Source of the DNA: Chryseobacterium tructae
GTDB lineage: Bacteria > Bacteroidota > Bacteroidia > Flavobacteriales > Weeksellaceae
Length of the DNA stretch: 64,000 nt
Assembly (NCBI RefSeq): GCF_030409875.1
Contig: NZ_JAUFQR010000001.1
Span: forward strand, 3,596,001 to 3,660,000
Reading direction: 5' to 3'
Shown here: positions 1-64,000 of the stretch, one piece after another
Position numbering within the stretch: position 1 is the first letter of the stretch
How the letters are laid out: every line of letters starts with the position of its first letter
The notes under the pieces: model-generated
Seen by the model: the letters and a program-made list of their open reading frames with translations, nothing else
Database searches by the model: none
What the model was told of the DNA's origin: nothing
Made by a program: the position numbers and the translations under genes

Positions 1-1302
1 CTCTTTAAGTGCCTGATAAAAAGCATTGTCTCCCAAGATCCATTTTACCATTCTTAAAATATAACCTCCTTTAGCATAAGATAATCTGCTGTCAAAAATT
101 CTATTTTCATTATTAAGTTCCGCATCCGGAACATAAATAGTCCCTCCTACACTACTGGTAATATAGTTAATTTGACCATTCAGATAATTCATGAACTCAC
201 TATTGGTCATGATCAACTTTTCATTGGCTAAGTGCTCTCCAAAAGTAGCAAAACCTTCATTCAGCCATATATCATTCCATTTTCCACAAGTGACTTTATC
301 TCCAAACCACTGATGAGTAAGTTCATGAGCAATAAGACCTTTAGTCCATCCACTCATGGAAGACATGGTCTGATGCTCCATTCCTCCTCCATTCAGGTAT
401 TCCATATGTCCATATTTTTCATTACGGAAAGGATAAAGGCCGAAATAGGTTTCAAAAGTCTCCATTATTTGTTTTGTCCATTCAATAGTGGAGACCTTAA
501 CTGGATCTCCAGCTGTTCCCGGATAAATATAATTAACAAATGGAAATGGAGGATTTCCGATTGTAGAATTTTGCTTAGCAAAATTGGTAATAGATAATGC
601 TATAAGATAAGCCGCAGTAGGATACATCGTCCTCCAAAAGGTAAGCTTCGTCCCGGTAGTTGGCGATATGATTTCAGACATTAGTTTTCCATTAGCTGCA
701 ACACTATATTGAGAAGGTGTCGTAATTTTAAAATCAAATCTTTCAATCTTATCATTCAGACTTTGTTTGGTTGGAAACCAATCTTGTGCTCCATAAGGTT
801 CACTTAAGGTAGAAAAAACGGGGATTCCGGCTCCTTGAGTTCCTACCATAACCGTATTATCTGATGGGTCTGGAGAGCCTGAATAATGAATAGTCAATGA
901 GTCCAGAGTGCTTGCAGAAATAGAAGTTGGAAAATCTATTTTAATTTCTTTAGTAGGCAACTGTTGAAACGGAATACTGTTTCCATGGTATTGTACCTGA
1001 GAAACCGTCAGAATATTGGAAAGATCAAAATAAATACTTCCCATGTTTTGATTCGTTTTAAAATGAGAAGTCACAGATCCTGATACAGAATTAACAGCAG
1101 GATTAATATTTAAATCCATCCTTTGATACTGTAGATCATAATTCAGAGTATTAGGGTTGATATTCCCGACTGGCATTTTCTTGGCAAAAGATTTCATTTC
1201 TTTTTTCACCAAACCTTTCATTTCGATATTATGATCCTGTTTTTGGCCATAAACCTGCTGAGTGATCAAAAAACTCAGCATCAGAAGGTACATTTTTTTC
1301 AT
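1..1302 (-). CDS. M1 family aminopeptidase, C-terminus beyond window
   Basis: Zinc-dependent aminopeptidase of the M1 (gluzincin) family, predicted secreted. The frame is open from the ATG at 1302 to the window edge, about 434 codons. Residues 1-20 form a typical signal peptide. The gluzincin zinc site HELTHQWF lies near residue 326, and the third ligand follows in NEGFATFGE about 20 residues on. The exopeptidase signature is present as GGGMEHQ (GxMEN-like) just upstream. M1 enzymes are usually 600-850 residues, so roughly the last third or more is missing. The neighbouring dacB is on the same strand, separated by a hairpin terminator, so this gene is probably transcribed on its own. Substrate preference cannot be read from the sequence. 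Confidence 0.9.
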   Translation of the reverse strand, partial: MKKMYLLMLSFLITQQVYGQKQDHNIEMKGLVKKEMKSFAKKMPVGNINPNTLNYDLQYQRMDLNINPAVNSVSGSVTSHFKTNQNMGSIYFDLSNILTVSQVQYHGNSIPFQQLPTKEIKIDFPTSISASTLDSLTIHYSGSPDPSDNTVMVGTQGAGIPVFSTLSEPYGAQDWFPTKQSLNDKIERFDFKITTPSQYSVAANGKLMSEIISPTTGTKLTFWRTMYPTAAYLIALSITNFAKQNSTIGNPPFPFVNYIYPGTAGDPVKVSTIEWTKQIMETFETYFGLYPFRNEKYGHMEYLNGGGMEHQTMSSMSGWTKGLIAHELTHQWFGDKVTCGKWNDIWLNEGFATFGEHLANEKLIMTNSEFMNYLNGQINYITSSVGGTIYVPDAELNNENRIFDSRLSYAKGGYILRMVKWILGDNAFYQALKE

Positions 1303-1334
1303 ATGCAGGGATATTGTATTCTTCAAATATAAAA

Positions 1335-1365
1335 AAAACCTCTTAATCATTGATTAAAAGGTTTT
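1335..1365 (-). terminator. Rho-independent terminator after dacB
   Basis: Near-perfect inverted repeat (AAAACCT.TTAATCA / TGATTAA.AGGTTTT, one mismatch) followed on the minus strand by a T-run. It sits 25 bp beyond the dacB stop and just upstream of the M1 gene. Confidence 0.75.
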
Positions 1366-1389
1366 TATAATATATAAAATAAACTGCTT

Positions 1390-2855
1390 CTAAAGATCCA
1401 GCGCTGGTTCAAGAATCTTCTCCATTCTTTTCTTCACCATATCCACTGATCCTGAGTAATTATTAACCATCAAAGAGAAAACTAACGTTTTACCGGAATT
1501 GGTTTTCAGATACCCAGCCAATGTCTTCACTTTATTTAAAGTTCCCGTTTTTGCAAAAACCTGTCCGTTTCCAGTTCCAAGGAACATTCTTTTCAATGTT
1601 CCAGACTGTCCGCCAATAGGTAAAGACGTCAAATAAGATCTGTAATATTTTTCATCCATTAAAGAAGTCAAAAACTTCACCTGAGAAATTGGAGTTACAT
1701 TATTACTTCTTGAAAGCCCGCTTCCGTCTATATAATTCAGACCCAACATATCAAACCGGCGTCTTTCAAATGCTCAGTCACTACCATTCTTCCTGATTCG
1801 GATGTTTGATCACCCAATCTCTGAAATCCAACTGTCTTTAACAACGCTTCTGCTAATGAATTATCACTATGCTGATTGGTATAATAAATAATATCACCTA
1901 AAGTTGGAGATTTGTATACAGAGATCATTTTTCTATTCTCTGGCGCCGCATCTGTCATTTTAGGAAGTACTTTTCCGGTAACAGCAATTCCACTTTTTAC
2001 CAGACTGGTTCTGAAAGAATTGGCCAGGTAAGCTGGTGCATCTGGAAGTTTTGTTGTTAAAACCCCATCTCCATCGTATTTTTCAGCATACACCATCTGA
2101 TGAGCATAGGGTGAAACATAGAAGTATTTCTTTTCTGTGGAGAAACCTGATTTCTTAACAATCAATTTTTCATTAGCCGGGTTAATAGCACGAGTTGTTC
2201 CTGCAGGCAGATAGTAATTATTGCTTTCTAGCCATACAACATTTTCCGGAAGCATTGCAATATTGCCTTTGAAAAGCGCTGTCTGAATAATAATATCACC
2301 ATTTACCTTTCTGATTCCCTCACGTGAAAGTCCACCTATGAAATCTGAAATAATGTCTCTGTAAGATCCTGCTCCTGCTTTATTGGTACCCAAAGATGGA
2401 TCTCCACTTCCAACCACATACAGGTTTCCATTGAGAGTTCCGTTTTCATCCACCGTTCCTGAATACTCCAATTGAGTGTTCCAACGATAGTTCTCTCCTA
2501 GCAGGTTTAATGCTGTTTCTGTAGTCAGTAATTTTGTAGTAGAAGCTGGCACTAACGGAGTGCTTTCATTGTACGAAGAGATTACTTTCTTCGTTTTCGG
2601 GTCATACACCACGAATCCCCACGTTGCATTTTTCAGCACAGGATCCGCCATCATTGTGTTTACATTAATGTCTACAAGTTCTTTAGCCGACAAAACGCTT
2701 CTCTCCATCGAGCTCGCTGGCGACGGAAGGTTTAAGCTGTTTTTCTGATTGTCGTAATTTTGAGAGTAAAGAACAGTAGAAACGGTAGATTGCGCCAGGA
2801 AAAGACCGGAAGCCAACACCGCTGCACTTGAAATATATTTTCTGAAATTTACCAT
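1390..2855 (-). CDS. dacB: D-alanyl-D-alanine carboxypeptidase/endopeptidase (PBP4 family), frameshifted
   Basis: Periplasmic penicillin-binding protein of the S13 family, which trims or cleaves peptidoglycan cross-links. Residues 1-25 are a signal peptide. All three active-site motifs are visible: SxxK as STTK at residues 105-108, SxN as SDN in QHSDNSLAE, and KTG in FAKTGTLNK. The reading frame breaks near 1753-1755: restoring one base (AAA to AAAA on the plus strand) joins ...LKDAGFD to MLGLNYIDGSGLS without loss, giving about 488 residues, the normal family length. The SDN motif lies before and KTG after the break, so the gene as written would be dead. I treat the break as a sequence error. 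It ends in a clear terminator and lies downstream of priA on the same strand with a 160-bp gap. Confidence 0.9.
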
Positions 2856-3015
2856 CTATCCTTTTTTTGTTCTATAGTTTGAGCCTATAAAAAATGATAA
2901 GTTAAATCATTCAATTAAAAAGCCAAACACTTAATCAACGACCAAAAGTAGAAATTATTGTTATAAAACGGATCACAGACGTCTTATAAAAGAGTGTAAA
3001 GTTTGTTAAAAATTG

Positions 3016-5463
3016 TTAAAAATCGACAAAAACATCCTTTTTAATGCTTTGGTAAGCAGTAATCTCATCGAATTCTTTCAAACTTATCAAAACCAAGCTT
3101 TTAAACTTTTCATAGTTTTTCCCACGGGGTAATTTTAATAAAATCTGGAATTGATATAAATTATTCAGCCTAGCGATCTGGGCTCTTTCTGGTCCTAAAA
3201 TACATTCTTCAGGAAGGTATTTTCTCAGAATAGATCCTAAAAACTGAGAGGCACGATCTACTTTATCATCTCTTCGATGTTTCAGTTCGATCATAATCAG
3301 CTTGGTAAACGGCGGATAATGGAATTTCTGACGTTCAGTAAGGATATATTTATAAATCTTCGCCGGATTATTCATCTTTATCAGCTGGAATACAGAATGA
3401 TCCGGATTATAGGTTTGAATCAAAATTTTTCCTTTCCCAGAAGTCCTCCCTGCTCTTCCAGACACTTGTGTGATCAACTGGTATGCTCGTTCTTCCGCTC
3501 TGAAATCCTGAACATATAATAAGGAATCAGCTTTAGGAATGGCCACCAATTCTATGTGGTCAAAATCAAGTCCCTTGGAAATCATCTGTGTTCCTACCAC
3601 AATATCGGTTTCCCCGTCTTCAATTTTTTCATACAGCTTTTCGTAGGCAAACTTCTTACGCATTGAATCTACATCCATTCTGTCCACCTCATTTTCAGGA
3701 AAGAGTTTGGAAACTTCTTCATGAATCTGTTCTACCCCTACTCCTCTTTCATTCAAATTTTCAGAATTACATTTCGGACAGGTTCGAGGTTTTGAAGCTC
3801 TTTGACCGCAATAGTGGCATTTCATTTCATTGGCCGCTTTATGATACGTCATGACTACATCACAATTGGAGCAATAATTAACATACCCACAGGTTTCACA
3901 CTCTATAACATTGGCATATCCACGTCTGTTATGAAGAACGATGGCCTGGTTCTTTTCATCAATGGTATGCTTAATAGCGTCAATAAGCCTTGTCGAAAAA
4001 TTTCCGGATACGTTTTTAGATTCCTGAGCTTCTTTGAAATTAATCAGTTCATATTCAGGCAAGTTAACATTCCCGAACCTTTCGTTCAGGAAGATGTATT
4101 TCATTTTATCTTTTCTGGCTCTGTAATAGCTTTCAACAGAAGGTGTTGCTGAGCCCAGAATAACTCCAGATTTATATAAACCACCCAGCACCAATGCCGC
4201 ATCTTTGGCATTAAAGTAAGGAGTAACTTCTCTTGGCTTATAGGCGGAATCATGTTCTTCATCTACCACAATCAATCCTAAGTTCTGATACGGTAAAAAC
4301 AAGGCATTTCTAGTTCCTACAAGAATTTGGATATCATTCTGCTTTATTCTACGCCATACTTCTACCCTTTCAAAATCTGTCAGTTTCTGATGGTAAAAGC
4401 CTAACTGTCTGCCATATTTTTTTTCAAGTCTTTGGGTAATCTGCTTAGTCAAAGAAATTTCAGGAAGTAAAAACAAAACATTCTTTCCTTCCCGGATGCA
4501 TTCTTCAATTTTCTCTAAATAAATATGGGTCTTTCCTGATGATGTTACGCCATGAAGCAGTACATTTTTTCCTTCTTCAAAAGCTTCATCAATCTCTGAT
4601 TTTGCAATTTTCTGTTCCTCAGACAGCTCTTCGATCTCTTCAATTTCACCTTCATAACTTTCAATCCTATCTTTCTGCATATAGTATTCTTCAACAAGGC
4701 CTTTGTCTGCCAATGCCTTGAAATGAGAACTTCCAAAATAGCCGTCTTCAAATAATTCGGCTTTTTTAATATGAAGATCAGGTTTTTCAGTCTGTTTTTC
4801 CAAAATCAGGAGGAACAGATCTTTCTGTTTAGGGGCTTTATTAAGTTTTAAAAGAATTTCGGTAAGATTCTGATTGCTTAAAACGCTATCATTGATTCTT
4901 ACATAAGCAACCTCTTTAGCTTTATATTTTTCTGCAATTTTCTCATCAATCTCAATATACTGAAGATCAATCAGAGAATTGATGGTTTTAATAATTTCTT
5001 TCTTAGGAATAAATGCTTCAATATCTGTAAGATTAACTAGTTGTCTTACTTCCAGTGCCTGAATCAAATACATTTCATTGACATCCAGATTTTCAAAGTC
5101 AACAACTATTCCTGGTTTTAATTTTAAATACGTCTCACTTTCCAGTTTTAATGAAGATGGAAAAGCCAATCTGTAAATTTCGCCAAGGTTACACAGGTAA
5201 TAATCGGAAAGCCAGTTCCAGAAACGGATCTGTTCTTCCGGAAGAATTGGTTTTTCGTCCAAAATACTGATGACATCCTTTGCTACAAAGTTATCCGGAG
5301 CATTGTCATGAAGTTCCAAAACAATTCCGGTATAGATTTTCTTTCCACCAAAAGGTACTAACACCCGCATTCCCGGCTGAATTTCAGACATCAGTTCTTC
5401 CGGAACCTTATAGGTAAAGGATCCTTTTAAATTCAGCGGTAAAACAATTTGAGCGTATGACAA
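3016..5463 (-). CDS. priA: Primosomal replication restart helicase PriA
   Basis: 3'-5' DNA helicase that reloads the replisome at stalled forks. The 815-residue product is full length. The N-terminal 3'-DNA-binding domain (residues 1-110) is followed by a winged-helix region and two RecA-like lobes. Walker A is HGVTSSGKT near residue 305 and the Walker B/DEAH box is VVDEEHDSAY near 400. Eight cysteines in CxxC pairs (CETCGYVNYCSNC and later CHYCG, CPKC, about residues 520-565) form the two-zinc insertion that is diagnostic of PriA. The unbroken frame across 2.4 kb contrasts with the broken dacB next to it. It diverges from the TSUP gene at 5566. Confidence 0.97.
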   Translation of the reverse strand: MSYAQIVLPLNLKGSFTYKVPEELMSEIQPGMRVLVPFGGKKIYTGIVLELHDNAPDNFVAKDVISILDEKPILPEEQIRFWNWLSDYYLCNLGEIYRLAFPSSLKLESETYLKLKPGIVVDFENLDVNEMYLIQALEVRQLVNLTDIEAFIPKKEIIKTINSLIDLQYIEIDEKIAEKYKAKEVAYVRINDSVLSNQNLTEILLKLNKAPKQKDLFLLILEKQTEKPDLHIKKAELFEDGYFGSSHFKALADKGLVEEYYMQKDRIESYEGEIEEIEELSEEQKIAKSEIDEAFEEGKNVLLHGVTSSGKTHIYLEKIEECIREGKNVLFLLPEISLTKQITQRLEKKYGRQLGFYHQKLTDFERVEVWRRIKQNDIQILVGTRNALFLPYQNLGLIVVDEEHDSAYKPREVTPYFNAKDAALVLGGLYKSGVILGSATPSVESYYRARKDKMKYIFLNERFGNVNLPEYELINFKEAQESKNVSGNFSTRLIDAIKHTIDEKNQAIVLHNRRGYANVIECETCGYVNYCSNCDVVMTYHKAANEMKCHYCGQRASKPRTCPKCNSENLNERGVGVEQIHEEVSKLFPENEVDRMDVDSMRKKFAYEKLYEKIEDGETDIVVGTQMISKGLDFDHIELVAIPKADSLLYVQDFRAEERAYQLITQVSGRAGRTSGKGKILIQTYNPDHSVFQLIKMNNPAKIYKYILTERQKFHYPPFTKLIMIELKHRRDDKVDRASQFLGSILRKYLPEECILGPERAQIARLNNLYQFQILLKLPRGKNYEKFKSLVLISLKEFDEITAYQSIKKDVFVDF

Positions 5464-5565
5464 GGGAAATATTTAAAGTGTAAAATTAGATTTTTCTGAA
5501 GAGAACTGCAATTTTTTGTTAATGATTACACCTATTTTGTCTTATCTTTATTTACCATTTTTTTC

Positions 5566-6315
5566 ATGGAAAATTATATTTTATTATTTTTGATAGGACT
5601 TATAGCGGGTGCTCTGAACGCGGCAGCCGGTGGTGGATCATTCATTACTTTTCCCGCTTTTATTTATGCGGGTGTTCCTCCGATTCAGGCTAATGCCTCC
5701 AGTACGGTAGCATTATTTCCCGGCAGTTTAGCCAGTGCCTGGAAATTCAAAGAGTACATTCAGCCTTTTCCCAATATTTCAATAGTAGCAATGATTATTT
5801 TTACTCTTTTGGGGGGATGTGCAGGAGGTTTGCTTCTTTTATATACACCATCAGGGGATTTTAAGCTAATTGTTCCATGGCTTCTTTTATTAGGTTCTCT
5901 CGCATTTGCATTTGGAAAACAAGCCGGCAACTGGCTTAGAAAAAGAATTAAGATTGGTTCCGGATTGGTTTTAGGTGCTCAGTTTATTTTAGGAATATAT
6001 GGCGGTTATTTTGGTGGCGCAGTAGGAATTATGATGATGGCTGTATGGTCATTATTCGGTTTATCAGACATTAAAATCATTAATGCTAATAAAACACTTT
6101 TTACAGGAATAGCCAATGCTGCGGCCGTTATCTTATTTATTTTAGCAGATAAAATATACTGGCCGGAAACCTGTACCATGATGGCTGCTACCATTCTAGG
6201 CGGATATTTTGGTGCACATTTTACCAAAAAACTTGATCCGGTCAAGTTAAGAACCGGAATTATATTCTTCAATTTTCTGATCACCATCGTTTTCTTTATA
6301 AAAACTTTTTTTTAG
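5566..6315 (+). CDS. TSUP family (TauE/SafE) membrane transporter
   Basis: Inner-membrane permease of the TauE/SafE (TSUP) family, 249 residues with about eight hydrophobic segments. The family's repeated glycine-rich motif is seen at the N-terminus (GLIAGALNAAAGGGSF, residues 12-27) and again in the second half (YGGYFGGAVGIMMM). Members move sulfite, sulfoacetate, sulfonates or related organic anions. The substrate here is unknown. It diverges from priA and is convergent with the AEC transporter, with only about 14 bp between stop codons and no clear terminator. A second, distinct TSUP gene lies in the sulfur island at 19.8 kb. Confidence 0.88.
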   Translation: MENYILLFLIGLIAGALNAAAGGGSFITFPAFIYAGVPPIQANASSTVALFPGSLASAWKFKEYIQPFPNISIVAMIIFTLLGGCAGGLLLLYTPSGDFKLIVPWLLLLGSLAFAFGKQAGNWLRKRIKIGSGLVLGAQFILGIYGGYFGGAVGIMMMAVWSLFGLSDIKIINANKTLFTGIANAAAVILFILADKIYWPETCTMMAATILGGYFGAHFTKKLDPVKLRTGIIFFNFLITIVFFIKTFF

Positions 6316-6328
6316 CCGAAACCTATAT

Positions 6329-7237
6329 TTAGAATATAATATCTATTATCTCATACCACATCGCAGAGGTAAAAAACCCTACAATAATACTGACACCGAT
6401 GATCAGATTGGTGAGCTTTGTATTCAGCCTGAACTGTTCTGCAATAATACTTGAGGTTACCAATGTAGGCATCGCCGCTTCAAATATGGTAATTTTTGCC
6501 ACATCTCCTCTTATTCCCAATAATAAAGCCATTCCCAATACCATTGCCGGAGCCAGAATCAATTTATAAAGCATGGAAGCTGACATTTGAGGAATCAGTT
6601 TTTTCCACCCGTTAAACTTCAGCTGTAATCCAACTGAGAACAGGGCTAATGGACTTACGGTAGCAGCTAGTTTATCAAAAAGTGGTTCTGCAACGCTTAA
6701 ATCAACAAATTGAGATAACACCAATGCGGAAATACAACCTATTAATGGGGGAAATGTAATTAATCGTTTAAAAATAAATACAGCACTTACCTTTCCTGAT
6801 TTGCTTCCTCCTTTCACTGCGGCAATAATCCCTAATGTTGAAAGGGCAAAAAACATGGTTTGGTCACAAATAATGGCAATACTTAAAAGGCTTTCACCAT
6901 AAAAAGCACTGATCAAAGGGAATCCGATGAATGAGGTATTGCTGTACCCACTGGCCAGTTCTAAGGTACTTCTGGAACGTCTTGAATATCCCCTATTTTT
7001 ACTGTAAAACATTACATAAAAGAAACAGAATACAGAAACTAAGAAAGTGGCTGCAATTGGAAAAAGCATTTCCATTGTCCATTGTACCTTCGGCAGATAT
7101 TTGAATGAAACTGCCGGTAGAGCAAGATAAAGAATCCAGGTATTGATCCCCTTGTGGGCATCCGGGTGGATAGATTTTGTTGCTTTGAATATCATTCCTG
7201 CAATAATGCACACTGCAATCAGAACAAAATTTACCAT
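6329..7237 (-). CDS. AEC family (auxin efflux carrier-like) transporter
   Basis: Ten-helix bile acid/auxin carrier-fold permease. In bacteria these move malate, malonate or other small organic acids. The protein is 302 residues from the chosen ATG at 7237. An upstream in-frame ATG at 7339 would add 34 polar residues ahead of the first helix, with no family precedent that I know, so I prefer the start MVNFVLIAV. Hydrophobic segments run almost continuously, with the family's proline/asparagine-broken helix (GYSNTSFIGFPLI) in the middle. The substrate cannot be predicted. Confidence 0.85.
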   Translation of the reverse strand: MVNFVLIAVCIIAGMIFKATKSIHPDAHKGINTWILYLALPAVSFKYLPKVQWTMEMLFPIAATFLVSVFCFFYVMFYSKNRGYSRRSRSTLELASGYSNTSFIGFPLISAFYGESLLSIAIICDQTMFFALSTLGIIAAVKGGSKSGKVSAVFIFKRLITFPPLIGCISALVLSQFVDLSVAEPLFDKLAATVSPLALFSVGLQLKFNGWKKLIPQMSASMLYKLILAPAMVLGMALLLGIRGDVAKITIFEAAMPTLVTSSIIAEQFRLNTKLTNLIIGVSIIVGFFTSAMWYEIIDIIF

Positions 7238-7494
7238 AACTATAAAGAAATATGCTGCAAAGTTACGGCTGATTTTTGAGTTGGAAGGGTAAAATTTATC
7301 TTTTTTTGAGTAGAATTTCTGCCGATTCCGGATGTGCAACTAGAACAAATTCTTTCGCTATTCACACCTTATAGGTTTTCAGAAATCTATATGGTTTACT
7401 CTATTGTATATTCAATTTAAAATTATCTCGCTGATTGTTCAGATTTTTAATGACAATGATAAAAAATCATTCATAATTTATTCTGCTATTTTTT

Positions 7495-9972
7495 TTAAAA
7501 AGTATCAAATAAACTCATTACCTCAACCTTATCCAAAGATTTCGAAAGGGTAATTCTTTTTGAAGTACCTGGTAACAGATCGAAGAAGTTGTCACTGAAA
7601 TGAGTATCTCCGATAAGATATACATCTTTTGCCAACACATCTGTTGAGATTTCAATTTCTGTTGGGGATATCTTTTTAAGGACAATATTAGGTTTTGAAA
7701 GTTTCAGATCTTTAGGTCTTGCCGGAAAGAAAAGCTTCTCAGCTTTTATACCTTCACTGTCTGAACTTATTTTTAAAACCGCTTTAGATACATCAAATTT
7801 TGCCAGATCAGCTTTATTGATATTCAAAATTTTCTCACTTACATCAGCCTTTAGATCTCTGATGATATTGGACTTCCACAGTTGTTTTCCTTTAAAATCA
7901 ATGAGTTCAATTTTTAGATCAGCTTTTATCTCATTCAATACATCACTGACCAGATAGATTTCATAGCTTTTTTTGTTTTCTGCAACTGAAATTAACACAG
8001 GTTCAAAACTTCTTTTTACCTGATAGTGAAATGCTTTCCAATTTCCTAAATAATCAATAGATGACCATGAAACCACAGGCCAGCAATCATTGAGCTGCCA
8101 ATATAAAGTTCCCATATTATAAGGTTTTGCTCTACGATGAGCTTCTATCGCAATCTGCATACCTTTAGCCTGCAACAATTGAGAAACATAGTTGTATTTT
8201 ACAAAACCTGTTGGAATTTTATAATCACGCTTTATATATTCATTAATGATATCCCAACCTCTTGCATGTTTTTCATGAGCCTTAATGGTTGGATTCTTTA
8301 AGTCCAGATCAGCAACTCCTGAAAACATTGATTTGGTAGTTGCTAAAGTTGGCATTCCCTGAAAACCATATTCAGACATGAAACGGCCTACTTTTTCATT
8401 ATACATTTCGAAAGGTTGTTCTCCCCACCAAACGCCCCAATAATGAGAGTCACCTTCCGTAAGGCTTTCTTTATGCCCCCAGCCGATCGAGGGAGAGCTA
8501 GGCCAGTATTTATTTTTATCTGAAGTAAGATTTTCCTTCAATGTATTAGGAATCACTTCATGAAACAGCTTTTTATAATCTTTCCAAACTTGTAATGAAT
8601 CTGCTTTTGAATAGTTAAACTGCTTTTGGTATCCCCAGTTGACGATGGCCTCATCAACTTCATTATTTCCACACCATAACGCGATAGACGGATGATTTTG
8701 AAGTCTGTTGACCTGATCTTTTACTTCTTCTTTTACATTCTCTAAAAATTCCTGATCTGCCGGATAAAAACTTCCTGCGAACATAAAATCCTGCCACACT
8801 ATGATTCCGTTTTCATCACAAGCTTTATAAAATTCATCGTCTTCATAGATCCCGCCGCCCCAAATCCGGATCATATTCATATTGGCATCTTTGGCTGCCT
8901 TAATGAGTTTTTGATATTTTTCTTTGGTAATCCTTGGCGAGAAACTGTCAGCAGGTATCCAATTTGTTCCTTTGATGTATAAAGGATTTCCATTCAATTT
9001 AAAATAAAAAGATTTTCCCTTTTCATCTTTCTCCTGAATAAGTTCAATATCTCGTAAACCATACGTAACGTTGATATCACGAATGATTCGTCCTCCTTTC
9101 TTGTATAAGGAAATTTTTGTAGCATATACAGTAGGTTTTCCTCTTCCATTAGCCTCCCATTTCTTCGGATTTTTGATATTATAAGGAAGTCTAATTGTAT
9201 TAAAACCTTTATTAAGATGAAATTTATGCATTCCTCTGTTTAGGTTAAACCATGTAAAATACTCCCCCTCTTCTTCAACGAAAATGTTCATATTAAATGA
9301 TACCTGAGCCAAAGAATCAGTAAGTAACTTTTGTTCAACCTGAATATTCTTAACCTTTGCATTTCTCCAGAACTCCAGTTTTACATCCTTCCAGATTCCT
9401 GCTGTTACCAACCTAGGCCCCCAATCCCAACCAAACTGATACTGAGCCTTTCGTACAAAACTTCGCGGTGATTCAGGCAGAGTAAACGGAATTTTTTCAG
9501 CTAATTCTTTTCCTTCATTGACTGCAGATTTAAACTTTATCTGTAACAAATTTGTTCCTTGTTTCAAATATTCTTTCACAGGAATCTCCCATTTTCTGAA
9601 CATATTATCTGTCTTCTTCAGCAATTTTCCATTAAGATAAATCTCTGAAAAGGTATCTAATCCATTAAAAACAAGATCAGTATTATCGTAGTCAAATTCT
9701 TTGAATGAAATATCAAAATTGGTTTGATAATCCCAATCTTCATTTTCTACCCATTGCACTTTCTTTTCATTTTCGTCTTTAAAAGGGTCCGGAATAAGCT
9801 TATTGTTCATTAGATCCATGTGTACCGTTCCCGGTACTTTTGCAGGAAGCCAGTTTTTATCTTTTGAATTTTTGAACTGCCAGTTTTCAGAAGACAAGCT
9901 TCTTTCCGAATACTGAGCAAAAAGAATATTCTGAATGAGAAGAAAGACAAAAAGTAAATTTTTATGCATCAA
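7495..9972 (-). CDS. Beta-mannosidase (glycoside hydrolase family 2), exported
   Basis: Hydrolyses terminal beta-mannosyl residues such as the core Man-beta-GlcNAc of N-glycans or mannan fragments. The 825-residue product starts with a signal peptide (residues 1-20). An N-terminal GH2 jelly-roll domain (residues 25-200), an immunoglobulin-like domain and the TIM barrel follow. The catalytic acid/base is the Glu of WCGNNEVDE (near residue 435) and the nucleophile is the Glu of SEYGFQG (near residue 532). The tail is beta-rich. The start codon overlaps the end of the GxxExxY gene by 11 bp, which suggests coupled translation. It fits with the GH20 hexosaminidase and the glycosylasparaginase further along as a glycan-degradation set. 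Confidence 0.93.
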   Translation of the reverse strand: MMHKNLLFVFLLIQNILFAQYSERSLSSENWQFKNSKDKNWLPAKVPGTVHMDLMNNKLIPDPFKDENEKKVQWVENEDWDYQTNFDISFKEFDYDNTDLVFNGLDTFSEIYLNGKLLKKTDNMFRKWEIPVKEYLKQGTNLLQIKFKSAVNEGKELAEKIPFTLPESPRSFVRKAQYQFGWDWGPRLVTAGIWKDVKLEFWRNAKVKNIQVEQKLLTDSLAQVSFNMNIFVEEEGEYFTWFNLNRGMHKFHLNKGFNTIRLPYNIKNPKKWEANGRGKPTVYATKISLYKKGGRIIRDINVTYGLRDIELIQEKDEKGKSFYFKLNGNPLYIKGTNWIPADSFSPRITKEKYQKLIKAAKDANMNMIRIWGGGIYEDDEFYKACDENGIIVWQDFMFAGSFYPADQEFLENVKEEVKDQVNRLQNHPSIALWCGNNEVDEAIVNWGYQKQFNYSKADSLQVWKDYKKLFHEVIPNTLKENLTSDKNKYWPSSPSIGWGHKESLTEGDSHYWGVWWGEQPFEMYNEKVGRFMSEYGFQGMPTLATTKSMFSGVADLDLKNPTIKAHEKHARGWDIINEYIKRDYKIPTGFVKYNYVSQLLQAKGMQIAIEAHRRAKPYNMGTLYWQLNDCWPVVSWSSIDYLGNWKAFHYQVKRSFEPVLISVAENKKSYEIYLVSDVLNEIKADLKIELIDFKGKQLWKSNIIRDLKADVSEKILNINKADLAKFDVSKAVLKISSDSEGIKAEKLFFPARPKDLKLSKPNIVLKKISPTEIEISTDVLAKDVYLIGDTHFSDNFFDLLPGTSKRITLSKSLDKVEVMSLFDTF

Positions 9973-10348
9973 TAATTTTGTTTACAATTCTATGGATTCC
10001 GTATTTAATAAGTTCACTGTTAAAATTAATAAGAAGTCCGAGTTTTATATTCATTTGTTTTAAATAGGTCAAGACCTGAGACTTGAAAATAGGATGCAAT
10101 TCCAGTACAGATTTAACTTCAACAATTACCTTGTCTTCTACAATAAGATCAATTTTATAGGCATTTTCTATTAAAATTTCTTTGTATTGTAACGACAAAG
10201 GCACTTGTTGTTTTACATTAAGATTTAAAGTTCTTAATTCGTAAGCCAAAGCTACTTCATATGCATTTTCTAATAATCTAACCCCTAATTTTTTATGAAC
10301 TTCTATAGCAGCTCCTATTATCTTATAGGATAATTCGTTTTCGGTCAT
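9962..10348 (-). CDS. GxxExxY family protein (PD-(D/E)xK nuclease-like fold)
   Basis: Small protein of 128 residues belonging to the GxxExxY family, common in Bacteroidota and of unproven function. The defining motif is seen as LGVRLLENAYE (residues 21-31). Further on, IDLIVEDKVIVEVKS (about residues 67-81) matches the D...ExK core of PD-(D/E)xK nucleases, which is why a nuclease-like role is often suggested. Its 3' end overlaps the start of the beta-mannosidase gene by 11 bp, so the two are probably cotranscribed, although no functional link is obvious. Such genes often sit at genomic junctions, and repeat-rich DNA lies just upstream. Confidence 0.85.
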   Translation of the reverse strand: MTENELSYKIIGAAIEVHKKLGVRLLENAYEVALAYELRTLNLNVKQQVPLSLQYKEILIENAYKIDLIVEDKVIVEVKSVLELHPIFKSQVLTYLKQMNIKLGLLINFNSELIKYGIHRIVNKIIDA

Positions 10349-10630
10349 TTGTGTGTTTTTATTTTTTAACGCAAAGTTTTATTTAATAGTGCGTATTATT
10401 TCTAAGTGAGCTAGGAGGGAATCGATTTGCAATCGATTCTGATGAAGCGAATGTTATCCATCAGCTTATTCAGTAGCTGCTGCCTGACTTTGCTTCCTTA
10501 AAATATAACAGTCTATTGGATAAAAAATTTGCGTTTAATCAATTTCTACAAAATAATCATTATATCATTCCAAGGAACAAGGAATCCAGATTCTTCATTA
10601 CGCTCAGAATGACAAATAAAGGCATATTTA
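10349..10630. other. Intergenic region with inverted repeats, no gene
   Basis: No convincing reading frame. It holds a perfect 9-bp-arm inverted repeat (GAATCGATT TGC AATCGATTC, 10419-10439) and, at 10590-10613, a copy of the dispersed ATTCTTCATT...CAGAATGAC element also found near 25.1 and 28.1 kb. Confidence 0.6.
10419..10439. repeat. Perfect 9-bp inverted repeat with 3-nt spacer
   Basis: Arms GAATCGATT and AATCGATTC around TGC. It has no T-tract, so it is unlikely to be a simple terminator. It lies in the upstream region of the GxxExxY gene. Confidence 0.55.
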
Positions 10631-11293
10631 TTATTTACCCTTTAAGGCTACGACCTCATCAGGATTAGCAAAAGATCCACCATCAGTAATCGCTGAAGAA
10701 TGGAAATAGCCAGCTTTTGTAGCTTCTCTGATATCTTCAATATTTGAGGAACGAAGCCCACCCCCTACAAGAATTTCAATTCTTCCATTGGAAAGAGCCA
10801 CCAATTTTTTCAGATTCTCCTTTCCTTCTGATACATTAGGTTTCTGACCTGATGTGAGAATGGTTGTAAAACCACATTCAATCACTTTTTCCAAAGATTC
10901 TTCCAACCCTTTTGCTCTATCGAAGGCACGATGGAATGTACACGGAAGTGGTGAAGCCAATTCAATCAGACCTTTATTCTGATCTTTATTTACCTCATCA
11001 TTTTCGTCCAGAATCCCAAATACAAAACCGTCAACATGTAATGATTTCAACGCAGTTAAGTCGGTCTTCATCTGCTCAAGTTCAGTGTCTGAATAGGTAA
11101 AGTCACCTCCTCGGGGGCGGATCATCACAAAGATTGGAATATCTATTTTCTCTCTTAATTCTTTTGTAATTTCAAAATCGGGAGTTATTCCTCCTTCACT
11201 TAATCCTGAACATAATTCTATTCTGTCGGCTCCATTTTCAAAAGCAATTATTGCTGATTCAGGATTAAAACATGCTATTTCTATTTTTGACAT
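10631..11293 (-). CDS. cutC: CutC family protein (copper homeostasis/TIM-barrel)
   Basis: Cytoplasmic TIM-barrel protein of the CutC family, originally linked to copper tolerance in E. coli. The molecular activity is still uncertain. The 220-residue product is slightly shorter than the 248-residue E. coli protein. Recognisable blocks are the N-terminal IEIACFNPESA, RIELCSGLSEGG (about residues 24-35), IPIFVMIRPRGGDFTY, CTFHRAFDR (about 120) and LTSGQKPNVSEG. It lies 15 bp downstream of a small lipoprotein gene on the same strand, so the two are probably cotranscribed. Confidence 0.93.
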   Translation of the reverse strand: MSKIEIACFNPESAIIAFENGADRIELCSGLSEGGITPDFEITKELREKIDIPIFVMIRPRGGDFTYSDTELEQMKTDLTALKSLHVDGFVFGILDENDEVNKDQNKGLIELASPLPCTFHRAFDRAKGLEESLEKVIECGFTTILTSGQKPNVSEGKENLKKLVALSNGRIEILVGGGLRSSNIEDIREATKAGYFHSSAITDGGSFANPDEVVALKGK

Positions 11294-11308
11294 TGTCTTT
11301 CTTATCTT

Positions 11309-11875
11309 TTAATTAAATTCGGGAGTATTTTGCAGTACATCGGCAATCAGGAAGGTATTATTTTCTTTACTCACCCTAACTTTGACAGGATATACGGCTT
11401 TTAATGCTTTATCATTAAGAACAACATCAAACAAATAATTGTTTTCATTTTCAGAAATTAGCTGGCATTTGGTTACCTGTACCTTATCCCAATCCTGTCC
11501 TGCAATTAAGAATCCAACGCCTATACCCGCTTTTTTAGTATCGAACTTTCCTTTCCATTTATCGTTGAACTCTTTTCCTGTAAGACTTCCATCCACATCC
11601 ATATCAACACTCATGGCATCACCTTTATAATCGTAATACTCCTTGGTTGTTATCTTTTGCATATTCTTATCCAGGTTACCAAGATCTGATTTAAAATATT
11701 CTTCAATACTTTTTTCTAACCATTTTTTCGCTTCTTCTGCTTCATTTGCCTGAGGTTTAGCTTCCGTAACAACATTTTCCTTCACTACAGGTTCTGGTTG
11801 GGTTGCCATTGCTTCTTTCTTTTCTTCTTTACATCCTATTATTAAAAACAGGGAAGCGATAATCGTTCTTTTCAT
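11309..11875 (-). CDS. Hypothetical lipoprotein
   Basis: I do not recognise a family. The 188-residue product begins with a short lipoprotein signal ending in the lipobox LIIGC at residues 11-15, followed by a Lys/Glu-rich linker (residues 16-55), so it is predicted to be membrane-anchored in the envelope. The rest looks like a small alpha/beta fold with a strand-rich C-terminal half, comparable in size to SnoaL/NTF2-like modules, though that resemblance is weak. It is followed after 15 bp by cutC. Several in-frame Met codons exist, but only the chosen start keeps the lipobox in place. Confidence 0.7.
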   Translation of the reverse strand: MKRTIIASLFLIIGCKEEKKEAMATQPEPVVKENVVTEAKPQANEAEEAKKWLEKSIEEYFKSDLGNLDKNMQKITTKEYYDYKGDAMSVDMDVDGSLTGKEFNDKWKGKFDTKKAGIGVGFLIAGQDWDKVQVTKCQLISENENNYLFDVVLNDKALKAVYPVKVRVSKENNTFLIADVLQNTPEFN

Positions 11876-11974
11876 ATTCTATCTGTCTATTTTTTTGGTG
11901 GTGTCACCTATATTTAGTTTCAATTTATTGGTTTATATAAAGGTGCAGGTAAATCAAAGATTTCCTGTTTTTTT

Positions 11975-12016
11975 AGCCACGAATCCACGAATAAATTCAT
12001 TAGTGCATTCGTAGCC
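11975..12016. repeat. Dispersed GCCACGAAT palindrome, copy 1 (imperfect)
   Basis: Arms GCCACGAAT and ATTCGTAGC flank a short A/T spacer. It lies between the lipoprotein gene and the glycosylasparaginase stop. Better copies are at 27969-28010 and 54941-54981. Confidence 0.65.
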
Positions 12017-12032
12017 ATAAGAAAATTGTGTA

Positions 12033-13028
12033 TTATTTCACTGCAAATTCAGGTTTTTCAAGACGGTTTCCTTTCTGGTCGTATACCGCAAAGTTAAATC
12101 CATCCTGGATACAATACGCTCCGTATTCACCTTTTTTATTGATGGCGATAAAACCTACCTGGATATCTTTAAGATTTTTATTTCTTCTCTGATTAATCTT
12201 TACAATCCTGTCCACAGCTTCTTTACAAGCTTGTTGGGGACTTCTTCCTTGTCTCATCAGTTCTACCACAAGATGGGTTCCTACAGTTCTTATCACCTCT
12301 TCACCATGTCCGGTTGCCGTGGCAGCTCCTACTTCATTATCTACGAATAAACCAGCTCCGATAATAGGAGAATCTCCTACTCTTCCATGCATTTTGAAAG
12401 CCATTCCACTGGTGGTACAAGCTCCGGAAAGGTTTCCTTGAGCATCAAGAGCGATCATTCCTATGGTATCGTGATTTTCGATATTGGCAATGGGTTTATA
12501 CTGACTTGTTTTCAGCCATTCTTTCCATTCTTTTTCGGATTCCTCGGTAAGAAGATTTTCTTTTTTAAAGCCCTGGGAAAGAGCAAATTGTAAAGCTCCA
12601 TCTCCTACTAGCATTACGTGAGGTGTTTTTTCCATCACGGCTCTGGCTACGGAAATTGGATTTTTGATATGTTCCAGACAAGCAACCGAACCAATATTGT
12701 AATTATCATCCATGATGCAGGCATCCAATGTTACCCTACCATCTCTGTCTGGACGCCCACCATAGCCAACACTTCTCTCTTTGGGATCTAACTCTACAAG
12801 GCGAACTCCTTTTTCAACTGCGTCCAGTGCCTTTCCTCCTTTTTCCAGGATTGTCCAAGCCTCTTCATTGGCTTTGATGCCAAAGTTCCAGGTAGAGAGA
12901 ACGATAGGTTGATTGGTAACGGTATTGTTTTCAGGCAATTCTTTAGCCATTAGATCTAATGGATTTACAGCCAGTGCTGCTGTAGCGATTCCCAGTTTTT
13001 TGATAAAACTTCTTCGGTTATTGTTCAT
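12033..13028 (-). CDS. N4-(beta-N-acetylglucosaminyl)-L-asparaginase (glycosylasparaginase), Tat-exported
   Basis: Ntn-hydrolase that cleaves the GlcNAc-asparagine bond left after peptide degradation of N-glycoproteins. The 331-residue product starts with a twin-arginine signal (RRSFIKKLG, residues 5-13), so it is probably exported folded. The self-cleaving junction HDTIGM places the catalytic Thr near residue 188. GNLSGACTTSG and RVGDSPIIGAG (substrate and glycine binding) follow, as in the well-studied Elizabethkingia meningoseptica enzyme. The length is normal. Isoaspartyl peptidase and plant-type asparaginase belong to the same fold, but the HDTIGM junction favours glycosylasparaginase. 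It diverges from a Crp-like regulator at 13137. Confidence 0.92.
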   Translation of the reverse strand: MNNNRRSFIKKLGIATAALAVNPLDLMAKELPENNTVTNQPIVLSTWNFGIKANEEAWTILEKGGKALDAVEKGVRLVELDPKERSVGYGGRPDRDGRVTLDACIMDDNYNIGSVACLEHIKNPISVARAVMEKTPHVMLVGDGALQFALSQGFKKENLLTEESEKEWKEWLKTSQYKPIANIENHDTIGMIALDAQGNLSGACTTSGMAFKMHGRVGDSPIIGAGLFVDNEVGAATATGHGEEVIRTVGTHLVVELMRQGRSPQQACKEAVDRIVKINQRRNKNLKDIQVGFIAINKKGEYGAYCIQDGFNFAVYDQKGNRLEKPEFAVK

Positions 13029-13136
13029 TGTAGATCAAAATTATAGTATTAACAAATCTAAAAAAAACTTCTCTGAAATCCTTAGTCTGACTTAACGAAT
13101 ATTGATATCCTATTTTTAGCTATCTTTACTGCTGTA

Positions 13137-13742
13137 ATGGATGCGTTCAAAACTTTCAGGAATATTGTTTTCTTTCAGGAATTGTCTGATGAGGAAATCA
13201 ATGTTTTGGTAAGCATCAGCACTCCCAGACTTCTTCAGAAAAAAGAAAAGCTTACAGAACCCGGGCAGTCTTTTAATCAATTATTTATTCTCCCCAAAGG
13301 ATTATTGAGGTTTTTCTTTGATGATGAAAATGGTATTGAAACCAATCTTTTTTTACCTTCAGATAAAGAAGCAGCTATTATGGAAAGCCCGGAATCATTT
13401 TCTGAAGAAAGTGATAGAAAATACACGATTGAAGCTGTCATAGAGTCACAGATTTTCTTATTCAACAAAGCTGAATTTGAAGAATTAGCCTTCCAGCATA
13501 GGGGAATCTATAATGCCTATCTAAAATCTTTAAAACAGATCATTAATACTTTAAAGGTACGCACCGAGCAGCTTTGCTCTACTTCTCCTCATTCACGATA
13601 CGAAGATTTTCTGGAAAGTCGTCCCTTTACCTCTCAAAATGCCAACAGAAAGTATATTGCCAATTTCTTGGGCATTACTCCTAACTCTCTTTCAAGGATG
13701 ACTGCAAGAGTTCATAAAAAAAGGAACGAAAGAAAAAAATAA
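13137..13742 (+). CDS. Crp/Fnr family transcriptional regulator
   Basis: Cytoplasmic regulator of 201 residues with an N-terminal cyclic-nucleotide-binding-like beta-barrel (about residues 20-120), a long dimer helix and a C-terminal helix-turn-helix (YIANFLGITPNSLSRMTARV, about residues 173-192). No cysteine cluster for an Fe-S centre is visible in the N-terminus, so it is not a classical Fnr. The recognition-helix register is typical of the large, poorly characterised Bacteroidota subgroup. It lies 213 bp upstream of the DUF3302-HlyD-efflux operon on the same strand and is a candidate regulator of it or of the divergent glycosylasparaginase gene. Confidence 0.85.
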   Translation: MDAFKTFRNIVFFQELSDEEINVLVSISTPRLLQKKEKLTEPGQSFNQLFILPKGLLRFFFDDENGIETNLFLPSDKEAAIMESPESFSEESDRKYTIEAVIESQIFLFNKAEFEELAFQHRGIYNAYLKSLKQIINTLKVRTEQLCSTSPHSRYEDFLESRPFTSQNANRKYIANFLGITPNSLSRMTARVHKKRNERKK

Positions 13743-13955
13743 CTTAGGAATACTTTTTCTCACTTTATTCGATCTATTTTTGCTTACTCAAAACACTGTT
13801 AAACAAATCATTAAAAGCAAAAATGAGGAAAATATCATTCACGAAAAATTTATAAGTATAGAATTATCTTTAATCTAAAGTGGCTGCCCAATATTCATTA
13901 AGGGCTCGGTTACCACCTTGTTTTACATTTCATTATACCTTATACCAATTATATT

Positions 13956-14318
13956 ATGCAAAGAATAACCTTACTTCTCTGCCTGTTCCTTTCATGCAAT
14001 TTTGTTCAGGCATCTACAGGCGGAATAGAAGACAATATAGCTGATGTTGCATCCTGGCTCATTCTACTTGTTTTACCTTTTGCCGGGATCTACCTTTTCT
14101 GGAAAGCTCACATTTATCCGGAGAAAGTAGCCGAAAAAAAGAAGCATCCTCAGCTCAACGCCATAAAAAGTATGTGCCTCCTTTCCCTTGTTTTTGGAGG
14201 CCTTTTATGGCCGATTGCCTTAATCTGGGCGAATTATGATTATGGCAATCAAAATGAACAGAAAAATGACTCGGATAATATTAAATCTGAAGAAGAGCTT
14301 AACACAATTGAAAATTAA
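13956..14318 (+). CDS. DUF3302 inner-membrane protein (YiaW-like)
   Basis: Small membrane protein of 120 residues. A cleavable signal-like segment (residues 1-19) precedes two transmembrane helices (about 30-50 and 70-92), joined by a Lys-rich loop (HIYPEKVAEKKKHP), with an acidic tail. The pattern and neighbours match DUF3302 proteins such as E. coli YiaW, which sit next to the HlyD-type adaptor YiaV. The next gene starts 5 bp after the stop. The function is unknown, and the tight linkage suggests it belongs to the export complex. Confidence 0.8.
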   Translation: MQRITLLLCLFLSCNFVQASTGGIEDNIADVASWLILLVLPFAGIYLFWKAHIYPEKVAEKKKHPQLNAIKSMCLLSLVFGGLLWPIALIWANYDYGNQNEQKNDSDNIKSEEELNTIEN

Positions 14319-14323
14319 CCCTT

Positions 14324-15481
14324 ATGCTAGAATTACTCATCGCTATATATGCTGGAATCTGCTGGCTCCTTATCAAAAAGTTAAAATTAATTCCCTGGAC
14401 ATTTACCACTCAGGTTGTGGTATACTCTCTTCCTATTTTTGGATCTATTGCTTTAATATTAAGTCTGAACTACTATTGTCCCATTACTTCTGATGTAAAA
14501 GTCGGGAACAGAAGTGTTGATATTACTACCCAGGTTCTGGGAAAGGTAAAAAAAGTATATGTAAAGACCAATCAGGAGGTAAAGAAGGGTGATACTCTAT
14601 TTGTATTAGACAGAGAGCCTTATATACAGGAAATTAAATCCCTGGAAGCAAAACTCAGCAATATGAAAGCGACTGTGAATTCCTACAATACAGATATTTC
14701 TGCTTCCAGAAAAAATATTGCAGGTCTGCAGTCTCAACTTGATTTAGCTAATAAAAGAGTGGCTCAATATAAGGAATTAGTGGACGCAGGTGCTGCCAAC
14801 AAATTTGATCTGGAGCAGGCTATGACTAATGTCAACGATCTTCAGTCCAGAATCAGTGCTGCTCAATCACAGCAACAATCTTTAGAAACTAAATCCAATG
14901 CTTCTTACAATGGAGAAAACTCTTCTGTATCTGAAATTCAGGCAAAACTGGAGCAGGCAAAATGGAATTTGTCCCAAACGGTTGTTTTAGCTCCTACAGA
15001 TGGCATTATTCCTAATGTCCAGCTTAATGAAGGAGCAATCATGGCTCCCTTTAAATCTGCTTTTGTCTTGATTCAGAAACAACAGTCTGTTATTGGATTT
15101 TTTGCACAAAATGAACTTGAAGCAGTAAAAAACGGAAATGAAGTAGAGCTTGCTCTTAAAACAGAACCGGGGAAGGTAGTTAAAGCCAAACTTGAATATG
15201 TGATTGATGCTACCAGTCAAGGAATCATGAATAATGCCGGAGGAATGCTGGGTGGAAATGGCTCTACAGCAGGACTTCCTGATACTGCCAGACAATTACC
15301 GGAAACAGATGGAAAGCTGATTGCCAAATTTATACTGGAAGACAATCAAAAGCAATTGACCGTGGGAGCCAGAGGAACAGCTGTCATTTATTCGGATCAT
15401 ATCAAACCTTTACATCTTATCCGAAAGGTAATGGTACGCATCAACAGCAAAATCAATTTCGTTATCCCTAAACTTCATTAA
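14324..15481 (+). CDS. HlyD/EmrA family membrane-fusion (periplasmic adaptor) protein
   Basis: Periplasmic adaptor of a tripartite exporter, 385 residues. Two N-terminal hydrophobic helices (about residues 3-17 and 26-48) are unusual, since most HlyD proteins have one, and match the YiaV/YibH type. The first lipoyl half-motif follows (VLGKVKKVYVKTNQEVKKGD, about residues 68-87). A long coiled-coil hairpin covers about 100-195, then the second lipoyl half (VLAPTDGIIPNVQLNEGAI), and a beta-barrel domain to the end. It is separated by 5 bp from DUF3302 and by 1 bp from the outer-membrane factor, so the three genes form an operon. No pump gene is adjacent. Confidence 0.9.
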   Translation: MLELLIAIYAGICWLLIKKLKLIPWTFTTQVVVYSLPIFGSIALILSLNYYCPITSDVKVGNRSVDITTQVLGKVKKVYVKTNQEVKKGDTLFVLDREPYIQEIKSLEAKLSNMKATVNSYNTDISASRKNIAGLQSQLDLANKRVAQYKELVDAGAANKFDLEQAMTNVNDLQSRISAAQSQQQSLETKSNASYNGENSSVSEIQAKLEQAKWNLSQTVVLAPTDGIIPNVQLNEGAIMAPFKSAFVLIQKQQSVIGFFAQNELEAVKNGNEVELALKTEPGKVVKAKLEYVIDATSQGIMNNAGGMLGGNGSTAGLPDTARQLPETDGKLIAKFILEDNQKQLTVGARGTAVIYSDHIKPLHLIRKVMVRINSKINFVIPKLH

Positions 15482-15482
15482 T

Positions 15483-16883
15483 ATGTATAAAAGATTAATT
15501 GTGGCGGGAGTTCTTTCCTTAAGTCTAAGCTCATGCATTGGCTATAAAGAACCTACAAAAGAGCATATAAACCAGCTAAAGGAAAATAGTGAAGTTGCCT
15601 CTCATATTACCATTCCCGATGACTGGATCTTTGATAGAAATGCCAATTCCAGATCTCTTTCTTATGACTGGATTACCGATCTTAAGACTCCTCAGCTGGA
15701 GGCTCTTATCAATGAGGGGATGCAATACAATGCAGATATTATCATTGCCAGGGAAAAGCTTAACCAAATTGAATTGGCCATGGAAATTGCAGGAAGCAAT
15801 CTTTATCCAAGTGTGAATGCTGTTGCTAATACATCCAATAATCTGGTGAGTGAAAGCCAGATTCGCCGCATTGCATTGAAAGCCAATTGGGAAATTGATT
15901 TATGGGGTAAAAATAAATCGGCACAGATGGCCAGCACCAGCGATTATTTTTCGGCTAAACATCAAAACATACTGTTGCATCAATCCATAGCTGCTATGAT
16001 TGCAAAGGCGTATTATCTCAATATTACCGGAAACATTCAGGAAGATATGATTAAAGGGTATATTCAGAAGACAAAGGAGCTTGAAAAATTATATGCTGTT
16101 CAGAAAAAGGTAGGAACAGCCAATGCATTGGATCTATCTAATATCTCTGCTGAGATTATTTCTTTAGAGGGATATCTTGAAAGGATCAGAAATGCCAATA
16201 CCCAGTCCAGAAGATCTCTTGAACTTCTGACCGGAAAATATCCCGAAGGAAAATTGAAAACCCAAAACTTTTTTAATCCTGCAGAAAATAAGATCCCGTC
16301 TTCTTTTCCATTAGAACTTTTGGAAGACAGATCTGATATACAGGCTTATCATTTTCAGATAGAAAAAGCTTTTTATGAAGTACAGCAGGCCAAGGCAGCG
16401 AGGCTTCCCTCTCTAACTATAAACTCTTCCTTAGGAACAGCGGGAAGTAATGTAGAAGCAATCAATTCTTTATTTTCAAACCCATTGCTTAGAGTTGGCG
16501 GCGGATTAGTTTCTCCTCTATTCAATAACGGAAAACTTAAAAAGAATGTGGAAATTAAAAACTCACAGCAAAAGCAAGTGGTTGAGGAATATTCAAAAGC
16601 GGTTCTGAATGCGTTGAATGAGGTGGAGTCCTCATTAGCCAACCTGAACTCTATTGAAAAACAAATGGATTTCAATGGTAAAGCCATCAACGAGCTGAAA
16701 AACAATATTAACCTCACTCAAAAACAAATTAAAGTAGGAACCAGTAATAGTTTCGTTCTGATCCGTAAGCAGCGGGATCTTCTTAAAAATGAGATGAACC
16801 TCATCAATCTGGAACTTCAAAACAGAATGGAGCGCATTAATCTTTATATGGCTCTTGGCGCAAAAAACTTCATTTTTTCATAA
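15483..16883 (+). CDS. Outer-membrane efflux lipoprotein (TolC/NodT family)
   Basis: Outer-membrane channel of the RND/MFP type, 466 residues. Residues 1-18 are a lipoprotein signal with the lipobox LSSC. Two repeated OEP domains follow: helical stretches with the pattern ALINEGMQYNADIIIAREKL in the first half and a matching AKAARLPSLTINSSLG in the second. The length is typical of NodT-like factors. It starts 1 bp after the adaptor gene and ends just before a bidirectional terminator. Together with the adaptor it would span the periplasm, with energy presumably supplied by a pump encoded elsewhere. Confidence 0.9.
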   Translation: MYKRLIVAGVLSLSLSSCIGYKEPTKEHINQLKENSEVASHITIPDDWIFDRNANSRSLSYDWITDLKTPQLEALINEGMQYNADIIIAREKLNQIELAMEIAGSNLYPSVNAVANTSNNLVSESQIRRIALKANWEIDLWGKNKSAQMASTSDYFSAKHQNILLHQSIAAMIAKAYYLNITGNIQEDMIKGYIQKTKELEKLYAVQKKVGTANALDLSNISAEIISLEGYLERIRNANTQSRRSLELLTGKYPEGKLKTQNFFNPAENKIPSSFPLELLEDRSDIQAYHFQIEKAFYEVQQAKAARLPSLTINSSLGTAGSNVEAINSLFSNPLLRVGGGLVSPLFNNGKLKKNVEIKNSQQKQVVEEYSKAVLNALNEVESSLANLNSIEKQMDFNGKAINELKNNINLTQKQIKVGTSNSFVLIRKQRDLLKNEMNLINLELQNRMERINLYMALGAKNFIFS

Positions 16884-16893
16884 TTTTATACTC

Positions 16894-16930
16894 AATAAAG
16901 ACTGCTGAAATATCATCAACAGTCTTTATT
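16894..16930. terminator. Bidirectional hairpin terminator between convergent operons
   Basis: Perfect 11-bp arms AATAAAGACTG / CAGTCTTTATT. A/T runs on both sides let it serve the efflux operon (plus) and the DUF6691 gene (minus). Confidence 0.75.
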
Positions 16931-16948
16931 TATTCAATTAAATTAACC

Positions 16949-17436
16949 TTAATGTGGGAGTTTATCTCTGAAGTAGCCATAAACCCAGGTTCCTGCAATA
17001 GCACTTAAAAGGGTTATGGATACTGCCAAAGCTCCTGTTCCGATCTGAGCAAACAGTGGTCCTGGGCATGCTCCGGTAATGGCCCATCCAAAACCAAAAA
17101 TAAGCCCTCCATAAATCTGACCTTTATTGAATTGTTTCGGAGCCAGTGTTATAGGTTCTCCGTAAATTGTCTTGATATTAAATTTTTAATAAGCCATACG
17201 GAAACAATCCCTACTAAAACAGCGCTTCCGATGATTCCATACATGTGAAATGACTGCAAGCGAAACATTTCCTGAATTCTGAACCAACTGATGACCTCAG
17301 CTTTTACGAAGATAATTCCAAAAATAATTCCTGCTGCCAGATATTTCAAGTTATGAAACCATTTGTGATCCGGCTTATTTTCGTTCACATGCGCTGAGTT
17401 CTGATAGCGGATATTTTGTTCTTGTTCTTTTATCAT
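16949..17436 (-). CDS. DUF6691 family membrane protein (YeeE/YedE-related half), frameshifted
   Basis: Inner-membrane protein of about 162 residues with four hydrophobic segments. It is one half of the split YeeE/YedE sulfur-transport family. The frame breaks at 17180-17182: adding one A (plus strand) restores KNFNIKTIYGEP and then a conserved tail containing GFGWAITGACPGP, which carries the cysteine of this family, ending at the TAA at 16949. Without that tail the product would lose its key Cys motif. The N-terminal 25 residues are polar and may be part of the true protein. The YeeE partner is 25 bp upstream on the same strand. Confidence 0.85.
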
Positions 17437-17461
17437 TGATTTTAGTCTTTAAAAATTAAAC

Positions 17462-18025
17462 TTACAAGGCAAGGATCATTGGTAGAATAAGGTTTGCCAT
17501 TAAAAACCCGCCAATCATAAAACAAATAGTGGCCACTAAAGAAGGCCATTGCAGATTGGAAAGCCCCATAATAGCATGCCCACTGGTACACCCGCCGGCA
17601 TATCTGGTTCCAAAGCCTACCAGAAATCCACCAACAACCATCAGGATAAATCCTCTTAAGGTCAGAAGACTTTCGAAGTTCATAAGCTGCACTGGAACAA
17701 GATTGGTGTAATCTGTAATTCCATACCCTGCCAATTCTGTTTTCAAATCAGGATTAACTGTAATTTCAGATGGATTGAGAAGAAAATTGGCAGCAATCAT
17801 TCCGCCAAAGAAAATACCTAATACAAAAAACAGGTTCCAGGCTTCCTTTTTCCAGTCATATTTAAAAAAGTTGACATTAGCCGGTATACAAGCGGCACAT
17901 ACATGCCTCAGTGAGGAACTTATCCCAAAAGATTTGTTTCCCATGATCAGCAAGGCAGGAACCGTTAATCCAATTAAAGGTCCCGCAATATACCATGGCC
18001 ATGGTTCTTTTATAATTTCCAACAT
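17462..18025 (-). CDS. YeeE/YedE family thiosulfate/sulfur transporter subunit
   Basis: Inner-membrane protein of 187 residues with about five hydrophobic segments. The motif RYAGGCTSGHAIMG (about residues 141-154) holds the conserved cysteine which, in characterised YeeE, passes thiosulfate through the membrane. A CAACIP motif sits near residue 43. Paired with the DUF6691 gene downstream, it makes the two-gene split form common in Bacteroidota. The MBL-rhodanese gene ends 12 bp upstream, so all three are probably one transcript concerned with sulfane sulfur. The substrate (thiosulfate or polysulfide) is an inference from the family. Confidence 0.88.
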   Translation of the reverse strand: MLEIIKEPWPWYIAGPLIGLTVPALLIMGNKSFGISSSLRHVCAACIPANVNFFKYDWKKEAWNLFFVLGIFFGGMIAANFLLNPSEITVNPDLKTELAGYGITDYTNLVPVQLMNFESLLTLRGFILMVVGGFLVGFGTRYAGGCTSGHAIMGLSNLQWPSLVATICFMIGGFLMANLILPMILAL

Positions 18026-18037
18026 ATCTATTTCTTA

Positions 18038-19449
18038 TTATTTTAAAATTTTCGTCTGACATACAAAATCACTTTTGGAAACTCCGGTAGAAGCAATGGC
18101 TTTAAAACCACCTTCTATTTCCGTAAAGTTTCTGAATCCTCTTGCCTGAAGAATACTGGCTGCCATCATACTTCTATACCCTCCTGCACAATGCAGATAA
18201 AAATGTTCTTCTGACCGGATCTCTTCAATCCATTTATTAATATAAGCTAGAGGCTTACTGTAGGCTTCATTAATATGTTCAGCAGCATATTCATTTTCTT
18301 TTCTTACATCAATAATTTTCACGTTTCTCCCTTCGATCTCTTTTTCAAACTGCGCAGCAGAAATACGGTTGACAGAATCCGTTTCGTTTCCACTGTTCTT
18401 CCATTCTTCAAAACCGCCTTGTAAGAACCCAAGAATATGATCAAATCCTACCCGGCTTAACCGGGTTACTGCTTCTTCTTCATCCCCAGGTTTTGTCACC
18501 AACAGAATAGGCTGATTTACATCTGCAATCAATGCACCTACCCATGGCGCAAAATCACCATCCAACCCTATATTGACAGATTTCGGAATAAATCCTTTGG
18601 CAAATTCACTATTGTTTCTCACATCCAACATCAAAGCACCGGAAGCTTCTGCTATTTCTTCAAACTGTCTGGGTGTAAGAGCCTGTAATCCTTTGACAAT
18701 ATATTATCAAAACTATTATACCCTTTTCTATTCATCATCACATTCATTCCGAAATAATCTGGTGGAGGTAAAAGCCCATCTGTTACTGCTTGGATAAAGC
18801 CTTCTCTATTGTTCTGATTAAGCGCATAATTTATTTTCTTTTGGTTCCCTAATGTATCAACCGTTTCCTTTTGCATATTCTTACCGCATGCTGAACCTGC
18901 TCCATGAGCCGGATAGACTGTAATATTGTCATTTAAAGGTAAAATTTTATGGTATAAACTATCATAAAGTAATCCTGCCAGATCTTCCTGTGTCATATCC
19001 GCTGCTTTTTGAGCAAGATCCGGACGGCCTACATCTCCCAGAAATAAAGTATCTCCACTGAAAAGAGCCTGCTCATTTCCTTGTTGATCAATTAATAGGT
19101 AACAAGAACTTTCCAATGTATGTCCTGGCGTGTGCAGAACCTTAATTTTAACATCTCCTATTTTGAATATCTGCTCATCTTCTGCAATAATAGCCTCAAA
19201 TTCCGGCTTTGCTGTTGATCCATAAACGATGGGAGCATTTGTTTTTTTGCTTAAATCAATATGTCCGCTCACAAAATCAGCATGGAAATGAGTTTCAAAA
19301 ATATATTTTAATTGTACCCCATCTTTTTCTAACCTCTCCATATAAGGCTGGGTTTCGCGCAAAGGATCAATAATGGCAGCTTCTCCGGCTGAAGTAATAT
19401 AATAAGCACCTTGCGCCAAACATCCTGTATAAATCTGTTCTATTTTCAT
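18038..19449 (-). CDS. MBL-fold hydrolase fused to rhodanese domains (persulfide dioxygenase-like), frameshifted
   Basis: Metallo-beta-lactamase-fold protein (residues 1-245) followed by two rhodanese modules, about 470 residues once the frame is mended. The metal motif reads THFHADFVSGH: the first His matches the iron ligand of ETHE1-type persulfide dioxygenases, while the final His of the standard HxHxDH is Phe, fitting a single-metal site. HTPGHT and PAHGAGSAC carry further ligands. The last rhodanese module has the active Cys in LHCAGGYRS. One missing A at 18692-18694 splits the gene. Restoring it gives SKGLQALTPRQFEEI and joins the halves. It is the first gene of the YeeE operon and is preceded by the 36-bp element at 19508. 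Confidence 0.9.
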
Positions 19450-19773
19450 CTTACTTATTTTTTGATTTTGTTTTTCTGAGACAAATTTCCTGTTTCCTGT
19501 TTTCTCCTACAGCTACTTTTGTTACATAACAGAATTTTGAGTGTAAACATCCCTATTTTTACTTTTTTTATAACCACAAAAGTTTATTTTTATAACACTT
19601 TAGGAAGTTAAAAGGTATCGCATAAAAATTCACTAAAGATGAAAATCTATGATTTGCATGAAGCTTAAGTGCTCTTTTCAGCAGTAAGCATAATAACTTA
19701 TATTTTACTTAAGTGTTATAAAAACTTTTCTGGTTTTAATTATGTTCCATTTTTTTAACCCTTCAAGATAAGC
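19450..19773. other. Upstream region of the MBL-rhodanese operon, no gene
   Basis: A/T-rich spacer of 324 bp. Apart from the 36-bp element at 19508-19543 it shows no coding potential and no strong hairpin. Confidence 0.5.
19508..19543 (-). promoter_or_regulatory. Putative operator A of the sulfur island
   Basis: A 36-bp block that matches 20614-20649 at 35 of 36 positions. Its core TGTTACATAACA (19520-19531) is a perfect dyad with a 2-bp centre, extended as TTnTGTTA..TAACAnAA. It lies about 70-110 bp upstream of the MBL-rhodanese start. A Crp-family regulator is encoded 1.3 kb away at 20791 and is the obvious candidate ligand (inference). Confidence 0.6.
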
Positions 19774-20568
19774 TTAAAGAAATATCTCCTTGGTTATAAT
19801 ATAGATTCCCATTACCAAAATAAACCATCCAAAGGCAGGTTTTAATTTTTCACCATCTATCTTTTTTGAAATTTGTGATCCTATGATAATTCCAATGATG
19901 GCAATCACAGCAATAGTGATAAGTACATTCCATTCTATTTTTGCATTGCTGATGGATGAAAAAAAGCCAATAAGAGAGTTTAAAGAAATAATAACCAATG
20001 AAGTTCCTATGGCTGTTTTTATCGGAACTTTCAAAAGATTTACCAATGCCGGGATAATCATAAATCCTCCTCCTGCACCAACTAATCCTGTTAAAATCCC
20101 GACCATCGTTCCTTCACCAGCAGCTAGCAAAACTTTATTTGTATTCAATTCATTTCCGCTTACCTCTTCCGTGGTCTGATTCTTAATCATTTTATAAGAA
20201 GCCAGAATCATCAAAAAGGCAAAAAGCAACAGGAGAAAAATGTTTTTAGTCACAGTAAAACCTCTTATGCTGAGAAGTTCATCCGGAATCAGAGGCAGCC
20301 AATACATTCTGGTTAGAAAAATTGAAATAATAGAAGGAATTCCAAATATCAGAGCCATTTTAAAATTCACCAATCCTTTTTTAAAATAGGTTATGGATCC
20401 CACGGCACTGCTCATACCCACAATAAAAAGAGAATACTCTGTAGCCAATAAAGCATCAATTCCAAAAAGATATACCAAAACAGGAACAGTGAGAATACTT
20501 CCGCCACCACCGATTAACCCTAAGGAAACACCAATTAAAATAGATGCTGCATATCCTATAAATTCCAT
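19774..20568 (-). CDS. TSUP family (TauE/SafE) transporter, sulfur island
   Basis: Inner-membrane permease of 264 residues with eight hydrophobic segments. Both family glycine motifs are present: IGVSLGLIGGGGSILTVPVL near the N-terminus and VGILTGLVGAGGGFMIIPAL in the second half. The double GGGxS/GAGGGF pattern and its position next to YeeE and an MBL-rhodanese gene point to export or uptake of sulfite, thiosulfate or another sulfur anion. It is not closely similar to the TSUP at 5.6 kb. It is preceded by the second 36-bp element, so it is probably controlled together with the MBL-rhodanese operon although transcribed separately. Confidence 0.88.
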   Translation of the reverse strand: MEFIGYAASILIGVSLGLIGGGGSILTVPVLVYLFGIDALLATEYSLFIVGMSSAVGSITYFKKGLVNFKMALIFGIPSIISIFLTRMYWLPLIPDELLSIRGFTVTKNIFLLLLFAFLMILASYKMIKNQTTEEVSGNELNTNKVLLAAGEGTMVGILTGLVGAGGGFMIIPALVNLLKVPIKTAIGTSLVIISLNSLIGFFSSISNAKIEWNVLITIAVIAIIGIIIGSQISKKIDGEKLKPAFGWFILVMGIYIITKEIFL

Positions 20569-20613
20569 TTGTTCAAATATTATGATGCAAAAATGGGATT
20601 GTTTGAAGAGAAG

Positions 20614-20649
20614 TACAGCTACTTTTGTTACATAGCAGAATTTTGAGTG
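20614..20649 (-). promoter_or_regulatory. Putative operator B of the sulfur island
   Basis: Second copy of the 36-bp block at 19508. The dyad is TGTTACATAGCA here (one arm base changed). It lies about 45-80 bp upstream of the TSUP start codon, a similar place relative to its gene as operator A. Confidence 0.6.
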
Positions 20650-20676
20650 CAGATATTGTTAATGTTTAGTTTTTTT

Positions 20677-20731
20677 AACCACCCCGTCAAAAATTCTTTG
20701 AATTTTTGACACCTCTCCAGAGGAGGGGAAT
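20677..20731. repeat. Dispersed CACCCCGT...CTCCAGAGGAGG repeat, copy 1
   Basis: Contains a perfect inverted repeat GTCAAAAATTC / GAATTTTTGAC (20686-20710) and then CCTCTCCAGAGG. A second copy is at 35979-36031. It lies between the Crp regulator and the TSUP gene. Confidence 0.7.
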
Positions 20732-20790
20732 ATAAACGTTTATGATTAGCTGGAGGAGAAAGACAAAGGAAACGTGAAAAAAAATGGGAA

Positions 20791-21426
20791 TTACTTTGTG
20801 ATTTTCAAGAGAATGATTTTGTTTCTTCCCAGTTTTACTCTTCCATCTTCTTCCAGTTGTTTCAGAAGTCTTGACACCACTACTCTAGCCGTTCCGAGTT
20901 CATTGGCAAGCTGTTCATGCGTAATTGTAATCATATCGGAATTAGTAAGCTCAGATTTTTTATGGAGAAGATCCAGTAATCTTTCATCTACTTTTTTGAA
21001 AGCAATCGCATTGATAATATCAAGTAATTCTTCAAAACGTTTGTGGTAAAGTCTGAAAATATAGTCCAGCCATTCCGGATGTTCTTTGATGAATAAAGAA
21101 ACCTTATCTACAGGAAGAAAAAGAATCTCAGCATCTTCTTCAATTTCTGCTTTTACGATACTTTTCTCATTATGCATTCCTCCCAGAAAAGACATGATGC
21201 AGCTCTCTCCCGCTTTGATATAATACAGCAGAATTTCACGTCCGTCCTCTTCCGTTCGGATGACCTTCAGCATTCCTTTCATCACAATAGGAATAGAACG
21301 TATGGAGGCATTTTCATCCAAAATAATATCTCCTTCATGGTAGTTTTTAGTGATTCCGTATTGATATAGCTTTTCAACCAGATCAGGTGAAGAGGAGAAT
21401 TCAGAAGAAAGTATGTTATCTTGCAT
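20791..21426 (-). CDS. Crp/Fnr family transcriptional regulator of the sulfur island
   Basis: Regulator of 211 residues. The cyclic-nucleotide-binding-like barrel (about residues 15-125) includes GDIILDENASIRSIPIVMKG and the loop GESCIMSFLGGM. The C-terminal winged helix ends with ITHEQLANELGTARVVVSRL (about residues 168-187), a textbook Crp recognition helix. Only a single Cys stands in the barrel, so an Fe-S cluster is unlikely. A lone Cys could sense persulfide, which would be speculation. The 11-mer TTTTGTTACAT found in both operators also overlaps the start codon of this gene (21426-21436). It begins 19 bp from the end of the GH20 gene on the same strand. Confidence 0.9.
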   Translation of the reverse strand: MQDNILSSEFSSSPDLVEKLYQYGITKNYHEGDIILDENASIRSIPIVMKGMLKVIRTEEDGREILLYYIKAGESCIMSFLGGMHNEKSIVKAEIEEDAEILFLPVDKVSLFIKEHPEWLDYIFRLYHKRFEELLDIINAIAFKKVDERLLDLLHKKSELTNSDMITITHEQLANELGTARVVVSRLLKQLEEDGRVKLGRNKIILLKITK

Positions 21427-21445
21427 TTTGTTACATTGAATAGGG

Positions 21446-23695
21446 CTAATTTACGCCAATTTCATCAACAAACAGCCATGCATTTGAATCCGCTCCCGGA
21501 TTTCCGGCTGGAATAATTCCTGCATTTTCGATGATCACCTTAACGTATCTTGCATTTTGTGCTTCCAGGTTTACTTGTATTTTTCCTTTAGCGCTTTGAA
21601 TTTCTTCTTTTCCTATTTCTTTGATGATTTTAAATTCTTTATTATCGTCAGAAATAAAAATTTTAACAGACTTTGCAAGATGGATCCAGCTTCCTTTGTT
21701 TTCTAATGTATTACAATAGATTTCTGAGAAATCGGTTTTCTTTCCAAAATCTATGATTGCCGTCACATCTTTTCCCTGAAAGCCAAGCCATGTCTTCCCT
21801 AATTGTTTTACGTTTCCAATAATTCCATCTACCAAGGTAAAGGCACCACCGAATGAATAATTCTCACTAGGCTGTTGCTCTAGGGTAATTTTCTTCCCTG
21901 TCGATTTTGAGACCGTAAATGATTGTGAAGAGACAGCACTTTTCAGCTGCCCATTTTCAAAATATGCAGATTTAATCGTCAATGAATTAGGGATCAACAC
22001 AGGACTTTGATAAATAGGAGAGTTTGTCGTTGGAACACTTCCATCCAGAGTATATCGGATTCCGTTTGAATGTTGTGAGGTGGAAAGTTCGTAGGCAATC
22101 CCGTTGTTGGAAGGAACTACTTTTCCTGAAATGTTGTATATACTTTTAGCATAGTTAATATTCATTTTATCCAATATTCTAAAATGGCTGATGACCCTGT
22201 TTTCAAAATCTTTATAATTTTTAGGATCAGAAGTTCCCCATCCTACTTCCGCAAGAGCCATTAGTCTTGGAAAAATCATATACTGAACTTGTTTGAAATC
22301 CAGAATATATTCCGTCCATAAATTAGCCTGAACTCCCATAATATACTGAGCTTGTTCGGCATTCAGTTCGGTAGGAATCGGATCATAAGAATACACTTTA
22401 TTCAATGGCGTAAATCCACCAAAAGCGTTAGGCTCAGTTTGAGGATCTCCCTGATAATGGTCAAAATAACAATAGGCTCCAGGTGTCATTACTGCGAAAT
22501 GTTTTGATTTTGCGGCTTCAATACCTCCATTTACTCCTGTCCAACTCATTACAGCGGCATTAGGAGCCAGTCCACCTTCTAAAATTTCGTCCCATCCGAT
22601 GATTTTTCGCCCTTTACTGTTGATGTATTTTTCAATTCGTTGGATAAAGTAGCTTTGCAACCCATGTTCATCCTTTAAATTATTCTTTTTAATTAATTCC
22701 TGGCAATAAGCACATTCTTTCCATCTTGTTTTAGGACATTCATCTCCGCCGATATGAATATACTGAGATGGGAATAATTGAATGACTTCATCCAAAACAT
22801 TTTCTAAAAATGCAAAGGTCTGCTCTTTGGGACAGAATACATCATCAAAAACACCCCATTTAGTAGCCGCCTCAAATGGGCCTTTAGTACAAGCCAATTC
22901 TGGATAAGCAGATAATGCAGCCAGAGCATGTCCCGGCATTTCGATCTCCGGAATTACTGTTATATGCCTTTCCTGAGCATATTTCACTACGTCTTTGATC
23001 TGTTCCTGAGTATAAAAATAAGGGCCATAAGGTTTTCCGTCGAATGTATTATCTACATAAGCTCCAATCATTGATTCTTTACGTTTTGAACCAATCTGGG
23101 TAAGTTTTGGATATTTTTTGATTTCAATTCTCCATCCCTGATCGTCTGTTAAATGCCAATGAAAGGTATTGAGCTTGTACATTGCCAGATAATCAATGTA
23201 TTGTTTCACCTCATCTACGGTAAAAAAGTGGCGACAAACATCAAGATGCATTCCACGCCATGCAAACTTTGGCTGGTCTTCAATTTTCATGGCAGGAATT
23301 TTTCCAGTGTCCTTATACTGATCAAACAACTGGATCAAAGTTTGAAGAGCAAGGAAATATCCCTGCTGACTATACGATTGAATTTTAATCTGCTGAGGAT
23401 TAATAATGAGGCTATAAAATTCTTTGTTTGCAGTTGAAGTTTTTGGCAACGGTGTATACACCAACTGTGCTTCAGTCTGTTTTGTATCCTGGAGCTTTAA
23501 TACAGAGCTTAATCGCTTTTTAAAATATCCGGTCTCATTCTTAGGTAAGTCATTACTAAGTTTGAAAACTTGAGGAATTATAAAGCTTCCTTCATTCAAC
23601 TGTACATTTTGAGGATAGGGAATCAAATTCAATTTATTTTGAGAAAAAACAATATTTGAAATTACTAATAGCACGGCTAATAAAATACGGGTCAT
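21446..23695 (-). CDS. Beta-N-acetylhexosaminidase (GH20), exported
   Basis: Removes terminal beta-GlcNAc/GalNAc from glycans or chitin fragments. The 749-residue product has a signal peptide (1-18), an N-terminal GH20b alpha/beta domain (about 22-145) and the GH20 barrel (about 148-500) with FHWHLTDDQGWR and the catalytic Asp-Glu pair in HIGGDECPKTRW (near residue 316). After it come a beta-sandwich of the chitobiase C-terminal type (about 520-610, YTLDGSVPT) and a discoidin/F5-8C-like carbohydrate-binding module to the end. No T9SS tail, so it is probably periplasmic or surface-held by other means. It complements the beta-mannosidase and glycosylasparaginase for N-glycan breakdown. Confidence 0.94.
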   Translation of the reverse strand: MTRILLAVLLVISNIVFSQNKLNLIPYPQNVQLNEGSFIIPQVFKLSNDLPKNETGYFKKRLSSVLKLQDTKQTEAQLVYTPLPKTSTANKEFYSLIINPQQIKIQSYSQQGYFLALQTLIQLFDQYKDTGKIPAMKIEDQPKFAWRGMHLDVCRHFFTVDEVKQYIDYLAMYKLNTFHWHLTDDQGWRIEIKKYPKLTQIGSKRKESMIGAYVDNTFDGKPYGPYFYTQEQIKDVVKYAQERHITVIPEIEMPGHALAALSAYPELACTKGPFEAATKWGVFDDVFCPKEQTFAFLENVLDEVIQLFPSQYIHIGGDECPKTRWKECAYCQELIKKNNLKDEHGLQSYFIQRIEKYINSKGRKIIGWDEILEGGLAPNAAVMSWTGVNGGIEAAKSKHFAVMTPGAYCYFDHYQGDPQTEPNAFGGFTPLNKVYSYDPIPTELNAEQAQYIMGVQANLWTEYILDFKQVQYMIFPRLMALAEVGWGTSDPKNYKDFENRVISHFRILDKMNINYAKSIYNISGKVVPSNNGIAYELSTSQHSNGIRYTLDGSVPTTNSPIYQSPVLIPNSLTIKSAYFENGQLKSAVSSQSFTVSKSTGKKITLEQQPSENYSFGGAFTLVDGIIGNVKQLGKTWLGFQGKDVTAIIDFGKKTDFSEIYCNTLENKGSWIHLAKSVKIFISDDNKEFKIIKEIGKEEIQSAKGKIQVNLEAQNARYVKVIIENAGIIPAGNPGADSNAWLFVDEIGVN

Positions 23696-24015
23696 GGAAT
23701 CAGATTAAGTTGATACTAATATACTTATTTTTCAAAACTTTTAAATAGCTCAAACTGTATATTTTAACAAAAAAAGATCATTATTTCACTACTTCAATGG
23801 ATCTTAAAAAGTAGATTTATTGTTGGAGGGTTTATTAATATTAAGAAATATCTTAATCAATAGCCCTCTATTTATTTAATATTAAAAGACATTAAAAATC
23901 AAACACTTAAATCACTAACATCATCTTTTTTAAAACTAAAAAAAATTGTGGTTTATTTTTTGATAAGCTTACGTCACTTAAAAGATTAAACATCTAAATT
24001 TGTAAAAAAAATACA
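23696..24015. other. Divergent intergenic region, A/T-rich
   Basis: 320 bp between the divergent GH20 and DUF4197 genes. Apart from the -7 box at 23995-24002 I see only A/T-rich DNA with no reading frame. Confidence 0.5.
23995..24002 (+). promoter_or_regulatory. Bacteroidota -7 promoter box of DUF4197 gene
   Basis: TAAATTTG fits TAnnTTTG, 13 bp before the ATG. I did not find a well-spaced -33 TTG, so support is partial. Confidence 0.4.
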
Positions 24016-24846
24016 ATGAGAAAAAACATTTTTATTGCTGCCGGATTATTACTTTCAATTTCTACACAAGCACAACTTTTTGATATGATAAAATCAACAG
24101 TTAAAGACAAAACAGGAATTGATCTTAATGCTCAACAGCCAACCAAAGGTTCCACTACTCCTGCTACGACCACTACAAAGCCCACTACAACGAATGTTTC
24201 AACCAACACATCTCCTGTGAATCTAGGAAATCTTACTTCAACACAGATTTCTTCCGGATTAAAAGAAGCTTTAAGTGTCGGAGTAACAGATGGAGTAAAG
24301 AAACTAGCATTAACAGATGGTTTTTTGAAGAATGAAGCCGTAAAAATTTTAATGCCTGAAAAATTAAGAAAGGTTGATGCTACTCTACGCTCTGTAGGAC
24401 TTGGCAGCCTGGCTGATGAAGGGGTAAAACTATTAAACAGAGCTGCTGAAGATGCTGTAACAGAAGCTGCTCCTATCTTCACCAACGCGATCACTTCCAT
24501 GACGATTACAGATGCTAAAAATATTCTCTTAGGGAATAATAATGCAGCAACAAGCTACCTGCAAAGCAAAACTCAAAGCCAGTTATTTACAGCTTTCCAG
24601 CCCAAAGTAAAAGCATCTTTAGGAAAAGTAGGTGCTGATACGGTTTGGAAGAATATGATTTCAAAGTATAACACCTTTACAGGACAAGCTGTAACGACTG
24701 ATCTTAATGAATATGTTACTACAGAAACCATCAATGGAGTATTCAAAATGGTAGCAGATAAGGAAAGCGGAATCAGAAATACGCCAGCAATGAGAACGAC
24801 AAACATTTTGCAGAAAGTTTTCGGAGCTCAGGATGCTAACAGATAG
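24016..24846 (+). CDS. DUF4197 domain protein, exported
   Basis: Secreted or periplasmic protein of 276 residues and unknown function. A signal peptide (residues 1-19) is followed by a Thr/Pro-rich linker (about 40-70, many TTT/TKPTT runs) and the helical DUF4197 domain (about 72-272), recognised by SGLKEALSVGVTDGVKKL, NEAVKILMPEKLRKVD and the C-terminal block TTETINGVFKMVADKESGIR. The linker is longer than I would expect for the family. It is a single-gene transcript with its own -7 box and terminator. Confidence 0.85.
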   Translation: MRKNIFIAAGLLLSISTQAQLFDMIKSTVKDKTGIDLNAQQPTKGSTTPATTTTKPTTTNVSTNTSPVNLGNLTSTQISSGLKEALSVGVTDGVKKLALTDGFLKNEAVKILMPEKLRKVDATLRSVGLGSLADEGVKLLNRAAEDAVTEAAPIFTNAITSMTITDAKNILLGNNNAATSYLQSKTQSQLFTAFQPKVKASLGKVGADTVWKNMISKYNTFTGQAVTTDLNEYVTTETINGVFKMVADKESGIRNTPAMRTTNILQKVFGAQDANR

Positions 24847-24871
24847 ATCAAAAGTTGATTCTAAATACTAA

Positions 24872-24898
24872 AAAGGTTGTTTCGTTTGTGGAACAACT
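24872..24898 (+). terminator. Terminator after DUF4197 gene
   Basis: AAGGTTGTT / AACAACTT hairpin (one G-T pair) followed by a run of T. Confidence 0.7.
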
Positions 24899-24910
24899 TT
24901 TTTTATGCTT

Positions 24911-24956
24911 TAATTTCTTTTGTCTTGAAACAAAAGAAGCAAAAATTCAAGACTTG
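24911..24956. repeat. Dispersed GTCTTGAA...TTCAAGAC hairpin (single copy)
   Basis: Contains CTTTTGT CTTGAA ACAAAAG and the outer pair GTCTTGAA / TTCAAGAC. The same module opens each unit of the tandem array at 34578-35439, but the rest of that unit is absent here. Confidence 0.65.
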
Positions 24957-25002
24957 GATTTCTATGCCAGTTAAAAGACAAACCTATGTGGTTTAATCTT
25001 TT

Positions 25003-25125
25003 TCACCACATCGTCACATAGAATAAAATTATTCGTGCATCTGTGGCGATTAAAAATCTGCGAGATAAAAATGTGGTTTTAAGAGATTCTTCATTCCGCA
25101 TTGCTTTATTCAGAATGACAAAAAT
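25003..25125. repeat. Degenerate GCCACGAAT-type palindrome followed by ATTCTTCATTC...GAATGAC element
   Basis: The first part resembles the dispersed CACGAAT palindrome with several changes. It is followed by the phrase AAAATCTGCGAGA and then ATTCTTCATTCCGC...CAGAATGAC. The same order of parts is seen at 27969-28100, so the two form a composite repeat flanking the ABC transporter. Confidence 0.6.
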
Positions 25126-25179
25126 ATCCCTGATCCAAATTTTCTTTTATTCCTAGAACATGATGGGAATTAAAATAAA

Positions 25180-25202
25180 AAACCTTGCGCTTGGCAAGGT
25201 TT
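25180..25202 (-). terminator. Terminator of scoB
   Basis: AAACCTTGC / GCAAGGTTT with a 5-nt loop, followed on the minus strand by T-rich sequence, 10 bp beyond the scoB stop. Confidence 0.8.
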
Positions 25203-25211
25203 GTATTGTAT

Positions 25212-25865
25212 TTAGAATTGCATTTCAGGAATTTCACCTTCAATGATAAGGTCTGCTTCTGTTGCTTTGATGATATCTTCTACTGATACTCCCGGTGCTC
25301 TTTCCAAAAGTTTGAAGCCTTTTGGAGTTACTTCCAGTACCGCTAATTCAGTGACTACTTTTTTCACACAGTTTACTCCCGTTAAAGGAAGAGTACATTG
25401 TTTAAGGATTTTACTTTCTCCGGCTTTATTTACGTGCATCATCGCAACGATAATATTTTCTGCTGAAGCTACCAAATCCATTGCTCCGCCCATCCCTTTT
25501 ACCATTTTTCCTGGAATCTTCCAATTGGCAATATCTCCATTTTCTGAAACTTCCATAGCTCCCAGGATCGTAAGATCCACTTTCTGTCCGCGGATCATCC
25601 CGAAACTAAAAGCTGAATCGAAGAATGAGCCTCCGTCTAGAATAGTAATGGTTTGTTTTCCGGCATTGATGACATCTGCATCTTCTTCGCCTTCGAAAGG
25701 AAAAGGACCCATTCCCAGAACTCCGTTTTCACTTTGGAATTCTACGGAAATACCTTCCGGAACATAGTTGGCAACCAAAGTCGGAATTCCGATTCCCAGG
25801 TTTACATAATAACGATCTCTCAGTTCTTTTGAAATTCTTTTGGCAATTTGTTCTTTTGTAAGCAT
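25212..25865 (-). CDS. scoB: 3-oxoacid CoA-transferase subunit B
   Basis: Beta subunit of succinyl-CoA:3-ketoacid CoA-transferase, which moves CoA between succinyl-CoA and acetoacetate in ketone body or branched-chain use. The 217-residue length is normal. The catalytic Glu is E46 in FQSENGVLG. NLGIGIPTLVA (about residues 22-32) and GGAMDLVASAE are family blocks. The usual partner, subunit A, is not adjacent but 2.3 kb upstream on the same strand, with an ABC exporter inserted between them in the opposite direction. Each gene has its own terminator, so the two subunits must be expressed separately. Confidence 0.93.
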   Translation of the reverse strand: MLTKEQIAKRISKELRDRYYVNLGIGIPTLVANYVPEGISVEFQSENGVLGMGPFPFEGEEDADVINAGKQTITILDGGSFFDSAFSFGMIRGQKVDLTILGAMEVSENGDIANWKIPGKMVKGMGGAMDLVASAENIIVAMMHVNKAGESKILKQCTLPLTGVNCVKKVVTELAVLEVTPKGFKLLERAPGVSVEDIIKATEADLIIEGEIPEMQF

Positions 25866-26086
25866 AATAAAAACTTAGACTGCAATTTAATTATTTTCAG
25901 CCGAATACGAAAGGTATTTTGAAGCCGGAAGTTGGAAGAGAGAAGCTGGGAGTAAGTTTTAGTTGAAAAATGACTCTACTGCCCTATAATAACTTATATG
26001 CTTTATCCTGGGATCTGGTTTTAAATCTTCCTCAACAACAGATTATTGTCATCAATAATTAACATCGTTAGTAAAAATAATATCAT

Positions 26087-26094
26087 TAATTTTG
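26087..26094 (+). promoter_or_regulatory. -7 promoter box of the ABC exporter gene
   Basis: TAATTTTG fits TAnnTTTG. It lies inside the possible upstream extension of the reading frame and so supports the start at 26112. Confidence 0.45.
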
Positions 26095-26111
26095 TATCCT
26101 TATTTATTAGA

Positions 26112-27914
26112 ATGAAAATACTTTTAAGATACCTAAAACCTTATCAATGGCTGATTGTTATTTCTTTGCTATTGGCCACTATTAATCAGGTTTTCTCTTT
26201 ATTTGCTCCTGCCATTACAGGAAATATACTGGATCAGCTGGTTACCCATCCTAATTTTTTCGATAAAGAAAAACTTTTACCAAGAAACATCGACGAATAC
26301 CTTTATGGAACTTCGATCTACCATGGAGCTTTCTACTTTTTAGGGTTGCTTATTGGAACAGCAATGGTGAGTAGGATTGCGAAAGCTTTTCAGGATTATG
26401 TGGTAAGTGTTATTACCCAAAAGTTTGGAGCTAAAATTTTCACAGATGGTCTAAGACATTCCATGGCATTGCCGTATCAGGAGTTTGAAGACCAAAGAAG
26501 TGGTGAAACTTTATCTATTTTAACCAAAGTAAGAGAAGATTCAGTAAAGTTTATTACCAATTTCATTAATATTTTCTTTGGAATTTTGGTCAGTATCATC
26601 TTCGTTTCAGTGTATGCGATCCGCCTGCATTGGTCTATCATGCCTGTATATATTTGCGGAATTTTCCTGATCGCTTTCATCACTAATTTACTGAGTAAAA
26701 GAATAAAAGGCATTCAGAAAAATATTGTTTCGGAAACAACAGCATTAGCAGGAAGTACGACTGAAAGTCTTAGAAATATTGAAATTGTAAAGAGTTTAGG
26801 TTTAACGAATCAGGAAGTTATCCGTTTGAATAACAATACCTATAAAATTTTGGGGCTTGAACTCAGAAAGGTAAAAAGCATTCGTTCTTTAAGTTTTATT
26901 CAGGGAACGATGGTTAATTTTCTTCAACAGATGATTACCCTGACGCTTTTGTATTTAATCTTTAAAAATGTTGTTACTCCGGGACAATATCTTTCACTGA
27001 TGTTTTATGGCTTCTTTATTTTCGGGCCTATGCAGGAGATTGGAAACATCATCATATCTTACCGTGAGGCAGAGGCTTCTCTTCAAAATTTTGACCGATT
27101 AATGAAAAAAGAGGTGGAAGAAAAGCCACTTCATCCTAAGCAAATTGGTGCTATTGAAGAACTGGAGTTCAAGCATGTTTCTTTCAAACATCAGTCGGCA
27201 CAATATAAAGCGTTGAATAATATTTCTTTCGATGTTAAAAATGGAGAAACCATTGCTTTTGTAGGGCCAAGCGGATCTGGAAAAAGTACACTGGTAAAAT
27301 TATTGGTTGGTCTTTACAGACCACAGGAAGGGAATATTTTTTACAATGGTATTAATGGAAAGGAATTTGATTTTGATGAACTAAGAAACCAAATTGGCTT
27401 TGTTACCCAAGACACTCAGCTGTTTGCCGGAACCATCAAAGAAAATCTTCTCTTTGTGAATCCGAAAGCTACCGAACAAGAGCTTGCCATTGCTTTACAG
27501 AAATCGAGTTGTACGGCCCTATTAGAAAGAGCTGAAAAGGGAATAGAAACCGTTATTGGTGAAGGCGGATTGAAACTGAGTGGCGGTGAAAAACAAAGAA
27601 TCGCTATTGCACGAGCGCTTTTAAGAAAGCCTCATTTATTAATATTTGATGAAGCCACTTCGGCATTAGACAGTATCACTGAGGAAGAGATTACTACAAC
27701 CATCAAAGATATTTCAGAGGAAAGAGAACAGATTACGGTTCTGATTGCCCACCGATTAAGTACCATCATGCATGCAGACAAAATCTATGTATTGGAACGC
27801 GGTCAAATTGTAGAAACAGGTTCCCACAATCATCTTATTTCTGAAAAAGGACTTTACTATGCCATGTGGCGACAGCAGATTGGAGAAAGGAAAACAACTG
27901 TTCCACAATCTTAG
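26112..27914 (+). CDS. ABC transporter, fused permease and ATPase (type IV exporter half)
   Basis: Inner-membrane half-exporter of 600 residues from the chosen ATG. An upstream ATG at 26046 would add 22 residues but contains the promoter box. The six-helix membrane domain covers about residues 10-320 and the nucleotide-binding domain about 350-590. Walker A is GPSGSGKST near residue 388, the signature is LSGGEKQRIAIARAL near 490 and Walker B is LLIFDEATSALD near 510, with the H-loop in IAHRLST. It would work as a homodimer exporting lipids, drugs or peptides. Specificity is unknown. It stands alone, convergent with scoA and divergent from scoB. Confidence 0.92.
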   Translation: MKILLRYLKPYQWLIVISLLLATINQVFSLFAPAITGNILDQLVTHPNFFDKEKLLPRNIDEYLYGTSIYHGAFYFLGLLIGTAMVSRIAKAFQDYVVSVITQKFGAKIFTDGLRHSMALPYQEFEDQRSGETLSILTKVREDSVKFITNFINIFFGILVSIIFVSVYAIRLHWSIMPVYICGIFLIAFITNLLSKRIKGIQKNIVSETTALAGSTTESLRNIEIVKSLGLTNQEVIRLNNNTYKILGLELRKVKSIRSLSFIQGTMVNFLQQMITLTLLYLIFKNVVTPGQYLSLMFYGFFIFGPMQEIGNIIISYREAEASLQNFDRLMKKEVEEKPLHPKQIGAIEELEFKHVSFKHQSAQYKALNNISFDVKNGETIAFVGPSGSGKSTLVKLLVGLYRPQEGNIFYNGINGKEFDFDELRNQIGFVTQDTQLFAGTIKENLLFVNPKATEQELAIALQKSSCTALLERAEKGIETVIGEGGLKLSGGEKQRIAIARALLRKPHLLIFDEATSALDSITEEEITTTIKDISEEREQITVLIAHRLSTIMHADKIYVLERGQIVETGSHNHLISEKGLYYAMWRQQIGERKTTVPQS

Positions 27915-27968
27915 AAATAAATGAGTAAATATGGTGATAAAGTCGCTGATTAAGCTGTATTATATTCT

Positions 27969-28010
27969 GCCACGAATGCACGAATAAAAAAGAATTTGTG
28001 CATTCGTGGC
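27969..28010. repeat. Dispersed GCCACGAATGCAC palindrome, copy 2 (perfect arms)
   Basis: Arms GCCACGAATGCAC / GTGCATTCGTGGC around a 16-nt A/T-rich loop. It lies between the convergent ABC exporter and scoA genes and may help terminate transcription. Confidence 0.75.
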
Positions 28011-28057
28011 GTTTAAAAATCTGCGTGATCTGTGAGATCTGCGAGAAGCTTTTATCT

Positions 28058-28097
28058 TGAGATTCTTCATTCCACATCGCTTCATTCAGAATGACAG
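28058..28097. repeat. ATTCTTCATTC...GAATGAC element
   Basis: Short inverted repeat (TCATTC / GAATGA) also seen at 10590-10613 and about 25085-25122, each time in intergenic DNA. Confidence 0.6.
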
Positions 28098-28140
28098 CAC
28101 AACAAAAAGACACTAAAAAAAGTTAAGTTTACTCAATAAA

Positions 28141-28170
28141 CAAAGCGCTGAATCAATATTCAGCGCTTTG
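28141..28170. terminator. Strong hairpin terminator of scoA, possibly bidirectional
   Basis: Perfect 13-bp arms CAAAGCGCTGAAT / ATTCAGCGCTTTG with T-rich tracts on both sides. Confidence 0.85.
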
Positions 28171-28200
28171 TTTTTATTATTAAATGTATTTCTTTAGAAA

Positions 28201-28902
28201 TTACTCTTTAGTTCTAACGGTTCTTTGTTCAATTCTCTTTTCGAATTTTTCCCCCTGGAAAATTCTTTGAATCATAATACCCGGAATATGAATCTCGTTT
28301 GGATCTAATTCTCCCGGTTCTACCAATTCTTCTACCTCAGCAATGGTAATCTTTCCAGCACCTGCCATTGGATGATTAAAGTTTCTTGCAGATCCTTTGA
28401 AGATAAGATTTCCTGCATGATCTCCTTTCCACGCCTTTACAATAGAAAAATCAGCTTCAAAAGCATGCTCCAGAATGTGAGGTTTCCCTTTGAATTCTTT
28501 TACTTCTTTTCCTTCTGCCACTTCAGTTCCATATCCTGCTGGTGTGTAGAAAGCAGGAATTCCAGCCTGAGCAGCTCTGCACTTTTCAGCTAAAGTTCCT
28601 TGTGGAGTAAGTTCTACTTCCAGCTCTCCTGAAAGCATTTGTCTTTCAAATTCAGCATTTTCGCCCACATAAGAAGAGATCATTTTCTTGATTTGTCTTT
28701 TATGAAGCAGTAATCCCAATCCAAAATCATCTACTCCGGCATTATTTGAAATACAGGTAAGATCTTTCACATCACTTTCTACTAAGGCATTAATTGAATT
28801 TTCAGGAATCCCGCAAAGTCCAAATCCGCCTAGCATCAGCGTCATTCCATCTTTAATTCCTTCGATGGCTTCCTTTGCATTTTTTACTCTTTTATCTATC
28901 AT
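28201..28902 (-). CDS. scoA: 3-oxoacid CoA-transferase subunit A
   Basis: Alpha subunit of succinyl-CoA:3-ketoacid CoA-transferase, 233 residues. The glycine-rich CoA-binding block is [15 protein letters not shown] (residues 21-35), and [32 protein letters not shown] and [12 protein letters not shown] are typical. It acts together with subunit B (scoB, 25212), from which it is separated by a convergent ABC exporter. It ends in a strong terminator. Confidence 0.94.
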
Positions 28903-29291
28903 GAAATATTAGATTTTTCTGTTGGCTAAATTTAATAAAAATTTATCGTATCTCAGACGACCAGAAAAAGTTCCTCATCCCTATCCCATCCTGAATACCT
29001 ATTTTTCATATTAAAAATATCATTATCAAAATTTTATAGCTAAAAGTGAACAAATCGGTTCATTTTTTCTATATATCTCGTAAAATTGATTTATATTTGG
29101 CGTTCAAATTCAAAAAAAACATATCTTTTTTAATCTTCGGATATAATTGATTTAAACACAATATTAATGTAAAAATTATTTCTGACAGTTAAACGACTGT
29201 CTCTTCAATGCTTTTATCTCTTACTTTCCTTCAAATGGGAATACAAAAGCAAAATCATCACAAAACTTAAAATCAGAACTTAATATAAAAC
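28903..29291 (+). other. Long leader/upstream region of the MORN-like gene
   Basis: 389 bp between divergent genes with no reading frame. A good -7 box TATATTTG stands at 29092-29099, which would leave an untranslated leader of about 185 nt. Inside the leader is an inverted repeat GACAGT / ACTGTC at about 29183-29200. Whether it regulates is unknown. Confidence 0.45.
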
Positions 29292-30830
29292 ATGAAAAAA
29301 CTATTTACGTCGGCGTTACTGGCATTAGTACTCAGTATTAACGTATATGCACAGGAAAAAACTTATTTTGATGAAAACTGGGAAAAGACCACCCAAGAAA
29401 ACATGGAGTATTACCGTGAAACGTCTCCTAAAGGTAAACTTACATTAATTAAAGACTTTTATAAAAACGGAACACTTCAAATGGAAGGTCTGGCTTCTGA
29501 TACTACTCCCAGTAATGAAGTTTTCGATGGTAAAGTAACCTGGTACACTCCTGAAGGAAAAGTAATGAGTGTCGTAAATTATTCTAAAGGTAAACAGGTT
29601 GGAGTTTCTCAGAATTATGATGTTAAAGGGAAATTAATTGAAGACTTGGTTTATAAAGCTGATGGTACTTTTTCAGGAAAATCATTCAGTTATAAAGATC
29701 CGGAAAACGAGTATTATTACAATACACTTACTGTATATGAGAACTCTACTCCTACCCAAACGATTATTTATGACGAGGATATCAAAGGAATCAGAACCGA
29801 AAGTATTATAGGTAAAGACGGTGGATACGAAAATAAATACTACGGTGAAAAAGGAAAGTATATCGGTAGTGGCAGTTCTGAATCCAATAGCGAAAATACT
29901 CAGGTAGATTATTACTATAACCCGATGAGGGTTTCTAAAATTGAAAAACATAAAAGTGACGGAAGCATCAAAGAAAGTATAATTTACTCTAAAAACGGAA
30001 AAGTTCTTCAGGAGCAGAAAAGAGGTAAAAAAGATGGTTCTAAGACGACCTATGACGAATCCGGAAAGAAAATAGCCGATCTGACTTATCAATATGAAAA
30101 AGAAAATGACATCTATAAACCTATGGATGGTGAAGATTATCAGTTCAGCTACGATTACAGCCATATCTCAACTATAGATGTTTATAAAGGAGGCCTACAG
30201 GTTCTTAATAAAGAGTTTAATGAAGAAGGAAAGCTTACTACAGAAAAGACTCTAAAAGATGGCTCAACCCAGGAGATTAAATATTACGCTCCGGATGGAA
30301 AACTAAAATCTACCTTAACTTATAAGGATGATACACCTTACAATGGTATTTCCTATGAAGGTCTTACCGAAATGCAGTATAAGGAGGGGGTTTTAGTGAA
30401 TACAAAAAACTATTTTGAAGATCATAAGCTAAAGTCTGAGAAGAAATTGAATTCCAAACAAAATGCTTACGATGCTACAATCTATGACAATAAAGGGGCG
30501 ATTTTATATACTTATAACCAACCTGTAAATGAAGAAGAATATGACTACAGTTTTACTGCTCAGATTGTACAATATGTAAAAGGAAAACCTGCTAATAAAT
30601 CTTCTGTAAAAGGAGGAATTCTTCAAAGCGGAAAAATCAGAATAAAAGATTATTACGGAGCAAAGGAGCTTGAACGTAATGGAAAATGGATCTTATTAAA
30701 GGTTTATAATGCAGAGGGAAAACTTGTTCAGGATTCTAAAATTTTGGCTGATACCAGTGATAATTTTTTATCTAGTGACAGCAATACTGCTATCCAGGAA
30801 GATCAATTGTACAGTGATATTGATAATTAA
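29292..30830 (+). CDS. Secreted MORN/YwqK-like repeat protein
   Basis: Exported protein of 512 residues. A signal peptide (residues 1-20) is followed by many repeats of about 20-25 residues with the pattern G-K-hydrophobic-(x)5-Y-x-x-D/N-G-K, for example GKVTWYTPEGKVMSVVNYSK and GKLIEDLVYKADG. This is the pattern of MORN-variant repeats as in proteins labelled YwqK-family antitoxins. The family name comes from a Bacillus neighbour of a toxin. Nothing here suggests a toxin partner, because both flanking genes are on the opposite strand and have housekeeping or secreted functions. A role as a repeat-built surface or periplasmic scaffold is a guess. It is a single-gene transcript with a long leader and a terminator. 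Confidence 0.75.
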   Translation: MKKLFTSALLALVLSINVYAQEKTYFDENWEKTTQENMEYYRETSPKGKLTLIKDFYKNGTLQMEGLASDTTPSNEVFDGKVTWYTPEGKVMSVVNYSKGKQVGVSQNYDVKGKLIEDLVYKADGTFSGKSFSYKDPENEYYYNTLTVYENSTPTQTIIYDEDIKGIRTESIIGKDGGYENKYYGEKGKYIGSGSSESNSENTQVDYYYNPMRVSKIEKHKSDGSIKESIIYSKNGKVLQEQKRGKKDGSKTTYDESGKKIADLTYQYEKENDIYKPMDGEDYQFSYDYSHISTIDVYKGGLQVLNKEFNEEGKLTTEKTLKDGSTQEIKYYAPDGKLKSTLTYKDDTPYNGISYEGLTEMQYKEGVLVNTKNYFEDHKLKSEKKLNSKQNAYDATIYDNKGAILYTYNQPVNEEEYDYSFTAQIVQYVKGKPANKSSVKGGILQSGKIRIKDYYGAKELERNGKWILLKVYNAEGKLVQDSKILADTSDNFLSSDSNTAIQEDQLYSDIDN

Positions 30831-30848
30831 CAGATCATTTGAATATAG

Positions 30849-30873
30849 AGCAGTTTCAGTTTTTGGAACTGCT
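30849..30873 (+). terminator. Terminator of the MORN-like gene
   Basis: AGCAGTTTC / GGAACTGCT hairpin (one G-T pair) followed by TTTTTTT. Confidence 0.8.
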
Positions 30874-30975
30874 TTTTTTATGGGTGCCTACTGACAGATT
30901 ATATTATAATGATTTTGCTGATGATTCAGTGATTCTTGTGGTTTAGCCTTGTAAGAATCAGGGTTTTCCAATACA

Positions 30976-31005
30976 AAACAGGCTGTCATTTCTGACAGCC
31001 TGTTT
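30976..31005 (-). terminator. Terminator of the phosphatase gene
   Basis: Perfect 13-bp arms AAACAGGCTGTCA / TGACAGCCTGTTT, 23 bp beyond the stop, with T-rich sequence on the minus strand. Confidence 0.85.
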
Positions 31006-31028
31006 ATTTCATGGTTATTTTTATTCTG

Positions 31029-33775
31029 CTACTGGATAATCAGTTTTAAAGTAAATAGCTTTCTTGCGTGAACTTTCACAAAATAAACGCCTTTCGGAAG
31101 ACTTTCATTCACTAAAGAGAAGCGTTGATTATGAATATTTTTGGATTCATACAATAATTCTCCTGCTGCTGATACCAATTCTATCTTTTCAATTGGATAA
31201 TCACTTTTAATGAAGGTAGGTTCACCCGGTCTTGTAGGATTTGGATACAGGATTACATTTTTCTCTGTACTTTTTGCCTCATCTACTCCTAAAGATCCTG
31301 AACTTACCTGAAACTGTACCCTGTTTGAAACTTCAGTATAAGAATCATTGGTAAACATTACCATATAATAATTACCTGGTGTGGTTGGTACACCATTTAC
31401 ATTTCCTGTAACAGTTTGGCTACCTTCCGTGACTCCATTGAAATACGTATAAGAAACGAAGTTATCATCCGGTGTCTGAACATTCTGAGGGTAAATTCCT
31501 AACCAGTCTTTAATAATTCCCGGTGAATCTGTCCATGAAGCTGTGATATTCTCCCCTAATGAATATACAGGCTTATTGATCCACAGCTCAGTAACAATAT
31601 CTCCTACTTTAAAGAATACTTTTTCTCCGATTCCGTTATAGCCATCTTCCAATAAGTATTGAGCATAATAATATCCTTTGGGAAGACCTGTAAAATTAAG
31701 AGCTCCTGATGCTGTAGTTACATAGCTCCACTTTATTGAAGTGGTAGTTCCCGGAGTCTGACCCATTTTATAAATTCCTATCCAGTCTTTCTGTAGACTT
31801 GGAGCATTCGTAAAGTTGATCGTTACTGTTCCCCCTACAGGATAAGTATCTGCTGTAGCCTGCAATTGTACCTTCGGGCCTACATAGAAGTTCTTTTTAG
31901 GGGCAATTTCCGTATACCCGTTGTTGGCAAAAAATCCTGCAAAATATTGACCTTTATTAGGTAAGCCATTGGTAAAAGTAGTTGTTCCTGCTGTTTGTCC
32001 ATTCGTGTAAACATAAGTCTGTGAAGTTGCAGAACCTCCCGGAGTCTGTCCTTTTTTATAGATCCCTACCCAATCCTGCTGATTTCCAGGACCTCCTGTA
32101 TAAGTCGCAACGATAGGCTCATTTTGAGTATATTCTGTTTTATCCAAAGTAAATGTAGGATTCGAAACCACACTTCCGGTAATTTCAAACTGTTTTACAT
32201 CACTCCAGTCACTCCATTCCAGATTTCTGTCTCTGTAACGGGTCTTTACATAATAAATTCCGTTCGGGATAGAATTTGCCGCTAAAGTTACCTTTGTAAT
32301 ATCTACTCCTTCATTTAAATTTTTAGCTTTATCCGGATTTCCGTTACCATCTTTTCCGAACCAGTTTTCAAAATCACGATAAAATTCTTTTTCAATCACA
32401 GAAAAATCTGCTGCTTTACTGATCAGGAACTGGGTCGTATTTAAAAGTTCACCATTAGATGATGAGAAAGTACTTCCATTCAATGTTAGAGGCAACGTAA
32501 CCGATCCTGAGAATGTATTGGTAACAGATGGTTTTGCTGGCTTTGGCTGATTTTTATACCTGTGAAATGAATCTACCAATTCATTATTTTTCTTGGTATA
32601 CTTTCCTCCGATTGAGTAACATTCTATATCTACTTTTCCGGTTACTACATCCACTTCAACAATTTGATACGTCCAATCAGTCAATGTTTTCTGAACATCA
32701 TCAAAATCCTGCTCATTAGACATTCCCCAATACTGATCCCAGGCAGTTCCTCCTGAAATAATCTGGTAATTGGGAGTATTTTTCAACTGTCCTCTATGGT
32801 ACAAATGATGGTGAGCTCCCACGTGCATTAGATACTTATTGGAGGTTACCAAAAGTGGAACTGCATTATTTCTTACCCATGTAGAGATATCTCCCACATA
32901 CTGTTCTGCCTGATAAGGTCTGTGGCTTAATGAGATAATCCAATCCACTGTAGAGTCATTATTAGCCTCATTTAGGATTTGTTGAAGCCATGTTTGCTGA
33001 GCGGCTCCTGTATGTTCAGAACTTAAGCTGATAAACAATACATTTCCTGCCTGCTGAGCATAATAATTTCGTTTCCGGAAGTGATTCCTTTATATTTGAT
33101 CTCATCAATATAGAAATGAGCATAATAGGAATTCATTCCTAAAGTTCCATAGGTTTCATGGTTTCCTACGGTTGTCTGAATAGGCAGATAAGGCGATAAT
33201 TTGATATTCTTTTTGAAGTGAACATTCTCATAATGATCCAATGTTCCTACATCCACCTGGTCACCCACCATAAAAGTAAGCGCAATATTATCTGATGGAT
33301 CAGAGTTGGCTCCAAATTTCTCCTTTAATTTTTTATAAGCATTCAGGGTAAGACTATCATATCTTGGTTCCGCTTTGATCTGGTTATCTCCCATGATCAG
33401 GAAACGGATCTTTCCATTAGCTGTTACCGGCTGCCCTGGCAAAGGAAGGGTTCTGAAGTTGTATACCGCAGATTCATTAGCTCCGGTTTTAATCTTATAA
33501 TAATACTTGGTATTGGGCTGTAGATTACCAATTTTCGCCGTGTGATAATAGTAATTATTATTATATCCTGTATCTGAAAAAATGTTGGTTGTACCTGTAA
33601 CAGTTACATTCAGATTCGTTGGGGAATCCCCATAGATCACAGTGGTTTCGTTATCGGAAGCAGTCTTCCAATTGACAATCATAGAATTCGGAGTTGGGTT
33701 TTGCAGATATGGGAACAAAACTTGTCCGAACGCCATTTGAGCCACGAAACAAAAAAAGAAGAAATAATGTTTCAT
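31029..33775 (-). CDS. Purple acid phosphatase-like metallophosphoesterase with T9SS sorting domain, frameshifted
   Basis: Secreted phosphoesterase of about 914 residues after repair. Order: signal peptide (1-17), fibronectin-III/PAP N-terminal domain (about 18-110, YLQNPTPNSMIVNWKT), metallophosphatase core with MGDNQIK, GDQVD, VGNHE, LSHRPYQ and HVGAHHHLYH as metal ligands (about 125-400), then three repeats of about 95 residues each containing DWxGIY..GQTP, and a C-terminal T9SS type A domain (YPNPTRPGEP to the end). One missing T on the minus strand near 33062 splits the gene inside the core: restoring EIIYAQQAGNVLF joins the halves. It probably releases phosphate outside the cell. The three repeats may bind substrate or the cell surface (guess). 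Confidence 0.88.
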
Positions 33776-33992
33776 AATGGTTGAATTTTAAAATGACATA
33801 TAGATTTTTAATTTGTGAATCAATAATTTAAAAAATCATCACTCTGATTTTTATTTCGGGCAAAAGTAGATGTCCCATGTAAACTTTAGCTGATGGAATC
33901 TTAACGAATCTGTTAATTTTTTAGCAAAACCGGAATGTAAAAATTATAGTTTTTAGTACATTAAATATTTGGTGTATTCAAAAACTATTTTG
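33776..33992. other. Divergent intergenic spacer
   Basis: A/T-rich region between the phosphatase and rplS. No gene or hairpin found. The rplS promoter lies at its right end. Confidence 0.45.
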
Positions 33993-34000
33993 TACATTTG
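33968..34000 (+). promoter_or_regulatory. rplS promoter
   Basis: TTTG at 33968-33971, 21 bp, then TACATTTG at 33993-34000, a good match to the Bacteroidota -33/-7 pattern. It leaves a leader of about 65 nt. GCAAC (34000-34004) and GTTGC (34037-34041) could close a stem in that leader. Confidence 0.65.
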
Positions 34001-34069
34001 CAACCTGTTATTCAACCTCTGACGATAAACGTGTAAGTTGCTTAGCTTTAACATTTTATTTTATTAATA

Positions 34070-34426
34070 ATGGATTTATTAAAGTACGTACAAGACAAGT
34101 ACATTGCGAAAAAAGAATTCCCTGAATTCAAAGCAGGTGATACAATTACTGTGTATTACGAAATTAAAGAAGGACAAAAAACTAGAACTCAGTTCTTCAA
34201 AGGGACAGTTATCCAATTAAGAGGTACTGGTTCTACAAAAACTTTCACAATCAGAAAAATGTCTGGTGATGTAGGTGTAGAGAGAGTATTCCCTATCAAC
34301 CTTCCTGCACTTCAAAAAATTGAGGTTGACAGAAGAGGTAGAGTTAGAAGAGCTAGAATCTACTACTTCAGAGATCTTAGAGGTAAAAAAGCGAGAATTA
34401 AAGACGCTGCTTACAAGAAGAAATAA
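34070..34426 (+). CDS. rplS: 50S ribosomal protein L19
   Basis: Ribosomal protein at the 30S-50S interface, 118 residues, complete. Conserved blocks are FKAGDTITVYYEIKEG, RTQFFKGTVIQLRG, FTIRKMSGDVGVERVFPINL and RRGRVRRARIYYFRDLRGKKARI. It is transcribed alone here, with a clear promoter and a strong terminator, and not within a trmD-rimM-rpsP operon. Confidence 0.98.
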   Translation: MDLLKYVQDKYIAKKEFPEFKAGDTITVYYEIKEGQKTRTQFFKGTVIQLRGTGSTKTFTIRKMSGDVGVERVFPINLPALQKIEVDRRGRVRRARIYYFRDLRGKKARIKDAAYKKK

Positions 34427-34450
34427 TTCAGACAACAATAAATGCAAAAG

Positions 34451-34476
34451 GAAGCTGTTTACTCGTAAACAGCTTC
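34451..34476 (+). terminator. rplS terminator
   Basis: Perfect 11-bp arms GAAGCTGTTTA / TAAACAGCTTC, CTCG loop, then TTTTTTT. Confidence 0.9.
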
Positions 34477-34577
34477 TTTTTTTATGGGTAATTGGTAATG
34501 AGTACTCTTATATCATGAATTTTGGCATTCTGAAAAGAGCCTTATTAAAAATAATATTTCTCTTTTTATATTACTTA

Positions 34578-35439
34578 TCCTTTTGTCTTGAAACAAAAGG
34601 ATACAAAAATTCAAGACTGGAATTATCCGCTAAAAATTTAAATGTACTCCTAAAATTTCCAAACTCGCATGGATCATTCTCTACTGCTTCGATTCAAAAT
34701 TACTCCCATACTCAGACAGTGGAAATTTTTTAACGGATTACATTCAAATTTTATTAACGCTCCTAATTCCTAAGTCGATTAAAGAGCCTGTTTACATCTA
34801 TATTTTCAAATATAACTTTTTACTTTCCAGAATTTTGCCATCTTGGAAGGATCTCAGCTTCATATTTTAATACATTTTTTTATATCCTTATCCTTTTATC
34901 TTGAAACAAAAGGATACAAAAATTCAAGACTGGAATTATCCGCTAAAAATTTAAATGTACTCCTAAAATTTCCAAACTCGCATGGATCATTCTCTACTGC
35001 TTCGATTCAAAATTACCCCTATGTTCAGACAGTGGAAATTTTTTAACGGATTACATTCAAATTTTCTTAACGCTCCTAATTCCTAAGTCGATTAAAGAGC
35101 CTATTTACATCTATATTTTCAAATATGACTTTTTACTTTCCAGAATTTTATCATCTTGTAAGGGTTTCAGCTTCGTATTTTAATACATTTTTTTATCCTT
35201 ATCCTTTTGTCTTGAAACAAAAGTATACAAAAATTCAAGACTGGAATTATCCGCTAAAAATTTAAACGTACTCCTAAAATTTCCAAACTCGCATGCATCA
35301 TTCTGTACCGCTTCGATTCAAAATTACTCCCATGCTCAGACAGTGGAAATTTTTTAACGGATTACATTCAAATTTTCTTAACGCTCCTAATTCCTAAGTC
35401 GATTAAAGAGCCTATTTACATCTATATTTTCAAATATGA
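34578..35439. repeat. Tandem array of 2.75 units of a ~312-bp structured repeat
   Basis: Units start at 34578, 34891 and 35202 (periods 313 and 311), and the last is truncated about 75 bp early, 2-3 bp from the SRPBCC stop codon. Each unit opens with CCTTTTGT-CTTGAA-ACAAAAGG inside an outer pair GTCTTGAA / TTCAAGAC. Next comes a long-range inverted pair: ATCCGCTAAAAATTT against AAATTTTTTAACGGAT, enclosing AAAATTTCC / GGAAATTTT. Unit differences are a few scattered substitutions. A frame of about 50 codons stays open in all three units, but it has no start signal or recognisable family, so I do not call it a gene. It may be a structured RNA or a non-autonomous mobile repeat. Confidence 0.85.
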
Positions 35440-35441
35440 CA

Positions 35442-35885
35442 TTACTTTTTATACGGATTACCTTTTCCGGTTTCCAGGAAAAGCTTCAGACTACCCAAGA
35501 ATTGCACCCAGCCATTGGAACAGATGTCATAGCATTCAATATCCGGACGTAAACCAAGGTGGGTCACTTTTATATGCGCATTTTCTGCACTTTGTTCTAT
35601 TTTCCAAACAATTGTAGTTCCTATCCATTCAGTCTGGTTCTTTAATTCCGGAAGAGCAATCAATGAGTCTTCCACATACCAGATTATCTTTGAATTTGGC
35701 ATTGATTCATTTACCTTCATTGTTTTGTAAATATCAGCTCCGAATCTTATTGTAAACACATCTCCTACTTGCTCAGAAGATCCTTCAAACATCTCAGTCC
35801 ACCAAAGCGGAATCTGATAAGCTAAAGCATCATAAGATTTATCTGCAGTAGTTTTTACTTCTATTGTATTGGTATAATTATCCAT
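35442..35885 (-). CDS. SRPBCC (AHSA1-like) domain protein
   Basis: Small cytoplasmic protein of 147 residues with the START/Bet v1 fold. Visible marks are the early NTIEVKTTADKSYDALA, VGDVFTIRFGAD, WTEM, an IVWKIEQSAENAHIKVTHLGL strand pair and a C-terminal helix GWVQFLGSLKLFLETGKG. Such proteins bind small hydrophobic ligands or modulate partners. The ligand is unknown. I chose the ATG at 35885 because the longer frame to 35984 adds 33 residues unlike the fold. The stop codon is within 3 bp of the repeat array, and a dispersed repeat lies just upstream, so the gene is bracketed by repeats. Confidence 0.8.
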   Translation of the reverse strand: MDNYTNTIEVKTTADKSYDALAYQIPLWWTEMFEGSSEQVGDVFTIRFGADIYKTMKVNESMPNSKIIWYVEDSLIALPELKNQTEWIGTTIVWKIEQSAENAHIKVTHLGLRPDIECYDICSNGWVQFLGSLKLFLETGKGNPYKK

Positions 35886-35978
35886 GGTATTTATTTTAGT
35901 TTGGTTATACAATTTTATGGAAATTAATTGCCAATGGACTTTACATAGGACAAGAAATAGCCTGAGGAGCAATAGTTT

Positions 35979-36031
35979 AACCACCCCGTTAAAAATTCAA
36001 AGAATTTTTACCATCCCTCCAGAGGAGGGGA
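35979..36031. repeat. Dispersed CACCCCGT...CTCCAGAGGAGG repeat, copy 2
   Basis: Matches 20677-20731 with small changes (AACCACCCCGT, AAAAATTC/GAATTTTT arms, CTCCAGAGGAGGGGAAT end). Confidence 0.7.
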
Positions 36032-36074
36032 ATGATTACGTCTTCAACTGCAATGTTATGGATAAATAGTAGAT

Positions 36075-36857
36075 TTATTCGTTCTTTATAAGATATTGTA
36101 GGGGTGTAGATCCGGTATGCTTTTTAAAAAATTCAATAAAAGCACTGTCTGAGGAGAAGTCTAAGATATGTGACACCTCCCCTATTGAATTTCCGTCCAC
36201 CAGAAGCTCTATTGATCGCTGAAGTCGCCATTGCTGTCTCCATTCCTGATAAGAAAGATCAGTTTCTTTTCTAAAAATACGGGTGATTGTTTTTTCAACA
36301 GCTCCGGTTTGCTCTGCAAGATTTTTCAGCATTGGCGGCATAGAAACTCGTGTTGTCCACTCTTCCACTACTCTTTTAAAGCGTCTGTCACTAGGCATTT
36401 TAAGATTCAGGTTTTCTTCAGGAGCCTGTTTTATTTCATCCCAAAAGACATTTAAAATATTATTCTGAGCGGTATTCAAAGCCTCCCATTCCCAAAAACA
36501 CATTCTTTCAATGATTTCTTTTAATAAAGAGTTTACATGCAATACTTTGAGGCTTGCACTCATATACTTTTCAGCATATTCACTATCAAAATAAACAGAT
36601 CTGTAAGCCACAACATTCCGGAAATTAACCCGATGAATCTCATTCGCAGGAATCCACAGCATCCTGAATGGCGGTAATACAAACTGTCTGTCAGAAGTGG
36701 TTACTGTCATACAGCCGGAAGGTGCGTACAGCAACTGAGCCTTGGACTTGTGGTCATGAAATCCGGAGTCATGCATAACCATATCCGAAGCAATACCAAT
36801 AACTTTTTCTTTGAGAGTGTCAGCGTTAAACTCTTCATTCTGCTTTAATACAGCCAT
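36075..36857 (-). CDS. AraC family transcriptional regulator
   Basis: Regulator of 260 residues with an N-terminal cupin sensing domain (about residues 30-110, HDSGFHDHKSKAQLLYAPSG) and a C-terminal AraC double helix-turn-helix (about 160-258). The second helix reads GEVSHILDFSSDSAFIEFFKKHTGSTPLQYL, here given only as its ends: GEVSHILDF...TGSTPLQYL. It diverges from an MFS transporter with a short shared promoter region and is probably its regulator, an arrangement typical of drug-efflux pairs. Confidence 0.9.
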   Translation of the reverse strand: MAVLKQNEEFNADTLKEKVIGIASDMVMHDSGFHDHKSKAQLLYAPSGCMTVTTSDRQFVLPPFRMLWIPANEIHRVNFRNVVAYRSVYFDSEYAEKYMSASLKVLHVNSLLKEIIERMCFWEWEALNTAQNNILNVFWDEIKQAPEENLNLKMPSDRRFKRVVEEWTTRVSMPPMLKNLAEQTGAVEKTITRIFRKETDLSYQEWRQQWRLQRSIELLVDGNSIGEVSHILDFSSDSAFIEFFKKHTGSTPLQYLIKNE

Positions 36858-36932
36858 GTCCTATTTTTGATATTTTTTGTTTTTATATCATTATAAATAT
36901 ACACTGAATTTTTCAAAACTTTGCAGAAAAAA

Positions 36933-38081
36933 ATGAAAAAGACAAATCCTCTTTGGCTACTCACTTTGCTTGTAATGCTTCCTCAGTTTGTGGAAACCAT
37001 CTACAGCCCAGTTTTGCCAATGGTACAGGAAAAATTTGGAGTAAATGAAGAATCTACGACTTTAACGATAAGCTTTTATTTTATTGCCTTTGCTCTTGGG
37101 GTGGCATTTTGGGGTGTACAATGTGATAGAATTGGAAGAAAGAAGTCGTTGGAATATGGGTTGATCACTTATGGAATTGGAACTTTAGCTGCTATTTTTG
37201 CTCCTAATTTTACGCTTTTACTGATTGCCAGAATTATTTCCGCTTTTGGGATTGCTGTAGGATCTATCGTTACTCAGACTATTTTGCGCGATACTTATGA
37301 CAAAGACCATATCAGCAAAGTATTTTCATGGATTGGAATTGGTTTATCCATCAGCCCGGTTATTGGAATGACCACAGGTTCAGTTCTTGCTTCTTCAGCA
37401 GGTCATCAGGGCGTTTTTATCACTTTATGTCTGGCAGCAATTGTATTTTACATTCTTTCCAGAAGGAATGTTTCTGAAACCCATCATTCCGGGAAAAAGA
37501 TCGGTTTTCAAATGCTGTTCAGCTTGTTAAAACGAATGCTCAAAGATCAGGAAATCATCAAATGCTGCTTATTGATAATGAGTTTTAATGTATTGTTATT
37601 CTCCTATTATTCATTGGCTCCTTTTATTTTCAAGGAACAACAGTATTCATCGTATGTTTTTGGATACAGCAGCATTGTATTAGCAGCAGGAACATTTGCC
37701 GGAGCTAAGCTTAACAGATTTTTACTTCTGAAAAATACAACTCCTAAGATTTTAATAACATCAAGTGTAATAGGATCATTCATAGCCTCTGTTTTTGTAT
37801 GGCTCCTGACTGATCATGGTATTTATTTCCTGATTCCGTACTTCTTTATTGTCATGGCCTTCAGTATTGCTATTCCGAATATTCTGAGTACCGCCCTGAT
37901 CAATTATAAAAATGAAACCGGAAGCGCGGGAGCATTGCTGGGGCTTATTTATTATGTACTGATAGGAAGCGGATTGGTAACTATAGGATTCATTCAAAAT
38001 CTGGGAATTTCATGCCTCATTTTTTCAGGGATTGGCGTAATTACTTTATTTGCATTCAAACCAAAAGAGAAAACCGTTTAA
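36933..38081 (+). CDS. MFS multidrug transporter (Bcr/CflA-like)
   Basis: Inner-membrane proton antiporter of 382 residues with 12 predicted helices. Motif A is GVQCDRIGRKK (about residues 61-71) and RDTY near residue 114 belongs to the Bcr/CflA signature. I chose the ATG at 36933 rather than a TTG 12 bp upstream because of its Lys-rich start before helix 1. It diverges from the AraC regulator, which likely senses its substrate. It ends in a terminator shared with the convergent DUF3592 gene. The substrate is unknown. Confidence 0.88.
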   Translation: MKKTNPLWLLTLLVMLPQFVETIYSPVLPMVQEKFGVNEESTTLTISFYFIAFALGVAFWGVQCDRIGRKKSLEYGLITYGIGTLAAIFAPNFTLLLIARIISAFGIAVGSIVTQTILRDTYDKDHISKVFSWIGIGLSISPVIGMTTGSVLASSAGHQGVFITLCLAAIVFYILSRRNVSETHHSGKKIGFQMLFSLLKRMLKDQEIIKCCLLIMSFNVLLFSYYSLAPFIFKEQQYSSYVFGYSSIVLAAGTFAGAKLNRFLLLKNTTPKILITSSVIGSFIASVFVWLLTDHGIYFLIPYFFIVMAFSIAIPNILSTALINYKNETGSAGALLGLIYYVLIGSGLVTIGFIQNLGISCLIFSGIGVITLFAFKPKEKTV

Positions 38082-38096
38082 GCTCTAAACGGTTTT
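38072..38096. terminator. Bidirectional terminator overlapping two stop codons
   Basis: AAACCGTTTA / TAAACGGTTT around GCTC, followed by a T-run. The stop codons of the MFS (plus) and DUF3592 (minus) genes both lie in the hairpin. Confidence 0.75.
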
Positions 38097-38590
38097 TTCT
38101 TTTTTAATGTTCCAATATAATATATTATAACAAACAATCCAATTACTAATGGGATCATATAAAGACACAGGAATATAAATGGCAAAAACCAAAGTTGCCA
38201 AAATCCACCATGAATAGCGTTGGAAGGATCTTTTTTATCAAAATACACAGTTACATCATTAGACCATTCCCTGCTGCTACTGCCATAATCAGCATGAAGG
38301 GTATATGAATGGTTGGAAGAATCATAATAAGTAATAATCGGAGAATATATTCTGGTATAGATATCCTGGTCACTATCCCTAGACCAGCTTTCTTTATACC
38401 CTGTAATTCTTGCTTCCGTTTTCACGCCATTAGATACTAAATCGATATGCCTGTAAATTTTACTACAACTGTAATAGACTCCTCCAATCCCCATTGCCAG
38501 GAATGAAAGGGTAAATATAATGGATAAAGAAACCACCAATAAACGATTACTTTTCACCTGTTTTTTTGGGGCTTTTAAACTACTTTTCAT
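38078..38590 (-). CDS. DUF3592 membrane protein
   Basis: Inner-membrane protein of 170 residues with two transmembrane helices (about residues 20-42 and 132-158) around an extracytoplasmic domain of DUF3592 type (GVKTEARITGYKES and VTVYFDKKDPSNAI). The function is unknown. N- and C-termini are Lys-rich. Its 3' end overlaps that of the convergent MFS gene. Confidence 0.8.
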   Translation of the reverse strand: MKSSLKAPKKQVKSNRLLVVSLSIIFTLSFLAMGIGGVYYSCSKIYRHIDLVSNGVKTEARITGYKESWSRDSDQDIYTRIYSPIITYYDSSNHSYTLHADYGSSSREWSNDVTVYFDKKDPSNAIHGGFWQLWFLPFIFLCLYMIPLVIGLFVIIYYIGTLKKKKPFRA

Positions 38591-38672
38591 TCAATTTTCT
38601 TTTCAATGTAAAAACCAACATTTTCGTAAATACAGAAGCTATTTTCATTCTGAAATTGTTGAACTTGTTCAG

Positions 38673-39668
38673 TTATTTAATAAAATTATACAAAGTATCA
38701 AAAAATTTAGAATAGACTTCTATATGAGGCAGATGTCCCACATTTTCAAGCTCCACAAGCTTTGAGCCTTCAATTTCACGTTGGGTTTTCTTCCCCAGCT
38801 CCTGATACTGACCCATTTTAGGCTGAAGTTCCTTCGGAGCCCTATCTTTTCCTATGGCTGTTCTGTCTCTGGTTCCAATAATCAGTAAAGTAGGTACTTT
38901 TATGTTTTTAAATTCATAACAGACGGGCTGATTGTAGATCATATCGGAAGTGAGAGCGGCATCCCATGCTACCTGTGGATAATCCTTATGGAGTGTCCAT
39001 CCGGCAATAAGATCAAGCCAAGGCTGATACTCTTCTTTCCATTGATTGTCATAATAGAATTTTAGCTGATAATTTTTATACGTTTCAGCTGTATTTTTAA
39101 GTTCAGATTGGTACGCCTGGTCTATATTCTGATAGGCAGCAAATGTTTTATAATCCTCAAGTCCAATAGGATTTTCCAGGATCAGCTTTTGAACTTTCTC
39201 AGGATACAGTAAAGTAAATCTTGTAGCGACCATCCCTCCCATTGAGTGTCCCAGAACAATTGTTTTATCAATTCCTAATTCATCTAAAATAGCTTTAGTA
39301 TTTTCTGCCAGTTGTGAAAACGAAAATTGGTAATTGTGGGGTTTTGATGATTTTCCAAATCCAATCTGATCCGGAATGATCACTCTAAATCCTTTTTCTG
39401 ACAAATCTTTGGCTGTTTTTTCCCAATAGGCACCATTAAAGTTTTTTCCATGCAGCAACATGATCGTTTTTCCATTGGCTTTTTGTGGTTTCACATCCAT
39501 GTAAGCCATTTTCAGAGAGTTCTCCTGCGATTTTAAATTTATAAAACGAACTTCATAAGGGTATTTGTAATCAGATAACATGCCATCCAATGGCCTTATT
39601 TGTGAAAACAATCCTCCTGATACAGCTACTAACGCTACTGTAGTTATTATATTTCTAAAATATCTCAT
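38673..39668 (-). CDS. Alpha/beta hydrolase, exported
   Basis: Esterase- or lipase-like hydrolase of 331 residues with a signal peptide (1-22). The oxyanion motif LLHGKNFNG is near residue 73, the nucleophile Ser is in GHSMGG near residue 141, an Asp follows the GTRDRTA loop near 271, and the catalytic His is in NVGHLPHIE near the C-terminus. The length and the LxHGxNFxG motif suggest the prolyl-aminopeptidase/epoxide-hydrolase-like branch. The substrate is unknown. Confidence 0.88.
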   Translation of the reverse strand: MRYFRNIITTVALVAVSGGLFSQIRPLDGMLSDYKYPYEVRFINLKSQENSLKMAYMDVKPQKANGKTIMLLHGKNFNGAYWEKTAKDLSEKGFRVIIPDQIGFGKSSKPHNYQFSFSQLAENTKAILDELGIDKTIVLGHSMGGMVATRFTLLYPEKVQKLILENPIGLEDYKTFAAYQNIDQAYQSELKNTAETYKNYQLKFYYDNQWKEEYQPWLDLIAGWTLHKDYPQVAWDAALTSDMIYNQPVCYEFKNIKVPTLLIIGTRDRTAIGKDRAPKELQPKMGQYQELGKKTQREIEGSKLVELENVGHLPHIEVYSKFFDTLYNFIK

Positions 39669-39698
39669 GCTTCTTTACTTTAAGTTCTTAAAATTAAA

Positions 39699-39724
39699 AA
39701 AACCGCTCCACAAGGAACGGTTTT
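39699..39724 (-). terminator. Terminator of the EamA gene
   Basis: AAAACCG.TCC / GGA.CGGTTTT hairpin followed on the minus strand by a T-run. Confidence 0.75.
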
Positions 39725-39753
39725 CAACTGTTATTTTTAGTTAAATATTATTT

Positions 39754-40740
39754 TTAAGATACTTCTGCCATAGAAACTTCTTTCTCTTTTTTGGAAGGAA
39801 GATTCATTAAAACAATCGCAAAAAGAATTAATGCAATACCTACCCATTGTATAAATAACACCTTTTCACCCAATAATACAAAGGCCATGGTCACAGAAAC
39901 CGGAAGTTCCAGTGAAGAAACAATGCTTCCCAATCCTAATCCTGCGTTAGGGAAACCAATATTAAACAGAATTGGGGGTATAATGGTTCCAAACAAAGCC
40001 AAAATAGCTCCATACGTCCAGAATATTGAATAATTAAAAGAATGGATATGTTCTGTATTTTCTGTAAAGTTGAGATAGAAAGTTTTTAATCCGTCAAAAT
40101 ACATCGGTCCAATCTGCGCAAAGAATAGGAATGCAAAAACCACGATAGAACCACCAGCCAGCATAATAATACTTTTTCTGAAAACAGGAAGATGAGTAGC
40201 TAATGTATTAGAGGTAAACATCGTTAGTGTATACGAACCTGCCGCCATCAGTCCCCAAAAGACTCCATGCCAATCCAATTCGATATCCATATTAATAAGG
40301 TTGGTTGCAAGAACAGTTCCCAGCAATACAATAATTACAGCAACAATTTTCCTTGCATTGGGCAGCTTTTTAGTCAGAATACTTTCGACCACTACACTGA
40401 TCCACACCGATTGCATCAGCAATACGATAGCAATGGAAACATTGATATACTGTACCGCGATATAATAAAACAAACTTGTTCCTCCCAATGATGTTCCGGC
40501 AAGCATCAGCATTTTGACCTCTTTGGAATTCGGCATTGATAACTTCTTTTTTGACGTTAGGGTTTGAATAAGATTCAGGATCAAAAGCCCTGTCAAACCT
40601 AGTACAAATTGGGATGTAGTTACTTCAGATGTTGTAAAACCATCATGATAAGCCATTTTCACAAAAGTGGCTAACATTCCGTATATACTAGCACCAATTC
40701 CTACAAATAAAACACCTTTTAGTATATTTTTCTTCTTCAT
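39754..40740 (-). CDS. EamA/DMT family transporter
   Basis: Ten-helix drug/metabolite transporter of 328 residues built of two EamA repeats (about residues 5-145 and 160-315). The second repeat contains GSIVSSLELPVSVTMAF and the conserved E. I prefer the ATG at 40740 to one at 40830: the start KKKNILKG suits a first helix, and a -7 box TACCTTTG (minus strand, 40759-40766) would fall inside the longer version. The terminator of the M36 gene also lies in that region. It may export amino acids or purines; I cannot tell. Confidence 0.88.
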   Translation of the reverse strand: MKKKNILKGVLFVGIGASIYGMLATFVKMAYHDGFTTSEVTTSQFVLGLTGLLILNLIQTLTSKKKLSMPNSKEVKMLMLAGTSLGGTSLFYYIAVQYINVSIAIVLLMQSVWISVVVESILTKKLPNARKIVAVIIVLLGTVLATNLINMDIELDWHGVFWGLMAAGSYTLTMFTSNTLATHLPVFRKSIIMLAGGSIVVFAFLFFAQIGPMYFDGLKTFYLNFTENTEHIHSFNYSIFWTYGAILALFGTIIPPILFNIGFPNAGLGLGSIVSSLELPVSVTMAFVLLGEKVLFIQWVGIALILFAIVLMNLPSKKEKEVSMAEVS

Positions 40741-40815
40741 AATTTTTTTAACAGCCTGCAAAGGTACAATATATAAATTAAAGTACTTTGAAGTGTTGCT
40801 ATAATAGATAAATAA

Positions 40816-40843
40816 GATCGCCACAAGCAAAGCTTGTGGCGAT
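40816..40843 (-). terminator. Terminator of the first M36 peptidase gene
   Basis: Perfect arms GATCGCCACAAGC / GCTTGTGGCGATC, then T-rich on the minus strand. Confidence 0.85.
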
Positions 40844-40866
40844 CTTCAATTGATTATATAAATTAG

Positions 40867-43509
40867 TTATTTTTTTACAATCACTTTAGAATTAGCTTCA
40901 AAGCCAAGTCCTTTCACTTTCACGATATAAGTACCATTTACCAAACGGCTTGTTGAAATCGCTTTTTTGTTTTCTGGAGAGATCTTATCTTCTGAAGAGA
41001 CCAATTTACCAGACATATCATAAAGCTCTACACTTACTTTTCCAAGAGTCTTGCTTGGAAAATTAATGTAGAATTCATCTTTCGCCGGGTTTGGATAAAC
41101 AGAAATCTTGTTATCCTTAATTGAAGTAATTTCATCTGTACCTAACGTAGCACATTCTGCAGGTACTTCAAAATTTTCTACCTGATCGTTAATATTCGTT
41201 TTATCCCCAGCTGATGCATTTATCCCTAATCCTCTTTTTGCAAAAACCTTCCAGATCATACATTTATCCTGGCCTTCTGTTGCTGCCAATTCTGCGGCTA
41301 ATATTGCGTTTCTTCCTTCAATAAAACTAGGATCACATGTTTGCAGTTTAAGTCCATTAACAATTAATTGTAATACTCTAGAACTTCCATTTGTTGCATT
41401 AGCAGTTACATCAGATGAATACCCATATTTTTCTACATATTTCCAGTGAAGATCCCATAGCATAGATGCCCAAACAAAACCAATAGAATGCGAATCAGCA
41501 ACCATTGTTCCATTATCAGAATACTCCATTCCGTTTGTATCAGCATAGGTAAAGCCATTCACATTGAAATCCGGAGAATATTTTTCAGGTCTGATTCCTC
41601 CACCTGTTATTGGCTGCCCAATTGGATAAGTCCCTATTCCTCTTGCAACAGTGGAGTTATCTCCTGGCTTGTTAGTAAGCATTAATGCAAAGAAGTCAGA
41701 CCATCCTTCACCCATTTGTTCTTTAGAATAGGTTGGATTACCATTATAAGGTCTTGCATTTAAACAGCTATACCCATCTCCTGTTAATCTATTGGAAATT
41801 CCATGACCATATTCATGGGTAACAATACCGTTATCAAAGCTTCCATCATATTTTGTATCAGCTCTCAGCGTAGTATTTACTGTTGTATTGGCATCAAGTT
41901 TATCTTTCATAAACAATCCTTCAGCCTCAGCAACTAATATTGAAGGTATTGTAACTGTTGGAGAAACAACTCCATCGCCTGCCATATTACCAATTGTAGC
42001 GCCATTTGCAGCGTTGTTATAAATAATAGCTCCTATAGCTCCTGCTGTTTCTGCATTTTTAACTTTAATAGCAAAACCACAGGTTCCTCTTTGAATCAAA
42101 GCGATCTTACCTGTTAATTCACCTGCCGGAATGCTTGTACAAGCTTCTAAAACAGTAGGTATCTTAACATCTCCTGTAATTCCTATATCATTAAGCTGAG
42201 AACCAAACTGGGCTATTCCGGCATTTACAACTCTGGAAGCAGCATCTGTAGGGGCATTATACCAAAGTTTTCTATTAGAACCTAGCCAAAGGTACATTTG
42301 CATTATCGGGTTATAATTATCCGGATAAGTTGCAAAATTGGCATTATTAAATCCTCCTCCATCTTGGGATTGAGCAAAAACCTCATCATCATCTAGCCCT
42401 CCGTTCCCAAAATTATTACTTTGGAAATTTCTTGCAGACTCTGTAAACCCAAATTTATAGAATATATCATGCACCATATTGCTGATATAGAACAAATTGG
42501 TAGTTGCCGCAGATAAATTATTATATGTTAATCCATTGGGATCATAAGCAAAATTAAAGTTTCTTGTTGCTCCGCCATCAGGTGAAGCTCCAAAAGTTTG
42601 TTCATCATTATCTTTATCATCGTAAGCATATACATTATTTCCTCTTGTAATCGTATAATGAGTAGTTACGTTAGAATGCCATCCTTCGGGTGAAGAAGCA
42701 AGAATCCAAGGATTACTGACTAAAGAACGCTGCCCAAAAGTAGGAGCTTCAAGAGGTAAAGCAAAAACGTTATATGATGCATTATCCGGAGCAAAAAACA
42801 TCATATTCTTTTTTTGGATATTATCATGGATATAAAAATCCTGTAGCTGCGGCATCATATTTACCTGACTTCCACTGTGGTCATGGCCATAAGCACCATC
42901 GTGAAAATTACATGCAAGGTTCAGGTTAATTTTGCTAAGAATTTTTCCGGTATTTGCATCGATCAGTATATTCCAGGAATTAGCTGTATCAGGTTCTTTA
43001 AATATAAACTCATATGCTAAACGAAGCTCTTTATTTTTATCACTGATATAAACAAGCCTTTGCTTTGCCGAAGTCAATTTATCTGTTCCTTTTTCAAAAA
43101 ATCCAATAATCGGAAGACTTGAAACCTTATCATTTTCCAGATCAATTGCAATATTTTTAAGTGCTATTTTTTCACTTATTGATGCATTTTTAGCTGATGC
43201 AGCAACATAATCTTTTATAAAATTATCTGTATAGTAAGCTACTTTACTATCCTTAATAAGCGCCGTCCCTACTGAACTATATATTGGCAAGCCATTATAA
43301 GTTTGTATCAGTTTAACAACATCACCATTCAATGATTTTGAAGGATCTACATTATCAACAATAAAATTATTGAGGTCAGACTTCTTATATTCTCTTATTT
43401 TGTTTTGAGAAATATAATCTTTAATAAGCTTTTCATTATCTTGTCCGAAAACAATAGCCGGAAACACAGAAAAAACGGCAAATAAAAGAGGTAGAGTTTT
43501 GTTTTTCAT
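40867..43509 (-). CDS. M36 (fungalysin) metallopeptidase with T9SS sorting domain, copy A
   Basis: Secreted elastinolytic-type zinc peptidase of 880 residues. Order: signal peptide (1-22), FTP/PepSY propeptide (about 25-190), catalytic domain in two parts around a PA domain (about 440-545, GKIALIQRGTCGFAIKVKNA), the HEYGH zinc motif near residue 564 (THEYGHGISNRL), the third ligand in MGEGWSDFFA, and a T9SS type A tail (ISVYPNPAKDEFYINFPS to the end). The propeptide keeps it inactive until export. I chose the Lys-rich start at 43509 over 43530. It is the twin of the gene at 43715-46314. Confidence 0.95.
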   Translation of the reverse strand: MKNKTLPLLFAVFSVFPAIVFGQDNEKLIKDYISQNKIREYKKSDLNNFIVDNVDPSKSLNGDVVKLIQTYNGLPIYSSVGTALIKDSKVAYYTDNFIKDYVAASAKNASISEKIALKNIAIDLENDKVSSLPIIGFFEKGTDKLTSAKQRLVYISDKNKELRLAYEFIFKEPDTANSWNILIDANTGKILSKINLNLACNFHDGAYGHDHSGSQVNMMPQLQDFYIHDNIQKKNMMFFAPDNASYNVFALPLEAPTFGQRSLVSNPWILASSPEGWHSNVTTHYTITRGNNVYAYDDKDNDEQTFGASPDGGATRNFNFAYDPNGLTYNNLSAATTNLFYISNMVHDIFYKFGFTESARNFQSNNFGNGGLDDDEVFAQSQDGGGFNNANFATYPDNYNPIMQMYLWLGSNRKLWYNAPTDAASRVVNAGIAQFGSQLNDIGITGDVKIPTVLEACTSIPAGELTGKIALIQRGTCGFAIKVKNAETAGAIGAIIYNNAANGATIGNMAGDGVVSPTVTIPSILVAEAEGLFMKDKLDANTTVNTTLRADTKYDGSFDNGIVTHEYGHGISNRLTGDGYSCLNARPYNGNPTYSKEQMGEGWSDFFALMLTNKPGDNSTVARGIGTYPIGQPITGGGIRPEKYSPDFNVNGFTYADTNGMEYSDNGTMVADSHSIGFVWASMLWDLHWKYVEKYGYSSDVTANATNGSSRVLQLIVNGLKLQTCDPSFIEGRNAILAAELAATEGQDKCMIWKVFAKRGLGINASAGDKTNINDQVENFEVPAECATLGTDEITSIKDNKISVYPNPAKDEFYINFPSKTLGKVSVELYDMSGKLVSSEDKISPENKKAISTSRLVNGTYIVKVKGLGFEANSKVIVKK

Positions 43510-43664
43510 ATTCATTATCAAAGCCGCCAATTTACAAATATTTTATATAAAAAACATAAAATAAATACACAAAACATAAAATTGGATTTAAAATATATTT
43601 TAAATCCCTCAATATGAAGAATCCAATTCAGATTTTCAGATCCAAAATATATTTTCTAAAAGAA

Positions 43665-43690
43665 GAAAACTGCTCATAAGAGCAGTTTTC
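43665..43690 (-). terminator. Terminator of the second M36 peptidase gene
   Basis: Perfect arms GAAAACTGCT / AGCAGTTTTC with a 6-nt loop and a T-rich tail on the minus strand. Confidence 0.85.
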
Positions 43691-43714
43691 TATAATTACC
43701 TATTCTTTTAAAAG

Positions 43715-46314
43715 TTATTTTCTTACCATCACTTTTGAGCTAGCCTCAAAACCAAGTCCTTTTACTTTCACAATATAAGTGCCATTCACTAAACGACTTG
43801 TAGAAATTGCTTTCTTGGCATCCGGCGAAATTTTATCTTCAGAAGAAACCATTTTACCAGACATATCGTAAAGTTCTACACTTACCTTTCCTAGAGTTTT
43901 GCTTGGGAAGCTGATAAAGAATTCTTCTCTAGCCGGATTTGGATAAATAGAAACTTTATTTTCCTGTACAGACTTCACTTCATCAGTAGCCAATGAACGA
44001 CATTCTTCAGGTAAATCAAAGCTTTCAACCTGATCGTAAATATTATTTTTAATCCCTGCAGAAGCATTTACTCCCAATCCTCTTTTTGCAAAGACCTTCC
44101 AGATCATACACTTATCTTCTCCATTGGTTGTTGCTAAATCTGCATTTAAGATTGCATTTCTACCATCAATAAAACTAGGGTTACAAGCCTGAAGTTTCAA
44201 AGCATCAGTAACCAGCTGCAATACTTTAGTACTTCCATTTGGAGTGCTAGACAATACATCAGAAGAATATCCATATTTTTCAACATATTTCCAGTGAAGA
44301 TCCCATAACATTGTTGCCCATACAAATCCTATAGAGTGAACATCAAGAGATAAACCACCATTTGCGTTTGTATACACCATTCCGTTTGTATTTCCATACG
44401 TAAAGTTATTGATTGCAAAATCAGGAGAATATTGAGCAGGCCTGATTCCTAAACCAGCCGGAGTCTGTCCCATTACATATGTTCCTATACCTCTAGGAAC
44501 TGAAGCATTATCTCCGGGTCTATTAGTGAGCATAAGTGCAAAGAAATCCGACCAACCTTCTCCCATTTGCTCCATACTAACATTCGCATTTAAACAGTTT
44601 GATCCTGTTCCTGTTAATCTGTTAGAGATACCATGTCCATACTCATGAGTGATGATACCATTATCAAAACTTCCATCCGGAGTCATACTGGTAGACAGAT
44701 CATTTTTCAGAGTAACATTTACTGTTGTATTGGCATTCAATAGCCCTTTAATATAATCGCCTTCGGATTTTGTAATCAAAACGGTAGGAATCGTAACTGT
44801 TGGATCTGTTCCTGTCATATTACTCAATGAATTCCCATTGGCATCATTATTATAAATGATCGTTGCAACCGCACCGGCATCCTGAAGGTTTTTAGTTTTA
44901 ACAACAAATGAACACGTACCTCTTTCAACCAATCCAATCTTTTCCACAAGAGATCCTGCAGGTAAAGCTGTACATCCATCAGAAACCAGAGACAATTTCA
45001 CATCACCTGTAATCCCCACAGCATTCAATTGATTACCAAAGTCTGCAGTTCCCACCACAGGTTTTCTTTGAGTAGCTGTACTTGGTGCATTATAATAGAA
45101 TTTTTGATTGATGGTACTCCACAGATACATTTGCATTCTTGGTTTACTTCCATCTGCTGGGCTTGAAAAGTTTGCATTATTTGTACCTCCACCATCTTGC
45201 GCTTCTGCATTCACATAGTCATTTCCTACCCCTCCTAATCCAAAATTATTTTGCTGGAAATTTCGCGCCGTTTCAGTAAATCCAAATTTGTAAAGATATC
45301 GTGAACCTTATTATTAATGTAAAATAAATTGGTAATCGCCGCATTTAAATTATTGTCCGGGGTGCCATTAATACTGAATGGAAAATCAAAGCTTCTATTA
45401 GCCCCACCATCAGCATAAGTACCAGGTGCATTAGTATTGGCCTTATCATCGTACGCAAAAACATTATTTCCTCTGGTATTTGTATAATGATTTGTTCCAT
45501 CAGAATGCCATCCTTCCGGAGATGAGGTAAGTAACCAAGGGTTTGTCACTATTGATCTCGCCCCAAATGTTGCAGATTCTATAGGCAATGGAAACACATT
45601 GTAAGTCGCATTATCCGGTGACAATAAAGCAGACGGAGCACTCATCTTCACAGGTCCTATAAGATCATGGTGACTAAGTGTTGATTCGCCATGCGAGAAA
45701 GCATCATCGTGAAAGTTACAGGACAGGTTTAAGTCTGATTCACTAATAATTTCTCCTGTTTTTGCATTCACAAGAATATCCCAGTAACTAGGTGATTTCG
45801 GGTCCTGAAATGAGAATTGATAAGCCAGCTTCAGACTTCCTTTATCCTCAGCGTATACTAATCTTTGTTTTGCAGCATGTCCATTTTCTGCATCTGTCTC
45901 CGAATACCCAAGAATATGATAAGATTTTACCTCATCCTTCCCTAAATGATCTGCAATTTTTTGCAATGCCTCTCTTGCTGCAATGGAAGCGCTTCCCCCT
46001 GTAGATTCTTTATAATCTTTTACAAAATTATCTGTATAATAAACAATCTTTTTATTCTGAATAAGCGCAGTTCCTACAGAGCTATATACCGGAAGACCAT
46101 TATATGTTTGTAAAAACTTCACAACATCTCCGTTCAATGATTTTGAAGGATCTACATTATCAATGATAATATTATTAAGGTCAGATTTCTTATATTCTTT
46201 AATTTTATTTTGAGAAATATAATCTTTAATAAGCCTTTCATTATCTTGTCCGAAAACAATTGCTGGAAATACAGAAAACACAGCAAATAAAATAGGTAGA
46301 GTTTTATTTTTCAT
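43715..46314 (-). CDS. M36 (fungalysin) metallopeptidase with T9SS sorting domain, copy B, frameshifted
   Basis: Tandem paralogue of copy A with the same plan: signal peptide, FTP propeptide, catalytic domain interrupted by a PA domain, zinc motif THEYGHGISNRL, MGEGWSDFFA and T9SS tail (VSIYPNPAREEFFISFPS). The reconstructed length is about 866 residues. The frame breaks near 45292-45294: one added A (plus strand) restores HDIFYKFGFTETARNF as in copy A. The last 80 residues are almost identical to copy A while the prodomain and PA domain differ more, which suggests selection or gene conversion at the sorting tail. Confidence 0.92.
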
Positions 46315-46335
46315 ATCCATTATTAAAGCAGGCAA

Positions 46336-46638
46336 TATACATATATTTAATAAAATAAATACAGTTACGTTAAATCCAAAACACCTATAACACGAAAATA
46401 ATAAACAATAACAATATTAACAAAATTAAATACATCACAATAAAGAGAACCTATTTTCTTATTATCTGCTTACAACACAGCAACAACAATGAGTTACATA
46501 CTATTATCATCACCTAATAGAGAGAAAAAAAGCATTAAAACAGCAAAAACTTTCTTAATTTTCTTCTGTATATTTTAATTTTTTTTTAATTTTTTTCACT
46601 CATTAAACGCATTACTTTTAAAATAAATCACAAAAAAA
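46336..46638. other. Intergenic region, very A/T-rich
   Basis: About 300 bp with long A and T runs between the second M36 gene and rpsA. No gene seen. The promoter of the M36 gene should lie at the left end. Confidence 0.5.
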
Positions 46639-46658
46639 AGCCGCTCAAATGAGCGGCT
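46639..46658 (-). terminator. rpsA terminator
   Basis: Perfect arms AGCCGCTC / GAGCGGCT with an AAAT loop, followed on the minus strand by eight Ts. Confidence 0.9.
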
Positions 46659-46681
46659 CCTATTTATAAATGGTTCAAAGA

Positions 46682-48471
46682 TTATTTACCTTCTTCCATT
46701 TTTCTTTTCAACTCTGCTAATGCATCGATGTCTCCAAGAGTAGATCTTTCTTCGTTGTTTGAAGAAGAAGATACGTTTCTAGAAGAAGATTCTTTAACGT
46801 TTTTCTTTTCTTCGTCTCTGAAGATCCCTGTGTGAGAAACTACAACTCTCTTGAATTCTTTGTTGAATTCAATTACTTTGAATTGAGCATCTTCACCTTT
46901 CTTGATTTTAGATCCATCTTCTTTCTCTAATAATCTTGAAGGGCAGAAAGCTTCAACCTCAGCATCTTCGAATTGTACAGAAGCTCCTTTATCGTGAACT
47001 TCTACCGCTTTACCAGCGTGGATAGTTCCTTCAGCATATTTAGTTTCGAATTTATCCCATGGGTTTTCAGTCAATTGCTTGTGACCTAGAGATAATCTTC
47101 TAGCTTGGATATCTAATTCAAGAACTACAACATCTAATTTATCACCTACTGCACAGAACTCAGATGGGTGCTTGATTTTCTTAGTCCAAGAAAGATCAGA
47201 GATGTAGATTAATCCGTCGATACCTTCTTCTAACTCTACGAATACACCAAAGTTAGTGAAGTTTCTTACAGTTCCTACATGCTGAGATCCTACTGGATAC
47301 TTAGCTTCGATGTTTCCCATGGATCTTTAGACAATTGCTTGATACCAAGAGAAATTTTTCTTTCTTCTCTATCTAAAGTTAATACTTCAGCTTCAACTTC
47401 ATCACCTACTTTTACGAAATCTCCAGCAGATCTTAAGTGAGTAGACCAAGACATTTCAGAAACGTGGATTAATCCTTCAACACCTGGAGCGATTTCTACG
47501 AATGCACCATAGTCAGCAAGAACTACTACTTTTCCTTTTACTTTGTCTCCAACTTTCATATCAGCAGAAAGAGCATCCCAAGGATGAGCTTCTAATTGCT
47601 TCATACCTAATTGGATTCTTGTTTTCTCATCATCAAAGTCAAGGATTACAACTTTTACAGTTTGTCCGTCCTCAAGGATTTCAGATGGGTGGTTCACTCT
47701 AGACCAAGAAAGGTCTGTAATGTGGATCAATCCATCAACACCTCCTAAGTCAATGAATACACCGTAAGAAGTAATATTCTTAACAGTACCTTCAAGAACC
47801 TGACCTTTTTCAAGTTGAGCGATGATTTCTTTTTTCTGACCTTCGATATCTGCTTCGATCAATGCTTTGTGAGATACCACTACGTTTTTGAACTCAGGGT
47901 TGATTTTCACAACTTTGAACTCCATAGTTTTTCCTACGAACTGATCGTAATCTTTAATTGGCTTAACATCAATTTGAGAACCAGGTAAGAATGCTTCGAT
48001 TCCGTGAACGTCAACGATCATACCACCTTTAGTTCTTGATTTAACAAAACCGTTAACGATTTCTCCAGTTTCGTGAAGTTCGTTTACTTTATCCCAAGCT
48101 TTAAGCGTTCTAGCTTTTCTGTGAGATAATTGTAATTGACCAGTTTTGTCTTCTCTCTTGTCTACCATTACTTCTACCTCGTCACCTACTTTAAGGCCTT
48201 GGTTGTAACGGAATTCGTTAAGAGAAATAACACCTTCAGATTTGAAGTTGATGTCTACGATAGCTTCTTTATCAGTTAATCTTACAACTCTACCAACTAA
48301 AACGTCATTATCGTTTAGGCTGTTAAGAGATCCGTTGTAGATTTCTTCTAAATCGCTTTTTTCTTTTCTCGCATCTGCATCAAGACCTGATTCGAAAGAA
48401 TCCCAATCAAATTGTTCTGGTGCTACGTTGTGGTTTAATAAAACCTCTGCTGAATTTGTCTCTTTTGACAT
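46682..48471 (-). CDS. rpsA: 30S ribosomal protein S1, frameshifted
   Basis: RNA-binding ribosomal protein with six S1 motifs, about 596 residues after repair. Repeats are easily seen, for example YGVFIDLGGVDGLIHITDLSW, cut here to GVFIDLGGVDGLIHITDLS, and NFGVFVELEEGIDGLIYISD, each followed by HPSE...VGD. An acidic N-terminus and a Ser/Lys-rich tail match the Bacteroidota type. The break lies between the fourth and fifth S1 motifs at 47313-47315: one added T (plus strand) gives KDPWENIEAKYPVGS and joins the halves. S1 is essential, so a real null mutation is very unlikely. It has its own promoter and terminator. Confidence 0.96.
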
Positions 48472-48593
48472 TTTCTAATAAAATTTGTATTCCTTCTTTT
48501 TTAACGGTTTGAATAAATGTGGATCTAAAAAATACGGAAGTAATTAATTTTTAATATTTTACCTTTTCAAACCTTTCACACAAAAAGTGGGTG

Positions 48594-48624
48594 CAAAGAT
48601 ATAAATTTTATTTGAGATAAGCAA
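48594..48624 (-). promoter_or_regulatory. rpsA promoter
   Basis: On the minus strand TTG (48624-48622), 20 bp, then TATCTTTG (48601-48594), a very good Bacteroidota -33/-7 match. The leader to the ATG at 48471 is about 115 nt. Confidence 0.7.
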
Positions 48625-48706
48625 TATTTTCAAACCCCTTAATTCACCTCGCAAACATCTGGTTTTCAACACCAAGTAAAATATTAAAATGAAATGTTTA
48701 GCAATA

Positions 48707-51258
48707 TCAGCTTATAAAGACTTTTTCCAATGCCTGTTCAAATTCTCTTTCATTTTCATGATTATAAAACGGTACTGCTGTAATTAAATATTCATCCGTA
48801 TGAATGGTAATGGTCTTCTTTTGATCCCCCATATTTCTTAAAAAATCATCTTTCCATCTGTCATAATCTATTAAATGAGCTCCTTTAGGCTCTATAAAAA
48901 CCTGATAGGTAAGCTGTTTATCTTTTTTCTGACTGCAAAACAGGATAAAATCCGGTTCAAAGGCACGTCCTAATTTATCAAAGATCTTAACTTCCCTTTC
49001 ATTACGGATCAGGTGAATATCCTGAAATTTTTGTTTCAGTCCTTTGAAGCGTCTGGAAAACAATTCTACGAATCTTTTTTCTTCATTGGTTCCATAATTG
49101 GCGTTATAAGCATACCAAGGTTCATCTGAAACCACACCTTCCTGCCCGTCTGCTTTTATACTGCCTTTACTGACTCTTATTTCTTTATCTCTGAAAACCT
49201 CACGAATAGGCTGTGCCTTGAATGAAGATCCTTCATAATCCGGGGCGTTATGTTTAATATCTGCTTCTATATTCTGCAGTAATCCATTCAGGGCCTGAAG
49301 GTAATCAAAATGTGAAATTTCCTGGAGACGACCTTGGGTTCCGTAGAATATGATTTCCATTCCGCCCAAATATTTTTCATCCTCTATAAAATCCCAGATA
49401 GACTTTATATTAGGAAAATAGCGTGAAAGATTATCAAAATAATAAAACGGATTCCGGCTCAAAGCATATCTGATTACATGTTTCTGAATATCCTGAATTC
49501 TGACGCCTTCAGATTTTATACCTTCATCAAATGAAACCGGTTTTTCTAATTCAAAAAAGATATTGGATGTTCTTCCATTTCCTGAAGATAACTGATGACT
49601 AAACTTGGGTTTAATAATTCCCAGATCTTTAAAAGACTTTATCTGATCAAATTTTTTGGGGATTTTCCTGTTAGAAAATACGACTCCGCTTTTATATAAT
49701 TCTGTGGTTTTAAATGCAGGTTTTAACTTCAACTGTTTGGTCTCAAGATTGGCTTCATCTTCATATATTCCGGAGTCTACCAATGCTTTTTAAGTTCTGA
49801 GATATAACGGCTGTCTTCTTTGGTATGATAGTACAATTCTTCTAAGATCTTCAGATCGTTTGAAATATCATCATCATATTTTCGAACAAACTTATCTTCT
49901 CCTTCTTCCACAGCAAACGGATAATATCTTGCTCCACGCCCAATTAGCTGGGCTTCGGAAAGGGTTGTTTTTCCTGGCTTTCCATCTTTGCCGTCACGGT
50001 CTTCATACAATCTTACAATGTCAAATAAGTTGAGCACATCCCAGCCTTCATTAAGCTTCTGAACCGCAAATACAGCACGAATCGGATTATTTTCTTCTTC
50101 CAGTGTATTGAGTAAGATCTGGTTTTTCTCTGCTTCTGAGTCATTGTTGGCACTCAGGCAGTTTTCTTCCCTGAAATAAGTCTGTATTCGTTTCACAATC
50201 TCATTGTTTGAAATATTTCTGGTTTTAAAAAAATCAAAAGCCTTTTGAACAACAGCAACTGTAGATGTTTTTCTGATCTTCTCTACCATTACTTCGGAGA
50301 AACCATCAATCAGTTGATGAAAGTTTTCTTTATTATGCTCTGATTCTTTGATGGTTTTCTTAGCTTTGAAAAGAATAACGGGTTTCAGATTAATATGATG
50401 TATAGTGGCTAGCTCCTGACGATACAAATTGAGAATCAAAGCCTGAATAATTCTTTCCTGTTCATCATACATAGAACGGACAAGATTGATCTCCTTTGAA
50501 AACTTATCCGTTCTGAACTGAGCCAGATCATATTTATAAATGACCTTATTCTTATACTTTTCAGTAATTTCCCGGCTTTCATAATCCAAAGTAGCTGTGA
50601 ATTCCAAAAGGATATTTTCAAAATTCTGATGTAGAATCTCCAGAACGGTTTCTTCCCAACTCCCAAAAAGGTTTCCACTTTTAGTTCCACTGTTCAGATG
50701 ATGAGCCTCATCAGCAATCAAAACGATCTTTTTGTCCTGAAAGTCTTCATAGGTAATACTGTTTTCTTTGGTATTATTTAAATCAATATGAAGCTGCTGA
50801 ATCGTTGTAAACTTGATATTAATATTTTCATGATCTGATTCATCAAAATTATCGATCTGCTTCAAAAAAACTTCTTTCCCATTGATAACAATCTTCTCCT
50901 GAAATAAATATTTGGATGTATGAGGATTAAGAAAGTTATCCTTTGTTTTCTGAATGATATTATTGCTGTTGACAAAAAACAAAAAATTACGGTAACCTTT
51001 TTCATAAAGATGCAGCATCAAACCACCCATTACCATTGTTTTTCCGCTTCCTGTTGCCATATTATAAAGGAGATGGAGAGGCTTTTTCGGTTTACCATCA
51101 AAATCTTCCCTTTCAGTATATAAATAACGCCTGAAGGCTTCTTCCTGATAAGGACGAATTTCAAATTTCAGATTATCTGCGATTCCATTGGGCAAAGCAA
51201 CTTCTGCCAAAGCCTTGCGCGCAAAAGGATTATTAAATATATCGTGTAAAAATGCCAT
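48707..51258 (-). CDS. Type III restriction enzyme, Res subunit, frameshifted
   Basis: ATP-dependent translocase and nuclease of a type III restriction-modification system, about 850 residues after repair. The helicase part has Walker A NMATGSGKT (about residue 65), the DEAH-like box ADEAHH (about 188), FTATLDYES as motif III and LIGRGARYYP as motif VI. The C-terminal half carries the PD-(D/E)xK nuclease site: EPDFILFCSQ and, after a turn, IEPKGAH. One missing T at 49787-49791 (plus strand) splits the gene: restoring SELKKALVDSGIYEDEA joins the halves. It starts 4 bp after the mod stop, so mod and res form an operon. Confidence 0.92.
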
Positions 51259-51262
51259 CTGC

Positions 51263-53227
51263 TTAGTTTTTAAATTGATAAAATGCCTGGGTTACCTTTT
51301 GCTCTTCAGGTGTACACTCAAAGTTTCCATCCTTAAGGGAAGAAAGATTGACATAGAGCTGATTTTTGTCGAGCAATTCACAAAGATGCTGTTTCTGTTC
51401 CTGTAGGCTTAATGTTTTAAAATCTTCAATATGTTGTTCCTGTTTTTGGATATCTACATTATAGTTCAGAAAAGACTTCGTTTTCATTTCCTCCCAAACC
51501 TGAAGAAGTGTTTCTTCATCTTTCGCTTCTTCTATTTTTTCAATAAAGGTTTGATTGTATTTTTTGAGCTCGAGGTAGATGAATGAGCCGCCGCCTTGCC
51601 AATTGACATCATCAGTTTTTGAAATGCCAGTTATATCACCATTGATTACATTCTTCATTCTGCTTGTTGACAAATCTATCTGGCTTTGCATTTGTTCAAT
51701 ACCTATATATTGTCTTCCTAGTTTATGTGAAGTAGCGATCGTTGATCCACTCCCTAAATGATAATCAAGTATAATGTCATTTGGATTACTGAATATCTGT
51801 ATCAAAAACTTTAATAGTTCTTCAGGCTTTTTTCCATTTCTAAATTCTACTCCTCCTTGTTTTGAAACATTATTATATTCTTTTTCAAAATTATAAAAGT
51901 TAGGAAATTGTTTTTTTGTAATATCACTACTTGTAGGCATTCCTTGATAATATCCTCCATTCTTATTCCCTTTTGGGGCTGAATAAAAAAATCTATAATT
52001 CACTGCATCATCACCCATATCCGGAACTTTAAAAAGTGTTTCTGAAGGATATTCATTTAGTTTCTCTAAATGTTTAACAAAAAATCTTCCACTACTATTT
52101 TTTTCTCTTATCGAACCACGAATACTAATCTTTTTGAGCCCTTCTTTACTTGATGGTATTTGAGTAACTTTATATTGATATGGTAGATACACCTCCACAT
52201 TTTTTGATCCACATTGAATTGTTTCAATTATAGCTTCTGGATCTATTTCTATTTGTAAATTATAATCATCAATAGTTTTCTGTTCTTCAATAAAAGGCAT
52301 TTTTTTATTTTTATCATTTGAATAAATAAGAATATATTCAATAACATCATTAAATTCTTTATCTCCTGTTAATGCTCTATCTGGATGTCTAACCTGAATA
52401 TTAAAGTCACACAAATGCTTTTCAAACAAATCATTCATAAGGACTTTTAAGTAAGCGTATTGATGGAAAGAACATTGAACTAAAAAAACTCCAGAGGAAG
52501 ACATTAATCTTTTAGCAGATTCAATTCTATTTTTCATAAATGTCAACCATGTAGATTGATTAAATGAATCATTATAGCTAAAAGAATCATTTCCCGTATT
52601 ATACGGCGGATCTATATAAATCAGTTTCACTTTTCCAGCAAACTCTTTTTTCAAAGAATGCAATGCCAAAAGATTATTTCCTTTGATAATAAGATTGTCA
52701 GTAATAGTTCCATTTTCATTTCGTTTGAATTGATCAAAAGAATGTTCGCCATCTTTATCAAACCGTTTAGCATTAGTTAATACTTTGGGATCCAGCAATT
52801 CTGTAATTTCATCCTGCGCCAGAACTTTATTGAAGAAAATTTCTTCTCTTTTATCTTCCTCACGGCTTTGGCCGCCCTCCAGAATACAGTCTTTGAATGG
52901 CCAGACCAATGATACTTCGTTGTGTTGTTTCAGATGCTTACCATCAATCGTTAATCCTACTTTATTTTTAAATTGAGTATAGCTGTCATTCAGGTAATTT
53001 TTCTGTTCAAGAAATTGAATGAAAAGGTTTTGGTTGAATACCCAGACCTCTTTTACTTGTATGAAAAATTTTTCTTTCAGATCTGCATCTTCCAAGAGTA
53101 ATCCGATCAGTTCTTCATCGAAGTTTTGTGCTTTATTCAAGACAACCCATTTTTTTATTTCTCCGTTATCGGAAACGTAATTAGGTTCTTTTTTAATTTG
53201 ATTTTCCAGGGTTTGGTAGAGTTTCAT
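51263..53227 (-). CDS. Type III DNA methyltransferase, Mod subunit (N6-adenine, beta class)
   Basis: Modification and recognition subunit of the type III system, 654 residues. Motif order is that of beta-class enzymes: the catalytic DPPYNTGND comes first (about residue 207) and the SAM-binding motif I, as DYHLGSGSTIATSHKLG, second (about 485-502), with the target recognition domain between. Base composition is mosaic. In 60-base lines that I counted by hand, the middle (about 51.64-52.64 kb, residues about 200-525) is near 20-25% GC while the two ends are about 38-52%. This suggests exchange of the recognition core. No long phase-variable repeat tract is seen. It has a good promoter just upstream. 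Confidence 0.92.
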   Translation of the reverse strand: MKLYQTLENQIKKEPNYVSDNGEIKKWVVLNKAQNFDEELIGLLLEDADLKEKFFIQVKEVWVFNQNLFIQFLEQKNYLNDSYTQFKNKVGLTIDGKHLKQHNEVSLVWPFKDCILEGGQSREEDKREEIFFNKVLAQDEITELLDPKVLTNAKRFDKDGEHSFDQFKRNENGTITDNLIIKGNNLLALHSLKKEFAGKVKLIYIDPPYNTGNDSFSYNDSFNQSTWLTFMKNRIESAKRLMSSSGVFLVQCSFHQYAYLKVLMNDLFEKHLCDFNIQVRHPDRALTGDKEFNDVIEYILIYSNDKNKKMPFIEEQKTIDDYNLQIEIDPEAIIETIQCGSKNVEVYLPYQYKVTQIPSSKEGLKKISIRGSIREKNSSGRFFVKHLEKLNEYPSETLFKVPDMGDDAVNYRFFYSAPKGNKNGGYYQGMPTSSDITKKQFPNFYNFEKEYNNVSKQGGVEFRNGKKPEELLKFLIQIFSNPNDIILDYHLGSGSTIATSHKLGRQYIGIEQMQSQIDLSTSRMKNVINGDITGISKTDDVNWQGGGSFIYLELKKYNQTFIEKIEEAKDEETLLQVWEEMKTKSFLNYNVDIQKQEQHIEDFKTLSLQEQKQHLCELLDKNQLYVNLSSLKDGNFECTPEEQKVTQAFYQFKN

Positions 53228-53249
53228 GATGTTAAGTTTTGTTTCGTCA

Positions 53250-53278
53250 AATCTACTCGAAGCTCAGAGCTTACAATT
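53250..53278 (-). promoter_or_regulatory. Promoter of the mod-res operon
   Basis: On the minus strand TTG (53278-53276), 18 bp, then TAGATTTG (53257-53250), about 23 bp before the mod ATG. Confidence 0.6.
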
Positions 53279-53574
53279 ATGGGAAACCATAAATAAGCTA
53301 AAACTTCAATAGCCAATTTTGTTTCGCAGGTGAATCTTCAATTATACAGTAGACAGATGATCTGCATTGTATTGGAATTGTCAAGGTCTGTATAAACTGA
53401 AATTCTACAAGCGAAGTTCAAAAAGCATTTATAAAGCCGAACATTGAAATTCTTCGCTTCGGAATACCCATTGAAGAATGACAATAATATAAACTTTAGT
53501 CACAACTTTCTGCACTTACTCTAAAACTCTATCATCCTAAAACCCTCAAACACAAAATTCACTACCTTTGCAGC
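53279..53574. other. Intergenic region before the DEAD-box gene
   Basis: No gene. Holds a degenerate member of the TTCTTC...GAAGAATGAC repeat family near 53450-53484 and a -7 box TACCTTTG at 53563-53570, six bases before the helicase ATG region. Confidence 0.5.
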
Positions 53575-54881
53575 ATGGAACTACAATCAATTTATCAAAA
53601 GCTGCAGATTCAGGATATGAATCAGATGCAGAAATCTACTTATAAAGCGTCTGAAAACAATACAGATATTGTTCTGCTCTCTCCTACTGGCTCGGGAAAA
53701 ACTCTTGCTTTTTTATTTCCGGTTCTCAGAAATCTGAAAAAGGACGTTCAGGGTGTTCAGGCTTTAATATTAGTTCCTGCCAGAGAACTCGCATTACAGA
53801 TTGAGCAGGTTTTCAAATCGATGGGAACAGATTTTAAAGTTTCCGTTTGCTATGGTGGACATGATAAAAAGATTGAAGTCAATAATTTAATTGAAGCTCC
53901 GGCTGTTTTAATCGGAACTCCGGGAAGAGTTACTTATCACGTTAGGAATGATAATTTGATCCGAAAACAATCAAGACATTGGTTCTGGATGAATTTGACA
54001 AGGCATTGGAACTAGGTTTCCATGATGATATGGAGTTTATCTGTAATTCTTTAAAAGGACTTTCTCAAAGAATTTTAACGTCTGCAACAGCAATGGATGA
54101 AATTCCTGCATTTACAGGCTTAAAAGATGAAAAAATCATCAGCTTCCTTAAAGAAAATGATATAAAACCGGATCTTCAGCTAAGAAAAGTAATGACGATT
54201 CCGGAAGAAAAACTGGATACATTATTCAATTTGGTTTGCAAAATCGGGAATAAAAGAACGCTGATCTTCTGTAATCACCGTGATGCAGTAGACCGTATTT
54301 CTGAGCTTCTTCACCAAATGGGTATCGACAGAGAAACCTTCCACGGTGGAATGGAACAGGATGAAAGAGAACGCGCGTTACTGAAATTCAGAAATGACTC
54401 TGCAAGAATCCTTATCACCACCGATCTTGCTGCTCGCGGACTGGATATTCCTGAAGTAGAATCTATTGTACATTATCAACTGCCTCCAAAAGAGGATGCT
54501 TTCATCCATAGAAACGGACGTACCGCCAGGATGAATGCCAAAGGATTTGTATACCTGATTATGAATGAGGATGATAACTTCCCCTTCATCAAGAATGATA
54601 CTCCAGAAGAAAGTGTTGCCGGATTTACTAAAGTTCCTGAAAAAACACCTTACCAGACGATTTATATCAGTGCCGGAAAAAAAGATAAGGTAAATAAAGT
54701 GGATATTGTAGGTTATTTACTTAAAAAAGGAGAATTACAGAAAGAAGATGTGGGTGTTATTGAAGTAAAAGATACCACTTCTTATGTTGCCGTTTCCAGA
54801 AATAAAGTGAATGCTCTTTTACGAAAGCTTCAGAATGAAAAACTGAAAGGGAAAAAAGTGAAGATGGAGGTTGCTTATTAA
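53575..54881 (+). CDS. DEAD-box RNA helicase variant with DEFD motif, frameshifted
   Basis: RNA helicase of about 435 residues after repair. Motifs: Q region QDMNQMQKSTY, Walker A SPTGSGKTLA (about residue 37), PARELALQIE, GTPGR, motif II reads LVLDEFDKALE so that DEAD is replaced by DEFD, motif III TSATAMDE, then lobe 2 with TLIFCNHRDAV, ARILITTDLAARGLDIPEVE (motif V, given as TTDLAARGLD) and HRNGRTAR (motif VI). A C-terminal RNA-binding domain of DbpA type may follow (KVDIVGYLLKKGEL). One missing A at 53964-53967 splits it just before motif II: restoring RKTIKTLVLDEF joins the parts. Confidence 0.9.
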
Positions 54882-54940
54882 AGAAATAGTTCAAGATTTT
54901 TCTTTAATAAATTGAATACTGTTAATCAAAAATATTTTAA

Positions 54941-54981
54941 TTGCCACGAATGCACGAATAAGATTAGTACATTCGTGGCAA
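54941..54981. repeat. Dispersed GCCACGAATGCAC palindrome, copy 3
   Basis: Arms TTGCCACGAATG / CATTCGTGGCAA. It lies between the convergent helicase and SMP-30 genes and could act as a terminator in both directions. Confidence 0.7.
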
Positions 54982-54985
54982 AATT

Positions 54986-55879
54986 TTATTTTATCCCTCT
55001 TACTCTCATCGGAAAAGTATATACCGATTTTGAAGCTGTGATAAATAAAACATCATTATTTTCTCCTCCGAATGTTACATTGGAAGTCCATTTTTCGGGA
55101 ATGGTAATATGATAAATTTTCTTTCCTTCACGGTTAAAAACATGAACTCCGTCTCCGGTTAAGTAAAGGTTTCCATGTTTGTCCAGCGTCATTCCATCTG
55201 AACCCATCTCGCAAAAGAGCTTCTTCTCAGATAGCTTCCCTTCACCCAGGATATCATATACATAGGTTTTTCCTGCGTCAATGTCTGAAAGGTATAATTT
55301 TCTTAATTTTTCACTTCCTACAATTCCGTTAGGCTGAGTAAAGGTCTCTAGCTTAGCAATTTTACCTTCTTTATTTCTGTAATAAAGGCTTTTGTGAGGC
55401 AGTTCTTGTTTAAAGTCTATCCAATAATCCCTTTCATATAAAGGGTCGGTAAAATACATTCCTCCAAAAGTATCATTCCAGACATCATTAGGGCCGTTTA
55501 ATCTTTTCCCTTCGAAATCTTTTAGCAATACCTCTACTTTTTTATTTTTTGAAATCTTCCAGATCTCTCCTTTATCGTCTGAACAGGTGATCAAAAAACC
55601 ATCTTTATCAAAATGGGTTCCGTTGGCTCTTCCTGTTTTGTCTAAAAACTCTACAATCTGATTACTTTTCCAGTCCCAATAATAGATTTTATCATTAGGC
55701 TGATCCGTAAAATAGACATTTCCCTCCTTATCTGTTGAAGGCCCTTCTGTAAAGCTAAACTTATCCGAAATCCTTTCCGGTTTCACTCCCTCATAAAACA
55801 TTTTACTACTATTTACTGATTGGCAGTTTACCAATGCGAAAACCAAACCAATCAGGCTTGCTTTACAGATATTCTTCAT
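54986..55879 (-). CDS. SMP-30/gluconolactonase family lipoprotein
   Basis: Six-bladed beta-propeller lactonase-like protein of 297 residues. A lipoprotein signal with lipobox LVNC ends at residue 19. Metal-site features of the family are the Glu of FTEGPSTDKEGNVYF (about residue 47), the Asn of LNGPNDVW (about 128), and the Asp of LYLSDIDAGKTYVYD and MTLDKHGNLY. It probably opens sugar lactones at the cell surface. The substrate is not determined. It stands alone between convergent and divergent neighbours. Confidence 0.9.
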   Translation of the reverse strand: MKNICKASLIGLVFALVNCQSVNSSKMFYEGVKPERISDKFSFTEGPSTDKEGNVYFTDQPNDKIYYWDWKSNQIVEFLDKTGRANGTHFDKDGFLITCSDDKGEIWKISKNKKVEVLLKDFEGKRLNGPNDVWNDTFGGMYFTDPLYERDYWIDFKQELPHKSLYYRNKEGKIAKLETFTQPNGIVGSEKLRKLYLSDIDAGKTYVYDILGEGKLSEKKLFCEMGSDGMTLDKHGNLYLTGDGVHVFNREGKKIYHITIPEKWTSNVTFGGENNDVLFITASKSVYTFPMRVRGIK

Positions 55880-56137
55880 ACTTCATTTTTAGATCTGCAA
55901 TTTACGATATGCTTAATCGGTTTCAAAAATATTTTCTCATTTTGATAAATTATTCTTCAAAATACAGAATGTCCCAATTGTCCTATTTTTGAAGTAGATC
56001 ATATTAGGAGCGAAAAGAGATTATTAAGAGCTTTGCAGTAGAGGAATCGATACCGTTTATCTATGTAAATTCAGCGGGATAAATAGGAGTTGATTCGGAT
56101 GAAAAATATTACCAAAATACTTTTATAGCATACGATA

Positions 56138-57579
56138 ATGAGCGCAGAGTCCAACAACATCAAATCCCTGGATATTGAAAATGAAGATTTTAGAAATTCG
56201 GTAGGAACAATGGATGAGACCGGAAAAAGAAAATGGATCTTCCCCAGAAAACCTAAAGGAAAATACACCAATTATAGGAACTATACCAGCTATGCTTTAT
56301 TAGCTTTATTCTTCGGATTACCTTTTCTAAAAATTAATAATAATCCTTTCTTCCTATTTAATGTTATCGACAGGAAATTCTTTATCATAGGACAGCCATT
56401 TTACCTTCAGGACTTTTTTATCCTTGCCCTTGGAGCGGTTACCTCTGTTATTTTCGTGATGTTGTTCACTGTAGTTTTCGGAAGAATATTCTGCGGTTGG
56501 CTTTGTCCGCAAACTTTATTTATGGAAATGGTATTCCGTAAAATAGAATATTGGATTGAAGGTGATCGAAACAAACAAATGAAGCTGGACAGACAGGAAT
56601 GGGATGCTGAAAAGATCAGAAAAAGAATTACGAAATGGTCTGTATTTATTTTGATTTCTATGATCATTTCTACCTTTATGTTCATGTATATTGTAGGCTA
56701 TGAACAGGTATTCCAAATTATGATTGAGGGGCCTGCAGAACATCCATTAAAGTTTATCACAATGATCTTTTTCACGATGACTTTTTATTTTGTTTTTGCA
56801 TGGCTTCGTGAGCAGGTATGTACACTGGTTTGCCCTTATGGCAGACTTCAAGGTGTGTTAATTGATAAGCAGACCATCAACGTATATTATGATTTTAAAA
56901 GAGGGGAAGGCCGCTCAAAATGGAGAAATAATGAAGATAGAAAAGCTGCCGGTAAAGGAGATTGTATAGATTGTAATCAATGCGTTGTGGTCTGCCCTAC
57001 GGGAATTGATATCAGAAATGGTCAACAATTAGAGTGTGTCAACTGTACAGCATGTATTGATGCCTGTGATGAAGTAATGGATAAAGTAGGCTTGCCTAAA
57101 GGGCTTGTTCGATATGCAACGGAAGCAGAAATTGAAACCGGGAGCAATTTAAGTTTACTCCGAGAATGAAAGCTACCACAGTTATTCTGGCGTTATTAGT
57201 TGGGTTCCTTGGCTTTTTAATGTATGATCGTGGTTCTATGGAAGCTAAATTCATTAAACCTGCCGGTTCTACTTTCTTTATTAAAAATGGTAAAATTACC
57301 AACACTTTTATCTATACTCTTCTGAATAAATCGAATGAGAAAAAGACATTGACCATTAAAGTGATCACTCCTGACAATGCTGAAATTACCTATTTCGGCT
57401 CTGAAAAAATCATTCTGAAGGGAGACCAAATCTTAAAAGGAAATATCAATATCTCTTTCCCTGAAGATAAAATCAAGTTCTCTAAACAAAATATGGTCAT
57501 TGGTGTTTTTGATGAAAATGGAAAACTCATTGATTCTTTTGAAACAACCTTTGAAGGGCCATTTAAGCTTGCATTATAA
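56138..57579 (+). CDS. ccoG: Cytochrome c oxidase accessory protein CcoG (FixG), frameshifted
   Basis: Membrane ferredoxin-like protein that supplies or reduces copper for cbb3-type cytochrome oxidase assembly. About 480 residues after repair. Two hydrophobic helices, then FCGWLCPQTLFMEMVFRK, two more helices with CTLVCPYGRLQG, two 4Fe-4S clusters in CIDCNQCVVVCPTG and CVNCTACIDACDEVM (about residues 275-315), a last helix and the C-terminal immunoglobulin-like domain (about 360-480). One missing T at 57148-57150 splits it: restoring FKFTPRMKATT joins the halves. No ccoN/O/P/Q/S or fixH gene is in the window, so this ccoG is separated from the oxidase operon. Confidence 0.94.
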
Positions 57580-57736
57580 CGAATAGAAATAATATTTTGT
57601 AATTGATATTTGATATTTTTAGAGAGGTGCGGTTCGGGTTCCAGAGTTTGAACATATATTTTAAATGTAATAACTGATAACCATCATCATAAACAATTTC
57701 AAACTTTGAACCTTGAACCTCAAACTTTAAACCCAA

Positions 57737-58615
57737 TTAGGCCTTATATTTCCTCATAAACTGAGTAGGAGTCATTCCGGAGTTCTTTCGGAATACTCTT
57801 ACAAAGTAGGAATATTCTTCATAGCCTAACGTGAAGGCAATTTCAACGAGGTTTTCATCAAGATACATCAGCATTCTTTTGGCTTCCAATATGACTCTTT
57901 CCGTGATGACTTCTGTAGCTGTTTTTTGAACTACCGCCTGCACAATTCTATTCAAATGTTTGGATGAAATTCCCAATAAGGATGCATAATAGGCAATGGA
58001 TTTATGTTCTGTAAAATGCTGTTCAATAAGACTTTCAAAATCCTGATAATGTTTAAAATAAGAAAGTCCGGCAGAAGAGGTCAATGTATCAAAATCCTTT
58101 GAAAATAACCGAGTAGCATGAATGAAGATCTGGGACATCAATGATAAGATAAGTCCGTTTTTCATCAAATCTTTAGATTCGTGTTCTTTTCCCAATTCCT
58201 GAAATAAATGAATGCACTTCTCTAATTCTACGGTATCCAACTGCAATTTTCTAGGAAAAGAAACAGATCCGAAAAAAGGAAAATTTCGCAATTTCTGATT
58301 GACATAATGCATTTCATAAAATTCCTGAGAACAAAAGAAAATGTATCCTTCTATATCTTCTGAAAGCTCCCAGCTGTGAATTTGTCCGGGAGATAAAAAA
58401 AACAAACTTCCCTCTGAAACATCATAGCGCTGGAAATCTATTTCGTGTATACCACTTCCTTTCGTAAAAAGAACAGCAGCATAGAAATCATGTCTGTGTG
58501 GTTTTTCTATGTGCTGATGCCCCACAATCAAATGCTTTTTCATGGTATTAAAATAAAAATCCGAAGGATTCTTACCCTGAAAAAGATCAATATGAAGAAC
58601 GGAAATAGAATTCAT
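57737..58615 (-). CDS. AraC family transcriptional regulator
   Basis: Regulator of 292 residues: an N-terminal cupin domain (about residues 25-110, GHQHIEKPHRHDFYAAVLF) and a C-terminal AraC domain (about 190-290) with SIAYYASLLGISSKHLNR and TLGYEEYSYFVRVFRKNSG as the two helix-turn-helix elements. I chose the ATG at 58615. A TTG nine bases upstream is less likely. The target is unknown. The flanking ccoG (plus) and protease (minus) genes are not obvious targets, because the space between this gene and the protease gene carries a terminator. Confidence 0.88.
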   Translation of the reverse strand: MNSISVLHIDLFQGKNPSDFYFNTMKKHLIVGHQHIEKPHRHDFYAAVLFTKGSGIHEIDFQRYDVSEGSLFFLSPGQIHSWELSEDIEGYIFFCSQEFYEMHYVNQKLRNFPFFGSVSFPRKLQLDTVELEKCIHLFQELGKEHESKDLMKNGLILSLMSQIFIHATRLFSKDFDTLTSSAGLSYFKHYQDFESLIEQHFTEHKSIAYYASLLGISSKHLNRIVQAVVQKTATEVITERVILEAKRMLMYLDENLVEIAFTLGYEEYSYFVRVFRKNSGMTPTQFMRKYKA

Positions 58616-58687
58616 CCTATACAATGGATTAATAAATGGCTGATAAAAGTACTATAAATAAAGCCAAGCTACAAATTCAATACAAAA

Positions 58688-58711
58688 AAGGATCGACAAT
58701 CGCCGATCCTT
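58688..58711 (-). terminator. Terminator of the M12B-like protease gene
   Basis: AAGGATCG / CGATCCTT arms with a T-run on the minus strand. Confidence 0.8.
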
Positions 58712-58731
58712 CTTATATAATTTACTGATGA

Positions 58732-61437
58732 TTATTTTATAACCAGTTTACTGTTATATACTCCTTTTGAAGAGCTTATGCTGATGACATATACTCCCTT
58801 AGGTACATTAACACTCAATTCTTGAGTATTATTTCCTTGGCTTTGATATGCTGATGAATAGATCAGTCTTCCGCTTGAATCAAATAAAGTGACTTTTACT
58901 TCTCCTTTTATATTCTGAGACTTGATAAAGAAATTACCATCACTCGGGTTAGGATATACTTTAATATCATCTGCTAATGGAGAGGATGCTTCTTTGGTCG
59001 AAAGACTTTGGGTTTCCTGGGTACATACTTCTAGTGACCATCCGGTAATACTTCCTGCGCTTCCCAGATAATTATCTGATGCAAAAAGCTTCCATTCACC
59101 TTGAGCCTTGTGCCCTTTAAATAGAGCCAAAGATTCAAACGATTTGGTTTCTCCCTGAACCGGAGAAGCACAAGCAACCGCACTGCCCGCATCACTGAAT
59201 GAAGCTGTAATTCCTGAGGAGTTATTACATTGGCGATTCCAAACAAGCGCTGAAGAGCCTATAGGACTTTCAATTCCAATAGATACATGTCTCACATTCG
59301 GATGGGTAACTGTTGGAGTAACCTTAATTTTAGTAATCGTTCCTGTATTGTTTACCATTAATGGAATACTTACTTTAGGAGAAGATATTGGGTTTCCACC
59401 TACTCCACCAGGGCCATCAATAATCGCCACCGGATCACCGTTATACGTATAAGTATTACAGTTCTCTCCTATCACCGAATAATCGATTACAAAACTTGGG
59501 CTCACTGCATAATAAACATTATCAATGGCTTCCACCATAATAAAAGCATTGGCAGAGATAGAACCTGTAGGAATTGTTACCTGTTCATTACCATCATTAG
59601 GAGTATTAGCAGCAATTATGGTAAATGTTTTCCCTCCGTCTTTAGATAATTTAATGTTAACATTTGCCGTATTAATCGGAGCTTGGTTGGTATTGGCAAC
59701 ATCCCAGGTTACATTGAAGGCATTCCCGGAACTTAATGACTGTCCGAATGCAGGCGCTGTTATCTGAAACGGCCCAGCCGATGCATTTACCGTTACCATC
59801 ATCTCATCTTTGCCAGTCTGTGGATCATTAACACTATTATTCCTTGCTGTTAAGGTGAAATTAAGATTTCTTGCCACGCTTGAAACAGATTCCCAACGCG
59901 TGGTTAGCACTCCGGCTAGCACTTTATTAAAATCAGGAAAATATCTGATGGGTTCGTTAATGGGTGATAAAGATCTAAAGTTCGGCCCGGCAGGTTTTGT
60001 AAGATAGGCAATAGAGTTTGCTCCCACCACCGTACTTCCGGCAGCATCCATCTGTTCCCATGTATAAGTATATGATGAATTATTTGCATCAGATGTTGTT
60101 CCTTTCAGAACAAAAGCGGTAGATTTTGGAATGGTATAATCTGCTCCGGCGTTAATTGCAGGAGCTGATGTGGCAAAAGGGGTATTTACACCACAAGTAA
60201 CCCCGTTTATTGTGTTCTTAATCTCCGTTACATTAAAAGTGTGGTAATAATCATTGGAATTAAACTGGACATCTGTATTGCCTCCTGTAATTCCTGTATA
60301 CGCCATAATGGTTGTCCCACTTCCAGGCTCTACTTCCGAGGTGTCTGATCCATCTAAATAAGAAGAAAATGTATGATTAGCTCCTAATTGATGCCCCATT
60401 TCATGAGCTACATAATCGATATCAAAAGTATCACCCTCCGGAAAATTACACGATGTATATCCTGCAGCTTTATAAGTACCACATATTACACCTAATCCGG
60501 CAACGCCATTGGCTCCTCTTTTATCAAATAAATGTCCCATATCATAATCTTCAGCATTAATGCGTGTAGATATCGCATAATATGCTCCTATATGATCATA
60601 ATCATTTGTATCGTCTGCATCTGACTCATCAAACGGATCGGTAGCAGGATCCAAAAACACGACCAAATCGTTATTAGCAATCAGATTAAAATGGAGTGAT
60701 AGATCTTTTTCAAAAACGGCGTTCATTCTTGTAAGACTGGCATTCATTGCAGCCAATACTACTCCTTTTTTCTCTGCCTCTGTAGCATTTGCAGGAGTTC
60801 CTGCAGCATTCAAATGATACTGAGCATATTCTCCCGTACAGGTTATGGCAAGTCTGAAAACATTAAATCCTGCCGTTTTTTTATTCGCTACGCTATTTTT
60901 TTTTTCGATAGCTGTTTTTTTTATCCCTTCATCCATCGTAGAACATTCAAAAGGTTCCTTCTCCTGCCCTCTTCTGGCATTGGAATCAAAAACAGCATAT
61001 ACTTTTCTGTCTTCTGAATAAGGTTCAATAAATTCTGTTATTCCGGAACGGGTGATCATAGAGGAAAAACCAACCGGAGACATACTGAACCTCAGATATA
61101 CGGAAGGATCTTCCAGTGCAGTTCCTACATAAGATTTAATGTCTGGGTATTTTTTCTGTAATTCCGGTGCCATATTAGAATATTCCCAAACCTGGAATTT
61201 TTCTAGTCCACCTTTAGCCGTAGGAAGAGAAATAACGGTTCCTTTTGGGCTTGAAAAGCGGGCAGGTGCATTTTTCAAAAGCTGCCTGAGCTGATCTGTA
61301 TTCAGGGAATACAATCCGGAATATTCAAGTTTTTCCTGTGATTTTTTTACTTTTTGAGCCCTAAGCTCGGTTCTTGTCCACTGTGAAAATCCAAAGAAAG
61401 GAATCATCAGTGCGAAAATTAAGAAATAATGTTTCAT
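58732..61437 (-). CDS. Reprolysin-type (M12B) zinc metalloprotease with P-domain and T9SS tail
   Basis: Secreted protease of 901 residues. Order: signal peptide (1-18), propeptide (about 20-195), metzincin catalytic domain (about 195-420) with the extended zinc site HEMGHQLGANHTF (near residue 345), an Ig-like stretch, a proprotein-convertase P domain (about 690-810, GIESPIGSSALVWNRQC) and a T9SS type A sorting domain (IKVYPNPSDGNFFIKS to the end). The MxxG Met-turn after the zinc site is seen as TTIMAYTG. It is intact, unlike its neighbours. A role in degrading external protein is likely. Confidence 0.93.
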   Translation of the reverse strand: MKHYFLIFALMIPFFGFSQWTRTELRAQKVKKSQEKLEYSGLYSLNTDQLRQLLKNAPARFSSPKGTVISLPTAKGGLEKFQVWEYSNMAPELQKKYPDIKSYVGTALEDPSVYLRFSMSPVGFSSMITRSGITEFIEPYSEDRKVYAVFDSNARRGQEKEPFECSTMDEGIKKTAIEKKNSVANKKTAGFNVFRLAITCTGEYAQYHLNAAGTPANATEAEKKGVVLAAMNASLTRMNAVFEKDLSLHFNLIANNDLVVFLDPATDPFDESDADDTNDYDHIGAYYAISTRINAEDYDMGHLFDKRGANGVAGLGVICGTYKAAGYTSCNFPEGDTFDIDYVAHEMGHQLGANHTFSSYLDGSDTSEVEPGSGTTIMAYTGITGGNTDVQFNSNDYYHTFNVTEIKNTINGVTCGVNTPFATSAPAINAGADYTIPKSTAFVLKGTTSDANNSSYTYTWEQMDAAGSTVVGANSIAYLTKPAGPNFRSLSPINEPIRYFPDFNKVLAGVLTTRWESVSSVARNLNFTLTARNNSVNDPQTGKDEMMVTVNASAGPFQITAPAFGQSLSSGNAFNVTWDVANTNQAPINTANVNIKLSKDGGKTFTIIAANTPNDGNEQVTIPTGSISANAFIMVEAIDNVYYAVSPSFVIDYSVIGENCNTYTYNGDPVAIIDGPGGVGGNPISSPKVSIPLMVNNTGTITKIKVTPTVTHPNVRHVSIGIESPIGSSALVWNRQCNNSSGITASFSDAGSAVACASPVQGETKSFESLALFKGHKAQGEWKLFASDNYLGSAGSITGWSLEVCTQETQSLSTKEASSPLADDIKVYPNPSDGNFFIKSQNIKGEVKVTLFDSSGRLIYSSAYQSQGNNTQELSVNVPKGVYVISISSSKGVYNSKLVIK

Positions 61438-61567
61438 ATCATTGTAGGGTTTTGTGTTTCACTAAATTATAAAAAAAATCAACTGTATTTTATATTTTTT
61501 CACAACATCATGATTTTTTTTCTCATTTTTAAAAATTTAATGATATAGTGGTACTTTGCAAGATATA

Positions 61568-61600
61568 TTTGGATGAAACTTTAAAAAATTTTTATCTTTG
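61568..61600 (+). promoter_or_regulatory. Promoter of the MerR gene
   Basis: TTTG at 61568-61571, 21 bp, then TATCTTTG at 61593-61600. The chosen ATG at 61619 is 18 bp beyond. Confidence 0.65.
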
Positions 61601-61618
61601 AAGTTTAGGAGCTGTAAA

Positions 61619-61963
61619 ATGAAAATAAACTTACCTGATAAACTGTATTATTCTATAGGAGAAGTCGCTAAGGCATTCGATGTAAACACTTCATTAATAC
61701 GCTATTGGGAACAGGAATTTCCTATCATCAAGCCTAAAAAGAATAAAAAAGGAAACCGTTACTTCACTCCTGAAGATATCAAGAATTTACAGATGATCTA
61801 TCATTTGGTAAAAGAAAAAGGATATACATTAGATGGAGCGCGTGTTGCTTTAACTACCAATAGTAAAATTTCTGAAACAATCACCATTATCGACCGTCTT
61901 GAATTTGTAAAAGCTGAGCTTTTAAAGCTGAAAGAATCATTGGGTGATCAAGATTCAGAATAA
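61619..61963 (+). CDS. MerR family transcriptional regulator
   Basis: DNA-binding protein of 114 residues. The MerR helix-turn-helix and wing are at residues 8-75 (YSIGEVAKAFDVNTSLIRYW and KKNKKGNRYFTPEDIKNL), followed by a helix typical of the HTH_17/MerR_1 group with no metal- or drug-binding domain. A longer version from 61598 would begin inside the promoter box, so I start at 61619. Such short MerR proteins are widely conserved single-copy genes in Flavobacteriia. The target is unknown. It precedes the helix-hairpin-helix gene on the same strand. Confidence 0.9.
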   Translation: MKINLPDKLYYSIGEVAKAFDVNTSLIRYWEQEFPIIKPKKNKKGNRYFTPEDIKNLQMIYHLVKEKGYTLDGARVALTTNSKISETITIIDRLEFVKAELLKLKESLGDQDSE

Positions 61964-62109
61964 TTCTTCAATTTTCCTTTAAATAATCCTTCATTAAAGG
62001 ACATAAAATCTTATTTTTTAAGAGATTAAGACTTTTTATGTTTTAAAATCAACCATTCAAGCCTTCCCTATTGCCATGTATGGTTTTTATCAATATGTTT
62101 ATACACATG

Positions 62110-63393
62110 ATGAGAAAAAACTATTACCAAAAACTGGCTTTTATGGTCACCTTACTGGCTATACTATTAGCTTTCCAGAAATATACCAGCAAGGATAAAG
62201 AGCCTTTTCCTGAGGTGAAGTTTATTGCTGCTCCTTCCGCTTCTGCAAATTTATCAGATTTTGATCCGAATATTTTAAATCAAGAGCAATGGCAAAAACT
62301 TGGCTTTTCAGAAAAACAAGTCTCTACTATCCTTAAGTATAAAGATATCGTAGGAGGAACTTTCACTTCAAAGGAGCAACTGAAAAAATGCTATGCCATT
62401 TCCAATGAAAAGTTTGAAGAATTGAACTCTTTCATATTGCTTCCTGAAACCTCTGAAAAGAATATTTCTAAAGCTTTCCCCGGATTTGCAAAAAAAGAGG
62501 TTACGGTTACTAGAAAATTCAATCCTGATCTCTTAACTGTTCAGGAATGGAACAAAATGGGATTCAGTGAGCGACAGACAGAAGCTATTATAAAGTATAA
62601 AAACTACTTGGGCGGAAGCTTTATCAGTAAAGAGAAATTCAAAGAATGCTTTATTATTTCTCCCGAAAATTACAATAAACTGGAGCCTTATTTACTTTTA
62701 CCTGCAAAAACTCCTGAGAATTTTAAAGCTTTCGGAGCTCAATATCCGGAAAAACCTAAGATACGATATCATCCTTTTGATCCTAATCACCTCGATGTTG
62801 ATGGGTGGAAAACACTAGGCTTCACGGAAAAGCAAGCCCATATCATTGTCAGTTACCGGGATAGAAATCTACATGGCAGTTTTAAAAACCTTGATGATAT
62901 CCAAAAGTGCTTTGTTATTTCTCCAGAGAAATTCCAAGAAATGAAACCATTTATTAAACTTACCTCTGAAACGATCATAAAGAAAGAGGAAATTAAGCAG
63001 GAAAAAACAGATTTTTCAAAAACAGATCTGAATGCCATTGCATTCAAACAACTTATAGAATTTGGTCTTGATGAAAAAAGTGCCGGCTCTATCATTGGTT
63101 TTAGAAAAAAACTGAGAGGTTTTGTCAATAAACAGCAGATCTTAGACACTTATAACATTGACAAATAATTAGTTCAGAAATTAATTTCGATTGCTCCATT
63201 GGACGCATCTGATGTCCCTAAATATACTTTAGCAGATGCTCCCGAAGAATGGCTGAAAGATCATCCTTATTTCAAATATTCTGCAGATAAAATTATATTC
63301 TACCGAATCACCTATCCCGATGATAAAAAGATCCTTAAGTTTTTAAAATTAAAACCTGAATATGAAGAAAAAATGAAATTATATTTAAAATAA
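62110..63393 (+). CDS. Helix-hairpin-helix (ComEA-like) repeat protein interrupted by an in-frame TAA
   Basis: Membrane-anchored protein with an N-terminal helix (about residues 6-22) and at least four repeats of about 65-70 residues, each with the pattern FDPN-L-x-W-x-x-(L/M)GF-(S/T)-E-(K/R)-Q-x-x-x-I-x-x-Y(K/R)..GGxF...D-hyd-xKCFxIS-P-E. This is the helix-hairpin-helix fold seen in ComEA-type DNA-binding proteins. The frame meets TAA at 63166-63168 and the same frame resumes at once, so the coding sequence would run to the TAA at 63391-63393 (about 427 codons) if that codon were GAA, CAA or AAA. This is not a frameshift. It may be a base error or a true nonsense change. The last 65 codons look well conserved (KYSADKIIFYRITYPDD). 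Confidence 0.78.
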
Positions 63394-63410
63394 TCACCTC
63401 AATAATACAA

Positions 63411-63447
63411 AACGATCCAAAATAGTACTTGCTATTTTGGATCGTTT
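63411..63447. terminator. Bidirectional terminator
   Basis: Perfect 15-bp arms AACGATCCAAAATAG / CTATTTTGGATCGTT around TACTTG, serving both the helix-hairpin-helix gene and the convergent propeller gene. Confidence 0.85.
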
Positions 63448-63473
63448 CTATTCTTAAGTATGCCTTTAAATTT

Positions 63474-64000
63474 TTAGTGATGCATATAGCTGCTAGGGCC
63501 GTTGGTTCCTTCAATGGATTCAGGAAGTATTCCATATTTGGAACGTAAATTAACTGTTCCCAGGGTCTTTCCGGTCTGGATTTCAATGACGCTAATCGTT
63601 CCGGAATTTAAATTAGGAATATCCAGCAGGTTATTTGTACTGCCACAACTTCCTTTCCTTTTTTGGTTTTAAAGAAAACCATATGATGTGCTCCTTTATC
63701 AGCAGTAAGGGTCTTTAAAAGTTTTAATTGTGGAAGATTACTTATGTCAAAGACTAAAACTTTTCCCGGATCGGCAAAACTTACATAGAGTCTGTTGTTA
63801 TCATCAATGTACATTTCTAAAGTCCAGCCCAGTCCTTGTGTGCTTCCATCAAATATTTTAGTAAAAGCATCATATTTCTTGGTTGTAGCATTGTATGGAG
63901 CAATCCAGATATCTCCGCCAAGCATTGTTGTGGCAAGTGCATACTGTGGAAATTTTCCACGAAGCAATAAAACTTCAACAGGGCTTGATAAGTCTGTTGG
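63474..64000 (-). CDS. Beta-propeller-like protein, partial, frameshifted
   Basis: The C-terminal part of a protein whose start lies beyond the window. The visible product has strands in the order of a beta-propeller (GGDIWIAPYNATTKKYDAF, NRLYVSFADPGKVLVFDISN, GAHHMVFFKTKKGKEVVAV, GTISVIEIQTGKTLGTVNL), as in YncE/LVIVD-type proteins. One missing T at 63634-63636 (plus strand) breaks the frame: restoring VQNNLLDIPNLNSG lets it run to the TAA at 63474. A function cannot be given. Confidence 0.7.

Follow-up and report, generated by a model that had tools for sequence, protein, structure and literature searches.

A sequence element that occurs twice in a sulfur-gene locus of Chryseobacterium tructae is very likely the class II operator of the Crp-family protein encoded beside it, from which this protein would activate the promoters of a TSUP gene and of an MBL-rhodanese-YeeE operon. 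The element is conserved before these genes, stands in a fixed register to a promoter box, is linked to and co-occurs with the crp gene, and varies together with a residue of the recognition helix. From these comparisons of sequences we infer binding, activation, the start of transcription and the signal; phylum-level loci that lack the layout lower our confidence slightly. A local, probably cAMP-independent Crp-type activator thus very probably controls sulfane-sulfur genes in Chryseobacterium and other Bacteroidota.

A repeated element in a sulfur-gene locus

The window, i.e., the whole stretch of DNA that was analysed (64,000 nt), carries on its minus strand, in this order, a hexosaminidase gene (presumably so, as named from its sequence), crp, TSUP, MBL, rhodanese, YeeE and a second half transporter. 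The features are listed below; the placement of the boxes at -12 to -5 in both promoters was taken from the available text of PMC9723704.

20791..21426, minus strand: Crp-family regulator, 211 aa (Pfam cNMP_binding and HTH_Crp_2; alignments)
20617..20632, minus strand: operator core before TSUP, 16 bp, TGTAACAAAAGTAGCT, centre 20624.5 (predicted -41.5; genus conservation)
20614-20632: conserved 19-mer before TSUP
20588..20595, minus strand: -7 box CATTTTTG of the TSUP promoter, predicted +1 at 20583
19774..20568, minus strand: TSUP (TauE/SafE, PF01925) transporter, 264 aa (Pfam)
19511..19526, minus strand: operator core before MBL-rhodanese, 16 bp, TGTAACAAAAGTAGCT, centre 19518.5 (predicted -41.5; genus conservation)
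19508-19526: conserved 19-mer before MBL-rhodanese
19482..19489, minus strand: -7 box GAAATTTG of the MBL promoter, predicted +1 at 19477
18652..19449, minus strand: MBL-fold part of the MBL-rhodanese protein (PF00753)
18038..18634, minus strand: rhodanese part, in a different frame in this assembly (PF00581, two stretches)
17462..18025, minus strand: YeeE/TsuA-like half transporter (PF04143)
17149..17436, minus strand: second half transporter, frame broken at its end (matches adjoin YeeE in relatives' loci)

The MBL part matched the sulfurtransferase/dioxygenase Blh weakly (63.2 bits vs a cut-off of 625), and the YeeE half transporter scored 39.4 bits as TsuA-like (cut-off 400). The second half transporter (17149..17436), which we take to be DUF6691, gave no match in the Pfam search. 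MBL and rhodanese (18038-19449) are encoded in a single frame in 72 of the 74 loci having both; the exceptions are the window and one further locus (L163), and the split suggests an indel in the assembly or a pseudogene of recent origin. Likewise, the remainder of the second half transporter (16930-17436) runs on in another frame, and two frame breaks within one operon suggest indel errors of the assembly. At the other end, the hexosaminidase-like gene, which shares the strand of crp, stops some 20 nt short of it (21427-21445), as it does in many relatives' loci, so that crp may be co-transcribed with it.

An earlier note on this DNA had described two near-identical 36-bp blocks with diverging spacers. 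This was borne out: blocks 19508-19543 and 20614-20649 agree at 35 of 36 bases with one mismatch, and identity falls off at either end. Searched without mismatches, the 19-mer pattern matched the genome (5.63 Mb) solely at the two window sites, and the read-backwards control of the similar pattern used on the relatives gave 0 matches in the same genome, which excludes chance as the origin of the pair. Looser matches carry no meaning, because at up to three mismatches the pattern matched 28 times (13 + 15), exactly as often as its control (13 + 15). The composite of operator and box occurred exactly twice at 0 mismatches. A larger regulon in this genome was considered and rejected, since the composite at up to one mismatch gave 16 matches (8 + 8), i.e., 14 extra ones, and the reversed control 8 + 7.

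Between 19 and 22 of the 36 bp are kept genus-wide. The remaining 14 bp (CACTCAAAATTCTG, gene strand) are common to both promoters in the close lineage of the window only: these bases upstream of the operator are the same or nearly so at both promoters in the window and in L080 and similar in L083, and a further close relative (L085) has them at MBL only. This suggests recent copying from one promoter to the other, superimposed on a functional site of older date.

Conservation of the sites in Chryseobacterium-type loci

For comparison, loci of Chryseobacterium-type genomes were chosen by their crp gene and not by the site; the close loci that carry a name belong to Chryseobacterium and in some cases to Epilithonimonas. 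This gave 85 loci with crp, the window copy included, to which we added one locus fetched for its exact site (from genome G109), 86 in total; a locus with crp and sites on separate contigs (G001) was left out. Sites were called with a relaxed, slightly degenerate pattern at up to two mismatches within 400 nt before TSUP, MBL or YeeE genes. We found 165 sites like TGTAACAAAAGTARCKGTA, of which 159 had no mismatch, and the evolutionarily lasting part reads CTTATGTAACAAAAGTARCKGTA on the gene strand. At least one site preceded a TSUP, MBL or YeeE gene in all 86 loci. Relatives that retain the genes have thus kept the element, as the earlier note's proposal demanded, with sites upstream of 75/75 TSUP and 72/76 MBL genes in addition to 18/86 YeeE genes. 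The four MBL genes without a site belong to L154, L156, L159 and L160. Of the 68 YeeE genes that lack a site, 57 stand 10-67 nt behind the previous match in an operon-like manner, and 11 are found 143-715 nt behind it and are not plainly operonic. All nine loci that lack both TSUP and MBL have the site before YeeE. Several loci carry a 37-38% identical MBL-rhodanese gene behind YeeE with a site of its own; L156, L159 and L160 have this gene without a site. Because it is kept before YeeE and before the 37-38% identical MBL gene in rearranged loci, the site marks promoters and not one particular gene.

In L108 (2260-3581 in the orientation of crp), YeeE directly follows a site and a remnant of MBL, its first 28 codons, in a deletion-scar-like arrangement, and a 339-aa gene on the opposite strand occupies the place expected for TSUP.

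The presence of crp and that of the site go together. A crp orthologue (E below 1e-100) was detected in 79 of the 118 sampled genomes of the genus, and one more (G063) has crp in pieces. Allowing up to one mismatch, we found TGTAACAAAAGTRRCNGTR in 80/80 genomes with crp and in 7/38 without (Fisher p 5e-22, with genomes that are not independent). A strict pattern searched in 59 relatives, 36 of them of the genus, matched 23 genomes, all within the genus, and its control matched none. Of the seven crp-less genomes only G109 has an exact site, at 5001-5019 of its locus (L164) before an MBL-rhodanese gene. Either recent loss of crp or another binder would account for this orphan.

Register of sites and promoter boxes

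The motif TTTG starts 22 nt after the 19-mer in 155 of the 165 genus sites, and TTTA takes its place in 8 of the other ten. The 19-mer carries 1.83 bits of information per position, compared with 0.28 for the 36 bases upstream of it and 0.37 for the gap. According to the available text of PMC9723704, the housekeeping box of Flavobacterium psychrophilum is TAnnTTTG and spans -12 to -5. Applied to our loci, this rule places the core TGTAAC-AAAA-GTARCK at a predicted centre of -41.5, and a conserved A (138/165) falls on the predicted +1. A gap of 21 nt separates the 16-bp core from the downstream -7 box NAnnTTTG; with the start site as predicted, this is a class II distance. At -12, 158/165 genus sites have C or G, against a roughly even background, and this bias suggests that the promoters are kept weak without an activator.

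We thus propose that a Crp dimer binds the 16-mer, with the TGTAAC half upstream and the degenerate GTARC half downstream. The bound dimer would take the place of the -33 box and would recruit the Bacteroidota housekeeping RNA polymerase to the weak -7 box lacking T at -12. Two promoters would be activated in this way, one for TSUP and one for the MBL-rhodanese-YeeE operon; the family names suggest export by TSUP, an enzymatic role for MBL-rhodanese and import by the YeeE-type protein.

The same protein could act as a repressor that is released from the site when sulfur species modify it, a reading that we consider unlikely. It has a parallel in BigR, a persulfide-sensing repressor that controls a yeeE-yedE-pdo2 operon (PMC7315123, from the available text); furthermore, the site overlaps the -33 region, and a repressor could also act from -41.5. 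However, the predicted centre at -41.5 is that of the class II layout, and the prevalence of C or G at -12 gives the promoters an activator-dependent look.

Loci beyond the genus

At the order level, 81 of 395 genomes matched; all 14 non-genus loci of 57-80% identity were fetched, as were 6 chosen loci of the 50-56% group, and matches of 37-45% were left out. A related 16-mer was found exactly 21 nt before NAnnTTT(G/A) in all 14 orthologue loci. The same layout of 16-mer, 21-nt gap and box was present in 6/6 fetched loci of a 52-55% identical paralogue group and in 6/7 further named non-genus loci (including Pedobacter, Parapedobacter, Sphingobacterium and Soonwooa). These order-level and named-locus searches required a good half-site, so that the left halves were partly selected for. 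In-register matches that do not precede these genes were dropped as chance (L195 at 7735, L199 at 3587, L200 at 8218, and L292 at 6492 and 13922). Some outgroup sites are symmetric (TGTRAY-N4-RTYACA), and near-perfect dyads such as TGTAATTTTTGTTACA, TGTAACATTGGTTACT and TGTAACCTGCGTTACG occur in some outgroups. No operator was found beside the TSUP genes adjoining crp in L197, L199 and L200, before an MBL gene of L256 in the named-locus comparison, or in Nubsella (L294, further named loci), which has crp and none of the TSUP, MBL or YeeE genes.

At the phylum level, 82 of 395 genomes matched. Among the best 30 of these 82 loci, nine showed the layout with a gap of 21 (5/5 from the genus, 4/25 others). 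The remaining gaps between 15 and 27 were each seen in at most one locus, and two controls gave 0 at gap 21 and at most 2 elsewhere. Of the 25 non-genus loci in this sample, 11 have a TGT(A/G)A half lying across the stop codon of crp; in the other 14, no operator across the crp stop was found, although L309 has an exact 16-mer further downstream. Read by eye, the genes behind the 11 straddling sites comprise 3 TSUP, 3 single rhodaneses and 5 small membrane proteins. In general, many outgroup crp stops (L195-L214, L297-L324) sit inside the operator of the next gene, as TG-TAA-C or TG-TGA-C.

Recognition helix and bases of the proposed operator

The regulator exhibits the domains of the CRP/FNR superfamily (PF00027, 41 bits; PF13545, 44.5 bits; both above the cut-off). 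Persulfide sensors of the ArsR, CsoR or Fis type were considered and rejected for this protein, since Pfam gave Crp-type and generic HTH matches only. Its recognition helix reads R181-V-V-V-S-R186. Orthologues share the helix R-V-V-V/I-S-R, with V182 in 85/85 genus-type and 14/14 order-level rows, and the paralogue group has E182 in 6/6 cases; three phylum loci read R-E-V-I-S-R. Residue 182 presumably takes the place of CRP E181, which reads position 7 of the operator.

We compared the V and E classes using a list of outside-genus sites compiled by hand. A TGTGA-type half, with G at position 7, occurred in 14/15 E-class vs 6/40 V-class sites (Fisher 1.2e-7, relatedness uncorrected). Counted per locus, the covariation of residue 182 with position 7 amounted to 8/9 for E vs 5/27 for V. 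This change by class is as expected if residue 182 reads position 7. L301, which has A182, was counted apart from both classes. The list left out the Epilithonimonas/Chryseobacterium loci L256, L259, L265, L276, L277, L281, L284 and L293, the off-stop operators of L309, L295 and L312, and the second L297 site. G5 and A8 were present in both halves of all outside sites (40/40 V-class, 15/15 E-class), with a search filter that favoured them in one half. The window core is a weak dyad, with 3/6 pairs.

The two classes also differ at -12: in lists restricted to the non-genus loci of the order-level and named-locus searches, C or G was found at 32/33 V-class promoters and T at 12/12 E-class promoters. 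The phylum sample breaks this rule, as the V-class loci L300 and L316 have T and L310 has A.

These data also bear on the idea that the 19-mer belongs to an alternative sigma factor or to an unlinked regulator, e.g., as a direct repeat GTAAC/GTARC. The genus site is indeed asymmetric, its distance to the box is constant, and the G109 site exists without crp. Nevertheless, we regard this as improbable, more so than repression, because the box resembles the housekeeping TAnnTTTG, the site co-occurs with crp, outgroup sites form dyads, and helix and site covary.

Centre of the proposed operator and the third site

The earlier note had proposed that MBL-rhodanese, TSUP and YeeE genes form a Crp-linked regulon with an operator TGTTA-N2-TAACA of 2-bp centre, possibly including the start of crp. 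By comparison, the regulon part holds up, as the sites are kept; the operator does not. TGTTA-CA-TAACA is a perfect dyad in the first window copy only, the second copy having TAGCA, and the inner TTA-TG-TAA is partly kept in the genus. However, the left half TGTTA is exact in 8/165 sites; CCTTA (41) and TCTTA (38) are the commonest of the 165 5-mers directly before TGTAACA. The conserved block extends downstream and is asymmetric about the proposed centre at 19525.5, and the symmetric outgroup sites are centred elsewhere. Our centres (19518.5 and 20624.5) lie 7 bp away and would give the ordinary CRP spacing of 16 bp. The window holds three copies of TTTTGTTACAT (19517, 20623 and 21426) and none on the other strand. 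The third, at the crp start, was rejected as an autoregulatory operator: as TGTAACAAAATG occurs there in 2/85 crp loci, we take this copy as chance. Taken together, the reading with a 2-bp centre and the crp start included is very improbable. Outgroup crp genes often end CTT ATG TAA C; this gave us the idea that the conserved CTTA flank may be a partial relic of a crp end.

We assign a negligible probability to the chance duplication of an RNA leader element or terminator, a reading suggested by the repetition close to start codons, because the site lies upstream of the -7 box and hence outside the predicted transcript, and has no further exact copy in the genome.

Signal and wider significance

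For the proposed activator, cAMP is an unlikely signal. M78 and K88 align with, and replace, E72 and R82 of CRP, which are cAMP-contact residues. The protein scored 53.3 bits against the NCBIfam CRP equivalog, which has a cut-off of 266. The gene content leads us to guess that sulfane sulfur, thiosulfate or sulfide is probably the signal. Cys76 aligned in 104 of 105 Crps, with one row gapped; by alignment with CRP, it lies beside the effector pocket. A Cys also stands at this place in a second Crp of the genome, 35% identical, and in PDB 3dv8; Cys76 was thus rejected as a sulfur-specific mark, though it may still take part in sensing.

A bolder reading is that a phylum-wide, cAMP-independent CRP branch serves as a sulfane-sulfur sensor with a Cys76 switch and carries its own operator, often across the crp stop. 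We put this forward tentatively, as possible, with the balance of our judgement somewhat against it. If it were true, the regulator and its target promoter would move as one unit before TSUP, rhodanese, MBL or YeeE genes. The present analysis names a candidate regulator and an exact proposed operator for it; it also predicts start sites and pairs a helix residue with a base. Regulation in Bacteroidota is poorly mapped, and the operator could be used as an annotation marker for sulfur-handling promoters.

Comparison with known systems

Among the matches listed in searches of the open-access literature, none described a Bacteroidota regulator for sulfide, persulfide or thiosulfate, nor a Crp-type sulfur regulator of this phylum; this is a weak indication of novelty. 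Of two known regulators of such genes, FisR is a sigma54 activator and BigR a repressor of the ArsR family, in contrast to the Crp-family protein with its own operator considered here. The gene sets under control are similar: the Acinetobacter BigR/FisR circuits act on yeeE-yedE-pdo2 and on pdo, sqr and tauE sets in sulfur detoxification (PMC7315123, available text). BT4338 and CrpPg share the Crp family and the phylum with our regulator. CrpPg binds DNA without cAMP, and the words sulfur and rhodanese are absent from the available main text of that paper (PMC12040651). BT4338 differs in its predicted motif, TATGTTnTAnAACATA, and in controlling a sugar regulon, as given in the available text of PMC3878776.

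The regulator resembles E. coli CRP in its fold domains, in the geometry of its proposed 16-bp operator and in the predicted class II position; the CRP operator is TGTGA-N6-TCACA. A further relative is NtcA, the cyanobacterial nitrogen regulator of the CRP family, whose helix R-V-T-V-T-R aligns with R-V-V-V-S-R here, although our protein scored 34.2 against the NtcA equivalog, far below the NCBIfam cut-off of 244.95. The class II site of NtcA, GTAN8TAC, is centred at about -41.5; in one example, 22 nt separate it from the -10 box (PMC3898017, available text). The left half of our operator corresponds to a full GTA half. In contrast to NtcA, the right half is GTARC and does not mirror the left, the box is the -7 box of Bacteroidota, and the targets are sulfur genes instead of nitrogen genes.
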